NCBI GenBank assembly: GCA_938023735.1
Contig: CALJDK010000036.1
Span: forward strand, 62,001-126,000
Direction of reading: 5' to 3'
DNA: 64,000 nucleotides
Source: an uncultured Acidimicrobiales bacterium
Lineage (GTDB): Bacteria; Actinomycetota; Acidimicrobiia; Acidimicrobiales; SHLQ01
Shown here: piece after piece, positions 1 through 64,000 of the stretch
How positions within the stretch are numbered: position 1 is the stretch's first letter
How the letters are laid out: each line of letters starts with the position of its first letter
Notes under the pieces: generated by a model
Databases searched by the model: none
Seen by the model: the letters and a program-made list of their open reading frames with translations, nothing else
What the model was told of the DNA's origin: nothing
Made by a program: the position numbers and the translations under genes

Positions 1-234
1 CATGCCGGGCCAGCCATTGCCGATGTAACGCTCGACTATCAAAGCGATGCCCTTGGCGTGAAGATCGCCGACGATGGACGCGGCAACGCCACCCGATCGT
101 TCAACCACGACAGCGGACAGGGTCTTCGAGGCATGCGCGAGCGGGTGGAGTCGATTGGCGGAACCTTCTCGGCCGGCCCAAAGACCGGCGGCGGATACTG
201 CGTGTCGGCAATGCTCCCCGTGCGGTCATCGTGA
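1..234 (+). CDS. Sensor histidine kinase, C-terminal end (partial)
   Basis: The reading frame is open from the first base to a TGA at 232-234, so only the last 77 residues are present. They form the end of a HATPase_c domain: an N/G1-type motif DDGRG near residue 30 and a GLRGMRERV segment near residue 48, which is typical of NarL/DesK-type kinases (HisKA_3 class). The kinase would phosphorylate the response regulator encoded next. The regulator start codon overlaps this stop by four bases (GTGA), so the pair is translationally coupled. Sensor and dimerisation domains lie outside the window, so the stimulus cannot be inferred. Confidence 0.85.
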   Translation, partial: HAGPAIADVTLDYQSDALGVKIADDGRGNATRSFNHDSGQGLRGMRERVESIGGTFSAGPKTGGGYCVSAMLPVRSS

Positions 235-893
235 TCCGCATCGTGGTGGTCGACGATCAGGAACTGGTTCGATCAGGCTTCGGCATGATCCTTGCCTCCG
301 AACCCGACTTCGAGGTGGTCGGCGAGGCAGCCGACGGCATCGAAGCGCTCGAGGTTATTCGCCTTGAAGCACCCGACGTGGTGCTGATGGACGTTCGCAT
401 GCCCAACCTCGACGGGGTCGCCGCCACCGAGAAGCTGCTGGAACGCCGTCGCGACACCGACCCAAAGGTCATCATCCTCACCACCTTTGATCTTGACGAG
501 TATGTGTACAGCGCTCTCAAGGCCGGCGCATCGGGCTTTCTCCTCAAAGACACTCCGCCTGATGCTCTGGTCAATGCCGTGCGGGTCGTCGCAACGGGCG
601 ACGCACTGCTGGCGCCATCCATCACCCGCCGCCTTATTGCCGACTTTGCCGCCGGTGGGAGCCCGCAGGTCGAACCAAACCCTGCGTTCGACACGCTGAC
701 CGATCGCGAAACCGAAGTCCTTCGGCTTCTGGCCCGTGGTTTCAGTAACGCCGAGATCGCCACCGAGTTGATCGTGGGCGAAACCACCGTGAAGACCCAT
801 GTGGGTCGGGTGCTGATGAAACTCGGCGTGCGCGATCGCGTACAAGCCGTAGTGGCTGCCTACGAGAGCGGCCTCGTCACCCCGGGCGAGTAA
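231..893 (+). CDS. NarL/LuxR-family response regulator
   Basis: A 220-residue two-component regulator. The N-terminal receiver domain has the acidic pair DD at 8-9, the phospho-acceptor Asp54 in VLMDVRMP and Lys106 in GFLLKD. A LuxR-type helix-turn-helix follows at about residues 155-207 (LTDRETEVLRLLARG, then a TVKTHV recognition region). Length is standard for the NarL group. The GTG start at 231 overlaps the kinase stop. The next genes, after a 381-base gap, encode an FtsX-type ABC system, a common target of such kinase/regulator pairs in Gram-positive bacteria; that link is inference from position. Confidence 0.93.
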   Translation: MIRIVVVDDQELVRSGFGMILASEPDFEVVGEAADGIEALEVIRLEAPDVVLMDVRMPNLDGVAATEKLLERRRDTDPKVIILTTFDLDEYVYSALKAGASGFLLKDTPPDALVNAVRVVATGDALLAPSITRRLIADFAAGGSPQVEPNPAFDTLTDRETEVLRLLARGFSNAEIATELIVGETTVKTHVGRVLMKLGVRDRVQAVVAAYESGLVTPGE

Positions 894-1274
894 TCGGGGC
901 AGGTCCGAATCGAAAACACGCAACGGGGTTCGGACTCTCCCCTCCAGATGAGACCGAACCCCGTGATGCGCTATCGCGAAACGTACTGAAGTTTCGACGC
1001 AATGTGCGTTCAGCGTCATCAAACCGCAACAATTCGGAAGTTTCATCCACGTAGGCACATTCGGCGCACATTCAATGCGGTGTTGCTACGAGCTGCGGTT
1101 GGTCCCCACGAAAGCTGTCCCCGGTTCTTGCGAAGTCGGACGATGCGGTCACGAAACTGGAACGTTCATCCTCGGGGACGACCGGCAAATCGTCCGAGAG
1201 GACGACGACGAACCGGCCGGGTTCCAATAGCCTGAGGGCAACGCAAGATCGCAACTCCCGAAAGAACGACTCTG
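894..1274. other. Intergenic region, 381 bases
   Basis: No convincing coding frame lies between the response regulator and the ABC ATPase. The proximal part holds a strong 11-bp inverted repeat (923-964, listed separately). The distal part holds an imperfect inverted repeat around 1170-1201 (CTCGG/GACGA arms facing TCGTC/CGAG). The promoter of the ABC operon must lie here, but no clear -35/-10 pair is evident. It does not fold as a tRNA. Confidence 0.5.
923..964. terminator. Perfect 11-bp inverted repeat, probable terminator
   Basis: ACGGGGTTCGG at 923-933 is exactly complementary to CCGAACCCCGT at 954-964, with a 20-base loop. It starts 30 bases after the stop of the response regulator. There is no T-run after it, as is often the case in high-GC actinobacteria, so termination is probable rather than certain. 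Confidence 0.5.
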
Positions 1275-2012
1275 ATGAACACGATGACGACCATGGCGGC
1301 TCGAACCGAAGGCGCCAGCAAGATCTACGGAAGTGGCGACACCGAAGTTCGCGCCCTCGACAACGTGTCGATCGGGTTCAACCCTAGCGAGTTCACCGCC
1401 ATCATGGGCCCCTCCGGCTCAGGCAAATCAACCCTGATGCACACGCTCGCCGGACTCGATCCACTGACCAGCGGCTCGACCTATATCGGCGATGTTGAGC
1501 TGGGTTCGCTGAGCGAGAAAGAGCTCACGCTGCTTCGTCGACAGAAAGTGGGCTTCATCTTCCAGGCGTTCAACCTGATCCCCACGCTCACCGCCATCGA
1601 GAACATCACCCTCCCAGTCGACCTCGCCAAGGGTCAGGTCGATATGACCTGGGTCGATAACGTTGTGAGCACCGTTGGTCTGGCCGACCGAAAGACCCAC
1701 CGCCCCGATGAGCTTTCGGGTGGTCAGCAGCAGCGGGTTGCCGTGGCTCGAGCACTGGCCAGCAAACCCGAAATCATCTTTGCCGATGAGCCCACCGGAA
1801 ATCTCGACTCCAAAACCGGGGGCGAAATTCTGGACTTTATGCGCTCGGCAGTCCGTGAGCTTGGACAGACCATCGTGATGGTCACCCACGATGCCGTGGC
1901 CGCAAGCTACAGCGACCGGGTGGTGTTCCTGGCCGACGGCAAGATCGTCGACGAAATGGCCAACCCCACCGCCGATGCCGTGTTCGACCGCATCAAGAAC
2001 CTCGGCGACTAG
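1275..2012 (+). CDS. ABC transporter ATP-binding protein (LolD/MacB type)
   Basis: A 245-residue ABC ATPase that would power the two FtsX-type permeases downstream. Visible motifs are Walker A GPSGSGKST at 45-53, Q-loop Q97, signature LSGGQ at 147-151, Walker B IIFADEP at 167-173 followed by TGNLDS, and the switch His205 in VTHD. The DEPTGNLDS form and the length are typical of the LolD/MacB/FtsE group, which works mechanically or exports lipids and peptides. ATG at 1275 is taken as the start, but in-frame ATGs at 1284 and 1293 are possible. It ends 96 bases before the first permease. Confidence 0.95.
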   Translation: MNTMTTMAARTEGASKIYGSGDTEVRALDNVSIGFNPSEFTAIMGPSGSGKSTLMHTLAGLDPLTSGSTYIGDVELGSLSEKELTLLRRQKVGFIFQAFNLIPTLTAIENITLPVDLAKGQVDMTWVDNVVSTVGLADRKTHRPDELSGGQQQRVAVARALASKPEIIFADEPTGNLDSKTGGEILDFMRSAVRELGQTIVMVTHDAVAASYSDRVVFLADGKIVDEMANPTADAVFDRIKNLGD

Positions 2013-2108
2013 CGCCCGGCCGAGCCAGCAACGGTTCGCCCCTCGCAGCTCTCTCTCGCACCCTTCTCGCATCTTCTTCGACTCTTCTGACGCCAAGGCG
2101 GCACTCTC

Positions 2109-4631
2109 ATGCTCAAACTCACTCTTCGCGGGCTTCTCAAAAACAAAATCCGCTTCCTCCTCACCTCGCTGGCGGTGGTTCTCGGCGTGACCTTCGTGGT
2201 CGCTGCCTTCGTCGTAACAGATGGCCTTCGCTCGACCTTCGAAGGGGTATCGCAGGACATCTACAGCACCCAGGACTTCAGCGTGCGAGGCACCGGACCA
2301 GATGATTTCTCCCGCAGCCCGGTGCCCGAAGAGCTCGTCGGTCAGATCGAGGCAATACCCGGCGTTACCAACGTGTCGGGCTACGTCGAAGCCGATCAGA
2401 CCTACCCCATCGATGACGATGGCGAAACCGCCGAACCGTTTGGTCCGCCACGGTTCGGCATCAGCTGGTCGGGAAACCCCATCGACAACTACCTCCTGCT
2501 TGAGGGAGAAGGCCCCGACGAGCCCGACGAGTTTGCGCTCGACCAGAATTTCTTCGACGACTTCAACTTCACCATTGGGAACACCTACGTCGTCGTTTCC
2601 GAAGCCGGAGGACCACAAGAGTTCACGCTGACCGGCACCTTCCGATTCGGCATCGAAGATGAGGTCTCGGTGGGACCGGTTTTTGCCGCCTTCGAACCCG
2701 AAACCGCACAGCGCTTCCTCGGCCTACCCGACCAGTATCAGGAAATCGCAATCGCTATCGACCCCTCGGCCAACGCCGACGATGTGCAATCGCAGATCCG
2801 TGCACTGCTCCCAGCCGACGCCGTCGTCATCACCGGCAACGAAGCAGCCGAAGAGTTTGTCGACGGCTTCACCGGCTTCTTCACCGCCTTTCGGGCGATC
2901 CTGCTTACCTTTGCCTTCGTGGTGCTGTTCGTCAGCGCCTTCCTGATCAACAACACCTTCACCATCATCATCGGCCAACGGGTTCGCGAACTCGGCCTGC
3001 TTCGAGCCATCGGTGCTACCGGTCGCCAAGTCCGCCAGTCGGTCATGATCGAAGCGCTCGCCGTGGGGTTGATATCAACCGTTCTCGGCACGATCCTCGG
3101 ATTGGGCGCCGCCCGAGTGCTCATTGCGATTCTCGAGAGCTTCGGCGCATCGTTCCCCGACGGTCCGCTGCCGCTCGAACCTCGCACCATTATCTGGGCG
3201 CTGGTTGTTGGTGTCCTCGTCACCATGATCTCGGCGTACCTGCCGGCCCGAAAGGCCGCCACGGTGTCGCCGATGGAGGCCCTGAGCGAAACCGGTGGAC
3301 TCGAAGAAGCCCGAAACGGTCGCCGGTCGATCATCGGTGGCTTGGTTGCCATCGCCGGAATCGCCGGGACGCTCTTCGGTCTGTTCGGTTCCTTCGACGA
3401 AGCAACGCCTCGACTTATCGTGCTCGGACTCGGTGCCGTGCTGAGCTTCATCGCCGTCGCCATCCTCAGCCCACTGCTGGTCAAGCCGGTGGTGGCTGTC
3501 GTCGGTGCGCCGATCGCTGCGTTTGGCAAACGAGCCGGAAAACTCGCGAGTAGCAACGCTTCGCGCAGCCCACAACGCACCGCCGGCACCGCTGTTGCGC
3601 TCACCATTGGTCTTGCGCTCGTCTCCACCGTCACCATCATCGGCGCATCCCTGAAATCCACGGTGAGTGATGCGCTGTCCAACACGGTCACCGCCGACTA
3701 CATCGTCACCGCCTTTGGGCAACTTCCTGAAGGTGTGCTCGAGGAGGTGTCGGCGCTTCCCGAGATCGGCGACATCACAACCTTCACCGGCGAAGACGCA
3801 CTCGTCGCCGGCGAAGATCGCTACGTCGAGGGCCTCGACTTCTCCACGATCAGCTCGCTCATCGATGCCGACCTCACGGAAGGCACCTACGACAGCTCTG
3901 GCGGCAACACCGTGCTATTCCGAGACTACGCCGACGAACTTGGGGTCGGAGTTGGCGACACCGTCAACATCGAGTTTCCAAACGGCGTCAAAGAAGACTT
4001 CACCGTGAGCGGCATCTTCGACGACAACACCTTCTTCGACAGCATCAGCATCGATGTGGCCGACCATCAAAGGTTCTTCGAAAGCAATGAAGTTGGGGCA
4101 CTCATCGCCAGCGGTGCCGACGGCGTAAGCCCCGCCGACGCCCGGGCGGCGCTCGACGAATCCCTCGAGCTTTACCCGCAGCTCAACGTGCAGGACCAGG
4201 CCGAGTTCCTCGAAGAAACCGAAAGCCAGATCGACCAACTCCTGGCCATCATCAACGTGTTCCTCGGGCTCTCGGTACTTATTGCTCTTATCGGCATCGT
4301 CAACACGCTCACCCTGTCGGTCTTCGAACGGACCCGCGAACTTGGTCTACTTCGAGCGGTCGGAATGACCCGCCGCCAGATCCGCCGCATGGTGCGTTGG
4401 GAGTCGGTGATCGTGGCCGTCTTCGGCGCCGTGCTCGGCATCGGCCTCGGTGTGCTGTTCGGTTGGGCGATCAGCGACGCCATCCCCGACGACATCGTGG
4501 CCAAGGCGACCTTCCCCATTGGCCAGCTCTTCGTATTCGTCGTAGCGGCCGTACTCGTTGGGCTGATCGCCGCAATCCTCCCCGCCCGCCGGGCGGCAAA
4601 GCTCAACATTCTCGAAGCAATCTCCAGCTAA
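2109..4631 (+). CDS. FtsX/MacB-type ABC transporter permease
   Basis: An 840-residue membrane protein built as a duplicated FtsX permease. A transmembrane helix at about residues 13-35 leads into a large extracytoplasmic domain. Then comes a helix bundle at about 260-380 with the family motif GLLRAIGATGRQVRQSV, a second short helix and periplasmic-type domain, and a final bundle from about 705 onward with GLLRAVGMTRRQIRRMV and a closing LPARRAAKLNILEAI. The two matching LLRA-G motifs mark the internal duplication. It forms the membrane part of the exporter energised by the upstream ATPase. Substrate unknown. Confidence 0.93.
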   Translation: MLKLTLRGLLKNKIRFLLTSLAVVLGVTFVVAAFVVTDGLRSTFEGVSQDIYSTQDFSVRGTGPDDFSRSPVPEELVGQIEAIPGVTNVSGYVEADQTYPIDDDGETAEPFGPPRFGISWSGNPIDNYLLLEGEGPDEPDEFALDQNFFDDFNFTIGNTYVVVSEAGGPQEFTLTGTFRFGIEDEVSVGPVFAAFEPETAQRFLGLPDQYQEIAIAIDPSANADDVQSQIRALLPADAVVITGNEAAEEFVDGFTGFFTAFRAILLTFAFVVLFVSAFLINNTFTIIIGQRVRELGLLRAIGATGRQVRQSVMIEALAVGLISTVLGTILGLGAARVLIAILESFGASFPDGPLPLEPRTIIWALVVGVLVTMISAYLPARKAATVSPMEALSETGGLEEARNGRRSIIGGLVAIAGIAGTLFGLFGSFDEATPRLIVLGLGAVLSFIAVAILSPLLVKPVVAVVGAPIAAFGKRAGKLASSNASRSPQRTAGTAVALTIGLALVSTVTIIGASLKSTVSDALSNTVTADYIVTAFGQLPEGVLEEVSALPEIGDITTFTGEDALVAGEDRYVEGLDFSTISSLIDADLTEGTYDSSGGNTVLFRDYADELGVGVGDTVNIEFPNGVKEDFTVSGIFDDNTFFDSISIDVADHQRFFESNEVGALIASGADGVSPADARAALDESLELYPQLNVQDQAEFLEETESQIDQLLAIINVFLGLSVLIALIGIVNTLTLSVFERTRELGLLRAVGMTRRQIRRMVRWESVIVAVFGAVLGIGLGVLFGWAISDAIPDDIVAKATFPIGQLFVFVVAAVLVGLIAAILPARRAAKLNILEAISS

Positions 4632-4682
4632 TCGTCCCCAAAAACCAACGGGCTCCTCAGGCCCGAACCATAGGATGGCATC

Positions 4683-7679
4683 GTGTTCAGACTTGTTCTC
4701 CGGAATCTCCGTCAACGGCCACTACGTTTCGTGCTCACCGGACTCGCCATCACGTTCGGCGTCTCCGCGGTCACGGCCGTGTTCATCTTCACCGACGGCC
4801 TGCGCGACACGTTCGACGAGTTGGGTGGCAACATCCAGGCTGGCTTTGATGTCTCGGTGCAGAACGAGCTGCCCTTCGGCGATGGCAGCGAAGTAGCGCT
4901 GGTCCCGGTCGACCTAGCCGACACCCTTGCCGGTATTGAAGGCGTCGACAGTGTGCAGCCCCGAATCATCGACTTCAGCACCGCCGTCATCGATGACGAG
5001 GGCGAACCGGTGATCAGTAATGGTCCACCGATCGGATTGAACTGGGAATACGACACACCAAATCCTCGGCTGTTCGTGCAGGAAGGCAGATCCCCCGAGG
5101 CACCGGGCGAATTCGCAATCGATGTCGGCGGCGCCGACATCGGTAACCTTGTTGTCGGACAGAGCTACACCGTTGTCACGCCCGCTGGCTCCGACACCTA
5201 CGAACTCGTCGGCACGTTCAACTTCGCCAACGAAGAAGAGAACGCTGCGGTTGGCGCGGTCATCACCGCCTTCGAGCCAGCGGTGGCTCTCGAACTCCTT
5301 AATGGTGGCGAGGGCTACAACGACATCACGCTCACCTCAAGTGACCCAGAAGCTCTTGTCGAGCGGCTTCAACCAACCCTGGCTGCGGCTGGCGACACCA
5401 TCGTCGCTCGGTCGCAAGCCGAATTGATCGAAGATCAGCAGGATGGCTTCGGCCAGATCCTCGGCATCTTCCGCACGGTCCTCCTGGTGTTCGCCGTCAT
5501 CATCCTGCTCGTGAGCGCGTTTCTTATCTTCAACGTGTTCAACATCACTCTCGGCCAGCGCATCAAAGAGCTTGGCCTGCTGCGAAGCATCGGCGCCCTG
5601 GGATCCCAGATCACCAACATGATGTTGGGCGAAGCACTCTTTCTTGGGATTCTGGCAACGTTGTTTGGAATACCAGGTGGTTGGCTCCTGGCCCGAGCGT
5701 TGCGGTTCGGGCTTTCACAGGCGGGCTTCCCCGGTGACACGGGGCTCCCCATCAACCCGCTCACCATCGTGTACGCAATCGGCGTCGGCGTATTCGTGAC
5801 GCTACTCGCCGCGGTCACCCCCTCGATCCGCGCTCGCCGCGTGTCCCCGATGGCTGCGCTTCGCGAGGACATCAACACCAGCGCGCTCGATCTCAAGCCG
5901 GCGCCAATCCAGGGTTTCCTGGCGATCGTCCTTGGTGCTGCGCTGACCGGGCTCGGCTTCATTCTTGGCGGCTGGGCCCCTCGTCTGATCCTTCCACTCG
6001 TCGCCGGAGTTCTTTTGTATGTGGGCTTTCGACTCGTCGGGGGCGCTCTTCGACCACTGGCACCATTCGTGCTCCTGGCGTTCGGACTCATCCTGCTCAC
6101 CATCGTTCGGTTCGCAAGCTTTTCGCTTGGCGAAACCTTCGGCCTCCTCGGCTGCGGCGCCGTGCTCACAATCCTCGGCTTCAGTCAGGTCAGCCCGATC
6201 TTTGGCGCGACCGCCTCAAGGATCCTCGGATCGAAACCCTCGGCGATCTTCGTCGGACTACTCGGGGTCATCTTCGCTCTCAGCGCGATTGGCGTGTTGG
6301 GATTCGGCATTTCCCAAGCGATTGGCGACCATCCGGCCTGGGTGCTCCTGGTCATCCCTGCCGTGCTGCTCGGCCTCTTGGCCTACGGCCTCATCCGCAC
6401 GGCGCGCTCGGCCATGGGGCTGGTTGGCCGCATCGCTCGCGAGAACGCAGCCCGCAACCCGCAACGCACGGCCACCACCGCCACGGCGCTGATGATCGGC
6501 CTCGCCCTGGTCACTGCAGTTACCGTTATCGGCGACTCCATCAAGACCTCGGTCGCCGATGCACTCGGCTCATCCATCACCGCCGACTGGTTGGTCCAGG
6601 GGCCCCAATCTGGCCCGCAGGGTCTGCCGTTCTCCACCGATGTCCGAGACCGCATCGATGCGCTCCCCGAAACTGAGTCGGTTGTGGCCGCTCGCTTCTC
6701 CTTCAGTGGCTTCGCCGCCGTGCAAGGCGACGGTCTCGAGAAGTCGGCTATTGAAGCCAGCATCGGCCCACTATTCGGTGCTCTTGCTGCCGACGACAGC
6801 GCTGCGGTCGACCAGATCATCGCCGAGCTGGGCGCCGACGACATTCGAGTCGAGCCGGTGGTGAGCACGGACTGGAACGTGATCGACGATCACATCAACC
6901 CCGACTTCATCAGCCGTGACGCCTCACTGAACGCCGATGGCAACGGCATCTGGCTTGAAGACGATGTGGCAGCAGACCGAGGTCTCGAGATGGGCGACAC
7001 CTTCTTCGCCGTCTTCCTCGACGGTGGCGTCGAGGAACTCACCGTCGCTGGAATCTACGAGGACGGTTTCGTCTTTGGCGAACGGGTCATCGACCACGGT
7101 CTGTGGGAAAGGCACCTCGACGACCAGACCGACTCGTTTGTCACCGTCCGCACCGCCGATGGTGTGAGCGCAGACGATGCTCGCGCTGCGATTGAGGAGG
7201 AGATCGGAGCGGACTATCCGCTCGTTACCGTGCAGGATCGTTCCGAGTTTGCCGAGCAGCAGGAGGCGCAGATCAACCAAACGCTGGCCACCGTGAACGT
7301 GCTGCTGGCACTTTCGGCAGGCATCGCCGTGCTGGGAATTGCGATTGCTTTGGCCCTCGCCGTGTTCGAACGCACCCGTGAAATCGGATTGCTGCGAGCA
7401 GTCGGTATGACCCGTCAGCAGACCCGCGGCATGATCCGCTGGGAGGGTGTCATCATCGCGGCCTTTGGTGGTGTGCTCGGTGTGATTCTGGGCGTCGGTC
7501 TCGGCGTGCTTGCCACCGGCAAGATGCCCGAGTTCTTGGTAAAAACCACCACGATCCCGATCGGCCAACTGATTATCTACATCATCTTCGCGGCCATCAC
7601 CGGTTTGCTCGCCGGGCTCCTGCCGGCCTGGCTAGCCGGTCGAATGAACGTCCTCGACGCCGTAAGTTCCGGCGAATAA
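4683..7679 (+). CDS. FtsX/MacB-type ABC transporter permease, enlarged
   Basis: A 998-residue paralogue of the preceding permease with the same layout: N-terminal anchor, extracytoplasmic domain, helix bundle with GLLRSIGALGSQITNM, second extracytoplasmic domain, and C-terminal bundle with GLLRAVGMTRQQTRGM. It is about 160 residues longer because of extra hydrophobic helices at about 405-580, between the two halves. It starts at GTG 4683; TAGGAT at 4671-4676 sits six bases upstream, a spacing seen before other genes here and compatible with a leaderless transcript. With the ATPase it could form a heteromeric exporter. Confidence 0.9.
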   Translation: MFRLVLRNLRQRPLRFVLTGLAITFGVSAVTAVFIFTDGLRDTFDELGGNIQAGFDVSVQNELPFGDGSEVALVPVDLADTLAGIEGVDSVQPRIIDFSTAVIDDEGEPVISNGPPIGLNWEYDTPNPRLFVQEGRSPEAPGEFAIDVGGADIGNLVVGQSYTVVTPAGSDTYELVGTFNFANEEENAAVGAVITAFEPAVALELLNGGEGYNDITLTSSDPEALVERLQPTLAAAGDTIVARSQAELIEDQQDGFGQILGIFRTVLLVFAVIILLVSAFLIFNVFNITLGQRIKELGLLRSIGALGSQITNMMLGEALFLGILATLFGIPGGWLLARALRFGLSQAGFPGDTGLPINPLTIVYAIGVGVFVTLLAAVTPSIRARRVSPMAALREDINTSALDLKPAPIQGFLAIVLGAALTGLGFILGGWAPRLILPLVAGVLLYVGFRLVGGALRPLAPFVLLAFGLILLTIVRFASFSLGETFGLLGCGAVLTILGFSQVSPIFGATASRILGSKPSAIFVGLLGVIFALSAIGVLGFGISQAIGDHPAWVLLVIPAVLLGLLAYGLIRTARSAMGLVGRIARENAARNPQRTATTATALMIGLALVTAVTVIGDSIKTSVADALGSSITADWLVQGPQSGPQGLPFSTDVRDRIDALPETESVVAARFSFSGFAAVQGDGLEKSAIEASIGPLFGALAADDSAAVDQIIAELGADDIRVEPVVSTDWNVIDDHINPDFISRDASLNADGNGIWLEDDVAADRGLEMGDTFFAVFLDGGVEELTVAGIYEDGFVFGERVIDHGLWERHLDDQTDSFVTVRTADGVSADDARAAIEEEIGADYPLVTVQDRSEFAEQQEAQINQTLATVNVLLALSAGIAVLGIAIALALAVFERTREIGLLRAVGMTRQQTRGMIRWEGVIIAAFGGVLGVILGVGLGVLATGKMPEFLVKTTTIPIGQLIIYIIFAAITGLLAGLLPAWLAGRMNVLDAVSSGE

Positions 7680-7731
7680 TTGCAACGATCGCGGTGTGTG
7701 AGGGCGGGGCTGGCGGATAGATACGCCGGGT

Positions 7732-8514
7732 TTATTCGGCTTTTGCCGTCGCTTCCACACATCGAGGGCACCAGTAGGTGGAGCGGCTGTGCTCGCCCTG
7801 GTAGCGCATTTCGATGGGTGTTCCACAGGTGAAGCATGGCTTGCCCTGCCGGCCGTAGACGGCCAGGCCCTGCGCCACGGTTCGCCGCTCTCCCCCGCCC
7901 AGGTTTGCCCGCAACATTCGGTGAGCGGTGGCGATGAGCCGACCTCGCAGACCTGGTCCGACGTCGGCCACCCGCGTAAAGGGGTCGAGCCTGCACGCCG
8001 CCAACACCTCGCTCTTGTAGACGTTACCCACACCGCAAGCCACCCGTTGATCCAGGAGCGCGACGCCGATCTCGGTGTCGTCGCTACACCACTCGGCGAA
8101 GCGAGCGACGGCAACGTCGAGATCCGGGTTTTCTGAGGTGAGGTCGGGGCCAAGGTACGTAAGGAGATCGTCGGCAGAACCGTGATGGGTTTTCACCACC
8201 GGCGCGGAGAAACACACCGCCACCCAGTCGTCGACTTCGATGACACAGCGGGCCAGGTGGGCGCCCTTCTGCCAGCGTTCGCCGGTTCGGTACAGGTGCC
8301 AGCTTCCACTCATTTTGAGATGAGTCTCAAGCACCAGGGCGTTCGAGAAGCTCACCAAAAGGTGTTTGCCCTTTGCCTCGACCGACGTGATGACGGTGCC
8401 GACTTTGGGTTTGTCGCCAAGCAGGCGTTTGGCCTCGAACCCTCGAATCGCTTTGCCTTCCAGCGCTGGACGAAGCCTTGCCGCAACCCGGTAGAGCGTG
8501 TCGCCCTCAGGCAC
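7732..8514 (-). CDS. nei2: Fpg/Nei-family DNA glycosylase (Nei2 type)
   Basis: A 260-residue base-excision repair enzyme that removes oxidised bases and nicks abasic sites. I set the start at GTG 8514 because it gives the N terminus MPEGDTLYR; Pro2 and Glu3 are the catalytic residues of the family and must sit at the very N terminus. The PEGDT form is that of actinobacterial Nei2. The C terminus carries a C4 zinc finger (CFTCG, then WCPRC), and a conserved asparagine sits in the helix-two-turn-helix region (ACGVGNVYKSEVL). The start overlaps the cydB stop by eight bases, so the gene is probably co-transcribed with cydAB. Confidence 0.9.
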   Translation of the reverse strand: MPEGDTLYRVAARLRPALEGKAIRGFEAKRLLGDKPKVGTVITSVEAKGKHLLVSFSNALVLETHLKMSGSWHLYRTGERWQKGAHLARCVIEVDDWVAVCFSAPVVKTHHGSADDLLTYLGPDLTSENPDLDVAVARFAEWCSDDTEIGVALLDQRVACGVGNVYKSEVLAACRLDPFTRVADVGPGLRGRLIATAHRMLRANLGGGERRTVAQGLAVYGRQGKPCFTCGTPIEMRYQGEHSRSTYWCPRCVEATAKAE

Positions 8515-9550
8515 GATCGTGCTCCTGGCCAGAGTGTACGTCGTGGCCAAACTCGGTTCCGAGCACGCTCCGATCGGTAAGCACATACAGATATGCCAGG
8601 GCGGGAACCACGATGACGGCAGCGATGCCGAAGGCGATCAACAGGCCCCAGAGTGTTGCCGGATCTCCGGCGGCGTCCTCGATGTTCACCTCGTCGACCA
8701 GCACCCACGGATACTGCCCCACTCCCCAACCGCCCACTACCGCAGCGACCGCTACCACCGCAGCACCACGAGCCAACTGCAATCGCGATCGAAGAAGAAG
8801 TACCGCCGAGGCCAGCCCACCAACACCCGAGATGATGAGCAACGCAACGCCCCGGCCGAGCAGTCCGTCGACCAGGGTGTCGGCATCGATGATTAACGGG
8901 AACACACCCGCAACTGCGGCCAGACCAGACAACACCGCCATCACCAGGGCTCGTTGACGAAACCGTTCGGTAAGACCATCGTGGCCAAGCCGTTCAGCAT
9001 CGGCCGCCAAAAACACCGCCGCCAGGTACGAACACGTCAGTACCGCCAAGATGCCGCCAACCCACGATGTTGGACCGGTCCAACTGGTCCACCGGTCGCC
9101 AACCCCATCGGCCGGCACCCTTCCCGAAGCAATGGCACCGGCGATCATTCCCAGAAAGAACGGGGTGATGAGCGATGCGGTGGCAAAGGCCGTGCCGAAC
9201 AATCGGGCCGCAGCGAGATCGTCGGCGAACTTCCGAAAGGCAAACCCGCACCCTCGGAAAATGATGCCAAGCGCCACGAAGCTGAACGGCACATAGAGGG
9301 TGGACATAATCGAACCGAACGCCTCGGGGAATCCGGTCCACAGGAACACCAGCACAAAAATGAGCCACACATGGTTGGCTTCCCACACCGGCCCGATGGC
9401 GTGGTCGATGAGTCGCCGGGTCGGACCGCCCTCGTCGGCGTCACCGGCACCCAAGTCCCAGATACCCGACCCAAAATCGGCGCCCGCGAACACCGCATAG
9501 GCAACGATGCCGGCAAACATCACCAGCGCAACCGCGTCGGCCAAACCCAT
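8507..9550 (-). CDS. cydB: Cytochrome bd oxidase subunit II
   Basis: A 347-residue polytopic membrane protein, subunit II of the cytochrome bd quinol oxidase, which reduces oxygen at low tension. It starts MGLADAVALVMFAGIVAYAV and has the family segment FAGADFGSGIWDL near residue 20 and GPVWEANHVWLIF near 55. The ATG start at 9550 shares one base with the cydA stop (TGATG). A long in-frame extension upstream was discarded because it lies within cydA in another frame. No cydDC assembly exporter follows. Confidence 0.95.
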   Translation of the reverse strand: MGLADAVALVMFAGIVAYAVFAGADFGSGIWDLGAGDADEGGPTRRLIDHAIGPVWEANHVWLIFVLVFLWTGFPEAFGSIMSTLYVPFSFVALGIIFRGCGFAFRKFADDLAAARLFGTAFATASLITPFFLGMIAGAIASGRVPADGVGDRWTSWTGPTSWVGGILAVLTCSYLAAVFLAADAERLGHDGLTERFRQRALVMAVLSGLAAVAGVFPLIIDADTLVDGLLGRGVALLIISGVGGLASAVLLLRSRLQLARGAAVVAVAAVVGGWGVGQYPWVLVDEVNIEDAAGDPATLWGLLIAFGIAAVIVVPALAYLYVLTDRSVLGTEFGHDVHSGQEHDRA

Positions 9551-10953
9551 CAGCGTTCGACCTGATTCATCAGCGGGTCGGCCAATGGAAGTGCCGGCCC
9601 GTAGGGCGAGTGCAGGTGCTTCTCGCCATCGCGCCACCGGCGAGTCATCGAACGGATCACCCGAACGCCACCGATGGTCACCAACGCATACACCACCACG
9701 ATGATGACCAGACTCAACCAGATCCAACCCGCGTCGGTCACTGCATCCTCGGTGCGTAGCAGCTCGTGTACCACCCAGGGTTGGCGGCCTACCTCGGTGG
9801 TGATCCAACCGGTCTCGAGGGCCACAATCGCTGCGGGTCCGGCTAGCACGACGGCTCGAAGAAACCAGGGCGCGTCGGTGACCGATCGGTGACGGCGATA
9901 AAGCAGTGCTGCCCACGCCGCCAAGCCCATGAGGGCTGTGCCGATAGCAATCATCGTCTGAAACGAGAATCGCACGATGTTGACCGGCGGCCGATCGCCC
10001 TCTGGCACGGCGTTGAGACCGACGAGCTCGCCATCGAAGGAGTTGGTGGCGAGGAAGCTGCCGAGTCCGGGTAGTGGCACCTCGATACCACCGACGATCC
10101 GTTCGCCGTCGTAGTAGCCGCCAAGGATCGTGGGCACCTGTTCCTCAGTTTCGGCGAGACCTTCGATGGCGGCGAGTTTGATTGGTTGCTCGTCGGCGAG
10201 ACGCTGTCCGGCGAAGTGTCCAACGAGTGGCTGGATGGGAGTAAGGACACAGGCAAATACCAACGGGATCGCCAACCCCAGCCGGTGATACCGATCGTTG
10301 CGACCCGCCAGAATGCCCTTGGCGTACACGCCGGCAACGCAGAACCCCACCACCATGTAGGCGGCAAAAAACATGTGGAGATACTGCAGCGCAACGGCGC
10401 TGTTGAAGATTGCGGCGAGCGGGTCGACGTTGGTGACCTGGCCATCCACCAGGTCGAAGCCGGTAGGGGCGTTCATCCACGCGTTGACCGACAGCACAAA
10501 GAAGGTGCCAGACGCCCCGGCCAACATGATGGGCACCAGCATCAACGAATGCGCCCGGGTGGGGATCCGATCCCAGCCATACAGGTAGATCCCGATGAAG
10601 ATGGCCTCGACAAAGAAACTGATGCCTTCGAGCGCAAACGCCAAGCCCATCACGTCGCCGTAGGTCGACATGAGTCCAGGCCAGAGAAGCCCCATCTCGA
10701 AACTTAGAACGGTGCCGGTAACCGCTCCGATAGCGAACAGTACGGCCGCTACCTTCGACCATCGACGGGCAAGTTCCATCGCCACCGGATCATCGTTACG
10801 AATACCCCGCCGGTGCGCAGCGAAGATCATCGCCGGGAACGCAACACCGAAGCAGGCGATGATGATGTGATAGCCGAGCGTGAGGGCCATCTGGTTCCGG
10901 GCAGCGAGCAGATTCGACTCTGCGGATCCGAGTACCAGAAACTCCAGCATCAA
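9550..10953 (-). CDS. cydA: Cytochrome bd oxidase subunit I
   Basis: A 467-residue subunit I carrying the hemes and the quinol site. His29 in TLGYHIII matches the N-terminal heme b595 ligand of the family. The Q-loop region starts at about residue 235 with QPIKLAAIEGLAET, and the diagnostic GRQPW motif lies in GWITTEVGRQPWVVHELL. The length, shorter than the roughly 520 residues of the E. coli protein, indicates the short Q-loop class. First gene of the cydAB-nei2 cluster. An ATG immediately downstream (second codon) is an equally good start. Confidence 0.95.
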   Translation of the reverse strand: MMLEFLVLGSAESNLLAARNQMALTLGYHIIIACFGVAFPAMIFAAHRRGIRNDDPVAMELARRWSKVAAVLFAIGAVTGTVLSFEMGLLWPGLMSTYGDVMGLAFALEGISFFVEAIFIGIYLYGWDRIPTRAHSLMLVPIMLAGASGTFFVLSVNAWMNAPTGFDLVDGQVTNVDPLAAIFNSAVALQYLHMFFAAYMVVGFCVAGVYAKGILAGRNDRYHRLGLAIPLVFACVLTPIQPLVGHFAGQRLADEQPIKLAAIEGLAETEEQVPTILGGYYDGERIVGGIEVPLPGLGSFLATNSFDGELVGLNAVPEGDRPPVNIVRFSFQTMIAIGTALMGLAAWAALLYRRHRSVTDAPWFLRAVVLAGPAAIVALETGWITTEVGRQPWVVHELLRTEDAVTDAGWIWLSLVIIVVVYALVTIGGVRVIRSMTRRWRDGEKHLHSPYGPALPLADPLMNQVER

Positions 10954-11114
10954 CGCTCCTTCACGAACCCCTCAAGGCATGCTGCGAGGGCTCACGTCAC
11001 GGCGAACTACTCACATCATCGCACTTCGGACCGGTCGTCGGGCCGGTCAGCCGTCACAAACGCGTAGGGCGCGGAAATGGTTTGGCATCTAGTATTGGCA
11101 GTAGTACCCCTGTG

Positions 11115-11690
11115 ATGAATCGAGATGGCGTGGACGAGATAAATCCCAAACCAGAACCCCAGAAGTTTGCACCGCCACCGCCCCCGAGCGAAGCGGCTGC
11201 TGCTGCCAGTGCTCCGCCCCCACCGGTGATGCAAACACAAGCGCCCGGCTGGTATCCGGCGCCCGGCGGACAGCGGTACTGGGACGGCGAGCAGTGGACC
11301 GAACACACGGCGCCCGCGGCCGCCGCCGGCTTGCCAGCATCGGTGGGTATGACCCAAGCCGATGAGAAGCAGATGGCCATGTTTGCCCACCTCGGCCAAC
11401 TTCTCGGTCTTCTTGCGGGGGTCGGCGGCTTCGTGGCCCCGCTCGTCATCATGCTCACCAAGGGCAAAGAGTCGGCGTTTGTGCGTAAGGCGGCCGTCGA
11501 ATCGCTCAACTTCTGGATCACCGGCATCCTGGCCGCCATCGTCTCCTTTGCGCTCATTCTGGTGCTGGTCGGATTCATCCTGGTGCCACTCGTTGCCCTC
11601 CTTTGGATCATCTTCCCGATCATCGCGGGCGTCAAAGCCAACGAGGGCGTCGACTACCGCTACCCCTTCAACATCCGTCTGATCTCCTAG
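11115..11690 (+). CDS. DUF2510/DUF4870 membrane protein
   Basis: About 191 residues. The N-terminal part is rich in Pro and Ala and carries a DUF2510 motif (PGWYPAPGGQRYWDGEQWT), a small cytoplasmic-side domain found almost only in actinobacteria. The C-terminal part (about 85-190) is a DUF4870/Tic20-like bundle of three to four hydrophobic helices. Function unknown. ATG 11115 is preferred; GTG 11112 and TTG 11082 are in frame. TAGTAT at 11090-11095 could be the -10 element. It is divergent from cydA across about 160 bases. Confidence 0.85.
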   Translation: MNRDGVDEINPKPEPQKFAPPPPPSEAAAAASAPPPPVMQTQAPGWYPAPGGQRYWDGEQWTEHTAPAAAAGLPASVGMTQADEKQMAMFAHLGQLLGLLAGVGGFVAPLVIMLTKGKESAFVRKAAVESLNFWITGILAAIVSFALILVLVGFILVPLVALLWIIFPIIAGVKANEGVDYRYPFNIRLIS

Positions 11691-11719
11691 TAGCCCCGCA
11701 GGCTTTCTATGCTGAACCC

Positions 11720-12493
11720 ATGCTCTTAGTTCTCTCGCCAGCCAAAACTCTTGACTACGAGTCGCCCCTCCCGACCCGCAAACACTCGGTTCCCGAGATG
11801 GTTGAAGACTCAGCCGAACTCATCGACGTGCTCGCCAAGAAGTCTCCCGACGCCATTGGCAAGCTCATGGGGCTCTCGCCGAACCTGTCCGAACTCAACT
11901 TCGAACGCTATCAAGACTGGACCACCGAGTTCACCGCCGACAACGCACGTCCGGCCATGCTGGCCTTCAAGGGCGACGTCTATATGGGCATGGAGGTCGA
12001 CACCTACACCGAGCGCGACTTCACCCATGCCCAGAAAACGGTTCGGATTCTGTCGGGTCTTCATGGCGTGCTGCGTCCGCTTGATCTGATTCAGCCGTAC
12101 CGGCTCGAGATGGGCACCGACCTCAAGAACCCTCGTGGCAAGAACCTCTATGAGTTCTGGGGTGGTCAGGTAACCGAACGTCTCAACGCCGATCTGGCCG
12201 ACCGGAAATCGAAGGTGTTGGTGAACCTGGCATCGAAGGAGTACTTCGGTGTCGTGAAACCCAAGGATCTCAACGTTCCTGTGGTGTCGCCGGTGTTCCT
12301 CGACGAGAAGAACGGCAACTACAAAATCATCAGCTTCTTCGCCAAGCGCGCCCGGGGCTCAATGGCATCGTGGATCGTGCAGAATCGAGTGAAGACGGCC
12401 AAGGCCCTCACCGGATTCGACGGCATGGGCTACACCTACGACCCCGATCGCAGCACCCCCGAAGCACCAACGTTTATCCGGGCCGAGGCATAG
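11720..12493 (+). CDS. yaaA: Peroxide stress protein YaaA (DUF328/UPF0246)
   Basis: A 257-residue cytosolic protein matching the YaaA family, which in E. coli limits free iron and protects against hydrogen peroxide. Family signatures are the N terminus MLLVLSPAKTLDYESP, the segment YMGMEVDTYTERDF, HGVLRPLDLIQPYRLEMGT, LVNLASKEYF and a late FAKRARGSMASWI. ATG 11720 is chosen because it begins the family N terminus; TATGCT at 11709-11714 lies exactly six bases upstream and no Shine-Dalgarno is present, which suggests a leaderless message. It is convergent with the glycosidase gene. Confidence 0.93.
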   Translation: MLLVLSPAKTLDYESPLPTRKHSVPEMVEDSAELIDVLAKKSPDAIGKLMGLSPNLSELNFERYQDWTTEFTADNARPAMLAFKGDVYMGMEVDTYTERDFTHAQKTVRILSGLHGVLRPLDLIQPYRLEMGTDLKNPRGKNLYEFWGGQVTERLNADLADRKSKVLVNLASKEYFGVVKPKDLNVPVVSPVFLDEKNGNYKIISFFAKRARGSMASWIVQNRVKTAKALTGFDGMGYTYDPDRSTPEAPTFIRAEA

Positions 12494-12506
12494 CTGAGAC
12501 TTTCCG

Positions 12507-14018
12507 CTACTCGGGTGTTCCGGTGATTGGGCCACTCGGTTCGAAGTAGGGATCTTGTGCCATCGCCGAGAACGCATCGATCGATGGTTGTGACGAGTCC
12601 CAGCGGCGCTCGCAGAAGTTCGTGTCGTTGCTCTGATGGAACCATAGCAACGCCCGAATCCGTGGAAAGTCCATCTCGAGTGCCGACGCCATGTCGGTGA
12701 TCCATTCGGCCTTGGCGTTGGGGTTGTTATCCCGTTCGTTGGTGGCGGTCTCGCCGATCATCAACGGCTTGTCGGGATGGGTTGCTGTCGCCCAACGGTA
12801 GAAGGGCGATGCCTGGGTCGTGAAGGTCTTCCAGGGTCCATCGGCGTGGCAGCCGTACCAGTTGTAGGGATTCCAGGAGATCCAGTCGATGATGTGATCG
12901 CCGGGATACATGGCCTCGACCTGTTCGAAGCTGCCGAAGCTGTGCCCCATGTAGTTGATGAACCAAACCATCTGGTCGCCAGCGATGGGATTCATGATGT
13001 CGTAGACATGCTGGTACATCGCCACATAGTCGGCCTCGGTGCCGTAGGTGCCGACGTTGTCTTCTGGTTCGTGGTGCAGCGCGAAGAAGATCATGTGGCC
13101 CGACGCCTTGATCTCGTTGGCGGCGCGCACCAATTGGTCGTCGAAGACGCCGGAGGCAACCTGGGCCCAGGCGGGAGAATTCGTGTTGTCGCGGCTTACC
13201 TTCCACGAATACACGAGCGTGCGGCCTTCATCGGCCAAGGTTTGATGGGCCGGTTTGAAGAAGGTCCCGTCGGGGTCGGTTATGTAGAGCCGAACGAGGT
13301 CGAGTTGCTGGCCGAGTATCGCTTCCTGCACGGACAGATCGAGGTTGTCTTGCCGCCGATCGGTACTACCCAGTGCCACACCACAGAACGGCACACAGTC
13401 CGGATTGGCGGCATTCCTTGCTTCACACGTTGCGGTCGAAAGGCGATCGGTGCACCTGTCGGTGCCGGGGCCGCCGTTTAAGTCGTCACGTCCCACGCCT
13501 CCCCGGAGTTCGTCGTCGCCCCTGCCACCATCGATTCGGTCGTTGCCGAAGTTTCCACTCAGAATGTCGTCGCCGCCGTTGCCGAGCAGAACGTCGCGCC
13601 CGCGACCGCCGAGTGCCGAATCGTTGCCGCTGCCGCCAAGAAGTCGATCGGAGCCGGCGTTGCCCGCCAGTGAGTCGTTTCCAGCTCCGCCGCGAAGGAG
13701 ATCGCCCCTCCGACCACCGAAAATCACGTCGTCGCCATCGCCGCCAAAGACCACGTCGTTTCCGCCACGTGCGAACACGATGTCGTCGCCGCCAAGAGCT
13801 CGCACGGTGTTGTCGGCCGATCCACCACAGATGAAGTCAGGGCCGTCGGTTCCCACAATCAACAAGCTGTTTGAGACGATGACGTTCATCCCTTGCGGAG
13901 CAGGACCGCAGGGGGTGTCGACCGTCTGCGCCACCGCTGCCGGTGCGGGCGCGACAAGGGCTACCACCAAGGCCGTGGTCGCTAGGACAGACTGAAGAAG
14001 GCGCGCTCTAGCCGTCAG
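12507..14018 (-). CDS. Secreted RTX-repeat protein with GH26-like glycosidase domain
   Basis: About 503 residues, probably exported. Counting from CTG 14018, residues 1-31 form a signal peptide (TARAR, then a hydrophobic core, then APAAVAQT). Residues about 53-186 hold roughly ten RTX-type nonapeptide repeats (GGxGxDxxx, for example GGDGDDVIFGG), a calcium-binding beta-roll. Residues about 230-500 resemble GH26 beta-mannanases: Glu317 in ALHHEPED is the likely acid/base and Glu423 in LMIGETAT the likely nucleophile. A perfect AAGGAG lies at 14032-14027, eight bases before CTG. An ATG at 14105 also opens the frame, but it would add 29 residues ahead of the signal peptide. Substrate specificity is inference. 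Confidence 0.8.
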   Translation of the reverse strand: MTARARLLQSVLATTALVVALVAPAPAAVAQTVDTPCGPAPQGMNVIVSNSLLIVGTDGPDFICGGSADNTVRALGGDDIVFARGGNDVVFGGDGDDVIFGGRRGDLLRGGAGNDSLAGNAGSDRLLGGSGNDSALGGRGRDVLLGNGGDDILSGNFGNDRIDGGRGDDELRGGVGRDDLNGGPGTDRCTDRLSTATCEARNAANPDCVPFCGVALGSTDRRQDNLDLSVQEAILGQQLDLVRLYITDPDGTFFKPAHQTLADEGRTLVYSWKVSRDNTNSPAWAQVASGVFDDQLVRAANEIKASGHMIFFALHHEPEDNVGTYGTEADYVAMYQHVYDIMNPIAGDQMVWFINYMGHSFGSFEQVEAMYPGDHIIDWISWNPYNWYGCHADGPWKTFTTQASPFYRWATATHPDKPLMIGETATNERDNNPNAKAEWITDMASALEMDFPRIRALLWFHQSNDTNFCERRWDSSQPSIDAFSAMAQDPYFEPSGPITGTPE

Positions 14019-14130
14019 GAGACAGACTCCTTCGCTTTCGCAAGGTTGATCGGGACCCAAACTGCGAGCTGGGTCGAAGTCCCAGAATGCCACCACCCCC
14101 ACCACCCCGCTTGGGTCATTCGACCCCTTG

Positions 14131-14170
14131 CCCTAGGCCATATGGCCCATCCCTAGGCGAAATGGCCCAC
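14131..14170. repeat. Two tandem 20-bp repeats with an embedded palindrome
   Basis: Copies at 14131-14150 and 14151-14170 share CCCTAGGC and ATGGCCCA and differ at a few positions. The first contains GGCCATATGGCC (14136-14147), a perfect 12-bp palindrome. They lie upstream of the RTX/GH26 gene, so an operator role is possible. Confidence 0.6.
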
Positions 14171-14175
14171 CCAGA

Positions 14176-14248
14176 CCGCGACACTCGTGTCTGACACCTG
14201 TGTCGCAATCGCACGTCCCGCGACACTCGTGTCTGACACCTGTGTCGC
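14176..14248. repeat. Pair of identical 31-bp repeats made of double GACAC-NN-GTGTC palindromes
   Basis: The same 31 bases occur at 14176-14206 and 14218-14248, 42 bases apart (four turns of the helix). Each copy contains two successive palindromes, GACACTCGTGTC and GACACCTGTGTC, separated by one T. They lie between the stop of the methyltransferase and the start of the RTX/GH26 gene, both on the minus strand. They could be operator sites, a terminator cluster, or a dispersed repeat family. Confidence 0.7.
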
Positions 14249-14266
14249 GGTTGGCTGGGAATTTGG

Positions 14267-15085
14267 TTAGGGGCGGGCGATCAGCTGGCCGTGGGGCACC
14301 GAGAACCAGGCGCCAGGGGCATCGACCCACTGGTTGAACGCTGCCGACATCGACTCGAGTTCGGCTTGGCTGGCGACGCCGCGCGCAACAGCCTGTTCGG
14401 CAAGTGAGGAGTCGAGGATTCGGCCCGCCCAGAGTCCGCCCCACCAGGCCCGCTCCTCGTCATCGGCAAAGCACCAGATCGATGCCGAGCATTCGACCGA
14501 GGAGAATCCGGCCTGCTCGGCCCACCCTTTCAGATAGCGGCCGGCATCGGGTTCGGCGTCATTACCTCGGGCCACCGCCTGGTAGGTCTCCATCCACCGG
14601 TCCAGCCAATCGTCGGCGGGCGCCCATGCCATCGCCCGGTAGTCCGCATCACGCACGGCAACGACGCCGTTGGGCTTACAGACCCGACGCATCTCTCGAA
14701 GCGCAGCAACCGGATCGGATAGGTGCTGAAGGACCTGATGAGCGTGCACGATGTCGAACCGAGAGTCGGCAAAATCGAGTTGGTACACCGAACCCTCGGC
14801 GAACGACACGTTGTCGACGTCGTCTGGTCGCGCGGCGGTGGCCTTGGCAATCACCTCGGCGCCAACATCGATGCCGATGACCTCGGCGGGCGCGACACGT
14901 TGGGCAACGTCGACGGTGATGGTGCCGGGCCCGCAGCCAACATCGAGCACACGGCGGCCCGCGACCAGGTAAGGAATCAGGTACGCCGCCGAGTTCTCCA
15001 CGGTGCGCCAGGTGTGCGACCGGAGCACCGACGCCGAATGTCCGTGCGTGTAGGTGTCGACAGGCTGGTTCGCTGGTTCTGACAT
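14267..15085 (-). CDS. Class I SAM-dependent methyltransferase
   Basis: A 272-residue Methyltransf_11/25-type enzyme. Motif I VLDVGCGPGTI lies near residue 46, the acidic end of strand 2 in VIGIDVG, motif II-like RFDIVHAHQVLQHL near 111, and LREMRRVCKPNGVVAVRDADY after it. The C-terminal half carries an aromatic-rich cap (AMAWAPADDW and later), common in small-molecule methyltransferases. ATG 15085 follows an in-frame GTG at 15088, which could also start the protein. Substrate cannot be told from context. Confidence 0.86.
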   Translation of the reverse strand: MSEPANQPVDTYTHGHSASVLRSHTWRTVENSAAYLIPYLVAGRRVLDVGCGPGTITVDVAQRVAPAEVIGIDVGAEVIAKATAARPDDVDNVSFAEGSVYQLDFADSRFDIVHAHQVLQHLSDPVAALREMRRVCKPNGVVAVRDADYRAMAWAPADDWLDRWMETYQAVARGNDAEPDAGRYLKGWAEQAGFSSVECSASIWCFADDEERAWWGGLWAGRILDSSLAEQAVARGVASQAELESMSAAFNQWVDAPGAWFSVPHGQLIARP

Positions 15086-15136
15086 CACCCGAGGCTACGC
15101 GATTGGTTGCTCTGTGACCCTCGATATTCGGGCCAG

Positions 15137-15955
15137 CTACGCGCCGGTGAGCAGCAGTCCGACCTGTCGTGACTGGGCCACAAGCGCGCCCGTGGAATCC
15201 CATAGTGCGCCGTCTTCGATCATCTTGTTGCCGGCCAAGTCGGCGCAGTGAAATGCTCCCCGGATCCATCCGGGTGCGGGCCGGCGTCGAACATGCACGG
15301 TGAGTTCGATGGTGGGTACCCAACCGATGTAGCCGAGTGCCCCAAACAGCGATGGCGGGAAGGCGTCAGCGAGCAGCGGCAACGCAAGGGAATCGATGGG
15401 GTGATCGTCGGTAAACCGGATCCAGCCCGAAATCACCGCATCGTCGGCCTGACCGGCCTTGGCCTGATCGGGATGAATCCGAAGATCCACCCTGCTCCGA
15501 ATCGGCAGATCAACACCCTGCTCTTCACCGGAACGTGGAGCGCATTGCTCGACCGGCGGGAGGTCGGGTGGCTCGATAGCGAAGCTCGGACCACTCGAAT
15601 TGGCATCGGCAACACTCAGGTCGGCAAACGCTGCCACCGATGTGATGCGGGTTTTACCACCCTGGGTCAATGACCCACTTACGTTGGAAAGGGTTCGGCC
15701 GCTACGGATGAGCTGCGCGGTAACCTCGCCCGGTTCGCCGCCACCGCCTGGTCGAAGAAAATGCGTAGTGACCGTAAGCGGATCTTCGTGAGCGCTCAGC
15801 TCTCGCATGGCCCGCAGCACCGACGCGAGCATGTAGCCGCCATTGGGGTTGTCGCCGATGTTCCACGCGTCGCTGACCTGCGTGCTCCACCTGCCGTCGC
15901 CGCTCTTCGCGATGGCGGTCTCCGACTCGAAGAACGATGAAACTTCAGATGACAT
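15137..15955 (-). CDS. Acyl-CoA thioesterase-like (double hotdog) protein
   Basis: A 272-residue protein resembling TesB-like/DUF4442-type thioesterases: an N-terminal half with GDGRWSTQVSDAWNIGDNPNGGYMLA (the hotdog helix carrying NGGY) and TVTTHFLRPG, and a C-terminal half with DSLALPLLADAFPPS and PTIELTVHVRRRPAPGW. These are the pairing strands expected for two fused hotdog domains. It would hydrolyse acyl-CoA esters. ATG 15955 starts the conserved region; ATG 15988 or 15985 would add about ten residues. It is divergent from the DUF1330 gene. Confidence 0.8.
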   Translation of the reverse strand: MSSEVSSFFESETAIAKSGDGRWSTQVSDAWNIGDNPNGGYMLASVLRAMRELSAHEDPLTVTTHFLRPGGGGEPGEVTAQLIRSGRTLSNVSGSLTQGGKTRITSVAAFADLSVADANSSGPSFAIEPPDLPPVEQCAPRSGEEQGVDLPIRSRVDLRIHPDQAKAGQADDAVISGWIRFTDDHPIDSLALPLLADAFPPSLFGALGYIGWVPTIELTVHVRRRPAPGWIRGAFHCADLAGNKMIEDGALWDSTGALVAQSRQVGLLLTGA

Positions 15956-16027
15956 GTTCAGACCGTAGTTGGCCCACGCGGCCATCATTGCGTCCCGGGA
16001 CCCAACCCTGGGCGGTAGATTTACTTC

Positions 16028-16447
16028 ATGCCTCACATCGATCCGACCTCTGAGATGTTCGCCCAACTCGCTGCCGATGCCGAGACCAAACGTGGTCCGA
16101 TCCGCATGATCAACCTGCTCAAGTTTAAAGACGTCGCCGACTACGGCGATCGGCCCGACCCGTCCACTACCGGTTCGCCCAGCACCGGCGCCGAGGCGTA
16201 CGCGCGGTACGGAGCGGTGGCGATGGGAGAGTTTGCGCCCATCGGCGCCACGGTTTTCTACGCAGCAGCGAGCGACATGACCGTCATCGGTCCCGAAGAT
16301 GAGCAATGGGATCAGGTGGCGATCATCGAGTATCCGAGCCGCGAGAAGTTCCTGAAGATGGTGTCGAAGCCCAGCTATCAGGCAGCCGTGTATCACCGCA
16401 CGGCCGGACTGGCCGACACTCGGCTAATCATGACCTCGGGGTACTAG
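16028..16447 (+). CDS. DUF1330-family protein
   Basis: A 139-residue dimeric alpha-beta barrel-type protein. DUF1330 features are MINLLKFKDVADY near the N terminus, GAEAYARYGAVAMGEFAPIGATV in the middle, and QVAIIEYPSREKFLKMVSKPSYQ toward the C terminus. Its biochemical role is not established. TAGATT at 16016-16021 lies six bases before the ATG with no Shine-Dalgarno, again the leaderless pattern. The stop shares one base with the next start (TAGTG), so the two genes form an operon. Confidence 0.86.
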   Translation: MPHIDPTSEMFAQLAADAETKRGPIRMINLLKFKDVADYGDRPDPSTTGSPSTGAEAYARYGAVAMGEFAPIGATVFYAAASDMTVIGPEDEQWDQVAIIEYPSREKFLKMVSKPSYQAAVYHRTAGLADTRLIMTSGY

Positions 16448-16896
16448 TGGCAACTGCGGTGGAGCGACGCATTACCGAACGGGTCGGCGAGGCGTTGGGC
16501 AGAGAGGTTGATCTGGCGACCCCGATGACGTCGGTTCCGACCTTTGTCACGGTGCTGTTTCCGCTGCTCGTGATCGTCCTGATCGTTCTGGTGATCCAAG
16601 ACGGCCCGCCCGGACTAATGCTCGCAATACTGGCGGTGGCGACACTGCTCGGGCTGGGGCTCGGCATGTCGCAACGCATCTTCGTGGTATCGGGTGGCCA
16701 ACCCGAGCTGTACAAGGTGAAGCCCTTTTCGCTGCTCAAGCCGAGCACCTTGGACCGCGAAGTCGACCCCACATCTCTGGTCGTCGAGTTCAAGCCGCGT
16801 GGACCCAACTACCGCACACTCGTCGATGGCAAGCGCTACCTCATCAAGCGGCGGTTCCTCGAGCCGTACGCCGCCTACGTAAAGAGCATCGGGTAA
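16447..16896 (+). CDS. Small membrane protein of unknown function
   Basis: A 149-residue protein starting at GTG 16447, which overlaps the DUF1330 stop by one base. Residues about 30-73 form two hydrophobic helices with a short turn (IQDGPPG). The remaining half is soluble, with SQRIFVVSGGQPELYKV and YRTLVDGKRYLIKRRFLEPYAAYV. I do not recognise the family. The coupled start and codon use like its neighbours support it as a real gene. Confidence 0.72.
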   Translation: MATAVERRITERVGEALGREVDLATPMTSVPTFVTVLFPLLVIVLIVLVIQDGPPGLMLAILAVATLLGLGLGMSQRIFVVSGGQPELYKVKPFSLLKPSTLDREVDPTSLVVEFKPRGPNYRTLVDGKRYLIKRRFLEPYAAYVKSIG

Positions 16897-16907
16897 CTTC
16901 GGCCGAC

Positions 16908-17468
16908 ATGGAATCCAGCCCCTCCCTTCGCGGCACGGTGTACTTGGCCATGAGCGTCGACGGATACATCGCCGATGCCGACGGCGGGGTCGACTGGCTC
17001 AACGAACTTGAGCACGACGAAGCCGATGGCGACATGGGGTACGGGGCACTGATTGCGTCGGTCGATGCCATCGTGATGGGCCGCAAGAGCTACGAAACCG
17101 TGCGCGGGTTCGATGTTCCCTGGCCCTACGAGATACCGGTCATCGTGCTCTCGTCGTCGACGGTCGACATTCCTGCCGAACTGCAAGAATCGGTCCGGCA
17201 CCTTAACCACTCGCCTGCCGAGCTGGCCACGCTGCTTCCGACCCAGGGAATCGACCGGGTCTATGTCGACGGTGGTGTCACCGTTCGCGGCTTCCTGCAG
17301 CAAGGGTTGATCGACCGCATGACGCTCACGACCATTCCGATTCTTCTGGGCGACGGGGTCTCGCTGTTCGAAGGACTCGGACAAAGGGTGGCCTTGACCC
17401 TCGAGTCGTCGACGGTCTTCTCGCATGGTCTCGTGCAGTCCACCTACCTGGTCGGGGCAGAGTCTTGA
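16908..17468 (+). CDS. Dihydrofolate reductase-like (RibD C-terminal) protein
   Basis: A 186-residue member of the RibD_C/YyaP-type DHFR family. The N terminus VYLAMSVDGYIADADGGVDWL holds the usual Ser-xDGY signature, followed by DAIVMGRKSYETV (nucleotide-binding region), PVIVLSSSTVDIP, and VYVDGGVTVRGFLQQGLIDRMTLTTIPILLGDGVSLF. These proteins are NADPH-dependent reductases with mostly unknown substrates. Its stop overlaps the start of the HAD gene by four bases. Confidence 0.86.
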   Translation: MESSPSLRGTVYLAMSVDGYIADADGGVDWLNELEHDEADGDMGYGALIASVDAIVMGRKSYETVRGFDVPWPYEIPVIVLSSSTVDIPAELQESVRHLNHSPAELATLLPTQGIDRVYVDGGVTVRGFLQQGLIDRMTLTTIPILLGDGVSLFEGLGQRVALTLESSTVFSHGLVQSTYLVGAES

Positions 17469-18238
17469 CCCCCGCCTACCCGGTGGTGCTGTTCGACCTC
17501 GACCACACACTGTCGGACTTTGAGTTCACAAAGAAGGAGGCTTTCCCCGAAGTCATTCGGGCCCATGGCATCGACCCCGATGCGTTCGACACTCCCTTGG
17601 TCGAGACGTTCGCAACCGTCGAGAAGCCCCTTTGGGCCGGCATCGAATCGGGCGACGTGACCCTGGAAACGCTGAACGATCGACGCTGGTCGGGGTTGGT
17701 CGAAGCAGCCCAGCTCGACGCCGACCCGGCATCGATGGGCGCTCACTACCTCGATGCGCTCGGACGACTCGGTCGACTGTTCCCCGGAGCGATTGAGCTA
17801 CTCGACCAGCTGCAACCCCATTGCATGTTAGGCCTCATCACCAACGGGTACGCCGAAGTGCAGCGGCCTCGACTCATCAACTTTGACCTCGAGAAGTACT
17901 TCGACGTGTTGGTCATCTCCAGCGAACTCGGTGCTGCCAAGCCCCACGCGTCGTTCTTCGACGACGCGCTTCGCCAGGTACGCGAGGCCGATGGGCATAG
18001 CGATCGGCCGATTTCTGAGATCTTGGTGGTGGGCGACAGCCTGACCTCGGACATGACCGGAGCGGTCAATTACGGACTGCCCGCATGCTGGTACAACCCT
18101 CACCACGCCGAACATCCCATCCATCCGCCGTTCGATGCCCGGCCGCTCGACCACACCGTCGGCACGTTCGAAGAGATCGCCCAGCTGGTGCTCGGAAGCC
18201 GCGCGGATTGGGCTTCGCCCAATGTGCCGGCTTCTTGA
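17465..18238 (+). CDS. HAD-superfamily phosphatase (YjjG-like)
   Basis: A 257-residue haloacid dehalogenase-type phosphatase. Motif I FDLDHTLSDFE (nucleophile Asp in DLD), motif II LITNGYAEVQ, motif III Lys in SSELGAAKPHASFF, and motif IV ILVVGDSLTSDMTGAVNYG are all present. The DHTLSDFE form and the size resemble YjjG-type nucleotidases, so a nucleoside monophosphate is a reasonable substrate guess. TTG 17465 overlaps the previous stop; GTG codons six or seven residues in are alternatives. Confidence 0.88.
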   Translation: MTPAYPVVLFDLDHTLSDFEFTKKEAFPEVIRAHGIDPDAFDTPLVETFATVEKPLWAGIESGDVTLETLNDRRWSGLVEAAQLDADPASMGAHYLDALGRLGRLFPGAIELLDQLQPHCMLGLITNGYAEVQRPRLINFDLEKYFDVLVISSELGAAKPHASFFDDALRQVREADGHSDRPISEILVVGDSLTSDMTGAVNYGLPACWYNPHHAEHPIHPPFDARPLDHTVGTFEEIAQLVLGSRADWASPNVPAS

Positions 18239-18251
18239 AACCGGAACCTAG

Positions 18252-19394
18252 CTAGTCGGTGGCGGCAAGCGCAGCCATTACTACCTGGGCGCCGCGAAGG
18301 TCGCCGACCAGGCCATCGCCCATTCGGTTCATCATGTAGGTGATGGTGAGGTTGCGGTCGACATCGTTGATAGCCAGCGATCCGCCCCAGCCACCCCAGA
18401 AGCAGATTCGGCGATCGGTGGGCAAGAACGGCACCATGTCCGTTGGCAGGCCGAAGCCGATGCCGAATTTCACGGGCACGCCAAGCACCAGGTCGGGCCC
18501 ATTCGACTGCTCGTCGAAGATCAAGTCGATGGTTTCGGGTGTAAGGAACCGCTTGCCGTTCATCTCGCCGCCACTGGAAATAATGGCCTGGATTGTGGCC
18601 ACAGCCCGAGCGTTTCCGTGACCATTGGCTGCAGGCACTTCACCCGCCCGCCACTCGTCGGTCCACGACATGCGAGCGTCGACCATCGGGTTAATGAAGG
18701 TCTTCATCATCACGCTGTCGGCGGCCGGGGGTTCACCGTCGCCAAGCGGCGTGCCGGTAGGAGCAACAACTGGCGAGACCCGGCCGAACTCGGCGGAGGC
18801 GAGACCGATGTGGAAATCGGCATCGAGCGGATCGGTGACCTGGTTCTTGAAGAACGTTCCGAGTGAGTCGCCGGTGATGCGTCGAACAACCTCGCCCACC
18901 AGGTGACCCTGGTTCAGTGCGTGGTACCCCGACTGGGTCCCGGGCTCCCACCACGGTGCCTGAGCGGCCAACATGCTGGTGGACTTCTCCCAATCGAGAA
19001 TGCCGTCGACGTCGATTGGTTCTTCCCAGCCCGACACGCCCGAGGTGTGTGACATCAGGTGACGAACCTCGATATCTTCCTTGCCGTTGGCGGCAAACTC
19101 TGGCCAATAGTCGGCGACCTTGCGGTAGACATCGAGCTCACCCTGGTCGGCAAGCATCAATGCACACAACGATGTCATCGTCTTGGTGGTCGACCACACG
19201 TTGGTGATGGTGTCGGCTTCCCACGGCTTGGTCTTCTCCGGGTCGGCGTGACCGCCCCAGATGTCGACAACCAACTCGCCCTCGTGTACGACGGCAATCG
19301 AAGCGCCAAGATCCTTTCCACTGTCGAGGTTTGCACTCAGCACGTCGGAGAGCGCAGCAAATTTGTCGTCGAGGGTTCCGTGAATCTCAGCCAT
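18252..19394 (-). CDS. Beta-lactamase-family serine hydrolase (EstB-like)
   Basis: A 380-residue protein with the class C beta-lactamase/esterase fold. The active-site SxxK is STTK (near residue 68) in NVWSTTKTMTSLCALM. RHLMSHTSGVSGW and SGYHALNQGHLVGEVVRRI follow; the Tyr of the second motif takes the place of the YxN tyrosine. No signal peptide is visible, so it is probably a cytoplasmic esterase rather than a resistance lactamase. The C-terminal CFWGGWGGSLAIN fits the HxG/KTG region. Substrate unknown. Confidence 0.9.
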   Translation of the reverse strand: MAEIHGTLDDKFAALSDVLSANLDSGKDLGASIAVVHEGELVVDIWGGHADPEKTKPWEADTITNVWSTTKTMTSLCALMLADQGELDVYRKVADYWPEFAANGKEDIEVRHLMSHTSGVSGWEEPIDVDGILDWEKSTSMLAAQAPWWEPGTQSGYHALNQGHLVGEVVRRITGDSLGTFFKNQVTDPLDADFHIGLASAEFGRVSPVVAPTGTPLGDGEPPAADSVMMKTFINPMVDARMSWTDEWRAGEVPAANGHGNARAVATIQAIISSGGEMNGKRFLTPETIDLIFDEQSNGPDLVLGVPVKFGIGFGLPTDMVPFLPTDRRICFWGGWGGSLAINDVDRNLTITYMMNRMGDGLVGDLRGAQVVMAALAATD

Positions 19395-19479
19395 GAACGG
19401 AGCTTCTCAGACCTCTTGGCCAGCACCAAAAACGAGCACCCGTCGTCGCGTGTCAGCGCGACCGATTAAACATGTTGGT

Positions 19480-20691
19480 ATGACCACATCCCCCGTCGAC
19501 CCCGGCGACGTCATCATCGTCGGCAACTTCTCTGACGACCCCTTTGCTATCGATGTGGCCTTTGCCTTCGGCCAGGCCGAAGACATCGCCGACCTCATCA
19601 GTATCAAGACCTTCGCCAACAGCGAGTTCTGCCCTCGGTTCATCAACGACGAAACCGACCTGAGCGCTATTGGGAATCAACTCAACGGCAAAACGGTGGT
19701 CATCGTCAGCACCACCAACCGAGTGATGAGCCGCAACAACCTGGCCATGCGCAACGTGCTCATTGCTCGAGCTGCCAAAGACAACGGGGCGGCCACCGTG
19801 GTGCTGGTCGAACCCGACCTGTTTTACAGCGCGCAAGATCGCGGTCCCCGCCCCGACCAGGGCACTACCCAGTTCGACCGCGACGAGTCCGACCGCAAAA
19901 AGTTCGACGGCCAACCGTTCTCCTCGCGCCTCTACGCCGAAATGCTGCACCTCGCTGGCGTCGACCGGGTCATCACGGTGCACAACCATTCCACGTCGGT
20001 CGAAGCCGAGTTCTCACGAGTTTTCGAAGGCCGCTTCGACAACCTCATTCCCTACGACGTCTACTGCGACTACCTGCGCGAGTCCAACATCATCACCCAC
20101 GGCTCCACCGGCGCGGGCCTCGCCCTGTGCGCCCCCGACAAGGGCGCCCGCCACTTCGTGCAGGAGATGTACAAACGGCTCGACCTGCCCGACGCAAAGT
20201 TCATCATGCTCGACAAGGAACGCTCCGGCGAGCGCGACGTCGAGATCACCCTTCACCCCGACTCCGACATGACCTTCGAGGAGATCCGCGGCCACGACAT
20301 CGTGTTGTTCGACGACATGGTTCGCACCGGCTCCACCGTGGTCCGGTCGTGCGAGTTCCTCCAGCAGGTCGAACCACAGCGCATCGTCTTCGCGGTCACC
20401 CACTTCTATGCCAGCGAAGAAGGTCGTCAGAAGATGGCCAACCCGGCCATCGACGAAATCCTCACGCTCAACACACTTCCCACCGTTCTCAACCGCGATG
20501 TGCAGGGTCGTCTGCGAAAGAAGATGGTTGTGTTGAAAATCGAGATCTGGCTGGCACAACGCCTTTGCGAGATTCTTGGACTCCCGCAACTCACCGACGC
20601 AAGCGGCTACCGCATCGACATGTCGTCGAAGAACCCCCGGTTCAAACGCAAGATCTACTCGAACGATCAACTCGCCGAACTCCGCGACTAA
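19480..20691 (+). CDS. Ribose-phosphate pyrophosphokinase-like protein
   Basis: A 403-residue homologue of PRPP synthetase. The PRPP-binding loop DIVLFDDMVRTGSTVV (about residues 274-289) and YAEMLHLAGVDRVITVHNHS match the family, as does the Lys-x-Arg catalytic flexible loop (LDKERSGERDVEI). It is about 90 residues longer than the usual 315: extra sequence around RGPRPDQGTTQFDRD, and a C-terminal extension with GRLRKKMVVLKIEIWLAQ and a basic tail. FANSEFCPRF replaces the common FSDGE motif. It may be a diverged synthetase or a regulatory paralogue. Confidence 0.85.
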   Translation: MTTSPVDPGDVIIVGNFSDDPFAIDVAFAFGQAEDIADLISIKTFANSEFCPRFINDETDLSAIGNQLNGKTVVIVSTTNRVMSRNNLAMRNVLIARAAKDNGAATVVLVEPDLFYSAQDRGPRPDQGTTQFDRDESDRKKFDGQPFSSRLYAEMLHLAGVDRVITVHNHSTSVEAEFSRVFEGRFDNLIPYDVYCDYLRESNIITHGSTGAGLALCAPDKGARHFVQEMYKRLDLPDAKFIMLDKERSGERDVEITLHPDSDMTFEEIRGHDIVLFDDMVRTGSTVVRSCEFLQQVEPQRIVFAVTHFYASEEGRQKMANPAIDEILTLNTLPTVLNRDVQGRLRKKMVVLKIEIWLAQRLCEILGLPQLTDASGYRIDMSSKNPRFKRKIYSNDQLAELRD

Positions 20692-20701
20692 CCGCGGAAG
20701 T

Positions 20702-21952
20702 CTACGAGGTTCGCACCTGGAGTTTGCGGCATCGGTAGGTGCCTCCGAGCCGGTCTTGGGACATCGTTGCCGCGTTGCCTTTGGCGAGCTCCACGTTTGG
20801 GAATCGTTCCAGCAGAGCCAGCGATGCCCTAACCGCCAGGTCCCGTGTTTGGGCGTAGCTGGATCTTGGGGCTTCTTTGGGCAGCGCCGGGTTCCGTGAT
20901 GGGCGACCGTGAGCGAAGACAACGCCGGCTGGCAGGCCGTCGGCCCGATACTGACCCCTTGGTTCCCGCTGGCAAAGGTCCTTGCGGGTTACGTCGAAGG
21001 AGTCGGGGTCGGCGAAGTACTGCGGATCACGATTCGCCGCAGCTGCCGAAAGATGAACCAGCGCGCCTTTGGGAAGCAAACGTCCGAATCGCTCCACTTC
21101 GTGGCGGGTGAACCGGTCGGCCGTGGCCTGAGGCGGTGAATGACGTAACGCTTCGAGGTAGGCGAACTTCATCAACCGAGGCTCATCGCGAACCTGGGCA
21201 AACTGTTCGCCGTTGTTCAGGAGGAGACACCAGGTGTTTGCCAGACTTGCCGGCAGCGTCTCGAGGTCGATCTCGAGCAGCGTTGCCACGACGTCATCGG
21301 CACTTGCGTCCAGCTGCGCAAGCACCGACAAGAGGTCGTCGGCCGGAGATGACTTTCGATCGGCGAGCCACTCCGTAAGCATCGTCTGTAGGTTGCTGCA
21401 CGCTTCGACTCCGGCTATTCGGTCGCGTTCATCCCAGCCAGCACCGGCCTTCAGCGCAGTGAGATACCCACCAAACTCCGCACTACCATCGACGCCAAGG
21501 GCGGTGGAGAACACGTCGGCTGCAAATCGATCGACGAAGTCGATGGCGAGATCGCATTCTCCACCAAGGGAGTCGATGGCGGCGACAAGGGCTGCTTCGG
21601 CAGCGTTGTCGACAAGGTCAACCCAGCCCTGCTGCACCTCAGTGTTGTGGCGCAGGTCGGTACCGGAGATGAGTTGGCCGTAAGCCGCAGCGCTGGGACG
21701 GGTTTCGTAGTTCGCGTCGTCGACGAACACCGACGTCACGTCGTCGTAGCGGGTCACCCAGAATCGGTTGCCCACCCAGTCGCGGTAGCAGGGGTAGTGC
21801 TTGCGCAGGACGCCCGGAACGGTAAACGGGTCGGCGAGGTACTCATCGGAGATGAGATCGCGCGGGTTCACGAGGTTGGTGGTTTCACCAACGCGCTCAC
21901 GTTGGTAGACCTCGTAGGTTCGATAGCTGCTCGACGTTGTCTCGTCAGTCAT
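20702..21952 (-). CDS. Cytochrome P450-like protein lacking the heme-ligand Cys
   Basis: A 416-residue P450 homologue. The ExxR pair is present (Glu267, Arg270 in YLEALRHSPP), as are the N-terminal beta-sheet region (FWVTRYDDVTSVF) and the post-ExxR segment with FADPDSFDVTRKD. The heme-binding loop, normally FGxGxHxCxG, reads FAHGRPSRNP (346-355) and has no cysteine. The I-helix, normally AGxxT, reads ASLANTWCL (about 235-243). After the loop the frame still reads like the family (LLERFPNVELA), so this is not a frameshift. The start overlaps the stop of the intact P450 by four bases. It may be a partner subunit or may have lost heme-thiolate chemistry. Confidence 0.82.
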   Translation of the reverse strand: MTDETTSSSYRTYEVYQRERVGETTNLVNPRDLISDEYLADPFTVPGVLRKHYPCYRDWVGNRFWVTRYDDVTSVFVDDANYETRPSAAAYGQLISGTDLRHNTEVQQGWVDLVDNAAEAALVAAIDSLGGECDLAIDFVDRFAADVFSTALGVDGSAEFGGYLTALKAGAGWDERDRIAGVEACSNLQTMLTEWLADRKSSPADDLLSVLAQLDASADDVVATLLEIDLETLPASLANTWCLLLNNGEQFAQVRDEPRLMKFAYLEALRHSPPQATADRFTRHEVERFGRLLPKGALVHLSAAAANRDPQYFADPDSFDVTRKDLCQREPRGQYRADGLPAGVVFAHGRPSRNPALPKEAPRSSYAQTRDLAVRASLALLERFPNVELAKGNAATMSQDRLGGTYRCRKLQVRTS

Positions 21953-23331
21953 GTCGCCGGAGCGTCAAAGTCGAGCCAGAGGGTGCGTATGGCACCCAGA
22001 CCAATCGGCGCAAGCTCGTTTGGGTCGACCTTGTCCTTTGGCATGCGGTCGCGGTTGATCCGCACGTTGGGCAGCGCATCGACCAGCACTCTCGAACCAA
22101 GCACCGCCTCCTGATGGCTGATCCATGCGCCCGGACACAGGTGAGCGCCTACGCCGAAGGCCATATGACTGAACCGGCCGTCGGCGTCGTGTCCCGACCG
22201 CAGGATCTTCTCGCTGTACAGGTCGTCGCGGAAGATATCGAACCGCTCAGGATCGGCGAAGATGCGGTCGTCGTGGTTGGCCGAAACGTCGACCATATGC
22301 ATAAGCGACCCGGCCGGTACTTGCACGCCGTGCATCTCAAGGTCGAACGAGTTGTGCCGGGGCTGGCCACCGATCGACGTCGAGTGCCGCAACATCTCAT
22401 GAAACGCGGCCTGCCAGAGCTTGGGGTCGGCCCGAACTGCAGCCCACTGCGCGTCGTGCTGCAGCAGCAAGTACCAGAGGTTCATGATGGCGCCTCGGGT
22501 TGTTTCGCCCCCACCACCCACCACCAACGCAATGTTCGAGGTGATCTCCTCGGTCGACATGACATCGCCGTCGATGGTGGCGTGACAGAGCTCAGAGATG
22601 ATGTCCATCGCCACCTCGTTGCCGTCGTCGTCATAGAGATAGGTCGGCTCACTGCGGCGCTGCGCCACCAGATCTTCCACGTACTCCTCAAGATCCTGCC
22701 GAGCTACCAGACCATCATGGTGCGTTTCGGAGCCACCGAGACCCGACATCATCGCGTCGTACCACCAGGTGAATTGGGCCCGAGCATCCTGGGGAATGCC
22801 CAGCACGTCGGCCACCACACTGATGGGAAACTCGTTGGCGAACCCGGCACCGAGCTCGATAGTTGCCGTACCGCTGCCGGCATCGACCTCGGCGGCCTTG
22901 TTGCCCGGCTTCCACCATTCGGCGATGATCTCGCGGGCGAGGCGTTCGATCGATGGCAGCCGCTTGGTCAGCGCCGCTCCAACGAGATGTCGGCCGTAGA
23001 TATTGCGCCGCCGACGATGTTCGAGCCCGCTCAGCTCGAGCTGGGTGTTGCCGAGCACTCCGCTCGATGATCCCTTAGGGATGGTGTTGAATCCGATCTC
23101 ATCGAAGTAGCACTCGGTGATGTCGGCGTAACGGGTCACGTAGTAGCAGTTGTGCAGCCGGTCGTGGAAAACCGGATAGTGATCGCGCATGATCCGGTAA
23201 TACGGGTACGGGTTGCGTCGAAACTCGGCCGAGTCGAATATGCGCGGGTCGATCAGCGGCACGCCATCGGCGTCGTGGCCCATGTCGACGGCCTCACCCA
23301 ACGGCATGAACTCGAAGCGATGCTTCGTCAC
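21949..23331 (-). CDS. Cytochrome P450
   Basis: A 460-residue soluble bacterial P450 monooxygenase with all hallmarks: I-helix GGGGETT (272-278), Glu312 and Arg315 of ExxR in FHEMLRHS, and heme loop FGVGAHLCPG with Cys399. It would need ferredoxin and reductase partners, which are not adjacent. GTG or ATG near 23331 overlaps the SDR stop by four bases, so it is coupled to an alcohol-dehydrogenase-type enzyme. The P450 would hydroxylate and the SDR oxidise the product, or act on the same substrate. Sequence features resemble CYP125/142-type steroid or lipid P450s only loosely, so the substrate is not assigned. Confidence 0.95.
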   Translation of the reverse strand: MTKHRFEFMPLGEAVDMGHDADGVPLIDPRIFDSAEFRRNPYPYYRIMRDHYPVFHDRLHNCYYVTRYADITECYFDEIGFNTIPKGSSSGVLGNTQLELSGLEHRRRRNIYGRHLVGAALTKRLPSIERLAREIIAEWWKPGNKAAEVDAGSGTATIELGAGFANEFPISVVADVLGIPQDARAQFTWWYDAMMSGLGGSETHHDGLVARQDLEEYVEDLVAQRRSEPTYLYDDDGNEVAMDIISELCHATIDGDVMSTEEITSNIALVVGGGGETTRGAIMNLWYLLLQHDAQWAAVRADPKLWQAAFHEMLRHSTSIGGQPRHNSFDLEMHGVQVPAGSLMHMVDVSANHDDRIFADPERFDIFRDDLYSEKILRSGHDADGRFSHMAFGVGAHLCPGAWISHQEAVLGSRVLVDALPNVRINRDRMPKDKVDPNELAPIGLGAIRTLWLDFDAPAT

Positions 23332-24107
23332 CGTGTCCTACCCTCCTCGGGCGTTGGCAGCACGGTTGGATGCCCAGCCCAGAGGCCGATGTTGTCGCCC
23401 GTTCGCCCGTTTGGCCCCTCGTTGATCAGCTCAAGCACCACCTGTGCCACGCCCTCGGGCGACATCCACTCGGCAACGTACGCCGGGTCCGGGTCGTCGC
23501 CCAACCAGCCTCGCAACATCGCGGTGTCGGTGGCGCCCATGCAGATGTTGTTGACCCGGACCCCCTGGGGGCCCAATGCCTTCGCCCAGTCAAAGGTGAG
23601 GCCATTAAGCGCCCACTTCCCTGCGTTATAGAGATCCATCGCGCCATGGCCGTGATGCCATCCGGTTTTGGGCGCTGGCTTCACGTGGTCGGTCGAAACG
23701 TTCACGATGTTGCCGTCGCCACTCGCCGCCATCAAGGGCGCCACGGCACGACCAAAGAGGTAGGCGCCCCGAAAATTGGAGCCAATGAGGCGGTCGTAGT
23801 CGTCGACCGCCTTGTCCCACTCGTCGAGCGGTCCGGTCTGCCAAACCTCACCGGCATTGTTGATGAGGATGTCGATGGTGCCGGTTGCGCCTGTTTCATC
23901 GACGACCGTGCGAACAAAGTCGGCATCGGCAACATCGCCCACAAAGGCTCGGCCGGAAACCTCTTCCGCGACCGCACCAACCTCGGCCTGGCGGTCAACA
24001 ACCGTTACGGCACAACCCGCGTTCGAAAACACCCGGGCCAACGCCGCGCCTATCCCCTGCGCAGCCCCCGTGATGATTGCGCTCTTCCCCTCAAGCTCGT
24101 TCCCCAT
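23328..24107 (-). CDS. Short-chain dehydrogenase/reductase
   Basis: A 259-residue NAD(P)-dependent SDR. The Rossmann motif TGAAQGIG lies at 13-20, NNAG at 83-86, and the catalytic Ser139, Tyr160 and Lys164 (YNAGK). Asp38 in VVDRQ at the end of strand 2 suggests NAD preference. ATG 24107 starts the conserved region; the frame extends further upstream, but that stretch reads as a hydrophobic leader not expected for the family. It is the first gene of the SDR-P450-P450-like operon. Confidence 0.93.
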   Translation of the reverse strand: MGNELEGKSAIITGAAQGIGAALARVFSNAGCAVTVVDRQAEVGAVAEEVSGRAFVGDVADADFVRTVVDETGATGTIDILINNAGEVWQTGPLDEWDKAVDDYDRLIGSNFRGAYLFGRAVAPLMAASGDGNIVNVSTDHVKPAPKTGWHHGHGAMDLYNAGKWALNGLTFDWAKALGPQGVRVNNICMGATDTAMLRGWLGDDPDPAYVAEWMSPEGVAQVVLELINEGPNGRTGDNIGLWAGHPTVLPTPEEGRTR

Positions 24108-24207
24108 GACCGAGTGTCGCGCAGCAGGGGGCAACCACAAAAGTAAGAGGTAAGAGAGAGTGAGAACGAGCAGAGCGAGCGAGGTCGACACCGCTGACTC
24201 GTTTTGG

Positions 24208-27200
24208 CTACCCGCGGTAGGTGAGGCCTTTGTAACTGAGGATGAAGCCGTTGGCTTCGAGTTGGGCCGCCAGGGGTGATTCTCGAACTGGTTCGCCGTC
24301 GATCTTGTTGATATCGAGCGCTTTGAAGCGGCCCTGCTTCACCAGGCTGGTGAGGGCGTCGACCCAGCCCTGGGGCGGAGCATCGCCTTCCTTCTTTCCC
24401 CCGAACGTGACCAGAGACTTTCCGCCCCGCTCCAGGTACGCAACCGGGTCACCATCGGCCAAGATCACAAACGCACCGGCGGCCCGGGCAGGGCGTCCTG
24501 GATTCTCGGGCCATGGCAGCGCCGCACCATAGGGTTGAGCGGGGTCGGTTGCCGACAGCACGACGAACACCGGGTCTTCGGCCAGAGCCGATACGTCGAC
24601 CCGCTCGGCCCGCAGTCGGTCGACGGCTCCGGTCAGAGCGAACTGGGCAGCACCGAGACCAGCCACGAAGTAACCACGCCGAACCTGGCCTCGTTCTTCC
24701 AGCGCCTTGAGCACCGGATACACACCGGCGAAACCGCCTTTGGCTCCTTCGCCAAGCGCCGCCTCACGAGTGAGCACCCCATACCGTTCGAGCAACTGCA
24801 GCGCCCGGGCATGGGCCACTTCGGTTTCGGTTGGTTTGGGCAACAGCATCGGCGCAACCAACGACCATCGGCCCGAAGCAGTCGGCGGTCCGAGACGAGT
24901 CATCTGCCCTACTCGTGGCCGGCCGCGGCGTTTCGAAGCCGCAGGCTTGCGGCCCTTCTTCAAGCCCAATGCTCGGAGCGGTGCCAGCGAATCGTTGGTT
25001 ACCTCGCCCGCCCATACCAAGTCCCACAGCGCAGCCAGAACGGTTTCGTCGTCATAGGGCAGCTCGGCCGCAGCGGCGGCGCCAACCAGATCGGGCCAGA
25101 ACGATGCCCCCCGGTTGGCCAAATGGTTGCGAATGGCATCGTGGATTGGCTCGTCGGGCAAATCGTCGGGGACCAGGGTAGGGATGATCAGGGCAGCCTG
25201 ATCGCGGAACACCAGACGAACCCGTCCGTCACTCGAACCGATCGCTCCTCCGCCAACCCACACCAACTCACCCGAGGCACACAGTTCGTCGAGCTCCGAT
25301 GGCTTGTAGCTGGCCATACGAGCCGGCAGAACATCCTTCTCCAGCGTCGACACCGGAATCGGCGCACCCTGCAGCACACCGATCACTTCGGCGAGCGCGT
25401 CGATTCCTCGGCGCGGCACACCAACGCCCTGCCAAGCGGGCAGGAACCTGGCTAGCGCGTCGGCCTCAACTGGCTCGACCTCTTTGCGTAGCGATGCCAA
25501 CGAGCGGCGCCGAAGCTGGCGCAGCACATCGTCGTCACACCACTCGCGTTCGATGCCGTCGGGGCGGAACTCACCCCGCACCAACGATCCGGCTTCGGTA
25601 AGCCGGTCGAGCACACCGCGTATTCGGTCGACACCTACACCGAGACGTGCGCCAACCTGCTTTGCCACAAAAGGACCGTGGGTGCGGGCAAAGCGGATGA
25701 CCAGATCTCCGAGTGGGTCGTCGACCGAGTCGGTGAAGACCGCAGGCAGACCAACCGGGATCGCCACCCCCAGCGCATCGCGCAACTTGCCGGCATCGTC
25801 AGATGCGGCGAATCGGGTCTCGTCGGCAATGCCGACTTCGATGATGCGTCGATCCTCCAACAGCTGAGCGAGCGCAGCATCCATATCGAGCGCATCGACG
25901 CTTCGGGCTTCGATCTCGTGCCGAGTGAGCGGGCCGAGGATTCGCAGCAGGTCGTGGATCTCGTCGCCGTCGCGAGCCTGACGCCCTTCGATCAGTCGCT
26001 GCAGCTCGAGTTCGAGATCGGCCAGCACTCCTGCGTCGAGTAACTCACGAAGCTCTTCGGCCCCCAACAGATCGCGCAACAACTCACGGTCGAGCGTGAG
26101 TGCGGCGGCCCGACGCTCAGCGAGTGGCGCATCGCCCTCGTACATGTACACGGCGATCCAGCCGAACAGCAGCGACTGCGCGAACGGCGACGCCCGAGGC
26201 GTATCGACCGGCACCACCCGAATTTTTCGGCTCTGCAGGTCGGTGAGCACCGACTTGAGGGCCGGGAGATCGAACACATCGTTCAGACACTCGCGGGAGG
26301 TTTCAAGAAGGATCGGAAAGCTCGGGTACTTCGACGCCACACTCAGCAGGTCGGCGGCCTTCTGGCGTTGCTGCCACAGGGCCCGGCGCTGATCGGGTCG
26401 ACGCTTCGGGAGCAACAGCGCTCGACCGGCACACTCCCGGAAACGGGACGCAAACATCGAGGTGTTGGGCAACATGTCGATGACGAGATCTTCGATTTCA
26501 GCCGGGTCGAAAAGCAGATCTTCGGATGGCAGATCGTCGATCGCTTCGGGTAGCCGCAGCACGATGCCGTCGTCGCTCCAGATGAGCTCGACATCGGTGC
26601 CCCACTGCTCGCTCAACTTGTTGCGGAGTGCCATGGCCCACGGCGCATGCACTTGCGCGCCGAAGGGCGACAGCACCACCACCCGCCAATCGCCGATCTC
26701 GTCGCGGAACCGCTCGACCACAATCGTCTGATCGTCGGGGAGTACGCCGGTGGCCTCGACCTGTTCGTTCAGGTACTCGACCAGGTTGCGAGCGGCCAGA
26801 TCGTCGAGGCCATGCTCGTTGGTGAGCCGCTCCAGCACATCGGAGCTCCGAGACCCTCGAAGGAACGCTCCGATGGCCCGACCCAGCTCGAGTGGTCGGC
26901 CCGGTCCATCGCCATGCCAGAACGGCATTTTCCCTGGCTCGCCGGGGGCGGGCGTGACGATGACCCGTTCGTAGGTGATCTCTTGAATCCGCCACGTGCT
27001 TGCGCCAAGAAGAAAGGTCTCGCCAGCACGACTCTCGTACACCATCTCTTCGTCGAGCTCGCCGACCCGAGTGCCATCGGGCAGGAACACACCGAACAGT
27101 CCGCGGTCGGGGATGGTGCCCGGATTCGTAACGGCCAGGCGCTGTGCGCCCTTGCGACCCCGAACGGTTCCGGCCACGCGATCCCACACGATCCTTGGCC

Positions 27201-28878
27201 GAAGCTCGCTAAATTCTTCACTCGGGTAGCGACCCGACAACAGGTCGAGAACGTTGTGCAGCGCCTCGTCGGAGATCTCGGCAAAGTTGGCCGACCCTCG
27301 GACGATGCGGGCCACGTCGTCGATCTCCCAATCATCGAGCGCACACAGCGCCACGAGTTGCTGGGCAAGAACATCGATGGGATTGCGGGGGTAATAGGTC
27401 TCCTCGATGAGGCCTTCCTGCATCCGTTTCACAACAACTGCGGCTTCAACCAAGTCGGCCCGATGTTTGGGAAAGAGCTTGCCGGTTGAGGTCTCGCCCA
27501 CCTGGTGACCGGCACGACCAATACGCTGCAAGCCTCGGCTCACAGCGCCGGGCGATTCGACCTGAATAACCAGATCGACGGCACCCATGTCGATGCCGAG
27601 CTCGAGCGAGCTGGTGGCGATCAGACCCTTCAAGCGGCCCGACTTCAATCGATCTTCGATATCGAGACGGCGCTCGCGACTGAGTGATCCGTGGTGGGCC
27701 AGCACCAGCTCGGTGCCATCGATGCCTGACGAACCCGTCGACATGTGGCCGTCGCCGGCGTTGAGGCCGCGTGGGTTCTTCGGTGGGCCCGATTGTGCGG
27801 CGAGTCCAGGCTGCGGTCGCCCCATGGCCTCGTTGCTCGTCCATCCATCACCGGGCGATTCGTTGTCGGCGTTCTGCTCGTAGTCGAGCTCGTTGAGACG
27901 GGTTGCCAACCGTTCGGCCAGTCGCCGAGAGTTCACAAACACCAAGGTGGAGCGGTGCTCCTTGATGAGCTCGAGCAGACGAGGGTGCATCGATGGCCAA
28001 ATACTCTTTCGCACCGGCCCCGCCGCAGCGTTGCCGCTGACCGGTTCCTCGACATAGGTACCCAGCTCACCCATATCTTCGACCGGCACCACCACTTCGA
28101 TGTCCATCTGCTTTCGGACACCGGCATCGACGATGGTTACTGGTCGAGCCGAATGGTTGTCGGTCTTGCCAATCTTTGCTTGCGGATCTGGCTCGAACCC
28201 GCCGAGGAATCGAGCGATCTCTTCCAACGGTCGTTGCGTTGCCGACAAACCAATCCGCTGCGGGGCAGGGTTCGACATCGGCGACTCCTCGCCAGGAATC
28301 CCCTTGGTCACCAACTGATGCAAACGCTCGAGCGACAGCGAAAGGTGCGCGCCGCGTTTGGTGCCTGCCATGGCGTGGATCTCATCGATGATGATGGTCT
28401 CCACGTTCTTCAACGTCTCCCGGGCCGCCGAGGTAAGCATGAGGTAGAGCGATTCGGGAGTGGTGATGAGGATGTCGGGCGGGTTCCGAACCAGCTTGCG
28501 ACGTTGATCGGGAGCGGTATCGCCCGTACGCATCCCAACGGTGGGTACGTGCACGTCGATACCCAACCGCTCCCCCGCCAGAACAGCTCCCTTAATGGGC
28601 GCTCGCAGGTTCTTCTCGACATCGACCGCAAGGGCTCGGAGCGGCGAGATATAGAGCACTCGGGTCCGGTGCTCGCGCTCGGGCACTGGCTGGGTCATCA
28701 CCTGGTCGATACTCCACAGGAACGCCGAAAGGGTCTTTCCCGAACCGGTTGGGGCCAGGATGAGCGTGTGATCGCCCGCCGCGATTGCGGGCCAGCCTTT
28801 CGACTGGGGTGGCGTCGGGCCGCCAAAGCTGGTTTCGAACCAGGCACGTACGGGCTCGGAGAACCCCTCTAAAGACAC
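24208..28878 (-). CDS. lhr: Large ATP-dependent helicase Lhr
   Basis: A 1556-residue superfamily 2 helicase of full Lhr length, involved in DNA repair. The helicase core has motif I APTGSGKT near residue 41, motif II DEIH, motif III SAT (LSATQRP), and motif VI QRIGRAGH. A winged-helix and Lhr core region follow (LGASTWRIQEITYERVIV, ESYRECAGRALLLP-like segment). The C-terminal half (about 900-1556) is the long DUF1998-like Lhr tail. Residues about 340-390 carry a low-conservation insertion between motifs IV and V. It starts at GTG 28878. Confidence 0.95.
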   Translation of the reverse strand: MSLEGFSEPVRAWFETSFGGPTPPQSKGWPAIAAGDHTLILAPTGSGKTLSAFLWSIDQVMTQPVPEREHRTRVLYISPLRALAVDVEKNLRAPIKGAVLAGERLGIDVHVPTVGMRTGDTAPDQRRKLVRNPPDILITTPESLYLMLTSAARETLKNVETIIIDEIHAMAGTKRGAHLSLSLERLHQLVTKGIPGEESPMSNPAPQRIGLSATQRPLEEIARFLGGFEPDPQAKIGKTDNHSARPVTIVDAGVRKQMDIEVVVPVEDMGELGTYVEEPVSGNAAAGPVRKSIWPSMHPRLLELIKEHRSTLVFVNSRRLAERLATRLNELDYEQNADNESPGDGWTSNEAMGRPQPGLAAQSGPPKNPRGLNAGDGHMSTGSSGIDGTELVLAHHGSLSRERRLDIEDRLKSGRLKGLIATSSLELGIDMGAVDLVIQVESPGAVSRGLQRIGRAGHQVGETSTGKLFPKHRADLVEAAVVVKRMQEGLIEETYYPRNPIDVLAQQLVALCALDDWEIDDVARIVRGSANFAEISDEALHNVLDLLSGRYPSEEFSELRPRIVWDRVAGTVRGRKGAQRLAVTNPGTIPDRGLFGVFLPDGTRVGELDEEMVYESRAGETFLLGASTWRIQEITYERVIVTPAPGEPGKMPFWHGDGPGRPLELGRAIGAFLRGSRSSDVLERLTNEHGLDDLAARNLVEYLNEQVEATGVLPDDQTIVVERFRDEIGDWRVVVLSPFGAQVHAPWAMALRNKLSEQWGTDVELIWSDDGIVLRLPEAIDDLPSEDLLFDPAEIEDLVIDMLPNTSMFASRFRECAGRALLLPKRRPDQRRALWQQRQKAADLLSVASKYPSFPILLETSRECLNDVFDLPALKSVLTDLQSRKIRVVPVDTPRASPFAQSLLFGWIAVYMYEGDAPLAERRAAALTLDRELLRDLLGAEELRELLDAGVLADLELELQRLIEGRQARDGDEIHDLLRILGPLTRHEIEARSVDALDMDAALAQLLEDRRIIEVGIADETRFAASDDAGKLRDALGVAIPVGLPAVFTDSVDDPLGDLVIRFARTHGPFVAKQVGARLGVGVDRIRGVLDRLTEAGSLVRGEFRPDGIEREWCDDDVLRQLRRRSLASLRKEVEPVEADALARFLPAWQGVGVPRRGIDALAEVIGVLQGAPIPVSTLEKDVLPARMASYKPSELDELCASGELVWVGGGAIGSSDGRVRLVFRDQAALIIPTLVPDDLPDEPIHDAIRNHLANRGASFWPDLVGAAAAAELPYDDETVLAALWDLVWAGEVTNDSLAPLRALGLKKGRKPAASKRRGRPRVGQMTRLGPPTASGRWSLVAPMLLPKPTETEVAHARALQLLERYGVLTREAALGEGAKGGFAGVYPVLKALEERGQVRRGYFVAGLGAAQFALTGAVDRLRAERVDVSALAEDPVFVVLSATDPAQPYGAALPWPENPGRPARAAGAFVILADGDPVAYLERGGKSLVTFGGKKEGDAPPQGWVDALTSLVKQGRFKALDINKIDGEPVRESPLAAQLEANGFILSYKGLTYRG

Positions 28879-28909
28879 ACCTCATCGTCGCGCGTAAATC
28901 CACGCCGTA

Positions 28910-28935
28910 CTCATGCGGTGAGCTCGCCGCATGAG
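28910..28935. terminator. 9-bp stem-loop between rnz and lhr
   Basis: CTCATGCGG at 28910-28918 pairs perfectly with CCGCATGAG at 28927-28935 around an eight-base loop. It lies 43 bases after the rnz stop and 32 bases before the lhr start on the same strand. It could terminate rnz transcription or act as an operator for lhr. No T-run is seen. Confidence 0.5.
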
Positions 28936-28977
28936 ATTTCAGCGTTTCATGACTGCGAAAGACCTTGAGCCCACCGG

Positions 28978-29907
28978 TTAGTTTCTGCGAGGCGGCAGCG
29001 GAATTGTCGCGAGATCAGCGGCGGCTACGACGTCGTTGTGGAACTCTGACGCCTCTTGTTCGAACACGTCATTGTTCGGGTATCGGGCCGAAAAATGCGT
29101 CAGTACAAGGCGCCGCGCACCTGCCTCGGTTGCCATTTCGGCGGCCTGTCGAGCGGTGAGATGTTTGTACTTTGCCGCCAGTTCGGCCTCGGCCTGAAGG
29201 TAGGTTGATTCGCAGACCAACAGGTCGACATCGGCGGCAAGTTCGAGCACACCGTCACATGGCGCGGTGTCCATCACAAAGGCCATCGATTGACCCTTTC
29301 GAGGAACCGTCACGTCATCGGCGAGCACTCGACCGTTGGGCCCATCGAACCAACCTTGGTCCAAAAGCACGCCGACGTCGGGTCCTTCGATCCCAACGTC
29401 TCGGAGCCGATCCGGGTCGACGGACACCGAGTCTGATTCTTGCAGTCGGTACCCGTAGGTCGTGTCGCGGTGGTCGAGGGCAACGGCCGATAGCTCGAGG
29501 GGGCCGAGGGTTGCCTGCATGCCCGGCACAACGACTGGGCGCTTCTCGATCTCGCTGGTGTCGTGAAAGATCGACGCATGACGAAGCCGTTCGAAGTACT
29601 GCTCGCCGTCGCCTGGGTAGAAGATTGGGAGCGGCCCTAACCCCTTGAGGCTGGCCGAGTTGTCGAAAGATCGCCGCTGAATCACGCCCGGTAAACCCAG
29701 GCAGTGGTCGCCATGAAAGTGCGTCACACAGACCGCAGTGGCCCGAGCGATCGCCACCTTGGCCAGCGTGCAACCACGTTGGGTTCCCTCGCCCGGGTCA
29801 AACAAGATGAGCTGCGAATCCCACCGCATCGCATAGCTGTTGTGGGCTCGGTACCGGGTTGGCAACATCGACGACGTGCCGAGCACCACCAGCTCGCGGA
29901 CACTCAC
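28978..29907 (-). CDS. rnz: Ribonuclease Z
   Basis: A 309-residue metallo-beta-lactamase-fold endonuclease that matures tRNA 3' ends. The zinc motif VTHFHGDHCLGLPG spans residues 61-74. The N terminus is LVVLGTSSMLPTRYRAHNSY, and the later family motifs ESTYL, KYKHLTARQAAEMA and LTHFSARY are present. MDTAPCDGV matches the family's metal-ligand aspartate region. GTG 29907 is preceded by GAGGG. Length is that of the short bacterial RNase Z. Confidence 0.93.
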   Translation of the reverse strand: MSVRELVVLGTSSMLPTRYRAHNSYAMRWDSQLILFDPGEGTQRGCTLAKVAIARATAVCVTHFHGDHCLGLPGVIQRRSFDNSASLKGLGPLPIFYPGDGEQYFERLRHASIFHDTSEIEKRPVVVPGMQATLGPLELSAVALDHRDTTYGYRLQESDSVSVDPDRLRDVGIEGPDVGVLLDQGWFDGPNGRVLADDVTVPRKGQSMAFVMDTAPCDGVLELAADVDLLVCESTYLQAEAELAAKYKHLTARQAAEMATEAGARRLVLTHFSARYPNNDVFEQEASEFHNDVVAAADLATIPLPPRRN

Positions 29908-29931
29908 GCCAACCCTCGCCCAAGGGCGTAG

Positions 29932-30702
29932 CTACACACCCGTGTGTAACCCGTCGGCGACGATGTTTGCCCACTGCTCAGGGTCGTGCCCGAAGATCAA
30001 CGTTGCGCCGTTGGCCTGCTCGCCTTTGAGCCGCCGAATCGATGCCAACTGCTTCTCGGCATCGAAGGAAAACGACGGCAGGTGCTCGTCATCCAACGTC
30101 CGACGGAGGTAGCAGCAGTCGCCGCAAAGGACGAACGTGCCATCCTCGGTCTGCACCCGAACCGACTGATGCCCGGCCGTGTGACCGGGGGTTTTCAGGC
30201 AGGTGATCGTGCCATCGCCAAACACGTCGTGGTCGCCCTCCACCTCGTTGCGCTCGTGGCCAAGGTCGCAGTCGGCAGGGTTGTAGATGCCAAAGGCCAC
30301 CATGGTTTCGTCGGATAGCCCGGCCCATTCGTCGGTCTGCACGGTGACCCGGGCGTTGGGGATTTCCACCATCCCGCCAGCGTGGTCAAAGTGCAGATGG
30401 GTAAGAAGCAGATGAGTCACCTGAGCCGGATCGAAACCGGCGGCCTCAAGGGTTGGACCAACCGAGCCCGATCCGTCGGCGAGGTTGGGTTGAAACATCG
30501 CTTCGAGCGCGCCGAGCCGTGAGGTGTCGGTGGCCAATTCGGGGTGCAAGCCGGTGTCGACCAACACCAGGCCCTTATCGTGTTCGAGAACGAAGATCGG
30601 CACCTGGTAGGTGATGTCGCCTTCTTCTCCCTGAAGGAAGCCATCGAGGGCCGACGTCATCGTGCCGGTGGACAACGCGTGGATACGTGGAAGCTTGGGC
30701 AT
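29932..30702 (-). CDS. Metallo-beta-lactamase-fold hydrolase (lactonase-like)
   Basis: A 256-residue MBL-fold enzyme. The HxHxDH motif lies in LLTHLHFDHAGG near residue 110, with further ligands in TPGHTAGHQS and CGDCCYLR. The pattern and length resemble AttM/AiiA-type N-acyl-homoserine lactonases, but the exact substrate is unproven. ATG 30702 begins MPKLPRIHAL; TATGGT lies six bases upstream with no Shine-Dalgarno, and an in-frame upstream ATG at 30792 would run into the opposite gene. It is divergent from the acyl-CoA dehydrogenase. Confidence 0.88.
   Translation of the reverse strand: MPKLPRIHALSTGTMTSALDGFLQGEEGDITYQVPIFVLEHDKGLVLVDTGLHPELATDTSRLGALEAMFQPNLADGSGSVGPTLEAAGFDPAQVTHLLLTHLHFDHAGGMVEIPNARVTVQTDEWAGLSDETMVAFGIYNPADCDLGHERNEVEGDHDVFGDGTITCLKTPGHTAGHQSVRVQTEDGTFVLCGDCCYLRRTLDDEHLPSFSFDAEKQLASIRRLKGEQANGATLIFGHDPEQWANIVADGLHTGV
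29933..29948. promoter_or_regulatory. 16-bp palindrome upstream of rnz
   Basis: TACACAC at 29933-29939 and GTGTGTA at 29942-29948 form a perfect inverted repeat around CC. It overlaps the last codons of the lactonase-like gene and lies about 26 bases upstream of the rnz start on the same strand. It has the size of a repressor operator; function is inference. Confidence 0.4.
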
Positions 30703-30781
30703 ACCGTCACCATAGGTCGACAACCGAGGTTCACGCCCGGGCCGTTCGCCAGAATCGATACCCGCGGGTAACGTTCGATTC

Positions 30782-32005
30782 ATGGAACCCACTTACTCAG
30801 CTGAAGCCGAAACATTCCGTGAGAAAGTCCAGGCCTTCCTGGCCGAGAAGTTGCCAGCCAACTGGAAGGGCTACGGCGCACTCGACGAAGAAGCTTTGGC
30901 GATCTTCATGAGCGATTGGCGCAAGACCCTGGCCGAGAACCGCTTCCTAGCTCCTTCGTGGCCGGCCGAATACGGCGGCGGCGGGCTCAGCGAACTCGAG
31001 CAGGTCATTCTGGCCGAAGAGTTCATGAAGGCTGGCGCACCCACCGGCGGCAACAACGACGCGTTCAGCATTCAAATGGTCGGCAACACCATCCTTCAGT
31101 GGGGCACCCCCGAACAGAAGGCCCATTTCCTTCCCCGCATCATCTCGGGCGAAGACACCTGGTGCCAGGGCTACAGCGAACCCGACGCCGGCTCCGACCT
31201 TGCCGGACTCGGCACCAAGGCCGAACTCGATGGCGACGAATGGGTCATCAACGGCCAGAAGATCTGGACCTCGGCGGGCATGAGCGCCGACTGGATCTTC
31301 GTGCTCGCCCGCACCGATCAAGACGCCCCAAAGCACCGCGGCATCAGCTTCCTCCTGGTTCCAATGGAGCAAGACGGCATCGAGGTTCGGCCCATCAAGA
31401 TGCTCAGTGGTGCCGAAGAGTTCAACGAGACGTTCTTCACCGATGCCCGCTGCCCCAAAGAGAATGTGGTTGGCGAAGTCAACGGCGGCTGGGCCGTGGC
31501 CATGACGTTGCTCGGCTACGAGCGCGGCGAAGCGGCGGCCACCATGCCCATCATGTTCCGCAACGAAATCGACAAACTGCTCGAGCTCGCGAAAGAACGA
31601 GGTGTCGCCGAAGACCCGCGGATCCGCCAGCGCTTAGCCTCCGCCTATGGCAAGGTCGAGATCATGCGGTTCCTCGGCATGCGCACGCTCACCGACTTCC
31701 TCAAGGGTGGCCACCCCGGCCCGGAAAGCTCCATCTTCAAGCTCTACTGGTCCGAGCAGCATCGCATCGTTACCGAGTTGGCGGTCGAGATTCTCGGCGC
31801 CGACGGCATGGTCATCGAAGGCGACATGCCCGCGACCTCGTTCCACGCCGACCTTCCCGGCTCGGCGAACAGCTCAGCTTCGTGGATTGGCACCTTCTTC
31901 AACGCCCGCGCCGGCACCATCTACGCCGGTACCTCCCAGGTGCAGAAGAACATTCTGGGCGAGATGGTCCTCGGACTTCCCAAGGAACCAAAGGCGAAGG
32001 CGTAA
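30782..32005 (+). CDS. Acyl-CoA dehydrogenase
   Basis: A 407-residue FAD enzyme that oxidises acyl-CoA to enoyl-CoA. All three family domains are visible: the N-terminal helical domain, the middle beta domain with QGYSEPDAGSDLAGL and VINGQKIWTSAGMSADW, and the C-terminal helical domain with a late SSASWIGTFFNARAGTIYAGTSQVQKNI. It begins at ATG 30782 with TAACGT seven bases upstream. In this form the EPDAGSDL segment and the length resemble FadE-type enzymes acting on branched or steroid-derived acyl-CoAs, but this is not decisive. Confidence 0.95.
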   Translation: MEPTYSAEAETFREKVQAFLAEKLPANWKGYGALDEEALAIFMSDWRKTLAENRFLAPSWPAEYGGGGLSELEQVILAEEFMKAGAPTGGNNDAFSIQMVGNTILQWGTPEQKAHFLPRIISGEDTWCQGYSEPDAGSDLAGLGTKAELDGDEWVINGQKIWTSAGMSADWIFVLARTDQDAPKHRGISFLLVPMEQDGIEVRPIKMLSGAEEFNETFFTDARCPKENVVGEVNGGWAVAMTLLGYERGEAAATMPIMFRNEIDKLLELAKERGVAEDPRIRQRLASAYGKVEIMRFLGMRTLTDFLKGGHPGPESSIFKLYWSEQHRIVTELAVEILGADGMVIEGDMPATSFHADLPGSANSSASWIGTFFNARAGTIYAGTSQVQKNILGEMVLGLPKEPKAKA

Positions 32006-32014
32006 CCCGCTAAC

Positions 32015-32065
32015 ATTCGCCAAAATCGGCGAATATCGGGCAAAAATACGCGACTGCTAGTCGCG
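32015..32065 (+). terminator. Two consecutive stem-loops after the acyl-CoA dehydrogenase
   Basis: ATTCGCC (32015-32021) pairs with GGCGAAT (32028-32034) around a six-base loop. CGCGACT (32049-32055) pairs with AGTCGCG (32059-32065) around three bases. They begin ten bases after the stop and precede the next gene by about 150 bases, so a double terminator is likely. Confidence 0.55.
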
Positions 32066-32213
32066 GTCCTCCCAACAACGTCGAGTTTTGTAGCGAAATT
32101 CGAAACATCGTCACAAATTTTCGGGAATCGATCTTGTGCTCATGCGGGTTCTACCCGATCATGACTACTTGCCCGACCACCGAATCGTCGGGCTGAGAAC
32201 CCGAGGGATTCCG

Positions 32214-33974
32214 ATGGCCGAAGAACACGACGACCTCTACGACCTCATCATCATCGGCGGAACTGCCGGTGGATTGTCGGTGGCGATCTCGTCGCTGAAG
32301 TCCGGACTCGAGCGGGTCCGACTCATCGAGCCCGGCGACAGCGTGGCGTTCGACGATCTGGTGCCTATCAACCAGGTCGACGTCTCCTACGGCGAATCAC
32401 TCGTCAGCATCGAACGCACCGAAACCGGCAACGAACTGCTGATCACCACAAGCCTTCGCACGTATGTGAGCCATGGCTGTCTCATCAGCGTCCGCGACCG
32501 CGACCCCGACTGGAAACCCCCGATCGCTTCGCCAAGCGATTGTGTGACCATCGACGAACTCCCCGAGCATCTCGACGATCGCGACGTGCTGGTTGTCGGC
32601 TACACCGACAATGCGGTCGAGTTGGTGTGGAACGCCGCGAACGCAGGCGCCCGCGTGGTCATGGCCGCCGGCGGAATGGACCCAGCTCAGTTAGCGCCGG
32701 CCGCCGATTCGATTCTTCGTAAGCTCGAACGCGAACGCCGAGCCACGTTGCTCTATCGCGATGTGCCTGCCGAGATCAGCGACGACGAGAAATTCCCTGT
32801 CGCCTATTTCGATGATCGACGGACACCCGACCTCGAGTTCGATCACATCGTTCTGGCGTCGCACCGCAAACGTCCACCGATTTCGGCGTTCAATGTCTCC
32901 GACGACGCCATCGCCACGAACCGGGTCTGGTTCTTGGGTGAACCCGACCCAGACAAGGATGTGCCCACCGCCCATGCGTGGGAGATCGGCAGTCGTATCG
33001 CCGAGGCCTGCTTCCCTGATCTGGCGGCGCCCGTCGCCAAATCGACCGTCGCTCGTCGAGCCCGACATGAGTCGATCGTCGAAGAGCTGCGGGCCGATCA
33101 CTACAACGCCACCATCACTAGGTTCGAACCAACCCACTCTGACCTCTGGGTGCTGCGGGTCAAGCCCGACCATGGCGATGCTTCGTACATCCCCGGCCAG
33201 TACGCATCACTGGGTCTTGGCTACTGGGAGGATCGCGTCGATGATGCGGTCGACGCCGACCTCGACGGTAAATGGGAAAAGCTGATTCGACGGTCGTACT
33301 CGATCTCGCACCCGATCTTTGAGGACAACGGCTATCTGGCGCCAGGCGATACCGACGGCGAGCTCGAGTTCTACATCGTCCTGGTGGCGCCGGACGAGAC
33401 CCACGTGCCCGCCCTTACGCCTCGACTCGCGCTGAAGAAGCCCGGCGACAGAATCTACCTCGGCCCAAAGGTTGCCGGCCGCTACACGCTCCAGTCGGTG
33501 GTTCAACCCGACACCACAGTGGTGTTCTTGTCCACCGGAACCGGCGAAGCGCCTCACAACTCGATGGCAGCCGAACTGCTCCGCAAGGGCCACACCGGCC
33601 CCATCATTGCCACCGTCACCGTTCGCCAATGGGTCGACCTGGGCTACCTCGAGAAGCAACGCGAGCTCGAGCGGCGCTACCCAAACTACCACTACGTGCC
33701 AATGCCCACCCGCGAGGCCGACGTTCCGAAGCAGTACCTGCAGGACCTCATCAAAAACAATGCGCTCGATGAGTTTCTCGGCAAGCCGCTGAGCCCAGAG
33801 AACACCCATGCCTTCCTCTGCGGCAACCCGTCGATGATTGGTCTGCCCGAAGAAGAAGACGGCGAACTGAAGTTCCCCGAAACCGTCGGCGTGGTGCAGC
33901 TACTCACCGAGAAGGGTTTCACCCTCGATCGCCGTAACGAACCAGGCAACATTCACTACGAAGAGTATTGGTAA
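32214..33974 (+). CDS. Fused flavoprotein: thioredoxin reductase-like plus ferredoxin-NADP reductase
   Basis: A 586-residue two-part protein. Residues 1-270 resemble an FAD/NAD(P)-binding pyridine nucleotide-disulfide fold, with IIIGGTAGGLSVAIS at the N terminus and DVLVVGYTDNAVELVW for the second nucleotide site; no CxxC redox motif is present. Residues about 300-586 form a bacterial-type ferredoxin-NADP+ reductase: RRSYSISHP (flavin), FLSTGTGEAP (NADP pyrophosphate), FLCGNPSMIG, and the ending NIHYEEYW typical of Fpr. It could supply electrons to a ferredoxin, perhaps for the P450. ATG 32214 follows GAGGG; an upstream ATG at 32136 is in frame. Confidence 0.85.
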   Translation: MAEEHDDLYDLIIIGGTAGGLSVAISSLKSGLERVRLIEPGDSVAFDDLVPINQVDVSYGESLVSIERTETGNELLITTSLRTYVSHGCLISVRDRDPDWKPPIASPSDCVTIDELPEHLDDRDVLVVGYTDNAVELVWNAANAGARVVMAAGGMDPAQLAPAADSILRKLERERRATLLYRDVPAEISDDEKFPVAYFDDRRTPDLEFDHIVLASHRKRPPISAFNVSDDAIATNRVWFLGEPDPDKDVPTAHAWEIGSRIAEACFPDLAAPVAKSTVARRARHESIVEELRADHYNATITRFEPTHSDLWVLRVKPDHGDASYIPGQYASLGLGYWEDRVDDAVDADLDGKWEKLIRRSYSISHPIFEDNGYLAPGDTDGELEFYIVLVAPDETHVPALTPRLALKKPGDRIYLGPKVAGRYTLQSVVQPDTTVVFLSTGTGEAPHNSMAAELLRKGHTGPIIATVTVRQWVDLGYLEKQRELERRYPNYHYVPMPTREADVPKQYLQDLIKNNALDEFLGKPLSPENTHAFLCGNPSMIGLPEEEDGELKFPETVGVVQLLTEKGFTLDRRNEPGNIHYEEYW

Positions 33975-34094
33975 CTGTCGCTCGCTTCGCTCGCTAACGG
34001 AGTTTTGCCTGCGGCAAAACATCCCCGTCGCACACTGTCGTTCACTTCGTTCACTTACGGAGTTTTGCCTGCGGCAAAACATCCCCGCCGCACC
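33974..34094. repeat. Two tandem 60-bp repeats, each with an 8-bp hairpin
   Basis: Copies start at 33974 and 34034 with a period of exactly 60 bases and only a handful of differences. Each ends with GTTTTGCC-TGC-GGCAAAAC (34002-34020 and 34062-34080), a perfect stem-loop, followed by ATCCCCG. They fill the gap between convergent genes, so they probably act as a bidirectional tandem terminator. Confidence 0.75.
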
Positions 34095-34103
34095 AAACTC
34101 GCT

Positions 34104-35198
34104 TTAGGACGCTGGGCGGATTTGACCTATTCCTGAGGGGCGTACTTGTTCGTAGGGGTCGTAGGGGTCTCTTGGCGCTGGTTGGAGCTCGATCTCGTGA
34201 CCGGCACCAATCCGTTCGGCGTGCGCAAGGAGAAGCTCGGCAGCGATCAGGTCCTCGAACGCCCATCCGGTGGAATCGAATACCGTCAGCTCGTTGCGAT
34301 GAGCGTGGGCGCCCTCGGCGACCAACTCCCAGAGTTCCGGCCCCAGATCCTCCTGCTGCAACGTCTGGGCCTCACCCTCAACCAAACACTGCTCGGCGTG
34401 ATCGGGAATCACCAGCGCTCGATCGACCAAGGTTCGAGGCAGTTCGAGTTTTCCGGGAAAGTCTGCACCCACGGCATTGATATGAAGCGCCGAGTCGAAG
34501 TCGCCTTCCAACAGAACAGGACCTTCGCCCGGATCGACCGAGGTGCAGGTGCAGATCACGTCTGCCTGAACGAGTCGCTTGGCGAGTTCGCGGCGATCTG
34601 GCACGATCGTAACGGGCACATCGACCGGGAGCCTTCGGACGAACGACTCGGCGACCAGCGGGTCGGTATCGTAAACCGACACTTCCGTGAGCGTGCGGAT
34701 ACGCGAGATTGCGTGAACCTGGGTAACGGCCTGAGCACCGGCGCCGATCACAACCAGCGTGGTTGCGTCGAGCGAAGCCAGTTCGTCGGTAGCGAGTGCC
34801 GAAGCTGCTCCGGTACGGATGGCAGTGAGAAACGTTGCGTCGGTGAGCGCAATGAGTTGACCGGTTGTGGTGTCGTGCAGCGACGTGGTGGCCATCACGC
34901 TCGGAAGGTTGCGCTTGGTCGGGTTGGTGGGGTGGTAACCAACGGTCTTGATCGAAACCCGGCCTGCAGCCTCCATGGTTGGCATCCACTCGACCAGCCC
35001 TAAATCGGGTTCGGTATAGCTGAAGCCGGCTCGCGCCATCGTCGTGGTTTCGGCTGGTTTGAACTCGCGAAACCCAAGCGCCAGTTTGGCGATCATCTCG
35101 TCCATAAACCGGTCGATACCCACATCGGCGATCACCCGCTGCGTGGCGCCAATATCTACAAGCCGTGTAATCCCCATACTCAAGGATCGGCGAACCAC
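34104..35198 (-). CDS. Ornithine cyclodeaminase/mu-crystallin family protein
   Basis: A 364-residue NAD(P)-binding protein. The nucleotide motif VVIGAGAQAVTQVHAI (about 147-162) and RTGAASALATDELA are family signatures; HINAVGADFPGKLELP matches the conserved segment near the active site. Members include ornithine cyclodeaminase, ketimine reductase and alanine dehydrogenase-type enzymes, so the reaction is not assigned. GTG 35198 has AAAGGG six bases upstream; ATG 35177 is an alternative that gives MGITRLVDIG. Confidence 0.88.
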   Translation of the reverse strand: MVRRSLSMGITRLVDIGATQRVIADVGIDRFMDEMIAKLALGFREFKPAETTTMARAGFSYTEPDLGLVEWMPTMEAAGRVSIKTVGYHPTNPTKRNLPSVMATTSLHDTTTGQLIALTDATFLTAIRTGAASALATDELASLDATTLVVIGAGAQAVTQVHAISRIRTLTEVSVYDTDPLVAESFVRRLPVDVPVTIVPDRRELAKRLVQADVICTCTSVDPGEGPVLLEGDFDSALHINAVGADFPGKLELPRTLVDRALVIPDHAEQCLVEGEAQTLQQEDLGPELWELVAEGAHAHRNELTVFDSTGWAFEDLIAAELLLAHAERIGAGHEIELQPAPRDPYDPYEQVRPSGIGQIRPAS

Positions 35199-35232
35199 CG
35201 CCCACCCTTTACGCGGTCAGAACAGCGTTCAT

Positions 35233-35769
35233 TCACCCACTTTTGCTTTGGGTTAGGAGCCAGGCCTGGTAACCGGCGCGGATTGAGTCGAAGGCGAGGT
35301 CTGCGGGGTCGATGTCGTCGGGAGTAAGAAACTCGAAACCGGTGGCTTCGCTGACGTCGAGAACCACGTTGAGCGACTCGACGGTGGCGGCAAACATCAC
35401 GTCGACGGTGACTCGGTGCAAGCCATCGAACAGGTACTGGTTGGTATGGGAGGTCAGGTAGGTGAGATCGATGATGTCGAGTCCAACCTCCTCGTGCACT
35501 TCGCGCCGAACGGCATCTTCGAGCGATTCTCCCCCATCGAGGAACCCACCGGGGATCATCAGGGAACCCTTGGCCGGATCATTGGCTCGACGAATCAAGA
35601 GCAGTCGGCCCTCATCGTCGGAGATAAACGCCCCCGCTGCGGCAACCGGATTGTTGAACTCGCGGTGCCCGCAGTCGTCGCACCGTCGGCCAGGCGAACC
35701 CGCGACATAGTTGGTCGACCCACAGAGCGGGCAGTGCGTGTAGGCCTCGATGAGAGGACGAAAGGTCAC
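35233..35769 (-). CDS. Nudix hydrolase with zinc ribbon
   Basis: A 178-residue Nudix pyrophosphohydrolase. The Nudix box, GX5EX7REUXEEXGU, is complete from GFLDGGESLEDAVRRE to EEVGL (about residues 74-96). An N-terminal zinc ribbon (CPLCG, then CDDCG, about 18-34) is as in NADH pyrophosphatase and related NUDIX proteins, although the enzyme is too short to be full NudC. The start overlaps the helD stop by four bases, so the two are co-translated. Confidence 0.92.
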   Translation of the reverse strand: MTFRPLIEAYTHCPLCGSTNYVAGSPGRRCDDCGHREFNNPVAAAGAFISDDEGRLLLIRRANDPAKGSLMIPGGFLDGGESLEDAVRREVHEEVGLDIIDLTYLTSHTNQYLFDGLHRVTVDVMFAATVESLNVVLDVSEATGFEFLTPDDIDPADLAFDSIRAGYQAWLLTQSKSG

Positions 35770-37907
35770 TGGCTTGCCGCCTGATCGTGAAGGGGTTCGG
35801 GCAAGGGATGTTCATGCACGATGGTGACTCGTTTCGTGGCCCGGGTGAGCGCCACGTAAAGCGACCGGTACCCCTGTCGCTCTTCGGCCACGATGCTTGC
35901 GGGCTCGACCACGATGGCCGAGTCGACCTCGAGGCCCTTCACGAGGGTCACAGGAACAACGGTGAGGAGTTGATCGAGACCAGTGCGGGTGGCCCGGCCG
36001 AACTCGATAGCCGCGTCGGTGAGATGCGCTTCGATGAGGTCGCGAAGCGAACCGGGAACGATGACGGCAACGTTTCCGACACCCGAGGTCATCTCTTCCT
36101 CGACCACTCGTCGCAGCGCAGGCCACAATCCTCCACCCACTTCGGTTCCGTCGGCGCTTCCGGCATTCACGATTACCGGAGCATCGCCGTCCTCGCGGAT
36201 CGCTTTCGGTGGCGCAAGGTTAGGTGCTGCGTAGGGCAATACCTGCGCTGCGGCCGCCATGGTGGGAGCCGGGATGCGGTAACCGATGGTGAGCTCGACT
36301 CGTCGGGGATCGTGCTTGTCCGATAGATGCGACAGCACCTCTTGCCAGTCATCGTGGGCCCAGGCACCAGTGGCCTGAGCAATGTCGCCGACGATGGTCA
36401 TCGACCCATTCAAAGAGCGCCGGTTAAGGACCCGAAGTTCCATCGGCGAGAGGTCTTGAGCTTCATCGACCACGATGTGGCCGTAGGTACGAATTTCGTC
36501 GGCGTCCTTCATCTTTGGTCGGCTGCCAAGCAGTGCCAGCGCCTCGTCGAGCAAGGGGGCGTCGTCCATCGTGAACACCACATTGTCGGCGTGGTCAGAG
36601 CGTTCTCGGTAGAGCAGCTCGATGGATTGCTCGGCGGCGGTTCCCTTACCAGCCGCCCGCAAAAGGGCTCGCGAGCCGAAAAGATCGTGAAGCAGATGCG
36701 CCGGGGTAAGCACCGGCCACATCGACTCGAGTGCTTCGCGCACCGGCAGCTGTGCTCGGGTGCGGTCGCGGATAAGCGACGCGTCGTGACCCTCGCGTGA
36801 GTCGGCGGCGAGCACGTTGTAGAACTCCGACTCGACAAACTTTCGCGCCGCATTGTGCGTGCGGAAACGCCGCCGCGCTTGTTTGATGATGTGACGCGAC
36901 TGCTCGACCGAAACGTGCAGATTGTCGAGGCCGTAGCCAAGCACGAAGTCATCACGGAGCGGCCGCTCTCGGGTGCGCACTGCGTTGGCGATGACCTCGA
37001 CCATCACCAGGTCGCCTTTGAGTCGGCTGACGTCTTCGGTGTCGTGAGCGTTCACCCGGACATGAGGAATGAGATCGCCGAGCACCGAAAGCTGCACGCC
37101 CGCTTCGCCAAGCGACGGAAGTACCTGCTCGATGTAGGCCAGGAACAGCCGGTTCGGTCCGACGATGAGCACGCCCTGGCCTTCGAGTGGAAAACGATGC
37201 GTGTACAGCAGATAGGCGGCACGATGAAGCGCCACAACCGTCTTGCCGGTGCCGGGGCCGCCCTGCACGACCAGCACACCCTTCATGTGCGAGCGGATGA
37301 TTTCATCCTGCTCGCCCTGGATGGTGGCCACGATGTCACCAAGGCGGCCGGTGCGTGACTGCTCGAGCGCCGCAATGAGCGCGCCCTGGCCCTTCAGCTT
37401 GGGCGTATCGACGTCGGCCGGGTCGGAGTCGGCGTTGAATCGGGCAAGGTCGCCAAAGATCTCATCGTCGATTCCGAGCAGCTGACGACCTCGGGTCGCG
37501 AAGTGACGTCGGCGCTCGAGCCCCATCGGGTTTGGACCGGTAGCACGGTAGAACGGCTCGGCGATGGGCGCACGCCAATCGACGACCACGGGATCCTGGT
37601 CGGTGTTCCACACGCCCAATCGTCCGACGTAGAAATCGTCGCCGCCGTTGTCGTCGTCAAAGTCGATTCGACCAAAGACCAGGGCACGCCGACCGAGCTC
37701 CATCTGACCAAGTCGCTTCGACACCGCCTCGGAGATCACATCGCGCTCGAACCGAGCCTGGTTGGTCCCGCCCGCGCCAACTTCAACCATCGACGTGAGC
37801 TTCGACGCCGAGTCTCTGGCGGCTTCAAGGCAGGCGTAGGCGTTATCGAGGTACGCCTGTTCAGCGGCAAGATCAGGATGAATCGGAGCAACTCCAGACA
37901 AGCTCAA
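35766..37907 (-). CDS. helD: HelD-type UvrD/Rep superfamily helicase
   Basis: A 713-residue helicase-like ATPase of the HelD group, which binds RNA polymerase and releases stalled complexes. The N-terminal coiled-coil arm (about 10-75) and the domain with FYVGRLGVWNTDQDPVVVDWRAPIAEPFYRA are characteristic. Walker A GGPGTGKT lies at 216-223, Walker B IVVDEAQDLSPMEL in the middle, and VTLVKGLEVDSAIV and SLYVALTRATKRV near the end. HelR in some actinobacteria confers rifampicin tolerance; whether this one does is unknown. Confidence 0.92.
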   Translation of the reverse strand: MSLSGVAPIHPDLAAEQAYLDNAYACLEAARDSASKLTSMVEVGAGGTNQARFERDVISEAVSKRLGQMELGRRALVFGRIDFDDDNGGDDFYVGRLGVWNTDQDPVVVDWRAPIAEPFYRATGPNPMGLERRRHFATRGRQLLGIDDEIFGDLARFNADSDPADVDTPKLKGQGALIAALEQSRTGRLGDIVATIQGEQDEIIRSHMKGVLVVQGGPGTGKTVVALHRAAYLLYTHRFPLEGQGVLIVGPNRLFLAYIEQVLPSLGEAGVQLSVLGDLIPHVRVNAHDTEDVSRLKGDLVMVEVIANAVRTRERPLRDDFVLGYGLDNLHVSVEQSRHIIKQARRRFRTHNAARKFVESEFYNVLAADSREGHDASLIRDRTRAQLPVREALESMWPVLTPAHLLHDLFGSRALLRAAGKGTAAEQSIELLYRERSDHADNVVFTMDDAPLLDEALALLGSRPKMKDADEIRTYGHIVVDEAQDLSPMELRVLNRRSLNGSMTIVGDIAQATGAWAHDDWQEVLSHLSDKHDPRRVELTIGYRIPAPTMAAAAQVLPYAAPNLAPPKAIREDGDAPVIVNAGSADGTEVGGGLWPALRRVVEEEMTSGVGNVAVIVPGSLRDLIEAHLTDAAIEFGRATRTGLDQLLTVVPVTLVKGLEVDSAIVVEPASIVAEERQGYRSLYVALTRATKRVTIVHEHPLPEPLHDQAASQ

Positions 37908-38005
37908 AATGGGTAGTCGACCAGTCTACAAAGTGGTTCTTGGCATACGAAGCCCAGCCGCGGCACGGTGCTACACAGCCCTTTGCCGTGTGCGAGCATG
38001 AAGGC

Positions 38006-38962
38006 ATGTACACCTTTGGACTCGTGCTCGGCGCCGGGGGCGATAAAGCCTCTGCTTTTCACGCTGGCGTGCTCGCAACCATCGTCGAGGAAACCGGCTG
38101 GGATCCCCGCGGATCCGAAGTGATTGTTGGTACCTCGGCGGGAGCCACCGCGGCATCGCAGCTCCGCGCCGGCCTCTCCGCCGGCGACCTTTTTGCCCGG
38201 ATTGTCGGCGAGACGATGTCGGCCGAGGGGCAGGCAATTGCCAATCGCGTCGTTACTCCCTACGACGGCTCAGCCAGCGGCGAACCCAGCAAGCTTCCGG
38301 GGAAACCACAACTGGTCGCCCGAAGTGTTTTGGGCGGCTTCCGGCCGGGCCTTGCCTTTGCTGGCGCAATGCCCCGAGGAACCGTGAGCGGCGAATCGCT
38401 CGAAAAACGCATCGACGAGTTGTACGGCGATGACTCGGCGTGGCCCAAGCTGCCAACCTGGCTCGTTACCGTCCGGTTGAAGGACGGCAAACGGCTCGTG
38501 CTTGGGCGCGATGATGTTCAGGTGGCAAGTATTGGCCAGGGCGTCCGGGCCTCCACGGCAGTGCCGGGAACCTTCGAGCCGGTCACCATCGACGGCCAGG
38601 AGTACGTCGACGGAGCCGTGCACTCCACCACCAATGTCGATCTGCTCGCAGGTCTGGGCCTTGATGGCGTCGTTGTTTCATCGCCGAAGAGCATCGCTCC
38701 GTCCAGCGCCAACTGGAAGGAGTACACCAGCCGTACGTTCTTCCGCCGGTCGGTGCAGGCCGAAGTCGACAAGGTGCAAAAGTCGGGAATCCCGGTACTT
38801 CTTGTCGAACCCGATATCGAAACCATCGACCTTCTCGAAACCGAACCGCTCGATACCGGCTCCGTGGCCGCCGCCGCAGGTCGTCTCACCAAAGAGGCAC
38901 TGGGCCGGTCGAAGAAGGTTGCGAAACGCTTGGCCGAACAAGCTGCCAAGGATGCCCAATGA
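38006..38962 (+). CDS. Patatin-like phospholipase
   Basis: A 318-residue Ser-Asp dyad lipid hydrolase. The oxyanion region GLVLGAGGDKASAFHAGVL is near the N terminus, the nucleophile lies in VGTSAGATA (GxSxG, about residue 43), and the acidic partner in YVDGAVHS (DGA). Family-wide role is phospholipid or ester hydrolysis. ATG 38006 gives the family N terminus and has GAAGG just upstream; the open frame starts earlier at 37940. The stop overlaps the hemE start by four bases, though no functional link to heme is known. Confidence 0.9.
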   Translation: MYTFGLVLGAGGDKASAFHAGVLATIVEETGWDPRGSEVIVGTSAGATAASQLRAGLSAGDLFARIVGETMSAEGQAIANRVVTPYDGSASGEPSKLPGKPQLVARSVLGGFRPGLAFAGAMPRGTVSGESLEKRIDELYGDDSAWPKLPTWLVTVRLKDGKRLVLGRDDVQVASIGQGVRASTAVPGTFEPVTIDGQEYVDGAVHSTTNVDLLAGLGLDGVVVSSPKSIAPSSANWKEYTSRTFFRRSVQAEVDKVQKSGIPVLLVEPDIETIDLLETEPLDTGSVAAAAGRLTKEALGRSKKVAKRLAEQAAKDAQ

Positions 38963-40017
38963 CCGCAACGAACGATCGGCTCGCCAACTCACCATTCCTG
39001 GCTGCATGTCGGGGCGAAGTCGCTTCTCGGGTACCGGTTTGGTTTATGCGCCAAGCGGGTCGCTCGCTTCCCGAATACAAGGCCATTCGGGGTTCGGGCA
39101 GCATCCTCGACGCCATCGCCGACGCCGACCTATCCACCGAAATCACCCTGCAACCCGTTCGCAGGTACGGTGTCGACGCCGCGATTCTGTACTCGGACAT
39201 CGTTGTGCCAGCGTGGGCGGTGGGTTTCGGTATCGACGTTGTTCCTGGCGTCGGTCCGGTGGCCGAGCAACCCTTCCGTAGCAGTGCCGACCTCGACCGG
39301 CTCCGCCCAATGGACCCCGATGCCGATACGCCCTTCGTGCTCGAAACGGTTCGCAACCTGGTGGCTGATCTCGACATCCCACTTATCGGTTTCGCCGGGG
39401 CACCGTTCACGGTAGCCAGCTACCTCATCGAGGGGCGTCCGTCGAAGAACTATGCGCACAGCAAGTCGATGATGCACGCCGATCCGCAACTGTTCGCCGA
39501 CCTGCTCGACAAACTCGCCGATCTGGCCATTGTCTCGCTGCGCTCTCAGGTTGAGGCTGGCGCATCGGCCGTCCAGCTCTTCGATAGTTGGGCGGGCGCG
39601 CTGTCGCCTGCCGAGTACGCCACTCACGTGCTTCCGCACTCGCAGAAAGTGATGGAAGGCATCGCCGACTTCAACGTGCCACGGATTCACTTTGGAGTGG
39701 GCACCGGCGAACTGTTGTCGCTCATGTCCACTGCCGGGGTCGAGGTCATGGGTATCGACTGGCGGGTCCCGCTCGATGAGGCTCGGCGTCGTATCGGCCC
39801 GGGTATCGCAGTGCAGGGCAACCTCGACCCGGCCCGAGTTCATGCCGGCTGGGAGGTTGCCGAAGCAGGCACCCGAGAAGTTCTTGCCGCCAACGGCGGA
39901 CAGTCCGGCCATATCTTCAACCTCGGCCACGGCGTGTGGCCCGAACTCGATCCCGAAGTTCTCGAAAAAGTCGTCGACCTTGTCCACACCGAAGGCCAGG
40001 TCAACCAAGGTGAATAA
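38959..40017 (+). CDS. hemE: Uroporphyrinogen decarboxylase
   Basis: A 352-residue enzyme decarboxylating uroporphyrinogen III to coproporphyrinogen III in heme synthesis. The signatures PVWFMRQAGRSLPEYKAIR near the N terminus, IDVVPGVGPVAEQPFRS, IGFAGAPFTVASYLIEG and GHIFNLGHGVWPELDPE near the C terminus are canonical. It starts within the end of the patatin gene (ATGA) and is followed 20 bases later by hemY. Confidence 0.97.
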   Translation: MTATNDRLANSPFLAACRGEVASRVPVWFMRQAGRSLPEYKAIRGSGSILDAIADADLSTEITLQPVRRYGVDAAILYSDIVVPAWAVGFGIDVVPGVGPVAEQPFRSSADLDRLRPMDPDADTPFVLETVRNLVADLDIPLIGFAGAPFTVASYLIEGRPSKNYAHSKSMMHADPQLFADLLDKLADLAIVSLRSQVEAGASAVQLFDSWAGALSPAEYATHVLPHSQKVMEGIADFNVPRIHFGVGTGELLSLMSTAGVEVMGIDWRVPLDEARRRIGPGIAVQGNLDPARVHAGWEVAEAGTREVLAANGGQSGHIFNLGHGVWPELDPEVLEKVVDLVHTEGQVNQGE

Positions 40018-40037
40018 CGTGCCTGGTGGGGTGTGAT

Positions 40038-41405
40038 GTGAGTCGGGTTGTGGTTGTTGGTGGCGGAATCACTGGTTTGGTTGCGGCGTATGAGCTCACC
40101 AAGCTGGGAATCGACACGACCCTGCTTGAAGCGTCTGACCGCCTAGGCGGCAAGCTCATCACCACCGACTTCGCCGGCATGCGGGTCGATGAAGCGGCCG
40201 ATGCGTTCCTGGCACGAGTTCCGTGGGGCATCGAGTTGGCCGAGGAACTGGGCCTTCGCGACGACTTAGTGTCGCCAGCCGCAAAGTCGGCGTATATCTT
40301 CAGCTACGGCAAACTCCGGCCGATTCCACAACCCATGGTGCTGGGGGTCCCGCTCGACTTCGACACGCTGGCCGAATCAGGTGTGTTGTCACCCGAGGGT
40401 GTCGCCCGGGCGCGACTCGATGCCGAACGCACCGAGAACCTTGTGGTTGGCGACGAATCGATTGGTTCGATCGTTCGCCGACGCCTTGGCGACGAAGTCC
40501 TCGAGCGGCTCGTCGACCCGCTACTGGGGGGCATTAACGCCGGCGACTGCGACAACCTCAGCATGGACGCCAGCGCCTCGCAGCTTGCCCATGCCGCCCG
40601 CCAGGACCCGAGCTTTGTCAACGAGCTTCAGTACCTTCGCAAGCGCAACCCACCCAACCCCGATGCGCCGGTATTTTATGCCCACCCCGAGGGGATGGGC
40701 CGGTTCATCGACGAACTTGTCGACCGTCTTGGCGAGGTAATCATCACCGACACGGCGGTCACCGCGCTCGAGTCGGCCGAGGGGTCATGGAGACTCCTCA
40801 CCTCGTCGGGAGTCTTCGATGCCGACGCAGTGATCTTCGCCACCCCGGCCCGGATCACCGCGCCGCTGGTGGCCGAGCAATGCAAGGTTGCGGCCTCCGA
40901 GCTGCAATCCATCACCTACTCATCGGTTGCTCTGCTGACGCTGGCGTACGACCCCGCTGCCATCGATCATCCGCTCGACGGCAGTGGTTTCCTTGTACCC
41001 AAGCCCGAGCAGCAGGTCATCACGGCTTGCTCATGGGCATCCACGAAGTGGCAACATCTCGCGGCATCAGGTCAAGCGATCCTGCGGGTTTCGGTCGGGC
41101 ACATCAACAACGATCGGGCGGTGTTCCTCAGCGACGATGATCTCCTCGCCGAGGTCCTGGCCGACCTCGAACGGATCATGGGCATCACGGCAACTCCCAC
41201 CGAGACCAGGATCAGCCGGTGGATCGAATCGTTCGCCCAGTACACGCCCGGGCATCTTTCACGGGTCGCCACCATCGATGACGCATTAGTGGACGACGCG
41301 CCGGGAATCTTTGTGGCCGGGGCCAGCTACCGAGGTGTCGGGATTCCGGCGTGCATCGATCAGGCCAGCCAGGCGAGTCGAGCGGTAAGCCGCTATTTGG
41401 CGTAG
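40038..41405 (+). CDS. hemY: Protoporphyrinogen/coproporphyrinogen oxidase
   Basis: A 455-residue FAD oxidase of heme synthesis. The dinucleotide-binding motif VVVVGGGITGLVAAYEL starts at residue 4 and is followed by TTLLEASDRLGGKLIT. GINAGDCDNLSMDASA and the C-terminal FVAGASYRGVGIPACIDQA are typical of HemY/CgoX. In actinobacteria the CgoX type acts in the coproporphyrin-dependent pathway with HemQ; a hemQ gene is not seen in the window. GTG 40038 is preferred over GTG 40026. Confidence 0.93.
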   Translation: MSRVVVVGGGITGLVAAYELTKLGIDTTLLEASDRLGGKLITTDFAGMRVDEAADAFLARVPWGIELAEELGLRDDLVSPAAKSAYIFSYGKLRPIPQPMVLGVPLDFDTLAESGVLSPEGVARARLDAERTENLVVGDESIGSIVRRRLGDEVLERLVDPLLGGINAGDCDNLSMDASASQLAHAARQDPSFVNELQYLRKRNPPNPDAPVFYAHPEGMGRFIDELVDRLGEVIITDTAVTALESAEGSWRLLTSSGVFDADAVIFATPARITAPLVAEQCKVAASELQSITYSSVALLTLAYDPAAIDHPLDGSGFLVPKPEQQVITACSWASTKWQHLAASGQAILRVSVGHINNDRAVFLSDDDLLAEVLADLERIMGITATPTETRISRWIESFAQYTPGHLSRVATIDDALVDDAPGIFVAGASYRGVGIPACIDQASQASRAVSRYLA

Positions 41406-41410
41406 GTCGA

Positions 41411-43132
41411 TTACTCGACGAAGCGTCGGGCCTTGACCTTCTTGCCCTTGATCGACGTAGCTTCGATTGAGCGAATGACGTTGTCGACCGAGCCTTCGGG
41501 CACACCGACGGTTGCGTATTTGTCGGCGATACGAATTGGACCAATGTCGGTGCCGGAGAGCCCAGCCTCGTTGGCGATGGCGCCCACCAGATCGCCAGGA
41601 CGAATACCCGACTTGCGACCCAACCCGATGTAGACGGTTCCTGTCGCGCCGCCGCTCGTGCGAGAACGCGAGCCCTTATAACCCTTCGAGCCGCCCCGTT
41701 GCTGATGCCCTCGGTCCCGATCGAACTTGCCGCTCCTGTCGGCCTTGTCGAATTTTTTCGACTTGCGTTTGGCCGTTGCCTCGGGAATCTCTTTGGTATC
41801 GGTGCCGGCGCCGCGTTCGAGGTGGTAGAGCCGAATAGCAGCCAGAGCAATGTTGCGATCGCTGTCTTGGCCGGCCAGATCGTGAAGCACCGAGTTGTAC
41901 TGGTCGAGATCTTCTGAGGCCAACGATTCGAGCACGGCCTTCATGGTGACTTCGAACTGGCGTGCTTGCAGATCGGCGACCGAAGGAACCTTCTCGACCG
42001 GAATCTTTGCCTTGGTAAGTCGCTCGATGTTTTGAATCCGACGACTCTGGCGCGGTTCGGCCAGCGTGATGGCCACGCCTTCACGGCCGGCACGACCAAC
42101 TCGTCCTATGCGGTGGACGTAACTTTCGGGGGCGTCGGGAACGTCGTAGTTCACCACATGGGTGAGGGTGTCGACATCGAGGCCGCGTGCGGCAACATCG
42201 GTGGCCACAAGAAGTTGCGCAGTGCCATCGCGGAGCCGACCCATCACCCGTTCGCGCTGCTGTTGGTCCATGCCTCCATGCAGTGCTTCGGCCCGGTAGC
42301 CACGCCCGTTCATGGTTTCGGTGAGCTCGTCGACATCGACGCGACGGGCACAGAACACGATGGCTGCTGCCGGACTTTCGACATCGAGGATCCGGCCAAG
42401 CGCCTGCGCCTTGTGATGGCGAGCCACCATGTACACGCTCTGGCGAATATTTGGCTTCGCTGCTGCCGAATCGCTGTTCTTAATGAGCACACGAACCGGA
42501 TCGGTCTGGTGTCGCTTGGCGATGGCGTTGATGCGTGGCGGCATCGTTGCCGAGAACAACACGGTCTGACGATCGGCAGGCGTGGTTTCGAGAATGGTCT
42601 CGATGTCTTCGGTGAAGCCCATGTCGAGCATTTCGTCGGCCTCGTCGAGCACCACCGTCCTGATGCGTTCGAGGTTGAGCGACCGGCGTTTGATGTGGTC
42701 GATGATTCGACCGGGCGTACCGACAACAACATGCACGCCGCGCTGGAGCGCTTTGAGCTGACCGAAGATTGGCTGGCCGCCGTACACGGCCTGCACTTTG
42801 AGGCCCTCGTGTTTGCCATAGCCAACAATTGCTTCGCTGACCTGCATAGCAAGCTCGCGCGTGGGGACTACAACGAGTGCCGTCGTTTCGGGCTTTCCTC
42901 GGGCTTCGCCTCTCGAGATAATGCCGTCGACGATCGGCAGCGCAAACGCCGCGGTTTTGCCCGTACCGGTTGCTGCCTGACCGAGCATGTCGTTGCCTTC
43001 GAGAAGCAACGGGATCGACTCGCGCTGAATAGGCGTTGGTTGCTCGTAGCCGAGTTTGGCGAGCGCGTCAGCTAAGTCGTCGTTGAGACCGAGGTCCGCG
43101 AACGTAAGGTCTTGGGGGGATTCGGATTCCAT
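41411..43132 (-). CDS. DEAD-box RNA helicase with DbpA RNA-binding domain
   Basis: A 573-residue RNA helicase of the CsdA/DeaD type. The Q motif lies near residues 10-36 (GYEQPTPIQ), motif I AATGTGKT near 55-62, motif II VLDEADEML, motif III SAT, and motif VI HRIGRVGRAGR. A basic linker (KRKSKKFDKADRSGKFDRDRG) precedes a C-terminal DbpA-like RRM fold at about 495-573. It would remodel structured RNA and assist ribosome biogenesis, often under cold stress. About 190 bases separate its start from the next gene upstream, room for a long leader. Confidence 0.95.
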   Translation of the reverse strand: MESESPQDLTFADLGLNDDLADALAKLGYEQPTPIQRESIPLLLEGNDMLGQAATGTGKTAAFALPIVDGIISRGEARGKPETTALVVVPTRELAMQVSEAIVGYGKHEGLKVQAVYGGQPIFGQLKALQRGVHVVVGTPGRIIDHIKRRSLNLERIRTVVLDEADEMLDMGFTEDIETILETTPADRQTVLFSATMPPRINAIAKRHQTDPVRVLIKNSDSAAAKPNIRQSVYMVARHHKAQALGRILDVESPAAAIVFCARRVDVDELTETMNGRGYRAEALHGGMDQQQRERVMGRLRDGTAQLLVATDVAARGLDVDTLTHVVNYDVPDAPESYVHRIGRVGRAGREGVAITLAEPRQSRRIQNIERLTKAKIPVEKVPSVADLQARQFEVTMKAVLESLASEDLDQYNSVLHDLAGQDSDRNIALAAIRLYHLERGAGTDTKEIPEATAKRKSKKFDKADRSGKFDRDRGHQQRGGSKGYKGSRSRTSGGATGTVYIGLGRKSGIRPGDLVGAIANEAGLSGTDIGPIRIADKYATVGVPEGSVDNVIRSIEATSIKGKKVKARRFVE

Positions 43133-43290
43133 TTGTGGCTGCTTCCTCGAGGCAAGTCAGCCACGAAATAAGGACGGGTCCCTGTCCTGACGCCCAACTT
43201 CTTTACGTTGCTGCGTCTACCCAGTGTGCCACCGACCAGCCACGTACCCCGCTTTCGCCTCGGAAACGAAAGACGGTTCCAGACACCGTA

Positions 43291-43316
43291 TTCATATTGA
43301 TGTCCATCAATATGAA
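43291..43316. promoter_or_regulatory. 26-bp AT-rich perfect inverted repeat
   Basis: TTCATATTGATG at 43291-43302 is exactly complementary to CATCAATATGAA at 43305-43316 with only TC between. It is strikingly AT-rich for this genome. It sits just after the stop of the UGA-containing gene and about 160 bases before the DEAD-box helicase start, both on the minus strand. The near-dyad form suggests an operator of the ArsR/SmtB or TetR kind, or a terminator for the upstream gene. Confidence 0.6.
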
Positions 43317-43324
43317 CGACGATT

Positions 43325-43621
43325 TCAGATCTGGCAGGCGTCGTCGTCGCGTTCGATGTTGGCTTTTACCCGTTTGAGGACACCTTTGGTGTCGATAACG
43401 ATTCGGGTGAAGCCGATGAGCTTTGGCGACACCAGAATTCGGAGCTCGTCGTCGCGGCGGAGACGGCGATAGCCGGTGAGGTTTTTGCCCTTTGTGTTGG
43501 TGTCGACCGACACCTCATAGCGGACCTTGCCTCAACCGTCAGGGGGCAAAAAGTCGATCGTGGCGGTGCCGCCCTTCGAGCGGATTGCCTGTGCCGCGGC
43601 ATCGGTTACCTGTAAATCCAT
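43325..43621 (-). CDS. Candidate selenoprotein (IscA/HesB-like) with in-frame UGA
   Basis: An ATG at 43621 opens a 98-codon frame interrupted only by TGA at 43534-43532 (codon 30) and ended by TGA at 43327-43325. Before the UGA the protein reads MDLQVTDAAAQAIRS and ends with DFLPPDG. After it the frame continues GKVRYEVSVDTNTKG, then a strand-rich region and a late Cys96 (DACQI). The G-UGA-G position corresponds to the first metal-ligand cysteine of IscA/HesB-fold proteins, and the codons after the TGA keep the G/C-rich third positions of a real gene. A SECIS-like hairpin follows the UGA. Alternatives are a nonsense mutation of a Cys codon or a sequencing error. Confidence 0.6.
43499..43514 (-). 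promoter_or_regulatory. SECIS-like stem-loop downstream of the in-frame UGA
   Basis: On the minus strand GGTGTC (43514-43509) pairs with GACACC (43504-43499) around the loop GGTC. The loop begins 23 bases after the UGA and starts with G. This fits the bacterial SECIS pattern as I recall it: a stem of at least four pairs, a small loop with G in its first two positions, roughly 16-37 bases from the UGA. A short lower pairing (TG/CA) may extend it past an A-rich internal loop. Function is inference. Confidence 0.45.
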
Positions 43622-43688
43622 GATGCAGAGAACCCCTGGCAGTCGAAATTTGTTCCCAGCGAAGGGGCTTCCCGGTAAGGGTACCGAC

Positions 43689-44009
43689 CTAGACGCTGGC
43701 TTCCCAGCCCTCGTACTCGCCAACCAGCCGATCCGCCAGGTCTTCGAACAACATGCGGTTCTGGCGCAAACTGCACTCGGTTACCACTGCTGCGAGGTCT
43801 TGGGCAAGCACGAGCCAGTCGTCCTCGCCGCCCTCGGGTCCAGCGATTTCGACATACCACCCGGCGGTCGAAAGCTCGCTGGCGGCAAGGTATGCGGTGT
43901 CTTCGGACAGCACGTAGAGGTAGTGCATGACCAGGCGTGGTTCGCTGAGATCTGCGCCCGCGCAAACAAGAGCAGTAATTGCTCCAGCGTCGGTCCACAC
44001 GTCGGTCAT
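43689..44009 (-). CDS. Small RraB-like protein
   Basis: A 106-residue acidic protein starting MTDVWTDAG. The central HYLYVLSEDTAYLAASEL and AGWYVEIAGPEG, then DDWLVLAQDLAAVV, resemble the RraB (ribonuclease E inhibitor/regulator) fold, in which a strand-helix-strand unit is repeated. The match is by pattern only. It lies 67 bases upstream of the UGA-containing gene on the same strand, so the two may be co-transcribed. Confidence 0.6.
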   Translation of the reverse strand: MTDVWTDAGAITALVCAGADLSEPRLVMHYLYVLSEDTAYLAASELSTAGWYVEIAGPEGGEDDWLVLAQDLAAVVTECSLRQNRMLFEDLADRLVGEYEGWEASV

Positions 44010-44095
44010 AGAACGATGTTTCGACGCCTTCGGAGATCGACTTAATCAGTTCCCGGGATCGCGCTAGGCCCGCCCAGCGGGTCACACTAGAAGGA

Positions 44096-45571
44096 GTGAA
44101 CGTTCTCCGAGGCCACCCGTTCTTTGCTGCGATTGTTGCGGGCCTTTGTATCTGTGCGTCGATGCCCCCGTGGGGGTGGTGGCCACTGGCGTTCGTCGGC
44201 ATCGCGATTATCGACATCATCATCGCCAACCAGTCGCCTCGGCGACGGTTTGGGTTGGTGACTCTCGCTGGCCTGGCCTGGTTTCTTCCGGCCACTCTTT
44301 GGATGTTCGACCTCACTCCACCGGGCTATCCAATTGCGTGCTTGTACTTCGCATCGCTGTTTGGTGTCGCCGCAATGCTGGCGCCGGGTGGCGAAGGACG
44401 CCGCCTTGCGTTGCCAGCGACATTCGCCATGGCCGAACTGGTTCGCTGGAGTGCCCCGTTTGGCGGTATCCCGCTCGCCCACTTGGCGATGAGTCAGGTC
44501 AACGCCCCGCTTGCGTTTACGGCGCGTCTGTTTGGCACCTTGCTTCTGGTGGCACTGGTAGTGGTGGTGGGTGTGGGTTTGAGTGCCGTGCTGCAGCGCG
44601 AGTGGCGGCCCGCAGCATTGTCGGTGGTTGTGGTCGGTGTCGCGGTCGTTGCGGCCGGTGTGGCTCCGTTTGGCAAGACCGTGGAAACCATCGACGTCGC
44701 CGTCGTGCAGGGCGGGGGCCAGCAGCGCACGCGCGCCAGCGTCGAAGGGGCGCAACTGGTTTTCGACCGACATGTGGCCGCAACCCGCACCATCGACCGA
44801 GACGTCGATCTCATCGTGTGGCCCGAGAACGTGGTGAACCCACAGCCCGGTTCGTCGGTTGGCGGCAACGACAGCACCCTGTACGAGGACGAAGCTCGGC
44901 CCGCGCTTGAAGCACTCGCTCGCGACTACAACGCCGTACTGCTGCCCGGCTGGTTCACGATCCGACCTGAGGGAGGCCGCGACAACTTCACCGAGGCCAT
45001 CGAGCCCGACGGGTCGGTCTCGGACCGCTACGACAAGGTTCGCATCGTGCCGTTCGGCGAGTTCGTCCCGTTGCGAGGTTTGCTCGAACAGTTCTCCGAC
45101 GACCTTCCAACCGCCGATGTTGTTGCCGGCCAGGGACCCGCCGTCCTCGAAACATCGGTGGGCGACATCGGTATCGCCATCAGCTGGGAGATCTTCTTCG
45201 ATCGCCGGGGCCGAGACGGCATCGCCAACGGCGGCCGGGTCTTGGTGAACCCCACCAACGGGGCGTCGTACTGGCTCACCATTCTCCAAACGCAACAAGT
45301 GGCGTCGTCGCAACTGCGGGCAATCGAGAACGGCCGTTGGGTGCTACAGGCCGCCCCCACCGGATTTAGCGCCGTTGTGAGCCCTCGTGGCCGGGTGGTT
45401 GACCGCACTGGCATCAGCGAGGCGAAGGTCCTGTACGCCACCATCGGCTTGCGTGACGGCGAGACCATCGCAACTCGTTGGGGCTATTACCCAATGGTTG
45501 CGCTCTCGCTGCTGGCGTTTGCCATCGCCAGAGCGCAACACCGTCGCTCGGGCTCAGAGCGGGTCGACTAG
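44096..45571 (+). CDS. lnt: Apolipoprotein N-acyltransferase with Ser at the nucleophile site
   Basis: A 491-residue membrane enzyme. Residues 1-195 hold six to seven hydrophobic helices, and residues about 200-450 form the extracytoplasmic nitrilase-like domain. Glu244 in VWPENVV and Lys314 in RYDKVRIVPFGE match the catalytic Glu and Lys. The third residue, normally Cys in a CYE or CWE motif, is Ser363 in AISWEIFF (AGC codon). VLVNPTNGASYW and LRAIENGRWVLQAAPTG follow. The enzyme would acylate the N-terminal Cys of lipoproteins. GTG 44096 overlaps its own AAGGAG, so the start is uncertain or the transcript is leaderless. Confidence 0.9.
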   Translation: MNVLRGHPFFAAIVAGLCICASMPPWGWWPLAFVGIAIIDIIIANQSPRRRFGLVTLAGLAWFLPATLWMFDLTPPGYPIACLYFASLFGVAAMLAPGGEGRRLALPATFAMAELVRWSAPFGGIPLAHLAMSQVNAPLAFTARLFGTLLLVALVVVVGVGLSAVLQREWRPAALSVVVVGVAVVAAGVAPFGKTVETIDVAVVQGGGQQRTRASVEGAQLVFDRHVAATRTIDRDVDLIVWPENVVNPQPGSSVGGNDSTLYEDEARPALEALARDYNAVLLPGWFTIRPEGGRDNFTEAIEPDGSVSDRYDKVRIVPFGEFVPLRGLLEQFSDDLPTADVVAGQGPAVLETSVGDIGIAISWEIFFDRRGRDGIANGGRVLVNPTNGASYWLTILQTQQVASSQLRAIENGRWVLQAAPTGFSAVVSPRGRVVDRTGISEAKVLYATIGLRDGETIATRWGYYPMVALSLLAFAIARAQHRRSGSERVD

Positions 45572-45574
45572 GCG

Positions 45575-46366
45575 CTAGTTCGACCGGACATCCGATGCGC
45601 CTGAGGTGGACACATCGATTGCTGCACCGCCGCCAACCGTCACGTCCGAGGAGCCCTCGGCCTTGCCCGAGACCGAGTCGGTGGCCGTGAGCAACAGGTC
45701 GCTCGCGCCGTTTAGGTCGATATCGACGGTGCTCCACGTAAGCCCCGAGAGGTGGGCCGACGACGACCCGTTCATGTCGATGTTGCCTCGCCTAGCAGCA
45801 CCGGTGATGAGAATGTCCGCCGCTCCCTCGAGTTCGATATCGAGGGTGTCGACCTCGAGAGATGCCACCTCTACCGTCGATGCACCCTCGACCTGGATGT
45901 CGATCAGATCGGTTACGTCGCCCTCAACCACAACCGAGGTGGCCCCTCCGGCTTCAAGCGATACCAGGGTGGGCACCGTGACCGTTGCGGTGGGTGTGAT
46001 GTTGGGGTCGAGGTTGCCCCGGGTGAAGCCGATGCGAAGCACCGAACCATCGACCTTGACGTCGGTGTAGTCGGCGAAGTTGTCGTCGAGCACGATGGCG
46101 ACCGAAGGGTCTTGATCGTCGACGGTGATTTCGACGTCCCAGATGTCAGATACCTCAACCGAGTCGATGTCGGACAGGTCGAGGTCGAGCGTCTCCTCGC
46201 TCCTAACACCCGAGCCGTCCTCGGCGATGCCAACGCTGATATTGATGCTCCCGCATGCCGAGGCCATGAGTGCGATAGCGGCGAGCAGCGCGGCGATTCC
46301 GAGCCGACGAGGGCCGAGGCGGGGCGATGGTTGTGGACGGGCCGAGATGACGTTGTTGCTATTCAT
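45575..46366 (-). CDS. DUF2807 (GIN-domain) lipoprotein
   Basis: A 263-residue protein. A signal peptide with lipobox-like LMASACG places the lipidated Cys near residue 38. The remainder is a long right-handed beta-helix-like region of short repeated strands rich in Asp, Ser, Val and Gly (for example VEGASTVEVASLEV, LEGAADILITGAA), typical of DUF2807 head domains. It is probably an anchored surface protein; function unknown. It is convergent with lnt, three bases apart. Confidence 0.88.
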   Translation of the reverse strand: MNSNNVISARPQPSPRLGPRRLGIAALLAAIALMASACGSINISVGIAEDGSGVRSEETLDLDLSDIDSVEVSDIWDVEITVDDQDPSVAIVLDDNFADYTDVKVDGSVLRIGFTRGNLDPNITPTATVTVPTLVSLEAGGATSVVVEGDVTDLIDIQVEGASTVEVASLEVDTLDIELEGAADILITGAARRGNIDMNGSSSAHLSGLTWSTVDIDLNGASDLLLTATDSVSGKAEGSSDVTVGGGAAIDVSTSGASDVRSN

Positions 46367-46549
46367 AGGGTTAGTTTCCGCCTGCTGGCGCAGTCGTCCT
46401 ATCGGGAATTCCCCTGAGACAAACCCTGAGAACCCCGAGACAGGTCGGGGTCCCCCTGCGCTGCCGCTGTGCCCGGTCGTCGCTCAAGTTCCTGCATACC
46501 CACGCCGACAACCTTGAGGCAACTATCGGACACAAGGCGGGAACCGCAC

Positions 46550-47038
46550 ATGACAATGCAGCAGATCTTTATGGGACACGGCCGAGTCGGACGGCTCCAG
46601 TACTTCCTCACCAGCATCGCTATCGCGATCGTTAGCTGGATCCCGGCGGTGGCGACGTCATCGACCGACCCCCTTACTGGTCAGGCCTCGTTTCATCCCA
46701 TTGGTTGGCTTGCACTTCTCATTGGATCGGTCGCCCACATCTCGAACTCTGCTCGGCGCTGCCACGACATCAACAAGTCTGGCTTCTACCAGCTGCTGAT
46801 GGGCATCCCGCTCGTTGGTCTGGTCTTTGCCATTCAACTCCTGTTCGAGAAGGGCACCCCGGGAACCAACAGCTACGGCCCGCCCACAGGAGCCGTTGTC
46901 ACCAACGAAAAAGCCATGGCAATGCGTATGGAACGCATCCAGGAGACCGCCGACCAAACCAATGGTCCGGCCGGCGAGTACTACAACGAAGATGGCTCGT
47001 TCAACATGGACGGAATCTTCCAGGGCTCAAACAAGTAG
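46550..47038 (+). CDS. DUF805 membrane protein
   Basis: A 162-residue protein starting MTMQQIFMGHGRVGRLQYF, the typical DUF805 N terminus (F-x-G-R-x-x-R-x-x-Y/F). Two or three hydrophobic helices follow, and the diagnostic NSARRCHDINKSGFYQLL lies near residue 73. The family's function is unknown. GCGGGA upstream of ATG 46550 supports the start. The tail is soluble and acidic (GEYYNEDGSFNMDGIF). Confidence 0.86.
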   Translation: MTMQQIFMGHGRVGRLQYFLTSIAIAIVSWIPAVATSSTDPLTGQASFHPIGWLALLIGSVAHISNSARRCHDINKSGFYQLLMGIPLVGLVFAIQLLFEKGTPGTNSYGPPTGAVVTNEKAMAMRMERIQETADQTNGPAGEYYNEDGSFNMDGIFQGSNK

Positions 47039-47065
47039 CCGCTTTGTCCTGCCGTAGCTCGGCGT

Positions 47066-47503
47066 TTAGAGCTCGATCATGACGGTGCACGGGCCGTCGT
47101 TGGTGAGATCGACGCTCATGTCGGCTCGAAAGATCCCGGTTTCGACGGGCACACCGAGTGTCCGAAGCTCGTCGATGACCACCTGAACCAACGGCTCGGC
47201 AACATCGGGCTTTGCTGCGGCGATCCAGCTGGGTCGTCGGCCCTTGGCCGTGTCGCCGTACAGCGTGAACTGGCTGATCGCGAGCACCGAGCCTCCAACA
47301 TCGAGAACCGAGCGGTTCATCACGCCGTCTTCGTCGTCCATCACCCGAAGGTGGGCGATCTTCTCGGCAAGCTTGCGCGCCAACGCTTCGTCATCGTCGT
47401 GAGTCACGCCAATGAGTGCCACAAGCCCGGCATCGATCTGCCCGACCACTTCGTCGGCAACGGTCACCGATGCCCTGGTAACGCGTTGCACTAGTGCTCT
47501 CAC
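47066..47503 (-). CDS. dtd: D-aminoacyl-tRNA deacylase
   Basis: A 145-residue enzyme that removes D-amino acids from tRNA. The full family pattern is present: [15 protein letters not shown] at the start, [27 protein letters not shown] in the middle and [11 protein letters not shown] at the end, the DTD cross-subunit GP motif region. GTG 47503 is preceded by GAGGG. Upstream lies an array of 15-bp tandem repeats. Confidence 0.95.
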
Positions 47504-47515
47504 GCGGTTTCCCTC

Positions 47516-47605
47516 AAGGTGGTGCCCCTAAAGGCTGTGCCCCTAAAGGCTGTGCCCCTGAAGGCGGTGCTCCTCAAGGCGGTGCTCCTAAAAACCGTGC
47601 CGCTC
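47516..47605. repeat. 15-bp tandem repeat, about six copies
   Basis: Units begin at 47516, 47531, 47546, 47561, 47576 and 47591. The consensus on the plus strand is AAGGC-TGTGCCCCTA; the last copy is degenerate. They occupy the whole gap between the epimerase stop and the dtd start. On the transcribed (minus) strand each unit carries AGGGGC, a Shine-Dalgarno-like core. Confidence 0.85.
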
Positions 47606-48620
47606 ACTGAATAGCCAGCTTGCCGACGGCCTTCGCCGGAATTTCGCCGATCTCGTGGAGCCACAGCAACGTGTCGGCCAGGGTGTCGACCAGCGGACGA
47701 AAAGCAAGGCCCAACTCGTCGGTCGTGGCCGACTGATCGGCCGGCTTGAAGTTGTACAGGTAGTCGTAGGCTTCGCTGGTGACCACCAGGTCCTTGCCGT
47801 ACTTGCGCGCCAGGTCGCCCGCCTTCCCCCATGCCTTCATAAATGCCGGCGGCACTTTCGGCGTCTTGAGGTCGGTGCGCCCGGTGGCTTTAGCGACGAG
47901 CTCGGCCAACGTTTCGTGGTCGAGGTAGCGACCCCACAGCAAGTAGCGACGGGCGCCGTTGCCAGGCTCCATTGCCAACGTGATGGCCTTCGCAATGTCG
48001 CGCACATCGACATACGCGCCAGTCATGCCACCTACCGGCAGCGCTTGCGTTACCCAAACCTTCACGCCACCCATGAGCTCGCCCATGTTCGGATCGTGAG
48101 GACCCATCACACCAGCCGGGTACAGGATGGTCACCGGATGGTCGCCAGCTTGGAGTTCGCGGGCATATCGCTCGACCTCGGCCTTGGTTTGGCCATACGC
48201 GGTGTCGAACGTTCCGACGGGATGATCGGGGGTCACCGGGTCGGTAGTGAACGGAAAGAGTGCCGATGAACTCGAAATATGGATGATGGGATCGCAGCCC
48301 TCGGCGATGGCGGCATCGAGCACATTCTTGGCGCCAACAACGTTCGTTTCTCGAATCCGTGCCTCGGACGCGGGGTCGGTAGCGACGACGGCCGCAGCGT
48401 GAACCACACCGTGACACCCCTGGATAGCTGTCCTCACCGATTCGGCGTCGGTGATATCGCCCTTGGTGAAGCTGGACGGTCGAACCCCGTGGGGTTTAAA
48501 CACTCGGTCGATTTTGTCCGGATCACGCACCAGCAGCCGAACCTCATGGCCCGCTCGAATCAGCGCTGCTGTGGCATGGGACCCCACAAACCCAGTTCCA
48601 CCGGTCAGCAGTATTCTCAT
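47604..48620 (-). CDS. NAD-dependent epimerase/dehydratase family protein
   Basis: A 338-residue extended SDR. The N terminus MRILLTGGTGFVGSHAT carries the GxxGxxG motif, GVVHAAAVVA lies near residue 75, and YGQTKAEVERYAREL supplies the catalytic Tyr and Lys (YxxxK). ILYPAGVMGPHDPNMGEL follows. Members act on nucleotide sugars or on ketone/aldehyde substrates; the residues after 200 look more like the dihydroflavonol-reductase branch. CGGAG lies eight bases ahead of ATG 48620. Confidence 0.9.
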   Translation of the reverse strand: MRILLTGGTGFVGSHATAALIRAGHEVRLLVRDPDKIDRVFKPHGVRPSSFTKGDITDAESVRTAIQGCHGVVHAAAVVATDPASEARIRETNVVGAKNVLDAAIAEGCDPIIHISSSSALFPFTTDPVTPDHPVGTFDTAYGQTKAEVERYARELQAGDHPVTILYPAGVMGPHDPNMGELMGGVKVWVTQALPVGGMTGAYVDVRDIAKAITLAMEPGNGARRYLLWGRYLDHETLAELVAKATGRTDLKTPKVPPAFMKAWGKAGDLARKYGKDLVVTSEAYDYLYNFKPADQSATTDELGLAFRPLVDTLADTLLWLHEIGEIPAKAVGKLAIQ

Positions 48621-48680
48621 CGCTCAAACTCCGTTCGTCGCTCACCGATCTCACAACACCGATCACCCGACAAGTATCGC

Positions 48681-48753
48681 GTTACCCGGAGGTAACAAAT
48701 TCGTTACAACCTGCAATGCTTGGCATACAACTCCCTGTGACCTTGTTGTCACA
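48681..48753. promoter_or_regulatory. Two inverted repeats in a divergent promoter region
   Basis: GTTACC-CGGA-GGTAAC at 48681-48696 and TGTGAC-CTTGTT-GTCACA at 48736-48753 are perfect dyads. They lie between the epimerase (minus) and the glycosyltransferase operon (plus). The second resembles a CRP/GlxR site (TGTGA/TCACA half-sites) but with eight rather than six bases between half-sites. Confidence 0.45.
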
Positions 48754-48799
48754 ACCCGGAATTGACCCCAGCTCTCCAGAAGGTGAGGCTTGTCCTCTT

Positions 48800-50134
48800 A
48801 TGCCTAGTTCGTCTGATTCTCCGGTGCGAGATTCTTCATCGCCGACTTCACCGGAATCGCAGGATTCCCCACTTCGCATTGCCCTACTGTCCTACCGCGG
48901 GAAACCACATGTTGGCGGCCAGGGCGTCTACGTGCGGCACCTGTCAAAGGCCCTGGTTGATTTGGGGCACCATGTCGAGGTGCTGGGCGGGCAACCGTTC
49001 CCCGTCGTCGACGAACGAGTACCCCTCATCGAGCTACCAAGCCTCGATATCTACAACGACAAGTACCCCATGCGGAAGCCTCGGGTCTGGGAGTACAACG
49101 ACATGGTCGACGTGCTCGAATCCGCCTCGTTCAGCATGGGCAACTTTTCCGAGCCGATGGCCTTTAGTTGGCGGGCCTATCGCCACCTTAAGCCCCGCGC
49201 CCACGAGTTCGACTTGGTGCACGACAACCAGACACTGGGCTGGGGTGTTCTGGCCATGCAGGAGAAGCTCGGCCTTCCGGTTCTCAGCACCATTCATCAC
49301 CCCATCACCGTCGACCGCAAGCTCGAAATCGAACACTCCAAGAACAAGTGGCAGGAGTTCGGAAAGCGCCGCTGGTACGCCTTCACCAAGATGCAGACCC
49401 AGGTCGCCAAGCGCATGACACGGGTCATGACCGTGTCCGAGAATTCGAAGAAGGACATCTCGGCCGACCATCAGGTTCCACTCGACCGCATCCACGTGGT
49501 GCCGGTAGGTGTCGACCCCGAATTGTTCCTGCCGGTCCCCGGCGTCGAGCGTGTGCCGGGCAAACTCGTTACCACCGCCAGCGCCGACGTTGCCATGAAG
49601 GGCCTCACCTTCTTGCTCGATGCGGTCGCCAAACTGCGCACCGAACGCCACATCGAACTCACCATTATCGGCAAGCCCAAAGAGGGTCTCAGCCTCGACA
49701 AGATCCGCGACCTCGGCCTGGAAGATGCCGTCACCTGGGTGAGCGGAGTGCCCGACGAACGCATTGTCGAGCTCTACAGCGAAGCCGAACTGGCCGTCGT
49801 GCCCTCGCTCTATGAAGGCTTCTCACTGCCCGCCATCGAGGCGATGTCGTGCGGTGTACCCCTGGTGGCAACCACCGGTGGTGCCCTTCCCGAGGTGGCC
49901 GGAACCCACGGCGAAACCTGCTTCCTCGTGCCGCCAGGCGACAGCGAAGCGCTTGCTGCCCAAATCGGCCAAGCGCTCGACGACCCTGAACTCCGGGCAA
50001 AGATTGGCGCCCAAGGCCGAGAGCGGGTCAAGAGCCAGTGGAGCTGGTATCACACGGCGGTCAAGACCGTCGATCAGTATCGTGCCGTCCTGGCGGAGTT
50101 CGAGGCGAAGAAGAACGTAGAGGCAACGAACTAA
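48800..50134 (+). CDS. Glycosyltransferase family 4
   Basis: A 444-residue GT-B fold glycosyltransferase. Acceptor-side SYRGKPHVGGQGVYVRHLSKAL lies near residue 31, VMTVSENSKKDI midway, and the donor-binding EGFSLPAIEAMSCGVPLVAT (E-x7-E) near 360. The first 25 residues are Ser- and Pro-rich. The protein resembles the GT4 enzymes found next to methyltransferases and toroid proteins in actinobacteria. The stop shares one base with the next start (TAATG). An ATG at 48716 is in frame, so the true N terminus may be longer. Confidence 0.92.
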   Translation: MPSSSDSPVRDSSSPTSPESQDSPLRIALLSYRGKPHVGGQGVYVRHLSKALVDLGHHVEVLGGQPFPVVDERVPLIELPSLDIYNDKYPMRKPRVWEYNDMVDVLESASFSMGNFSEPMAFSWRAYRHLKPRAHEFDLVHDNQTLGWGVLAMQEKLGLPVLSTIHHPITVDRKLEIEHSKNKWQEFGKRRWYAFTKMQTQVAKRMTRVMTVSENSKKDISADHQVPLDRIHVVPVGVDPELFLPVPGVERVPGKLVTTASADVAMKGLTFLLDAVAKLRTERHIELTIIGKPKEGLSLDKIRDLGLEDAVTWVSGVPDERIVELYSEAELAVVPSLYEGFSLPAIEAMSCGVPLVATTGGALPEVAGTHGETCFLVPPGDSEALAAQIGQALDDPELRAKIGAQGRERVKSQWSWYHTAVKTVDQYRAVLAEFEAKKNVEATN

Positions 50135-50922
50135 TGCTCACCGTTGATTACGACCGGCTCGAACTGCGCGCCGGTGAAATGGTTCTCGATCTTGGCGCCG
50201 GTTTCGGCCGTCACGCGTTCGAAAGCCTCCGCCGCGGCGCAACCGTTGTGGCCTGTGACCTCGCTTGGGACGAGCTGATTTCGGTAGCCAACACCGCAGT
50301 CGCCATGGACGAGGTCGGCGAGATTCCTACGGGAGCAACGCTGTCGGTGGCCAACGGCGACGCCACCAAGCTCCCCTTCGCCGACAACAGCTTCGACCGC
50401 ATCATCGCCTCAGAGGTCATGGAGCACATCCCCGACGACTCGGCGGCACTGGTCGAACTCACTCGAGTGCTCCGGCCCGGCGGCATCATCGCGATCACCG
50501 TTCCGGCGTCGCTTCCCGAGAAGATTTGCTGGAAGCTCTCCGACGAGTACTACGCCCCCAAGTCGGTTGGCGGCCATGTCCGCATCTACTCGGGCGATGA
50601 GCTTCCCAACAAGATGAAGAGCACCGGTCTCGACCCCATCGACGATCATCGAGCCCACGCACTGCACTCGCCGTACTGGTGGATACGCTGTGCGGTCGGT
50701 CCTCATCGCGATATCGACGACCACCCGCTCACCAAGGCGTATCACAAGCTCTTGGTTTGGGATATCGCCAAAGCTCCGGCCCTCACCCGAGTGTCAGAGC
50801 GCGTTCTTAACCCGGTGCTCGGCAAGAGCATCATTCATTACGGAAAGAAGCCAGGACGGGTTCCCGTTCCGCTGACAGCCGAATCTGCTGCCACCTCGGA
50901 GCCTGAAAATGTCCCAGCCTGA
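50134..50922 (+). CDS. Class I SAM-dependent methyltransferase
   Basis: A 262-residue enzyme. Motif I VLDLGAGFGRHAFE lies near residue 17, the acidic strand-2 end in ACDLAWDEL, and motif post-I/II LPFADNSFDRIIASEVMEHIPDD near 74-96. LTRVLRPGGIIAITVPA follows, and the C-terminal half holds YEKP-like polar segments. It starts inside the glycosyltransferase stop and overlaps the toroid gene, so the three are one operon. It would methylate the glycan or lipid product. Confidence 0.9.
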   Translation: MLTVDYDRLELRAGEMVLDLGAGFGRHAFESLRRGATVVACDLAWDELISVANTAVAMDEVGEIPTGATLSVANGDATKLPFADNSFDRIIASEVMEHIPDDSAALVELTRVLRPGGIIAITVPASLPEKICWKLSDEYYAPKSVGGHVRIYSGDELPNKMKSTGLDPIDDHRAHALHSPYWWIRCAVGPHRDIDDHPLTKAYHKLLVWDIAKAPALTRVSERVLNPVLGKSIIHYGKKPGRVPVPLTAESAATSEPENVPA

Positions 50923-51988
50923 ACTCATCATTCCTGAGCTTCCAGGAATCATTACCGCATCCGATATCGAGCTCACCGCCGACGGCCTCGTCGAGTGGCA
51001 GCTGTCATCGGGCATGATCCCCTGGTTCCCCGGCGGCCATGCCGATCCGTGGAACCACATCGAAGCAGCGATGGCCCTTGCGGTATCGGGTCGTATCGAG
51101 GCCGCCGAGAAGGCCTACCAATGGCTCGTCGACATTCAGCGCGAAGACGGTTCGTGGCATCAGTACTACCTCGAGAACGAGGTCGAGCAAGACAAACTCG
51201 ATGCCAACGTCATCGCCTACATCGCCGCAGGCGCCTGGCACCACTATCTGGTCACCAACGATCAGGGCTTCCTCGAGACGCTGTGGCCAGTGGTCGACAA
51301 AGCCATCGAATTCGTTCTTGAACTGCAACAGCCGCGGGGCGAGATCCTCTGGGCGCGACACGCCGACGGAACGCCGTGGTCGTTTGCGCTGCTCACTGGC
51401 TCGTCGAGCATCTGCCACAGCCTTCGTTGCGCCGTCGCCATCGCCGAACACCTTGGCCAGGAGCGTCCCGACTGGGAGCTCAGCCTAGGCATGCTCACCA
51501 ACGCCATCCGCTTCCATCGCGACGAAGCCTTCGCCCCCAAGCATCGCTGGGCGATGGACTGGTACTACCCCGTTCTTTGTGGCGCACTCACCGGCGAAGA
51601 AGGGTTGGCCCACCTGGCCAGCCGAAGCGAAGCGTTTGTAATGGCCGAGAAGGGCGTGCGTTGTGTCAGCGACCGCCCGTGGGTCACTGCCGCCGAAACC
51701 TGCGAATGCCTCATGGCGTACCTCAGCGTGGGCGAGGTCGACTTCGCCACCGATCTGTTCCGGTGGGCGCAAACGTTGCGCGACACCGACGGCCGCTACT
51801 TCACCGGGCTGGTCTACCCGCAGCTCGAGCACTTCCCCGGTGGCGAACGCTCCACCTACACCTCAGCAGCGGTCATTTTGGCGGCCGACGCTCTGGCCGA
51901 AGCATCGCCGGCATCGGGACTATTCTCGAAGCACGCCAACCTGCCCGAGATCATGGACGTCACCGACCGCAAGCCCAGCCTCGACTAG
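50909..51988 (+). CDS. Alpha/alpha-toroid protein (prenyltransferase/terpenoid cyclase fold)
   Basis: A 359-residue helical-repeat protein. Repeats resemble those of squalene-hopene cyclase-type toroids (AEKAYQWLVDIQREDGSWHQYYLE; FRWAQTLRDTDGRYFTGLV), with QxxDGSW-like motifs. The DxDD catalytic motif of class II cyclases is not obvious, so I call it only by fold. It is co-translated with the methyltransferase (14-base overlap). Its role in this cluster is unknown; a lipid-linked glycan step is a plausible inference. Confidence 0.75.
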   Translation: MSQPELIIPELPGIITASDIELTADGLVEWQLSSGMIPWFPGGHADPWNHIEAAMALAVSGRIEAAEKAYQWLVDIQREDGSWHQYYLENEVEQDKLDANVIAYIAAGAWHHYLVTNDQGFLETLWPVVDKAIEFVLELQQPRGEILWARHADGTPWSFALLTGSSSICHSLRCAVAIAEHLGQERPDWELSLGMLTNAIRFHRDEAFAPKHRWAMDWYYPVLCGALTGEEGLAHLASRSEAFVMAEKGVRCVSDRPWVTAAETCECLMAYLSVGEVDFATDLFRWAQTLRDTDGRYFTGLVYPQLEHFPGGERSTYTSAAVILAADALAEASPASGLFSKHANLPEIMDVTDRKPSLD

Positions 51989-51989
51989 T

Positions 51990-52013
51990 ACCGGTAGCCG
52001 CAAGGCAACCGGT
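51990..52013. terminator. Bidirectional hairpin terminator
   Basis: ACCGGT (51990-51995) pairs with ACCGGT (52008-52013); inside it GCC-GCAA-GGC forms a second stem with a GNRA tetraloop. It lies between convergent stop codons at 51988 and 52022. Confidence 0.6.
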
Positions 52014-52021
52014 CAACCGAG

Positions 52022-52951
52022 CTAGAGCTGGTCGATAACCCAGCCAATTCCCGCGCCGATCGGGATGATGAGCACCGCCACGATTGCCACAATCAGCGCG
52101 ATAACGGCGAAGACTCGCGACTGGTCCTTGGGCGGATTGCCGCAGCGACCAATGGTCTCGTACAAGGCCTTGAGCGGCGCTTCGAGGCTGAGCTGAATAC
52201 GACGGCTGGCGATTCCTGCGCCCTGCAGGATCACCCACGCAGCCACAGCAAGAAGCAGAAACAGGAATCCGATGAAGATAACCCGAGTGATCCAATTGGT
52301 AACCGCTGCGCCCACTGCGCTGACGATGACGTTGATGACCGTCGAGAGGACGGCACCACCAAGAAGGAACGTAGGCAGCGCCAGCGGGTTGCGTTTGTAG
52401 CCCTCCCGCAACCGTTCGGCTTGCACTCGGGCACGCACGATCATCTGGCGGTCGGGGTCGTCGATGAGCGTTGCTGCTTCACGGCGCGCATAGAGCTTGC
52501 GAAGGTTGTCGATGACCGACCCGACGTGGCTACGAATAATGAATCGGGTAACAAGCTGCACCAGAAACTGCGCGATCGGGGCAACGAACCCGAGGCTGCT
52601 GAAGTTGATGCCGCGGTCGCCGTTTCGGTCGAGAACTTCCAAGGACCGCATCACGGTTGTATGGGCCGACTCGAAACGTTCGGGGTGACCGAGCGGCCGT
52701 TTCGAGGCGATCTCCAAAATGATGTCGCCATCGACTTCGCTGGAGGCCCCGATTGTGCTCAGGAGGGCGGCGGCCGCTTCGCCATCGCTCTTGCGCAGGG
52801 TGAGGAATGCGTCGAAGGTTTCGTCGAGTTCGTCGAGCACCAGGCCCGAGCCATCGTCGTCGGAAACCGTCGCGTCGTCGAGGTCTTCAGCCGACAACAC
52901 ACCGGATGGCTGGTCTTCGCTGTCGTCTTTGTCGTCGCTACCGAACTTCAC
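52022..52951 (-). CDS. Membrane protein of unknown function
   Basis: A 309-residue protein. Residues 1-60 are Asp- and Ser-rich and soluble. Residues about 60-180 look helical, with an Arg-rich section (YARREAATLIDDPDRQMIVRA). Hydrophobic helices occur at about 195-245 and 280-305. I do not recognise a named family. The GTG start at 52951 has TACCTT seven bases upstream, another leaderless-type arrangement. Confidence 0.76.
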   Translation of the reverse strand: MKFGSDDKDDSEDQPSGVLSAEDLDDATVSDDDGSGLVLDELDETFDAFLTLRKSDGEAAAALLSTIGASSEVDGDIILEIASKRPLGHPERFESAHTTVMRSLEVLDRNGDRGINFSSLGFVAPIAQFLVQLVTRFIIRSHVGSVIDNLRKLYARREAATLIDDPDRQMIVRARVQAERLREGYKRNPLALPTFLLGGAVLSTVINVIVSAVGAAVTNWITRVIFIGFLFLLLAVAAWVILQGAGIASRRIQLSLEAPLKALYETIGRCGNPPKDQSRVFAVIALIVAIVAVLIIPIGAGIGWVIDQL

Positions 52952-52966
52952 GTTGGCAAAGGTAGT

Positions 52967-53647
52967 TCAGGAACTTCGACGGAGCACTCGAAGTGACCCC
53001 ACCTGTCGGGTCTCAGTAAAAAGCCCCGACTCGATAGCAGGCAGGTAGATCTGTTCATACGGCGGCCGGCCACCGTCGGCAGGGTCGGGGAACACATCGT
53101 GAATACAAAGCGTGCCGCCGGGCGCGACGTGCGGGGTCCAGCTTTCGTAGTCGAGTCGGGCGGGTTCCTCACCGTGGCCGCCATCGATGAAGAGTAGCGA
53201 CAGCGGGGTTGTCCACACCGGGCCAAGGGTGGGCGAGTCGGCCACGGTGGCAATGACGGTGCCTTCCAGGCCGGCGTCGTGGATGGTGCGCCGAAAGATG
53301 GGAAGGGTGTCCATCTTTCCCAGGTCTTGGTCGACCAGGTCAGGTTCGTGATGTTCCCAACCGGCCTGGTTCTCCTCGGAACCCCGGTGGTGGTCGACCG
53401 CAAACAACACCCGTCCGGCGGTCTTTGCTGCCGCACCGATGTACACCGATGACTTCCCGCAGTAGCTGCCTACTTCGAGCATTGGTCCGGCCACGTTGGG
53501 GTCGGCGACTGTTTCGATGGCAGCCTCGTAGAGCGCTATGCCTTCGTCTGGTGGCATGAATCCGCGGGCGGCTTCGGCAAAGGCTTGGAGATCTGGGTTC
53601 ACCCGGATCAGGTTATGCGGCTTTGCGTCCCGCTGACCCACCAGCAC
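52967..53647 (-). CDS. Class I SAM-dependent methyltransferase (Methyltransf_24-like)
   Basis: A 226-residue enzyme. MLEVGSYCGKSSVYIGAAAK (motif I) lies near residue 56, and LLFIDGGHGEEPARLDYESW and GGTLCIHDVFPD follow, a pattern seen in surface-polysaccharide-linked methyltransferases. GTG 53647 overlaps the GtrA gene by 35 bases; a start a few residues later is possible. It may modify a cell-surface glycan given GtrA upstream. Confidence 0.8.
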   Translation of the reverse strand: MLVGQRDAKPHNLIRVNPDLQAFAEAARGFMPPDEGIALYEAAIETVADPNVAGPMLEVGSYCGKSSVYIGAAAKTAGRVLFAVDHHRGSEENQAGWEHHEPDLVDQDLGKMDTLPIFRRTIHDAGLEGTVIATVADSPTLGPVWTTPLSLLFIDGGHGEEPARLDYESWTPHVAPGGTLCIHDVFPDPADGGRPPYEQIYLPAIESGLFTETRQVGSLRVLRRSS

Positions 53648-54209
53648 GGGCCACGGTGGGTTCGGTTGCGACGGCTTCGGTTGCGACCGGGGTTGGTTCG
53701 TCGTCGCTCTTCCACATCAACTTCTCCAGCACGAAGAATTTCATGACCCACAGCACGCCAAACGATGCGAGGTTGGCTGCATACACGATGAACTGCAGGT
53801 CGAATTGTGCCGACGCCCACCCAACCAGAAGCGTAGAGACGATGAGTCCGAGGAATGCCATCGCCCAGAACGGAGCGACTTCGGTACTCATGCTGTTGGG
53901 ACCGGTTTGTTCCCAGACCCAACGGCGGCTGAGCAGATACGACGGGATGGTCGAAATCGTCACCGCAGCAGCGTTGGCCGTGATTCCCGGCCAGCCGAGA
54001 ACACCGTGGAAGAAGAACAGCAGCAGGAGGCCGTTGATCACGTTGATGCACGTGACACCGGTGTAGCGCAGGAGTTTCGGCCCGTAGGCTCGAAGCAAGC
54101 GAGAAACCGCATGCGGCGAAGGTTGGGGCAGTTCTTGCACTGCGTCTGACACTATCTGCACGAGTGAAGAGTCGGCGGATCCGCGGGCCACACTGATCAC
54201 TTTGGCCAC
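53613..54209 (-). CDS. GtrA-family membrane protein
   Basis: A 198-residue protein with four hydrophobic helices at about 47-70, 75-92, 110-135 and 140-160. The GtrA family flips or aids transfer of lipid-linked sugars in cell-surface polysaccharide synthesis. VINGLLLLFFFHGVLG, YLLSRRWVWEQ and LWVMKFFVLEKLMW match the family. The N- and C-terminal tails are soluble. GTG 54209 is the start. Confidence 0.85.
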   Translation of the reverse strand: MAKVISVARGSADSSLVQIVSDAVQELPQPSPHAVSRLLRAYGPKLLRYTGVTCINVINGLLLLFFFHGVLGWPGITANAAAVTISTIPSYLLSRRWVWEQTGPNSMSTEVAPFWAMAFLGLIVSTLLVGWASAQFDLQFIVYAANLASFGVLWVMKFFVLEKLMWKSDDEPTPVATEAVATEPTVARAGGSAGRKAA

Positions 54210-54325
54210 TATTGCAACATGTCTGTCATGTTTCGGGGTTCATTTGGCCCAATTCTGCGCGGATACGTGGGACAAACGGGCCAGCGTGCTGCCCGATTCC
54301 GAATCGGGCGTAGCAGACTGTCGCA

Positions 54326-55657
54326 GTGGCAAAGACAATAGGTTTCCTCGCCGCGGCGATCGCACTACTTCTCGCCGGCTGCGCCAATGACGTCCCGGTA
54401 GAAACAACGACTGCCGTCACGCTTCCCAGTGCGCTCACCACACTGCCCACTGCTTCTCTTGCTCCTGCTTCTCCTACTACTGCTACTACTCCTGCCGTCA
54501 CTTCTCCCTCGACGACTGCGGATGGGTCCACACCGCCTCCCACGTCTTCTGATTCCGTGGCACCCACAACCACGCCGCCTACCACAACAAGCGCTGCACC
54601 CGCATCGAACGAACCAACCAGCGTCGGTCTTCGTCTCGTAGGCGACTACAACCAGCCACTCGCGGCACTCGCACGTGCTGGCGATCCGCTCTTGTACCTT
54701 CTCGAACGGCAGGGACGAGTTACCCCAATCGATCCAGACACCGGCGCCGCAAATCGACCAGTGCTCGATATCTCGGCCGAGGTAACCACCAACGGCGAGC
54801 GAGGACTCCTAGGCGGCGCATTCTCGCCCGACGGCTCGGTGCTGTACCTGCACTTCAGCGACCGAAACGGCAACACCCAGCTCGATAGCTGGCAGGTAGA
54901 TTCTTCCGGCCAACCCGACCGCGACTCGCGCACATCGCTTTACTCACTCGATCAACCCTTCGCGAACCACAACGGCGGTCAGGTAGCGATTGGACCCGAC
55001 GGCTACCTCTACCTCGGCCTCGGCGATGGCGGAGCCGCCGACGATCCACTCGATGCGGGACAAGACCCATCGACGGCGCTCGGCACCATTCTTCGCATCG
55101 ACCCCGAAGGCGGCGATCCGTATGCCATCCCCGCCGACAACCCCTATGTCGATGGCGGTGGCGAGCCCGAGATTTTCCTCATCGGAGTTCGAAACCCTTG
55201 GCGCTTCTCGTTCGACCGCCAGACCGGCGACCTTTGGATCGGCGACGTCGGCCAGGGCGAGCTCGAAGAAGTCACCGTGCTCCGATCCGCCGACGGCGGC
55301 GGACGTGGCGCCAACCTTGGTTGGAACCTGCGAGAAGGCTCACAAGCTTTCGCCGGCGATGAGCCCCCAGGCCATGTGCCGCCGATCCACGAGTACGATC
55401 ACAGCGGCAACAACTGTTCCATCACCGGCGGCTACGTCTACCGAGGCCAGGCAATTCCGGCGCTCACTGGTAGCTACATCTATGCCGACTACTGCGTCGG
55501 CGAACTGGTAGCGGTAGGTCAATCGGGCGACGCGACGCCACTGGGCCTCGTTGTCGATGGGCGTGAGGTCGTGTCGTTCGCCGAGGACAACGCCGGAGAG
55601 CTATTCGCGATTTCTCAATCGGGTCAACTGTTCGAGCTGGTGGTCGTGGAAAACTAA
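54326..55657 (+). CDS. PQQ-type (aldose) sugar dehydrogenase lipoprotein
   Basis: A 443-residue secreted enzyme. A lipobox, LLLAGC, lies at the end of a signal peptide, then a Thr/Ser/Pro-rich linker runs to about residue 90. The rest is a six-bladed beta propeller like soluble glucose dehydrogenase: ERGLLGGAFSPDGSVLYLHFSD, FANHNGGQVAIGPDGYLYLGLGDGG (catalytic His in HNGG), GVRNPWRFSFDRQTGDLWIGDVGQGE and GGYVYRG. It oxidises sugars with PQQ. It starts at GTG 54326. Confidence 0.9.
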   Translation: MAKTIGFLAAAIALLLAGCANDVPVETTTAVTLPSALTTLPTASLAPASPTTATTPAVTSPSTTADGSTPPPTSSDSVAPTTTPPTTTSAAPASNEPTSVGLRLVGDYNQPLAALARAGDPLLYLLERQGRVTPIDPDTGAANRPVLDISAEVTTNGERGLLGGAFSPDGSVLYLHFSDRNGNTQLDSWQVDSSGQPDRDSRTSLYSLDQPFANHNGGQVAIGPDGYLYLGLGDGGAADDPLDAGQDPSTALGTILRIDPEGGDPYAIPADNPYVDGGGEPEIFLIGVRNPWRFSFDRQTGDLWIGDVGQGELEEVTVLRSADGGGRGANLGWNLREGSQAFAGDEPPGHVPPIHEYDHSGNNCSITGGYVYRGQAIPALTGSYIYADYCVGELVAVGQSGDATPLGLVVDGREVVSFAEDNAGELFAISQSGQLFELVVVEN

Positions 55658-55663
55658 CGCCCC

Positions 55664-56740
55664 ATGTTTCAACTCCTCCCCCACCCTTCGGCGTGGTCGC
55701 TCCTACCACTCAGGTTGCTCTCGGGTGCGCTGGCGATCTGCCTCATCGCAGCCGCTTGCACCACCGGCGATCGCCCCGAATTGGTCGAAGCGCCCGCCGA
55801 TAGTCTCGACCTCACCGAACGCACGGTGGAGTCCACCTCGCCTCCACTCGATCCTTCTCCCACGACGGTCGCTCCGACCTCGGCTCCCCCAACCACCTTG
55901 GCAGCCACCACAACTCCGCCCACCGTTCCTCCCACAACGCTCCCCCCAGTGCCACAACGACCGGTGGCCCCCGAAGACCCGGTTGCGCTCGCAGCACTCA
56001 TCGTCGAGTCAGAGCGAGCCATCCGCGACCCCTCGGCCGACCCGGCCACCCTCGCCGATATCGCCCACGATCAACAGGTTGCGTACCGACTCCTCGGCTC
56101 GGCGCCCGAACTCGACGGCGAAGTCTTCGCCAACCTTCCCGACGATCTCAAGCCCATCGTCGAACTCAACATCGCGTCGCGTCGCGAGTTCCGCGGCATG
56201 CATAGCGACGCCAGCCTGTCGAGCAACGTGCCCGCCTGGGAAATCATCGAACCAGCGCCCGCCGAAGACCTACTGAGCTTCTACCAAGCCACCGAAGATG
56301 CCACCGGCATCGAATGGGAGTACCTGGCCGCCATCAATCTGGTCGAAACCCGGATGGGTCGGATCCGTGGCCTCAGCACCGCCAATGCCCAGGGCCCCAT
56401 GCAGTTCATTCCGGCTACCTGGGCCGACTGGGGCCAAGGTGACATCAACAATCCGGCCGATGCAATCATGGCCGCCGGCCGCTACCTCGACTTCCGCGGC
56501 GGCCCCGAAGACATGGATAAGGCACTGTGGGGTTACAACAACTCCGACCGCTACGTGCGAGGGGTGCAGGCCTACGCCCAGGTTATGCGCGACGACCCCC
56601 GTGCGTTCTATGGCTACTACCACTGGCAGGTTTACTTCCTCACCGACCAGGGAACGCTCTGGCTACCCGAGGGCTACCTACAAACCGAGTCGGTGCCGGT
56701 AAGCGAGTACCTAGCCAAGCACCCAGAATCTGCGCCGTGA
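55664..56740 (+). CDS. Lytic transglycosylase lipoprotein
   Basis: A 358-residue peptidoglycan-cleaving enzyme. A signal peptide ends in a lipobox-like LIAAAC, followed by a Thr/Pro linker to about 110. The SLT-type catalytic region has EYLAAINLVETRMGRIRGLST with the catalytic Glu, then ANAQGPMQFIPATWADW and YNNSDRYVRGVQAYAQ. It acts outside the membrane. It follows the sugar dehydrogenase by six bases, so both are probably one operon. Confidence 0.88.
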   Translation: MFQLLPHPSAWSLLPLRLLSGALAICLIAAACTTGDRPELVEAPADSLDLTERTVESTSPPLDPSPTTVAPTSAPPTTLAATTTPPTVPPTTLPPVPQRPVAPEDPVALAALIVESERAIRDPSADPATLADIAHDQQVAYRLLGSAPELDGEVFANLPDDLKPIVELNIASRREFRGMHSDASLSSNVPAWEIIEPAPAEDLLSFYQATEDATGIEWEYLAAINLVETRMGRIRGLSTANAQGPMQFIPATWADWGQGDINNPADAIMAAGRYLDFRGGPEDMDKALWGYNNSDRYVRGVQAYAQVMRDDPRAFYGYYHWQVYFLTDQGTLWLPEGYLQTESVPVSEYLAKHPESAP

Positions 56741-56776
56741 CCCGTTTCTCGCACCGAACTTCACCCTGAAAATCAA

Positions 56777-56810
56777 AGAAGAGGCATGGGCCGAAACCCA
56801 TGCCTCTTCT
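56777..56810. terminator. Strong 14-bp stem-loop
   Basis: AGAAGAGGCATGGG (56777-56790) pairs exactly with CCCATGCCTCTTCT (56797-56810) around a CCGAAA loop. It separates the plus-strand lytic transglycosylase from the minus-strand dctM and should terminate both directions. Confidence 0.75.
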
Positions 56811-56832
56811 CGTTTGGAGGGGAATTTGGCGA

Positions 56833-58155
56833 TTACCCGACCAACACCTTGGGTAGCCACAGCGCCACTGGCGGGAACGCCAGGACGATTATCAGACCCA
56901 CCACCTGCAAGCCCATGAACTGAAACATGCCGGCGTAGATGTCCTTAAGGTCCCAATGCGGCGCCACTCCCTTGAGGAAGTACGCCGACAAGGCCACCGG
57001 AGGCGACAACCAAGCAGTTTGCAGGGTTACCGCCACCAGGATGCCGAACCACACCTTGTCGAAGCCGTACGAATCGACGACTGGCAGCAGGATCGGGATG
57101 AAGATCAGAACGATCGGCACCCACTCAAGCGGCCATCCGAGAATGAAGATCAGGAGCAGGATCAGCAACAACATCACGATGAAGTTGAGCTCCAACTCGA
57201 CAAGTTTGTTGGCCATATAGGAGGCGCTACCAACAAGCGAAAAGACCCGACCGAAGAAGTCCGACGCCATCACCAAGATCATGATCATCGAGGTGGTGAG
57301 CATCGTGGATTCAAGCGCGCCTTTGATGAGCTTGAAATCCATACGACGTGATCCGATAGCCAGCACCAGTGCTCCCACCGCACCAAGGGCCGAGCCCTCG
57401 GTGGTGGTGGCAACACCAAACAGGATCGAACCGAGCGTTGCACCAATGAGCACCGTCGGCGGAATAATGCCGATGAGAATCTCCTTGGCGATTTCGCCCT
57501 TCGACATCGTCTGCTCTTCGGGAGGCAACGGTGGACCAAGCTCGGGGCTGATCCACGACCGGATCATTGCGTACAACACGTACAGACCCGACAGAATCAG
57601 CCCAGGGAAGATCGCTGCAGCAAACAGGTCGAGCACGTTCACGCCCAACACCGGCGCCATAACAACCAGCATGATGCTTGGCGGAATCAGAATGCCCAGG
57701 GTCCCACCTGCGGTGATCGCACCAGCCGAAAGCCGAGTGTCGTAGCCACTTCGAGTCATCGATGGAATCGCCATGAGACCAATCAGCGTTACCGACGCAC
57801 CGACGATGCCGGTTGCAGCCGCGAAGATCGTGGCCGCAGAGATAACCGCCAGGTAGAGCGAACCTCGTAGGTTCGCCATCGAAAGCTGCAAAGCGCGGAA
57901 CAATCGGTCCATCAGACCGGCCTGTTCGAGCATGTAACCCATGAAGATGAACAGCGGCACCGCTGCCAGCTGCACGTTGGTCATGTTGTTGATTGCCGAC
58001 AACGTAAAGAGGTTGAAGACCGTGTCTCCCACCGCCCAAAAACCGAAGGCGAAACTCACCACCATCAACGTCTGCGCAATCGGAAATCCAAGCACGATCG
58101 CTCCGAACAGGGCACCCAGCATTAGGAAACCAATGGCTTCACTCTCAATCCCCAA
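56833..58155 (-). CDS. dctM: TRAP transporter large permease
   Basis: A 440-residue DctM-type permease with about twelve hydrophobic helices. Signature segments are LGALFGAIVLGFPIA near the N terminus, GMTRSGYDTRLSAGAITAGGTLGILIPPSIMLVV and LEWVPIVLIFIPILLPVVDSYGFDKVWFG. It couples sodium or proton flow to solute uptake with DctQ and DctP. The start overlaps the dctQ stop by 11 bases. Confidence 0.95.
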   Translation of the reverse strand: MGIESEAIGFLMLGALFGAIVLGFPIAQTLMVVSFAFGFWAVGDTVFNLFTLSAINNMTNVQLAAVPLFIFMGYMLEQAGLMDRLFRALQLSMANLRGSLYLAVISAATIFAAATGIVGASVTLIGLMAIPSMTRSGYDTRLSAGAITAGGTLGILIPPSIMLVVMAPVLGVNVLDLFAAAIFPGLILSGLYVLYAMIRSWISPELGPPLPPEEQTMSKGEIAKEILIGIIPPTVLIGATLGSILFGVATTTEGSALGAVGALVLAIGSRRMDFKLIKGALESTMLTTSMIMILVMASDFFGRVFSLVGSASYMANKLVELELNFIVMLLLILLLIFILGWPLEWVPIVLIFIPILLPVVDSYGFDKVWFGILVAVTLQTAWLSPPVALSAYFLKGVAPHWDLKDIYAGMFQFMGLQVVGLIIVLAFPPVALWLPKVLVG

Positions 58156-58753
58156 GGGGTGCCTCCCATTCTCCAGACCGGATGACCCGGTACGACTTCA
58201 CCAATTCCGAAATGGACTGCAGCGTCCAAAGCAACAAGCCCAACGGCAACATGAATTTCAAAGGCCACAGCGGCCCGTCCCATGTGCTCAGGATCACCTG
58301 CTCGCGCTGATCGTAGGACTTCTTGAAGAAACCCCACGACTGCCACGTAGCGACGACCATCACCGGAATGAACAGGAAGCCGTAGATCACGAAGTCGACG
58401 ATCGCCTGCCTCCTGCTGGACCACTTTCGATAGCTGAAATCGGTGCGGATATGACCGCTCCGTTTCAGCGTGAAGGCGGCCCCGAGGAGGAAATGGGTGG
58501 CGTACAAGAAGTACGCCACGTCCTGGCTCCAGACGAACGACTCTCCCGTGAGCTCAAGTCGCACCGGCTGGATCGCCAGGATGGCCACGAGGGGCAGGGT
58601 CAGCCACATTGCGGCTTTCCCTACCCACTCGCTTAGGGCACCAATCCACCGAATACCTCCGCCGTCGGTATTCCACGGCTCGGCAATTCCTTCGGCTTCC
58701 TCATCAACCGTGATGCCGTATCTTGCGGCAACCTCGGTATCAGTGTTTGTCAC
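58145..58753 (-). CDS. dctQ: TRAP transporter small permease
   Basis: A 202-residue protein with four hydrophobic helices and a soluble N-terminal tail. It is the DctQ-type partner of DctM: IQPVRLELTGESFVWSQDVAYFLYATHFLLGAAFTLKRSGHIRTDF is close to the family core. It overlaps dctP by four bases and dctM by 11, so the three are coupled. Confidence 0.9.
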   Translation of the reverse strand: MTNTDTEVAARYGITVDEEAEGIAEPWNTDGGGIRWIGALSEWVGKAAMWLTLPLVAILAIQPVRLELTGESFVWSQDVAYFLYATHFLLGAAFTLKRSGHIRTDFSYRKWSSRRQAIVDFVIYGFLFIPVMVVATWQSWGFFKKSYDQREQVILSTWDGPLWPLKFMLPLGLLLWTLQSISELVKSYRVIRSGEWEAPLGD

Positions 58754-60060
58754 GGATTCGTTCCGACCTTCTCGGGGTAGTAGGTCTCACCGATTTGCTG
58801 ATACAGCTCGGTGATGGTCAGACGGAATGGCATGACGCGGTCGGCGTATGCCTGCTGCGAAGCGCGTACCTCGGCAAAGAACGGATCGGCCGCTTCAAGT
58901 TCGGCAGCCACGTCGTTCCAGGCATCGATGAATGCTCCGTAGAACTCCGGCGGCGTGTTGAAGATGTTGATGCCGTTGGCCTGGTACTCGGCCACTGCGT
59001 CAGCATTGACGGTGATCGAAAGGTTCTCGCACTGGACGATGGTTGCCTGGGTGGTTACCAAGATCATCTCCCTGAGGTCAGCCGGGAGGGCATCCCACCA
59101 GTCGAGGTTGAACAGCAGCTCACCGATGTCGGTGGACTGGTGCAGGCCCTGCAGGTAGTAGTTGTCCCAGACATCTGACAGCCCAAGTGCACGGTCGTCG
59201 GCGGGTGAGATCCACTCTGCGCCGTTGATGATGCCGCTCTGAGCGGACGGGACAATGTCACCGCCACCCATGGAGATGGCTTCAACGCCGAGCCTGTTGA
59301 AGGTCAGACCAGGCAAACCCGGGGGTGAACGGAATGGCAAGCCCTGCACGTCGGCCACACTGGTGATGGGCTCAGCGAACCAACCGAACGGATCTGGTCC
59401 CATGGGGCAGACCGGCAGTGGCTTGACGTTGACGCCGATTTCTTCGGTGTAGAGGCGCTCGTAGAGTTCGAGCCCGCCGCCGTCGTACATCCAGGCCAGA
59501 GAGCTGGCTTGGTCCATACCGGTCGAACCAACGGGTGGGTTCGAGAACAGCGCAGCAGCGTCGTTCTTACCAGCCCAGTAGTTTGACCACGCCATACCGA
59601 CCGGGACGATGTCGGTGTCGACAGCGTCGAGGATTTCAAGGGCACCGACCACGGCGCCAGAGGGCACAACTTCAGCCTTCAAACGACCTGCAGACATCGT
59701 GTCAAGGCGCTCGCCCCAACGGATTATTTCGGCGTGGTACACCGACGAGGCCGGAACACCGGTCTGCACCGTGAACTCAAAGACTTCAGTACCTTGCTGG
59801 AGCTCAACATCATCGGAGTCTCCGTCGTCAGAGCCACCATCGTCAGAGCCACCATCGTCGGAGCCACCGTCATCGGAACCTCCGTCGTCAGAACCTCCAT
59901 CGTCAGATGAGTCGGAGCTATCGCCACCGGCATCCTGGTTGGAGACCGCGTCGCCGGTGCATGCGGCGGCAACCATTACGGCGGTTAGGAACAGCGCAAG
60001 GACGCGTAGTAAGTGATTGCGGCCTACTCGTGGCAGCCGCGACTCGCTCGAGTCGTTCAT
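58750..60060 (-). CDS. dctP: TRAP transporter solute-binding lipoprotein
   Basis: A 436-residue DctP-type receptor. A signal peptide ends in VAAACTGD, a lipobox-like site. Residues about 48-80 form a low-complexity acidic linker of DGGSD repeats. The binding domain follows with VYHAEIIRWGERLDTMSAGRLKAEVVPSG and LPFRSPPGLPGLTFNRLGVEAISMGGGDIVPSAQSG. It would hand a hydroxy- or dicarboxylate to DctQM. GAGGGGG lies upstream of ATG 60060. Confidence 0.92.
   Translation of the reverse strand: MNDSSESRLPRVGRNHLLRVLALFLTAVMVAAACTGDAVSNQDAGGDSSDSSDDGGSDDGGSDDGGSDDGGSDDGGSDDGDSDDVELQQGTEVFEFTVQTGVPASSVYHAEIIRWGERLDTMSAGRLKAEVVPSGAVVGALEILDAVDTDIVPVGMAWSNYWAGKNDAAALFSNPPVGSTGMDQASSLAWMYDGGGLELYERLYTEEIGVNVKPLPVCPMGPDPFGWFAEPITSVADVQGLPFRSPPGLPGLTFNRLGVEAISMGGGDIVPSAQSGIINGAEWISPADDRALGLSDVWDNYYLQGLHQSTDIGELLFNLDWWDALPADLREMILVTTQATIVQCENLSITVNADAVAEYQANGINIFNTPPEFYGAFIDAWNDVAAELEAADPFFAEVRASQQAYADRVMPFRLTITELYQQIGETYYPEKVGTNP
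59821..59907. repeat. Short-period repeat encoding the DGGSD linker in dctP
   Basis: Six approximate 15-bp copies (GTCAGAGCCACCATC-like on the plus strand) encode five-residue DGGSD units in the DctP linker. Copy number may vary between strains. Effects on spacing of the lipoprotein from the membrane are inference. Confidence 0.7.
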
Positions 60061-60164
60061 GAATTCCCCCTCTGGAATTATGTTTGGGTGAACCAGCTCT
60101 GCTTTCCCCCGGTGTTGCGAGCAGTGCGCTCATTCCACCATGCGGAAGGCCGGTTCTAAACGTG

Positions 60165-60194
60165 ATACTGACCGAGCGCGGTGGGTCGTGTCAA
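60165..60194 (-). promoter_or_regulatory. Candidate promoter of dctPQM
   Basis: On the minus strand, TTGACA (60194-60189) is followed after 18 bases by CAGTAT (60170-60165). The -35 is a perfect consensus. It lies about 105 bases upstream of dctP. It sits in the 146-base gap after the dehydrogenase stop at 60207. Confidence 0.45.
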
Positions 60195-60206
60195 GGCCTA
60201 GATCGA

Positions 60207-63023
60207 TCAGTCGTGCAAAAGCAGGTTGATTGGGTGCTCTGGGTTTGTGCCTTCAAGGCGCATCGACTGCGAGCGACATGAGTAACCCGTAGCAACAGCG
60301 ATCGACGAGCCGCTTACTGCATCGCTCCAACCTTGATTCCAAAGTTCGATCGACATTTTTTGGTTCGACACCTCGTGGCCAAAAATTCCTGCCATACCGC
60401 AGCACCCGAGCGATGGAACCGAGGTCCTGTACCCCGCTGCTTCGAGCACCGCTTTCCACATAGCGAGGGACTCGGGATTTGTTGCCCGTTCGGTGCAGTG
60501 GCCCAGCAGTGCAACCGATTCACCAGCGCCCTGGGCGGCACCAGCGATTGCGTCGAGATGGTCGTGCAGCACATTGGGGAGGTGACGCACCTCGGTGGGA
60601 TAGTCCGGATCGAACCGCAGGTACTCGTGGCTATGCAGCAACCCCACCGCCGGCTCGATCGCCACCGGCTGACAACCAGCACTGGTGATAGAGCGCACCA
60701 GTTTCGCCTGGGCTCGCACCGCCTTTTCGAACGCGACCCGCTTGCCCTTGACGTGATCGAACTTTCCCGACGGCACAAAGGGCGAGAGCGCAACCCGGAG
60801 CCCGAGGCTCGAGAGCACCTCGGCCGCAACCGCAATGGTGTCGGGCTCAAGGTGGGCAGTGAACACATCGCGAAGCAACACCACATCGAACTTTTTGTTG
60901 CCCGCCTGAAATGTCGGCACCAGTGCAGAGGAACCCGAGCGCGTCGAGGGCTTTGGCGCAGGAAGGTCGACAAGCCCCAACGCTTTTCCCGCCGGCGACG
61001 AACCCAGCGCCGCCAGTCTGGGCGAACGGGCTGCGAGAGCAGCAAGGTTCTCGAACTTGCTCAGCAACGCATGGGCAACGGGCCGACGACGCGACTCGTA
61101 ATAGGCCTCGAGAAACTGGCTCTTCAGCTCGGGAATATCGACCTCCACCGGACAGGTTCCCGAACACGCCGAGCAACTCAGGCACTGATGCATGTTGGCT
61201 GCCAACGCATCTTCAAAGTCGGCGTCGCCCCCCGACTCCCGACGCAAGAGGAACGAACGGAGCAGATCGGCTCGGCCTTTGGGCGACAACGCGGGGTCGC
61301 CGCTGGCCTTGTACGACGGGCACATCACATCGGTTGTCTGATACTGGTGGCACAACCCATTGCCGTTACAGGCGAATGCGTCGCCAAACTCCCGTCGGAT
61401 GGTCACCGGAATCGACCGGTTCACCTGGCCCCGCATCGGCGCCTCATCGATTCCGATGAGGCGTTCGGGTCGGCTGGTGGGTCGGTAAAGCTTGCCCGGA
61501 TTCATCAGGTCGTGCGGGTCGAAGATGGTTTTGACCTGACGCATCAGATCGATGGTGTCATCGGACAAAAATTCGGGCGCCACATCGCCGCGGAGTCCCC
61601 GGCCATGCTCGCCCCATAGGACGCCCCCGTGCTTCTTCACCGCTGCGGCTACCGCATCGGTAACCGCTCGCACCAATTTCTCATGCTCGGGGTCGGTGGT
61701 GTCGAGGGCAGGGCGCACGTGCACACAACCAACATCGGCATGGCCGAACATACCGTACTCAAGCCCGAAGCTATCCAGCACGGCACGGAAGTCGGCGATG
61801 AACGCGACCATCGACGCAACCGGCACCGCGCAGTCTTCGACCATCGCGGTAGGTCTGGCCGAAAGCTTGGGCCCGCCAACCTCGATCTTGGCCAACAGAC
61901 CAACCGCATCAGCGCGCACCTTCCACGCGTCGGAACGCTCGCGCTGCGTATCGAGGGTGGCGGTGGTGATGGCCTTTCCACTTTCGTCGATGGCCTGTTG
62001 GATTGGGCCGAGGTCGATCGGCTGGTCGGACTGGTACTCGAGCAGCAGCACCGAACCGTCGAGCTCACCCACAACGTTTCCCAAAGCAGGCCACGCTGGC
62101 GATGCTCGGCCCGCGCGCAACGTACGTTCGTCGAAGGACTCGATTGCGGTGGGCCGGGTCGAACGAAGCACCACCGCATCTTCGAGCGCCGCGGCGAAAC
62201 TCGGGTACGCCGCCACGACCAGCTCGGTGTGTTTGGGCACGGGTGTGAGGCGCAAGGTGGCTCGGGTGGTGATACCGAGCGTCCCCTCGGCACCGACCAG
62301 CAGCGCCAAGGGGTCGAGTAATCCGTCGTGGCGGAGTCGATCGAGTCCATAGCCCGAGAACCCCCGAGCGAGTTCGGGCAGATCAAAGGTGTCGCCTTCG
62401 ACAACTTCAAGATCGAGCAGTGCGCGCCAGAGTTCGCCAGCTCGACCGGGTTGACGTGCCCGCTGCTCTGCTTCGGCAAGAGGAACTGGTTCGGCGACAA
62501 AAACCGACCCGTCGGCGCACACGATGTCGAGGGCTAGGACGTGACGGTGGGCGCGGCCGTACACCAATGACCCTTTGCCTGCAGCGTCGGTGGCGATCAT
62601 GCCACCAACCGTCGCCCGGCTCATTGTTGAGGTATGCGGCGCCCAGAACAGCCCGTGCTCGGCCAACGTGTCGTTGAGTCGTCGAGTGACGACTCCGGGC
62701 TCGACAATCGCTGTACGTGTCTCGGGGTCGATCTCAACGATGCGGTTCAGGTGCCGCTTGAGATCGACCATAATCCCCGAGGTGAGACTCTGACCGTTCG
62801 TACCGGTGCCTCCGCCCCTCGCAACAACGGGTCGAGGCGACGCACTGTTTGCGTTGGCCGTAACGACCGCAACGACTTCGTCGTGACTTGCCGGAAGACA
62901 AACGCCGGCTGGCATGATCTGGTAGATCGAATTGTCGGTGGCGTAGACGGTGCGGGTGATGTCGTCAGTACGCAGAAATCGGTCGGTGGCGTGAGCGTCG
63001 TTCGCCGGCTCGACAGATTCCAT
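60207..63023 (-). CDS. FAD/Fe-S oxidoreductase (YdiJ/D-2-hydroxyglutarate dehydrogenase type)
   Basis: A 938-residue fusion of a FAD-linked oxidase and an iron-sulfur protein. FAD_binding_4 is shown by PVVARGGGTGTNGQSL and VDLKRHLNRIVEIDPETRTAIVEPG; the FAD-oxidase C domain by LVGAEGTLGITTRATLRLTP and KHGGVLWGEHGRGLRG. The Fe-S part has CHQYQTTDVMCP, CLSCSACSGTCPVEVDIPE, and CCG-type motifs (LGHCTERATN, LGCCGMAGIFGHE) near the end. E. coli YdiJ, built alike, oxidises D-2-hydroxyglutarate. The start is ATG 63023, after GAAAGGG. It is divergent from the transhydrogenase gene. Confidence 0.92.
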   Translation of the reverse strand: MESVEPANDAHATDRFLRTDDITRTVYATDNSIYQIMPAGVCLPASHDEVVAVVTANANSASPRPVVARGGGTGTNGQSLTSGIMVDLKRHLNRIVEIDPETRTAIVEPGVVTRRLNDTLAEHGLFWAPHTSTMSRATVGGMIATDAAGKGSLVYGRAHRHVLALDIVCADGSVFVAEPVPLAEAEQRARQPGRAGELWRALLDLEVVEGDTFDLPELARGFSGYGLDRLRHDGLLDPLALLVGAEGTLGITTRATLRLTPVPKHTELVVAAYPSFAAALEDAVVLRSTRPTAIESFDERTLRAGRASPAWPALGNVVGELDGSVLLLEYQSDQPIDLGPIQQAIDESGKAITTATLDTQRERSDAWKVRADAVGLLAKIEVGGPKLSARPTAMVEDCAVPVASMVAFIADFRAVLDSFGLEYGMFGHADVGCVHVRPALDTTDPEHEKLVRAVTDAVAAAVKKHGGVLWGEHGRGLRGDVAPEFLSDDTIDLMRQVKTIFDPHDLMNPGKLYRPTSRPERLIGIDEAPMRGQVNRSIPVTIRREFGDAFACNGNGLCHQYQTTDVMCPSYKASGDPALSPKGRADLLRSFLLRRESGGDADFEDALAANMHQCLSCSACSGTCPVEVDIPELKSQFLEAYYESRRRPVAHALLSKFENLAALAARSPRLAALGSSPAGKALGLVDLPAPKPSTRSGSSALVPTFQAGNKKFDVVLLRDVFTAHLEPDTIAVAAEVLSSLGLRVALSPFVPSGKFDHVKGKRVAFEKAVRAQAKLVRSITSAGCQPVAIEPAVGLLHSHEYLRFDPDYPTEVRHLPNVLHDHLDAIAGAAQGAGESVALLGHCTERATNPESLAMWKAVLEAAGYRTSVPSLGCCGMAGIFGHEVSNQKMSIELWNQGWSDAVSGSSIAVATGYSCRSQSMRLEGTNPEHPINLLLHD

Positions 63024-63119
63024 GGAATGCCCTTTCCAAAAGTTTGATCTTGAGGCAGAATCATAGAGCTTCTTGCACTCTGTCGCATGAGGCGCCGCCA
63101 AGACTCAGGGGAGCCGACC

Positions 63120-64000
63120 ATGCTGTGCCAACACTACGAACACATTCACGAGGGCGCTGACTCAGCCTTCAGTGTCGACGCATCGAACATCACCTTCGGA
63201 GCAGGATGCCTGAGCGAAGCGGGAGAGGTCGCGAAGTCGCTCGGAATTGGACGCATCGGTGTCTACACCGACGACGGTCTTATCGGCACCGAACACGTCA
63301 GCAAGGTGCTCGACTCGCTCAAGGCCGCAGGCATCGATATTGCCCTGTACGACAACGTGCGGGTCGAGCCAACCGATGAGTCGTTTCAAGCAGGAGCAAA
63401 GTTTGCCGTCGATGCCAACGTCGACGGCTTCATTTCGGTTGGCGGAGGTTCGGTCATCGATACCGCCAAAGCTTCGAACCTCTACAGCACGTACCCGGCC
63501 GACTTCCTCGATTATGTCAACGCGCCCATCGGCAAGGGCGTTCCCGTACCCGGCCCGCTGAAACCACATATCGCCTGCCCCACCACCTCGGGCACCGGCA
63601 GCGAGTGCACCGGCATCGCCGTGTTCGACCTTCTCGAGATGAAGGCCAAGACCGGAATCGCATCGAAGATGATCCGCCCAAGCCGCGCACTCATCGACCC
63701 CGACGCAACGCTCACCCTTCCGCCCAACGTTGTCGCCGCAAGTGCGTTCGACGTGTTGAGCCACGCACTCGAGAGCTACACGGCCCGGCCGTACACCCAG
63801 CGCCCGGCCGCCGCATCCCCTGCGTTGCGTCCGTCGAGCCAGGGCGCGAACCCCTGGAGCGACCTGGGCTGCGGCGAGGCCCTCCGGCTTCTTGGCCTCT
63901 ATCTTGAACGCGCCGTGTCCGACGCCAGCGACGTTGAAGCTCGTCATCAGCTGATGTGGGCATCGACCCTGGCTGGCATCGCCTTCGGGAACGCTGGCTG
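63120..64000 (+). CDS. Hydroxyacid-oxoacid transhydrogenase, ADHFE1 type (partial, cut by window end)
   Basis: The first 293 residues of an iron-containing alcohol dehydrogenase, cut off at 64000. Signatures shared with human ADHFE1 include [63 protein letters not shown] (metal ligands Asp211 and His215) and [13 protein letters not shown], so this is the HOT branch rather than a plain alcohol dehydrogenase. HOT converts 4-hydroxybutyrate and 2-oxoglutarate to succinic semialdehyde and D-2-hydroxyglutarate. AGGGGAG lies upstream of ATG 63120. It is divergent from the D-2-hydroxyglutarate dehydrogenase-like gene. Confidence 0.92.

Follow-up and report, generated by a model that had tools for sequence, protein, structure and literature searches.

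We found that a gene on the minus strand of a 64-kb window (the whole 64,000-nucleotide stretch of DNA that was analyzed) in all likelihood encodes a 98-residue selenoprotein with the fold of A-type carriers (IscA/SufA/HesB), in which an in-frame UGA at codon 30 would be translated as selenocysteine (Sec) by means of SelB and a downstream hairpin. The reading frame (43325..43621, minus strand) has 98 codons and a stop, beginning with ATG at 43621 and ending with TGA at 43327-43325. Its only internal TGA (43532..43534, minus strand) is codon 30, lies between Gly29 and Gly31 in a G-U-G motif and is followed by 68 sense codons. The putative apical hairpin of a bacterial SECIS (bSECIS), GGUGUC-GGUC-GACACC (43499..43514, minus strand), encodes part of the peptide E-V-S-V-D-T at codons 36-41, and a near-invariant C-terminal cysteine, Cys96, is encoded by TGC at 43334..43336 (minus strand). 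Every detail of the gene and hairpin in an earlier, sequence-only reading was borne out on re-reading, namely the 98-codon frame with one internal TGA flanked by glycines at codon 30, Cys96, and a GGTGTC-GGTC-GACACC stem-loop at 43514-43499 that starts 17 nt past the TGA and has a loop opening in GG; the strand, which is minus, was absent from that reading. A plus-strand reading of 43325-43621 gave an unrelated frame and was rejected.

The predicted structure places the protein among A-type carriers. An AlphaFold2 model based on a 77-row alignment (pLDDT 86.3, pTM 0.76) was compared with the PDB using Foldseek, and ranks 1-8 were all A-type carriers (SufA, IscA, HI1723 and YneR; best match E 8.5e-4, probability 1.00, TM 0.60; TM-scores ~0.5-0.6). 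Alignment to E. coli IscA and SufA profiles with hhalign put Sec30 on IscA Cys35 (E 0.0012, probability 19%), in agreement with the earlier proposal that the TGA occupies the site of the first metal-binding cysteine. Given TM-scores of ~0.5-0.6 and an hhalign probability of 19%, the relation to IscA is remote. Searching the PDB by sequence profile gave no match, and the proposed link to the A-type carrier fold rests on structure comparison. The window protein had no significant match to Pfam Fe-S_biosyn (PF01521), which matched two of 77 members of the family (best E 0.02). All 77 members matched NF041239 (hmmscan, best E 8e-11), with scores of 21 bits for the window protein and 14.5-38.7 bits for ten relatives, below the curated cut-off of 40. 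The label "IscA/HesB-like" given in the sequence-only reading thus holds for the fold and weakly at the profile level, but not as sequence membership of Fe-S_biosyn or TIGR01911, the nearest named family being NF041239 at a sub-cut-off score.

Comparison with these named families showed both shared and distinct features. The protein resembles NF041239, the "CC/Se motif family (seleno)protein" (Moorella thermoacetica hypothetical selenoprotein), in length and in having Sec or Cys in an equivalent loop, whereas proteins above the NF041239 cut-off in the host phylum carry CCGG in place of G-U-G and the window family has a single U in G-U-G together with a C-terminal C/U-x-H or C-x-I. It shares with IscA and SufA (PF01521) the predicted fold and the correspondence of Sec30 to Cys35, but those carriers have Cys35, Cys99 and Cys101 with a C-terminal CGCG, while the window protein has only U30 and C96; CGCG is absent and one Cys (or Sec) stands instead of two. 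HesB-like selenoproteins (TIGR01911) are A-type-carrier-like, with Sec at the first cluster-binding cysteine. The window protein is like them in having an A-type-carrier-like fold and one Sec at that site, and the same fold class and apparently equivalent Sec position would fit plain membership of TIGR01911, but the motif listed for this one-Sec family, UxGP (PMC13188914), is absent, hmmscan found no TIGR01911 match among the 77 members up to E = 1 while all 77 matched NF041239, and Fe-S_biosyn was found in 2 of 77 only (best E 0.02), which makes plain membership unlikely.

The reading of codon 30 as Sec was assessed across homologues. A homologue was present in 41 of 297 genomes from the same order, and TGA occurred at codon 30 in all 40 homologues spanning the codon; the 41st, a contig-end fragment starting past codon 30, was left out of this count. 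selA was detected in 40 of the 41 genomes with a homologue vs. 144 of the 256 without one (Fisher test, with a p value that is optimistic because the genomes are related). We also scanned 85,000 species genomes using the peptide EVSVDT or the motif GG..(A/T)(I/V)DF as seeds, which favors the family but not particular codons, and found TGA at codon 30 in 80 of 80 loci. Their labels were Acidimicrobiia, Nitriliruptoraceae and Chloroflexi, apart from a few Acidobacteria or Pseudonocardiaceae labels that may stem from mislabeled bins. Both a UGA-type gene and selA are present in the genome of a cultured strain, Ilumatobacter nonamiensis YM16-303 (L080), and the two UGA-bearing genomes without detectable selA (G170 and G648) are both incomplete MAGs (83 and 80%). 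UGA was likewise present in 77 of 77 non-redundant homologues, the set used for the codon, stem and profile analyses. Taking all homologues together, the position holds UGA or, rarely, Cys, an outcome in favor of the earlier reading, which had named this comparison as a check. Homology to relatives extends over the entire protein, before and after UGA30, and dN/dS was well below 1 upstream and downstream of it in same-genus pairs. Under a standard reading the gene yields a 29-residue peptide and the list of open reading frames shows only pieces downstream, which would occur if UGA30 were an ordinary stop, in a pseudogene or between two separate ORFs, or a sequencing error. Such a reading is highly improbable, however, as the UGA and the frame on both sides of it are kept in dozens of independent assemblies, including that of YM16-303, dN/dS is below 1 past UGA30 and the hairpin is frozen; sequencing error is untenable because identical UGA codons occur in many independently assembled genomes.

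The hairpin that would direct Sec insertion at UGA30 has a perfect 6-bp stem and a GGUC apical loop at +23 nt from the UGA. A perfect 6-bp GGTC hairpin 8-30 nt from any TGA is unique in the 64-kb window on both strands; a second listed TGA (43541), 7 nt upstream of UGA30 and out of frame, points to the same hairpin. Published bSECIS constraints are a stem of 4-16 bp, a loop of 3-9 nt with G in the first two positions, a UGA-to-loop distance of 16-37 nt and an MFE of at most -7.5 (PMC13188914), and the hairpin lies within all of them, with 6 bp, GGUC, 23 nt and -11.1 kcal/mol for a 41-nt stretch. Folding energy by itself was unexceptional (z -0.74 over 41 nt) and was not used as proof because it is not significant alone. 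A search of Rfam, in which no bacterial SECIS model was sought by name, gave no match. The fdhF SECIS of E. coli has a GGUC apical loop. The window hairpin is like such E. coli-type elements in its short stem, GGUC apical loop and permitted distance (constraints in PMC13188914), but its upper stem has no bulged U, and the second element found in relatives with two UGA codons lies mostly past the stop codon.

Codon usage beneath the hairpin was nearly fixed across the family. Codons 37, 38 and 39 were GTG, TCG and GTC in 77 of 77 homologues, codon 36 was GAG in all 71 with Glu, and codon 40 was GAC in 76 of 77, whereas the equally invariant residues A9, G17, G18, K46 and Y51 each used two to four synonymous codons. 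All six stem pairs were standard in every one of the 77 sequences, the first pair occurring in C-G, U-G and G-U versions and the second and fourth also in G-U versions, and compensating changes kept the stem despite an amino acid change in some homologues (GAC...ACG, GAC...ATG). Shuffles in the stem analysis preserved base composition only, not dinucleotides. UGA and stem were separated by 14 nt in 64 sequences and by 17 nt in 13, a difference of one codon. These comparative results, UGA in 77 of 77 homologues and fixed synonymous sites beneath the predicted hairpin, indicate that the hairpin is beyond chance.

Cysteine-containing homologues served as a natural control. A profile search across the phylum returned four full-length, distant Cys homologues with TGC or TGT at codon 30, together with eight UGA forms, one of them that of the window. 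The hairpin was lost in all four, E-V-S-V-D-T having become EAAIDT, EVAIDT or EIAFDT (VSV to AAI, VAI or IAF), and selA was missing from two of the four genomes. Since the Cys homologues drop both VSV and the hairpin, the freezing of VSV is best explained by RNA rather than protein. Replacement of Sec by Cys thus amounts to a clean natural experiment, in which the VSV strand, which also serves as SECIS, is no longer conserved. A quick tree gave two changes between U and C at the first site and three at the second, though with few columns and long branches the direction is not fixed.

The host genome contained the complete Sec machinery, with tRNA-Sec (71 bits vs. the Rfam cut-off of 47), selA (395 bits), selB adjoining selA on the same contig, and selD (376 bits). 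selD has an in-frame TGA within a G-U-G-C motif (L018:1531-1533) and its own hairpin downstream, making it a likely second selenoprotein of the genome, so that decoding of UGA as Sec very probably extends to at least one further gene. Complete machinery, a conserved UGA and constraint on the hairpin all support the proposal, already made from the letters alone, that UGA30 is very probably decoded as selenocysteine. Although reassignment of UGA to Trp or Gly throughout the genome, or plain readthrough, could in principle account for one frame containing UGA, this is scarcely credible where UGA is the usual terminator of this gene and many homologues, the rare full-length alternatives have Cys rather than Trp or Gly, and a SECIS-type hairpin is present with complete Sec machinery.

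With Sec at position 30, the hairpin 17 nt downstream would recruit SelB with Sec-tRNA-Sec, and translation would end at the second UGA, codon 99, where nothing indicates recoding. Sec30 would take the place of the first cluster-binding cysteine of IscA, Cys35, and its most likely partner is Cys96 in the flexible C-terminus. This selenol/thiol pair may provide metal or cluster ligands, probably across a dimer, or may alternatively act as a reversible selenenyl-sulfide redox pair; the ligand role is favored because of the fold, and the redox role is left open because one of the usual three cysteines is lost. A biochemical function in cluster, metal or redox chemistry is putative. As the genome encodes a canonical A-type carrier elsewhere (PF01521; L156, contig C10:6426-6740), on the contig of selA and selB and ~4 kb from them, the selenoprotein is likely to be a specialized carrier and not a general one.

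The C-terminal position, which is Cys and not UGA in the window gene, was also UGA in 13 relatives, for the most part from Chloroflexi and Acidimicrobiia (L103, L105, L107, L110, L111, L112, L115, L116, L119, L120, L121, L126 and L127). Most of these end in H-x-H-x-P-T-U-x-H followed by a stop, which aligns with H-x-H-x-x-x-C-x-H in other homologues. Within a 40-nt zone starting 8 nt past the C-terminal UGA or Cys codon, a G-containing loop on a stem of 6 bp or more was found in 12 of 13 dual-UGA genes but in only 11 of the 57 genes of Cys type (Fisher p 1.4e-6, with no correction for relatedness). Loops were GGUC, GUU, GGU or GUC, the hairpins lay mostly past the stop codon, and the stems varied in sequence, as expected of a structure maintained by pairing. 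A second UGA accompanied by a G-loop hairpin in 12 of 13 cases therefore suggests dual-Sec proteins with a SECIS in the 3' UTR, pointing to the 13 loci as candidates. A full selA was present in 11 of 16 genomes examined (the 13 with dual-UGA genes and three others, mostly MAGs), and two more had sub-cut-off fragments. It is possible, though we hold this only tentatively, that the subfamily comprises proteins of A-type carrier fold in which both ligands can be Sec, the second inserted through a SECIS past the stop codon, and selenolates hold a metal or Fe-S cluster. Other variation at the C-terminus was also observed. One homologue (L044/L090) has a further in-frame TGA, at codon 95, near a His of relatives in the alignment and just before H-G-N-C-V-A-L-stop, which may reflect readthrough, frameshift or decay, and two others (L028 and L038) end at residue 91, with the C-terminal Cys lost and Sec30 and the SECIS retained.

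Gene surroundings were assessed by clustering the neighborhoods of homologue loci, which revealed no conserved gene neighborhood hinting at function. Clusters consisted of housekeeping genes common within lineages (hemE, hemG-like, lnt, D-tyrosyl-tRNA deacylase-like and RNase E/G-like; neighbors were named mostly by sequence inspection, with a Pfam check in the window only), and guilt by association was therefore dropped. The largest cluster was made up chiefly of antisense frames that overlap or adjoin the selenoprotein gene and was ignored, and viral contigs contained no relatives of the selenoprotein. In the window, an RraB-like ORF (43689..44009, minus strand; Pfam PF06877, 40.8 bits vs. 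a cut-off of 23.3) lies 67 nt upstream of the selenoprotein ORF on the same strand, so the two are possibly co-transcribed. Between the selenoprotein stop and the start of a DEAD-box helicase gene, a perfect 12-bp inverted repeat, TTCATATTGATG-TC-CATCAATATGAA (43291-43316), is the sole copy in the window at up to three mismatches (0 expected by chance) and looks like a regulator operator.

A table of 119 prokaryotic selenoprotein families includes the HesB-like proteins, with their UxGP motif, and the CC/Se family, each with one Sec, and has no entry fitting the window subfamily or its dual-Sec version (PMC13188914). We found no paper linking a selenoprotein with Acidimicrobiia or Ilumatobacter in a literature search that covered work outside subscription papers. 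Standard annotation would cut the gene short at residue 29, and UGA-containing genes of this kind are easily missed because the standard reading ends there. With the present analysis, Acidimicrobiia, Nitriliruptoraceae and Chloroflexi gain what is very probably a widespread subfamily of selenoproteins, and the candidate dual-Sec relatives, with a hairpin in the 3' UTR, would put to the test the rule that SECIS elements of bacteria are located within coding sequence.
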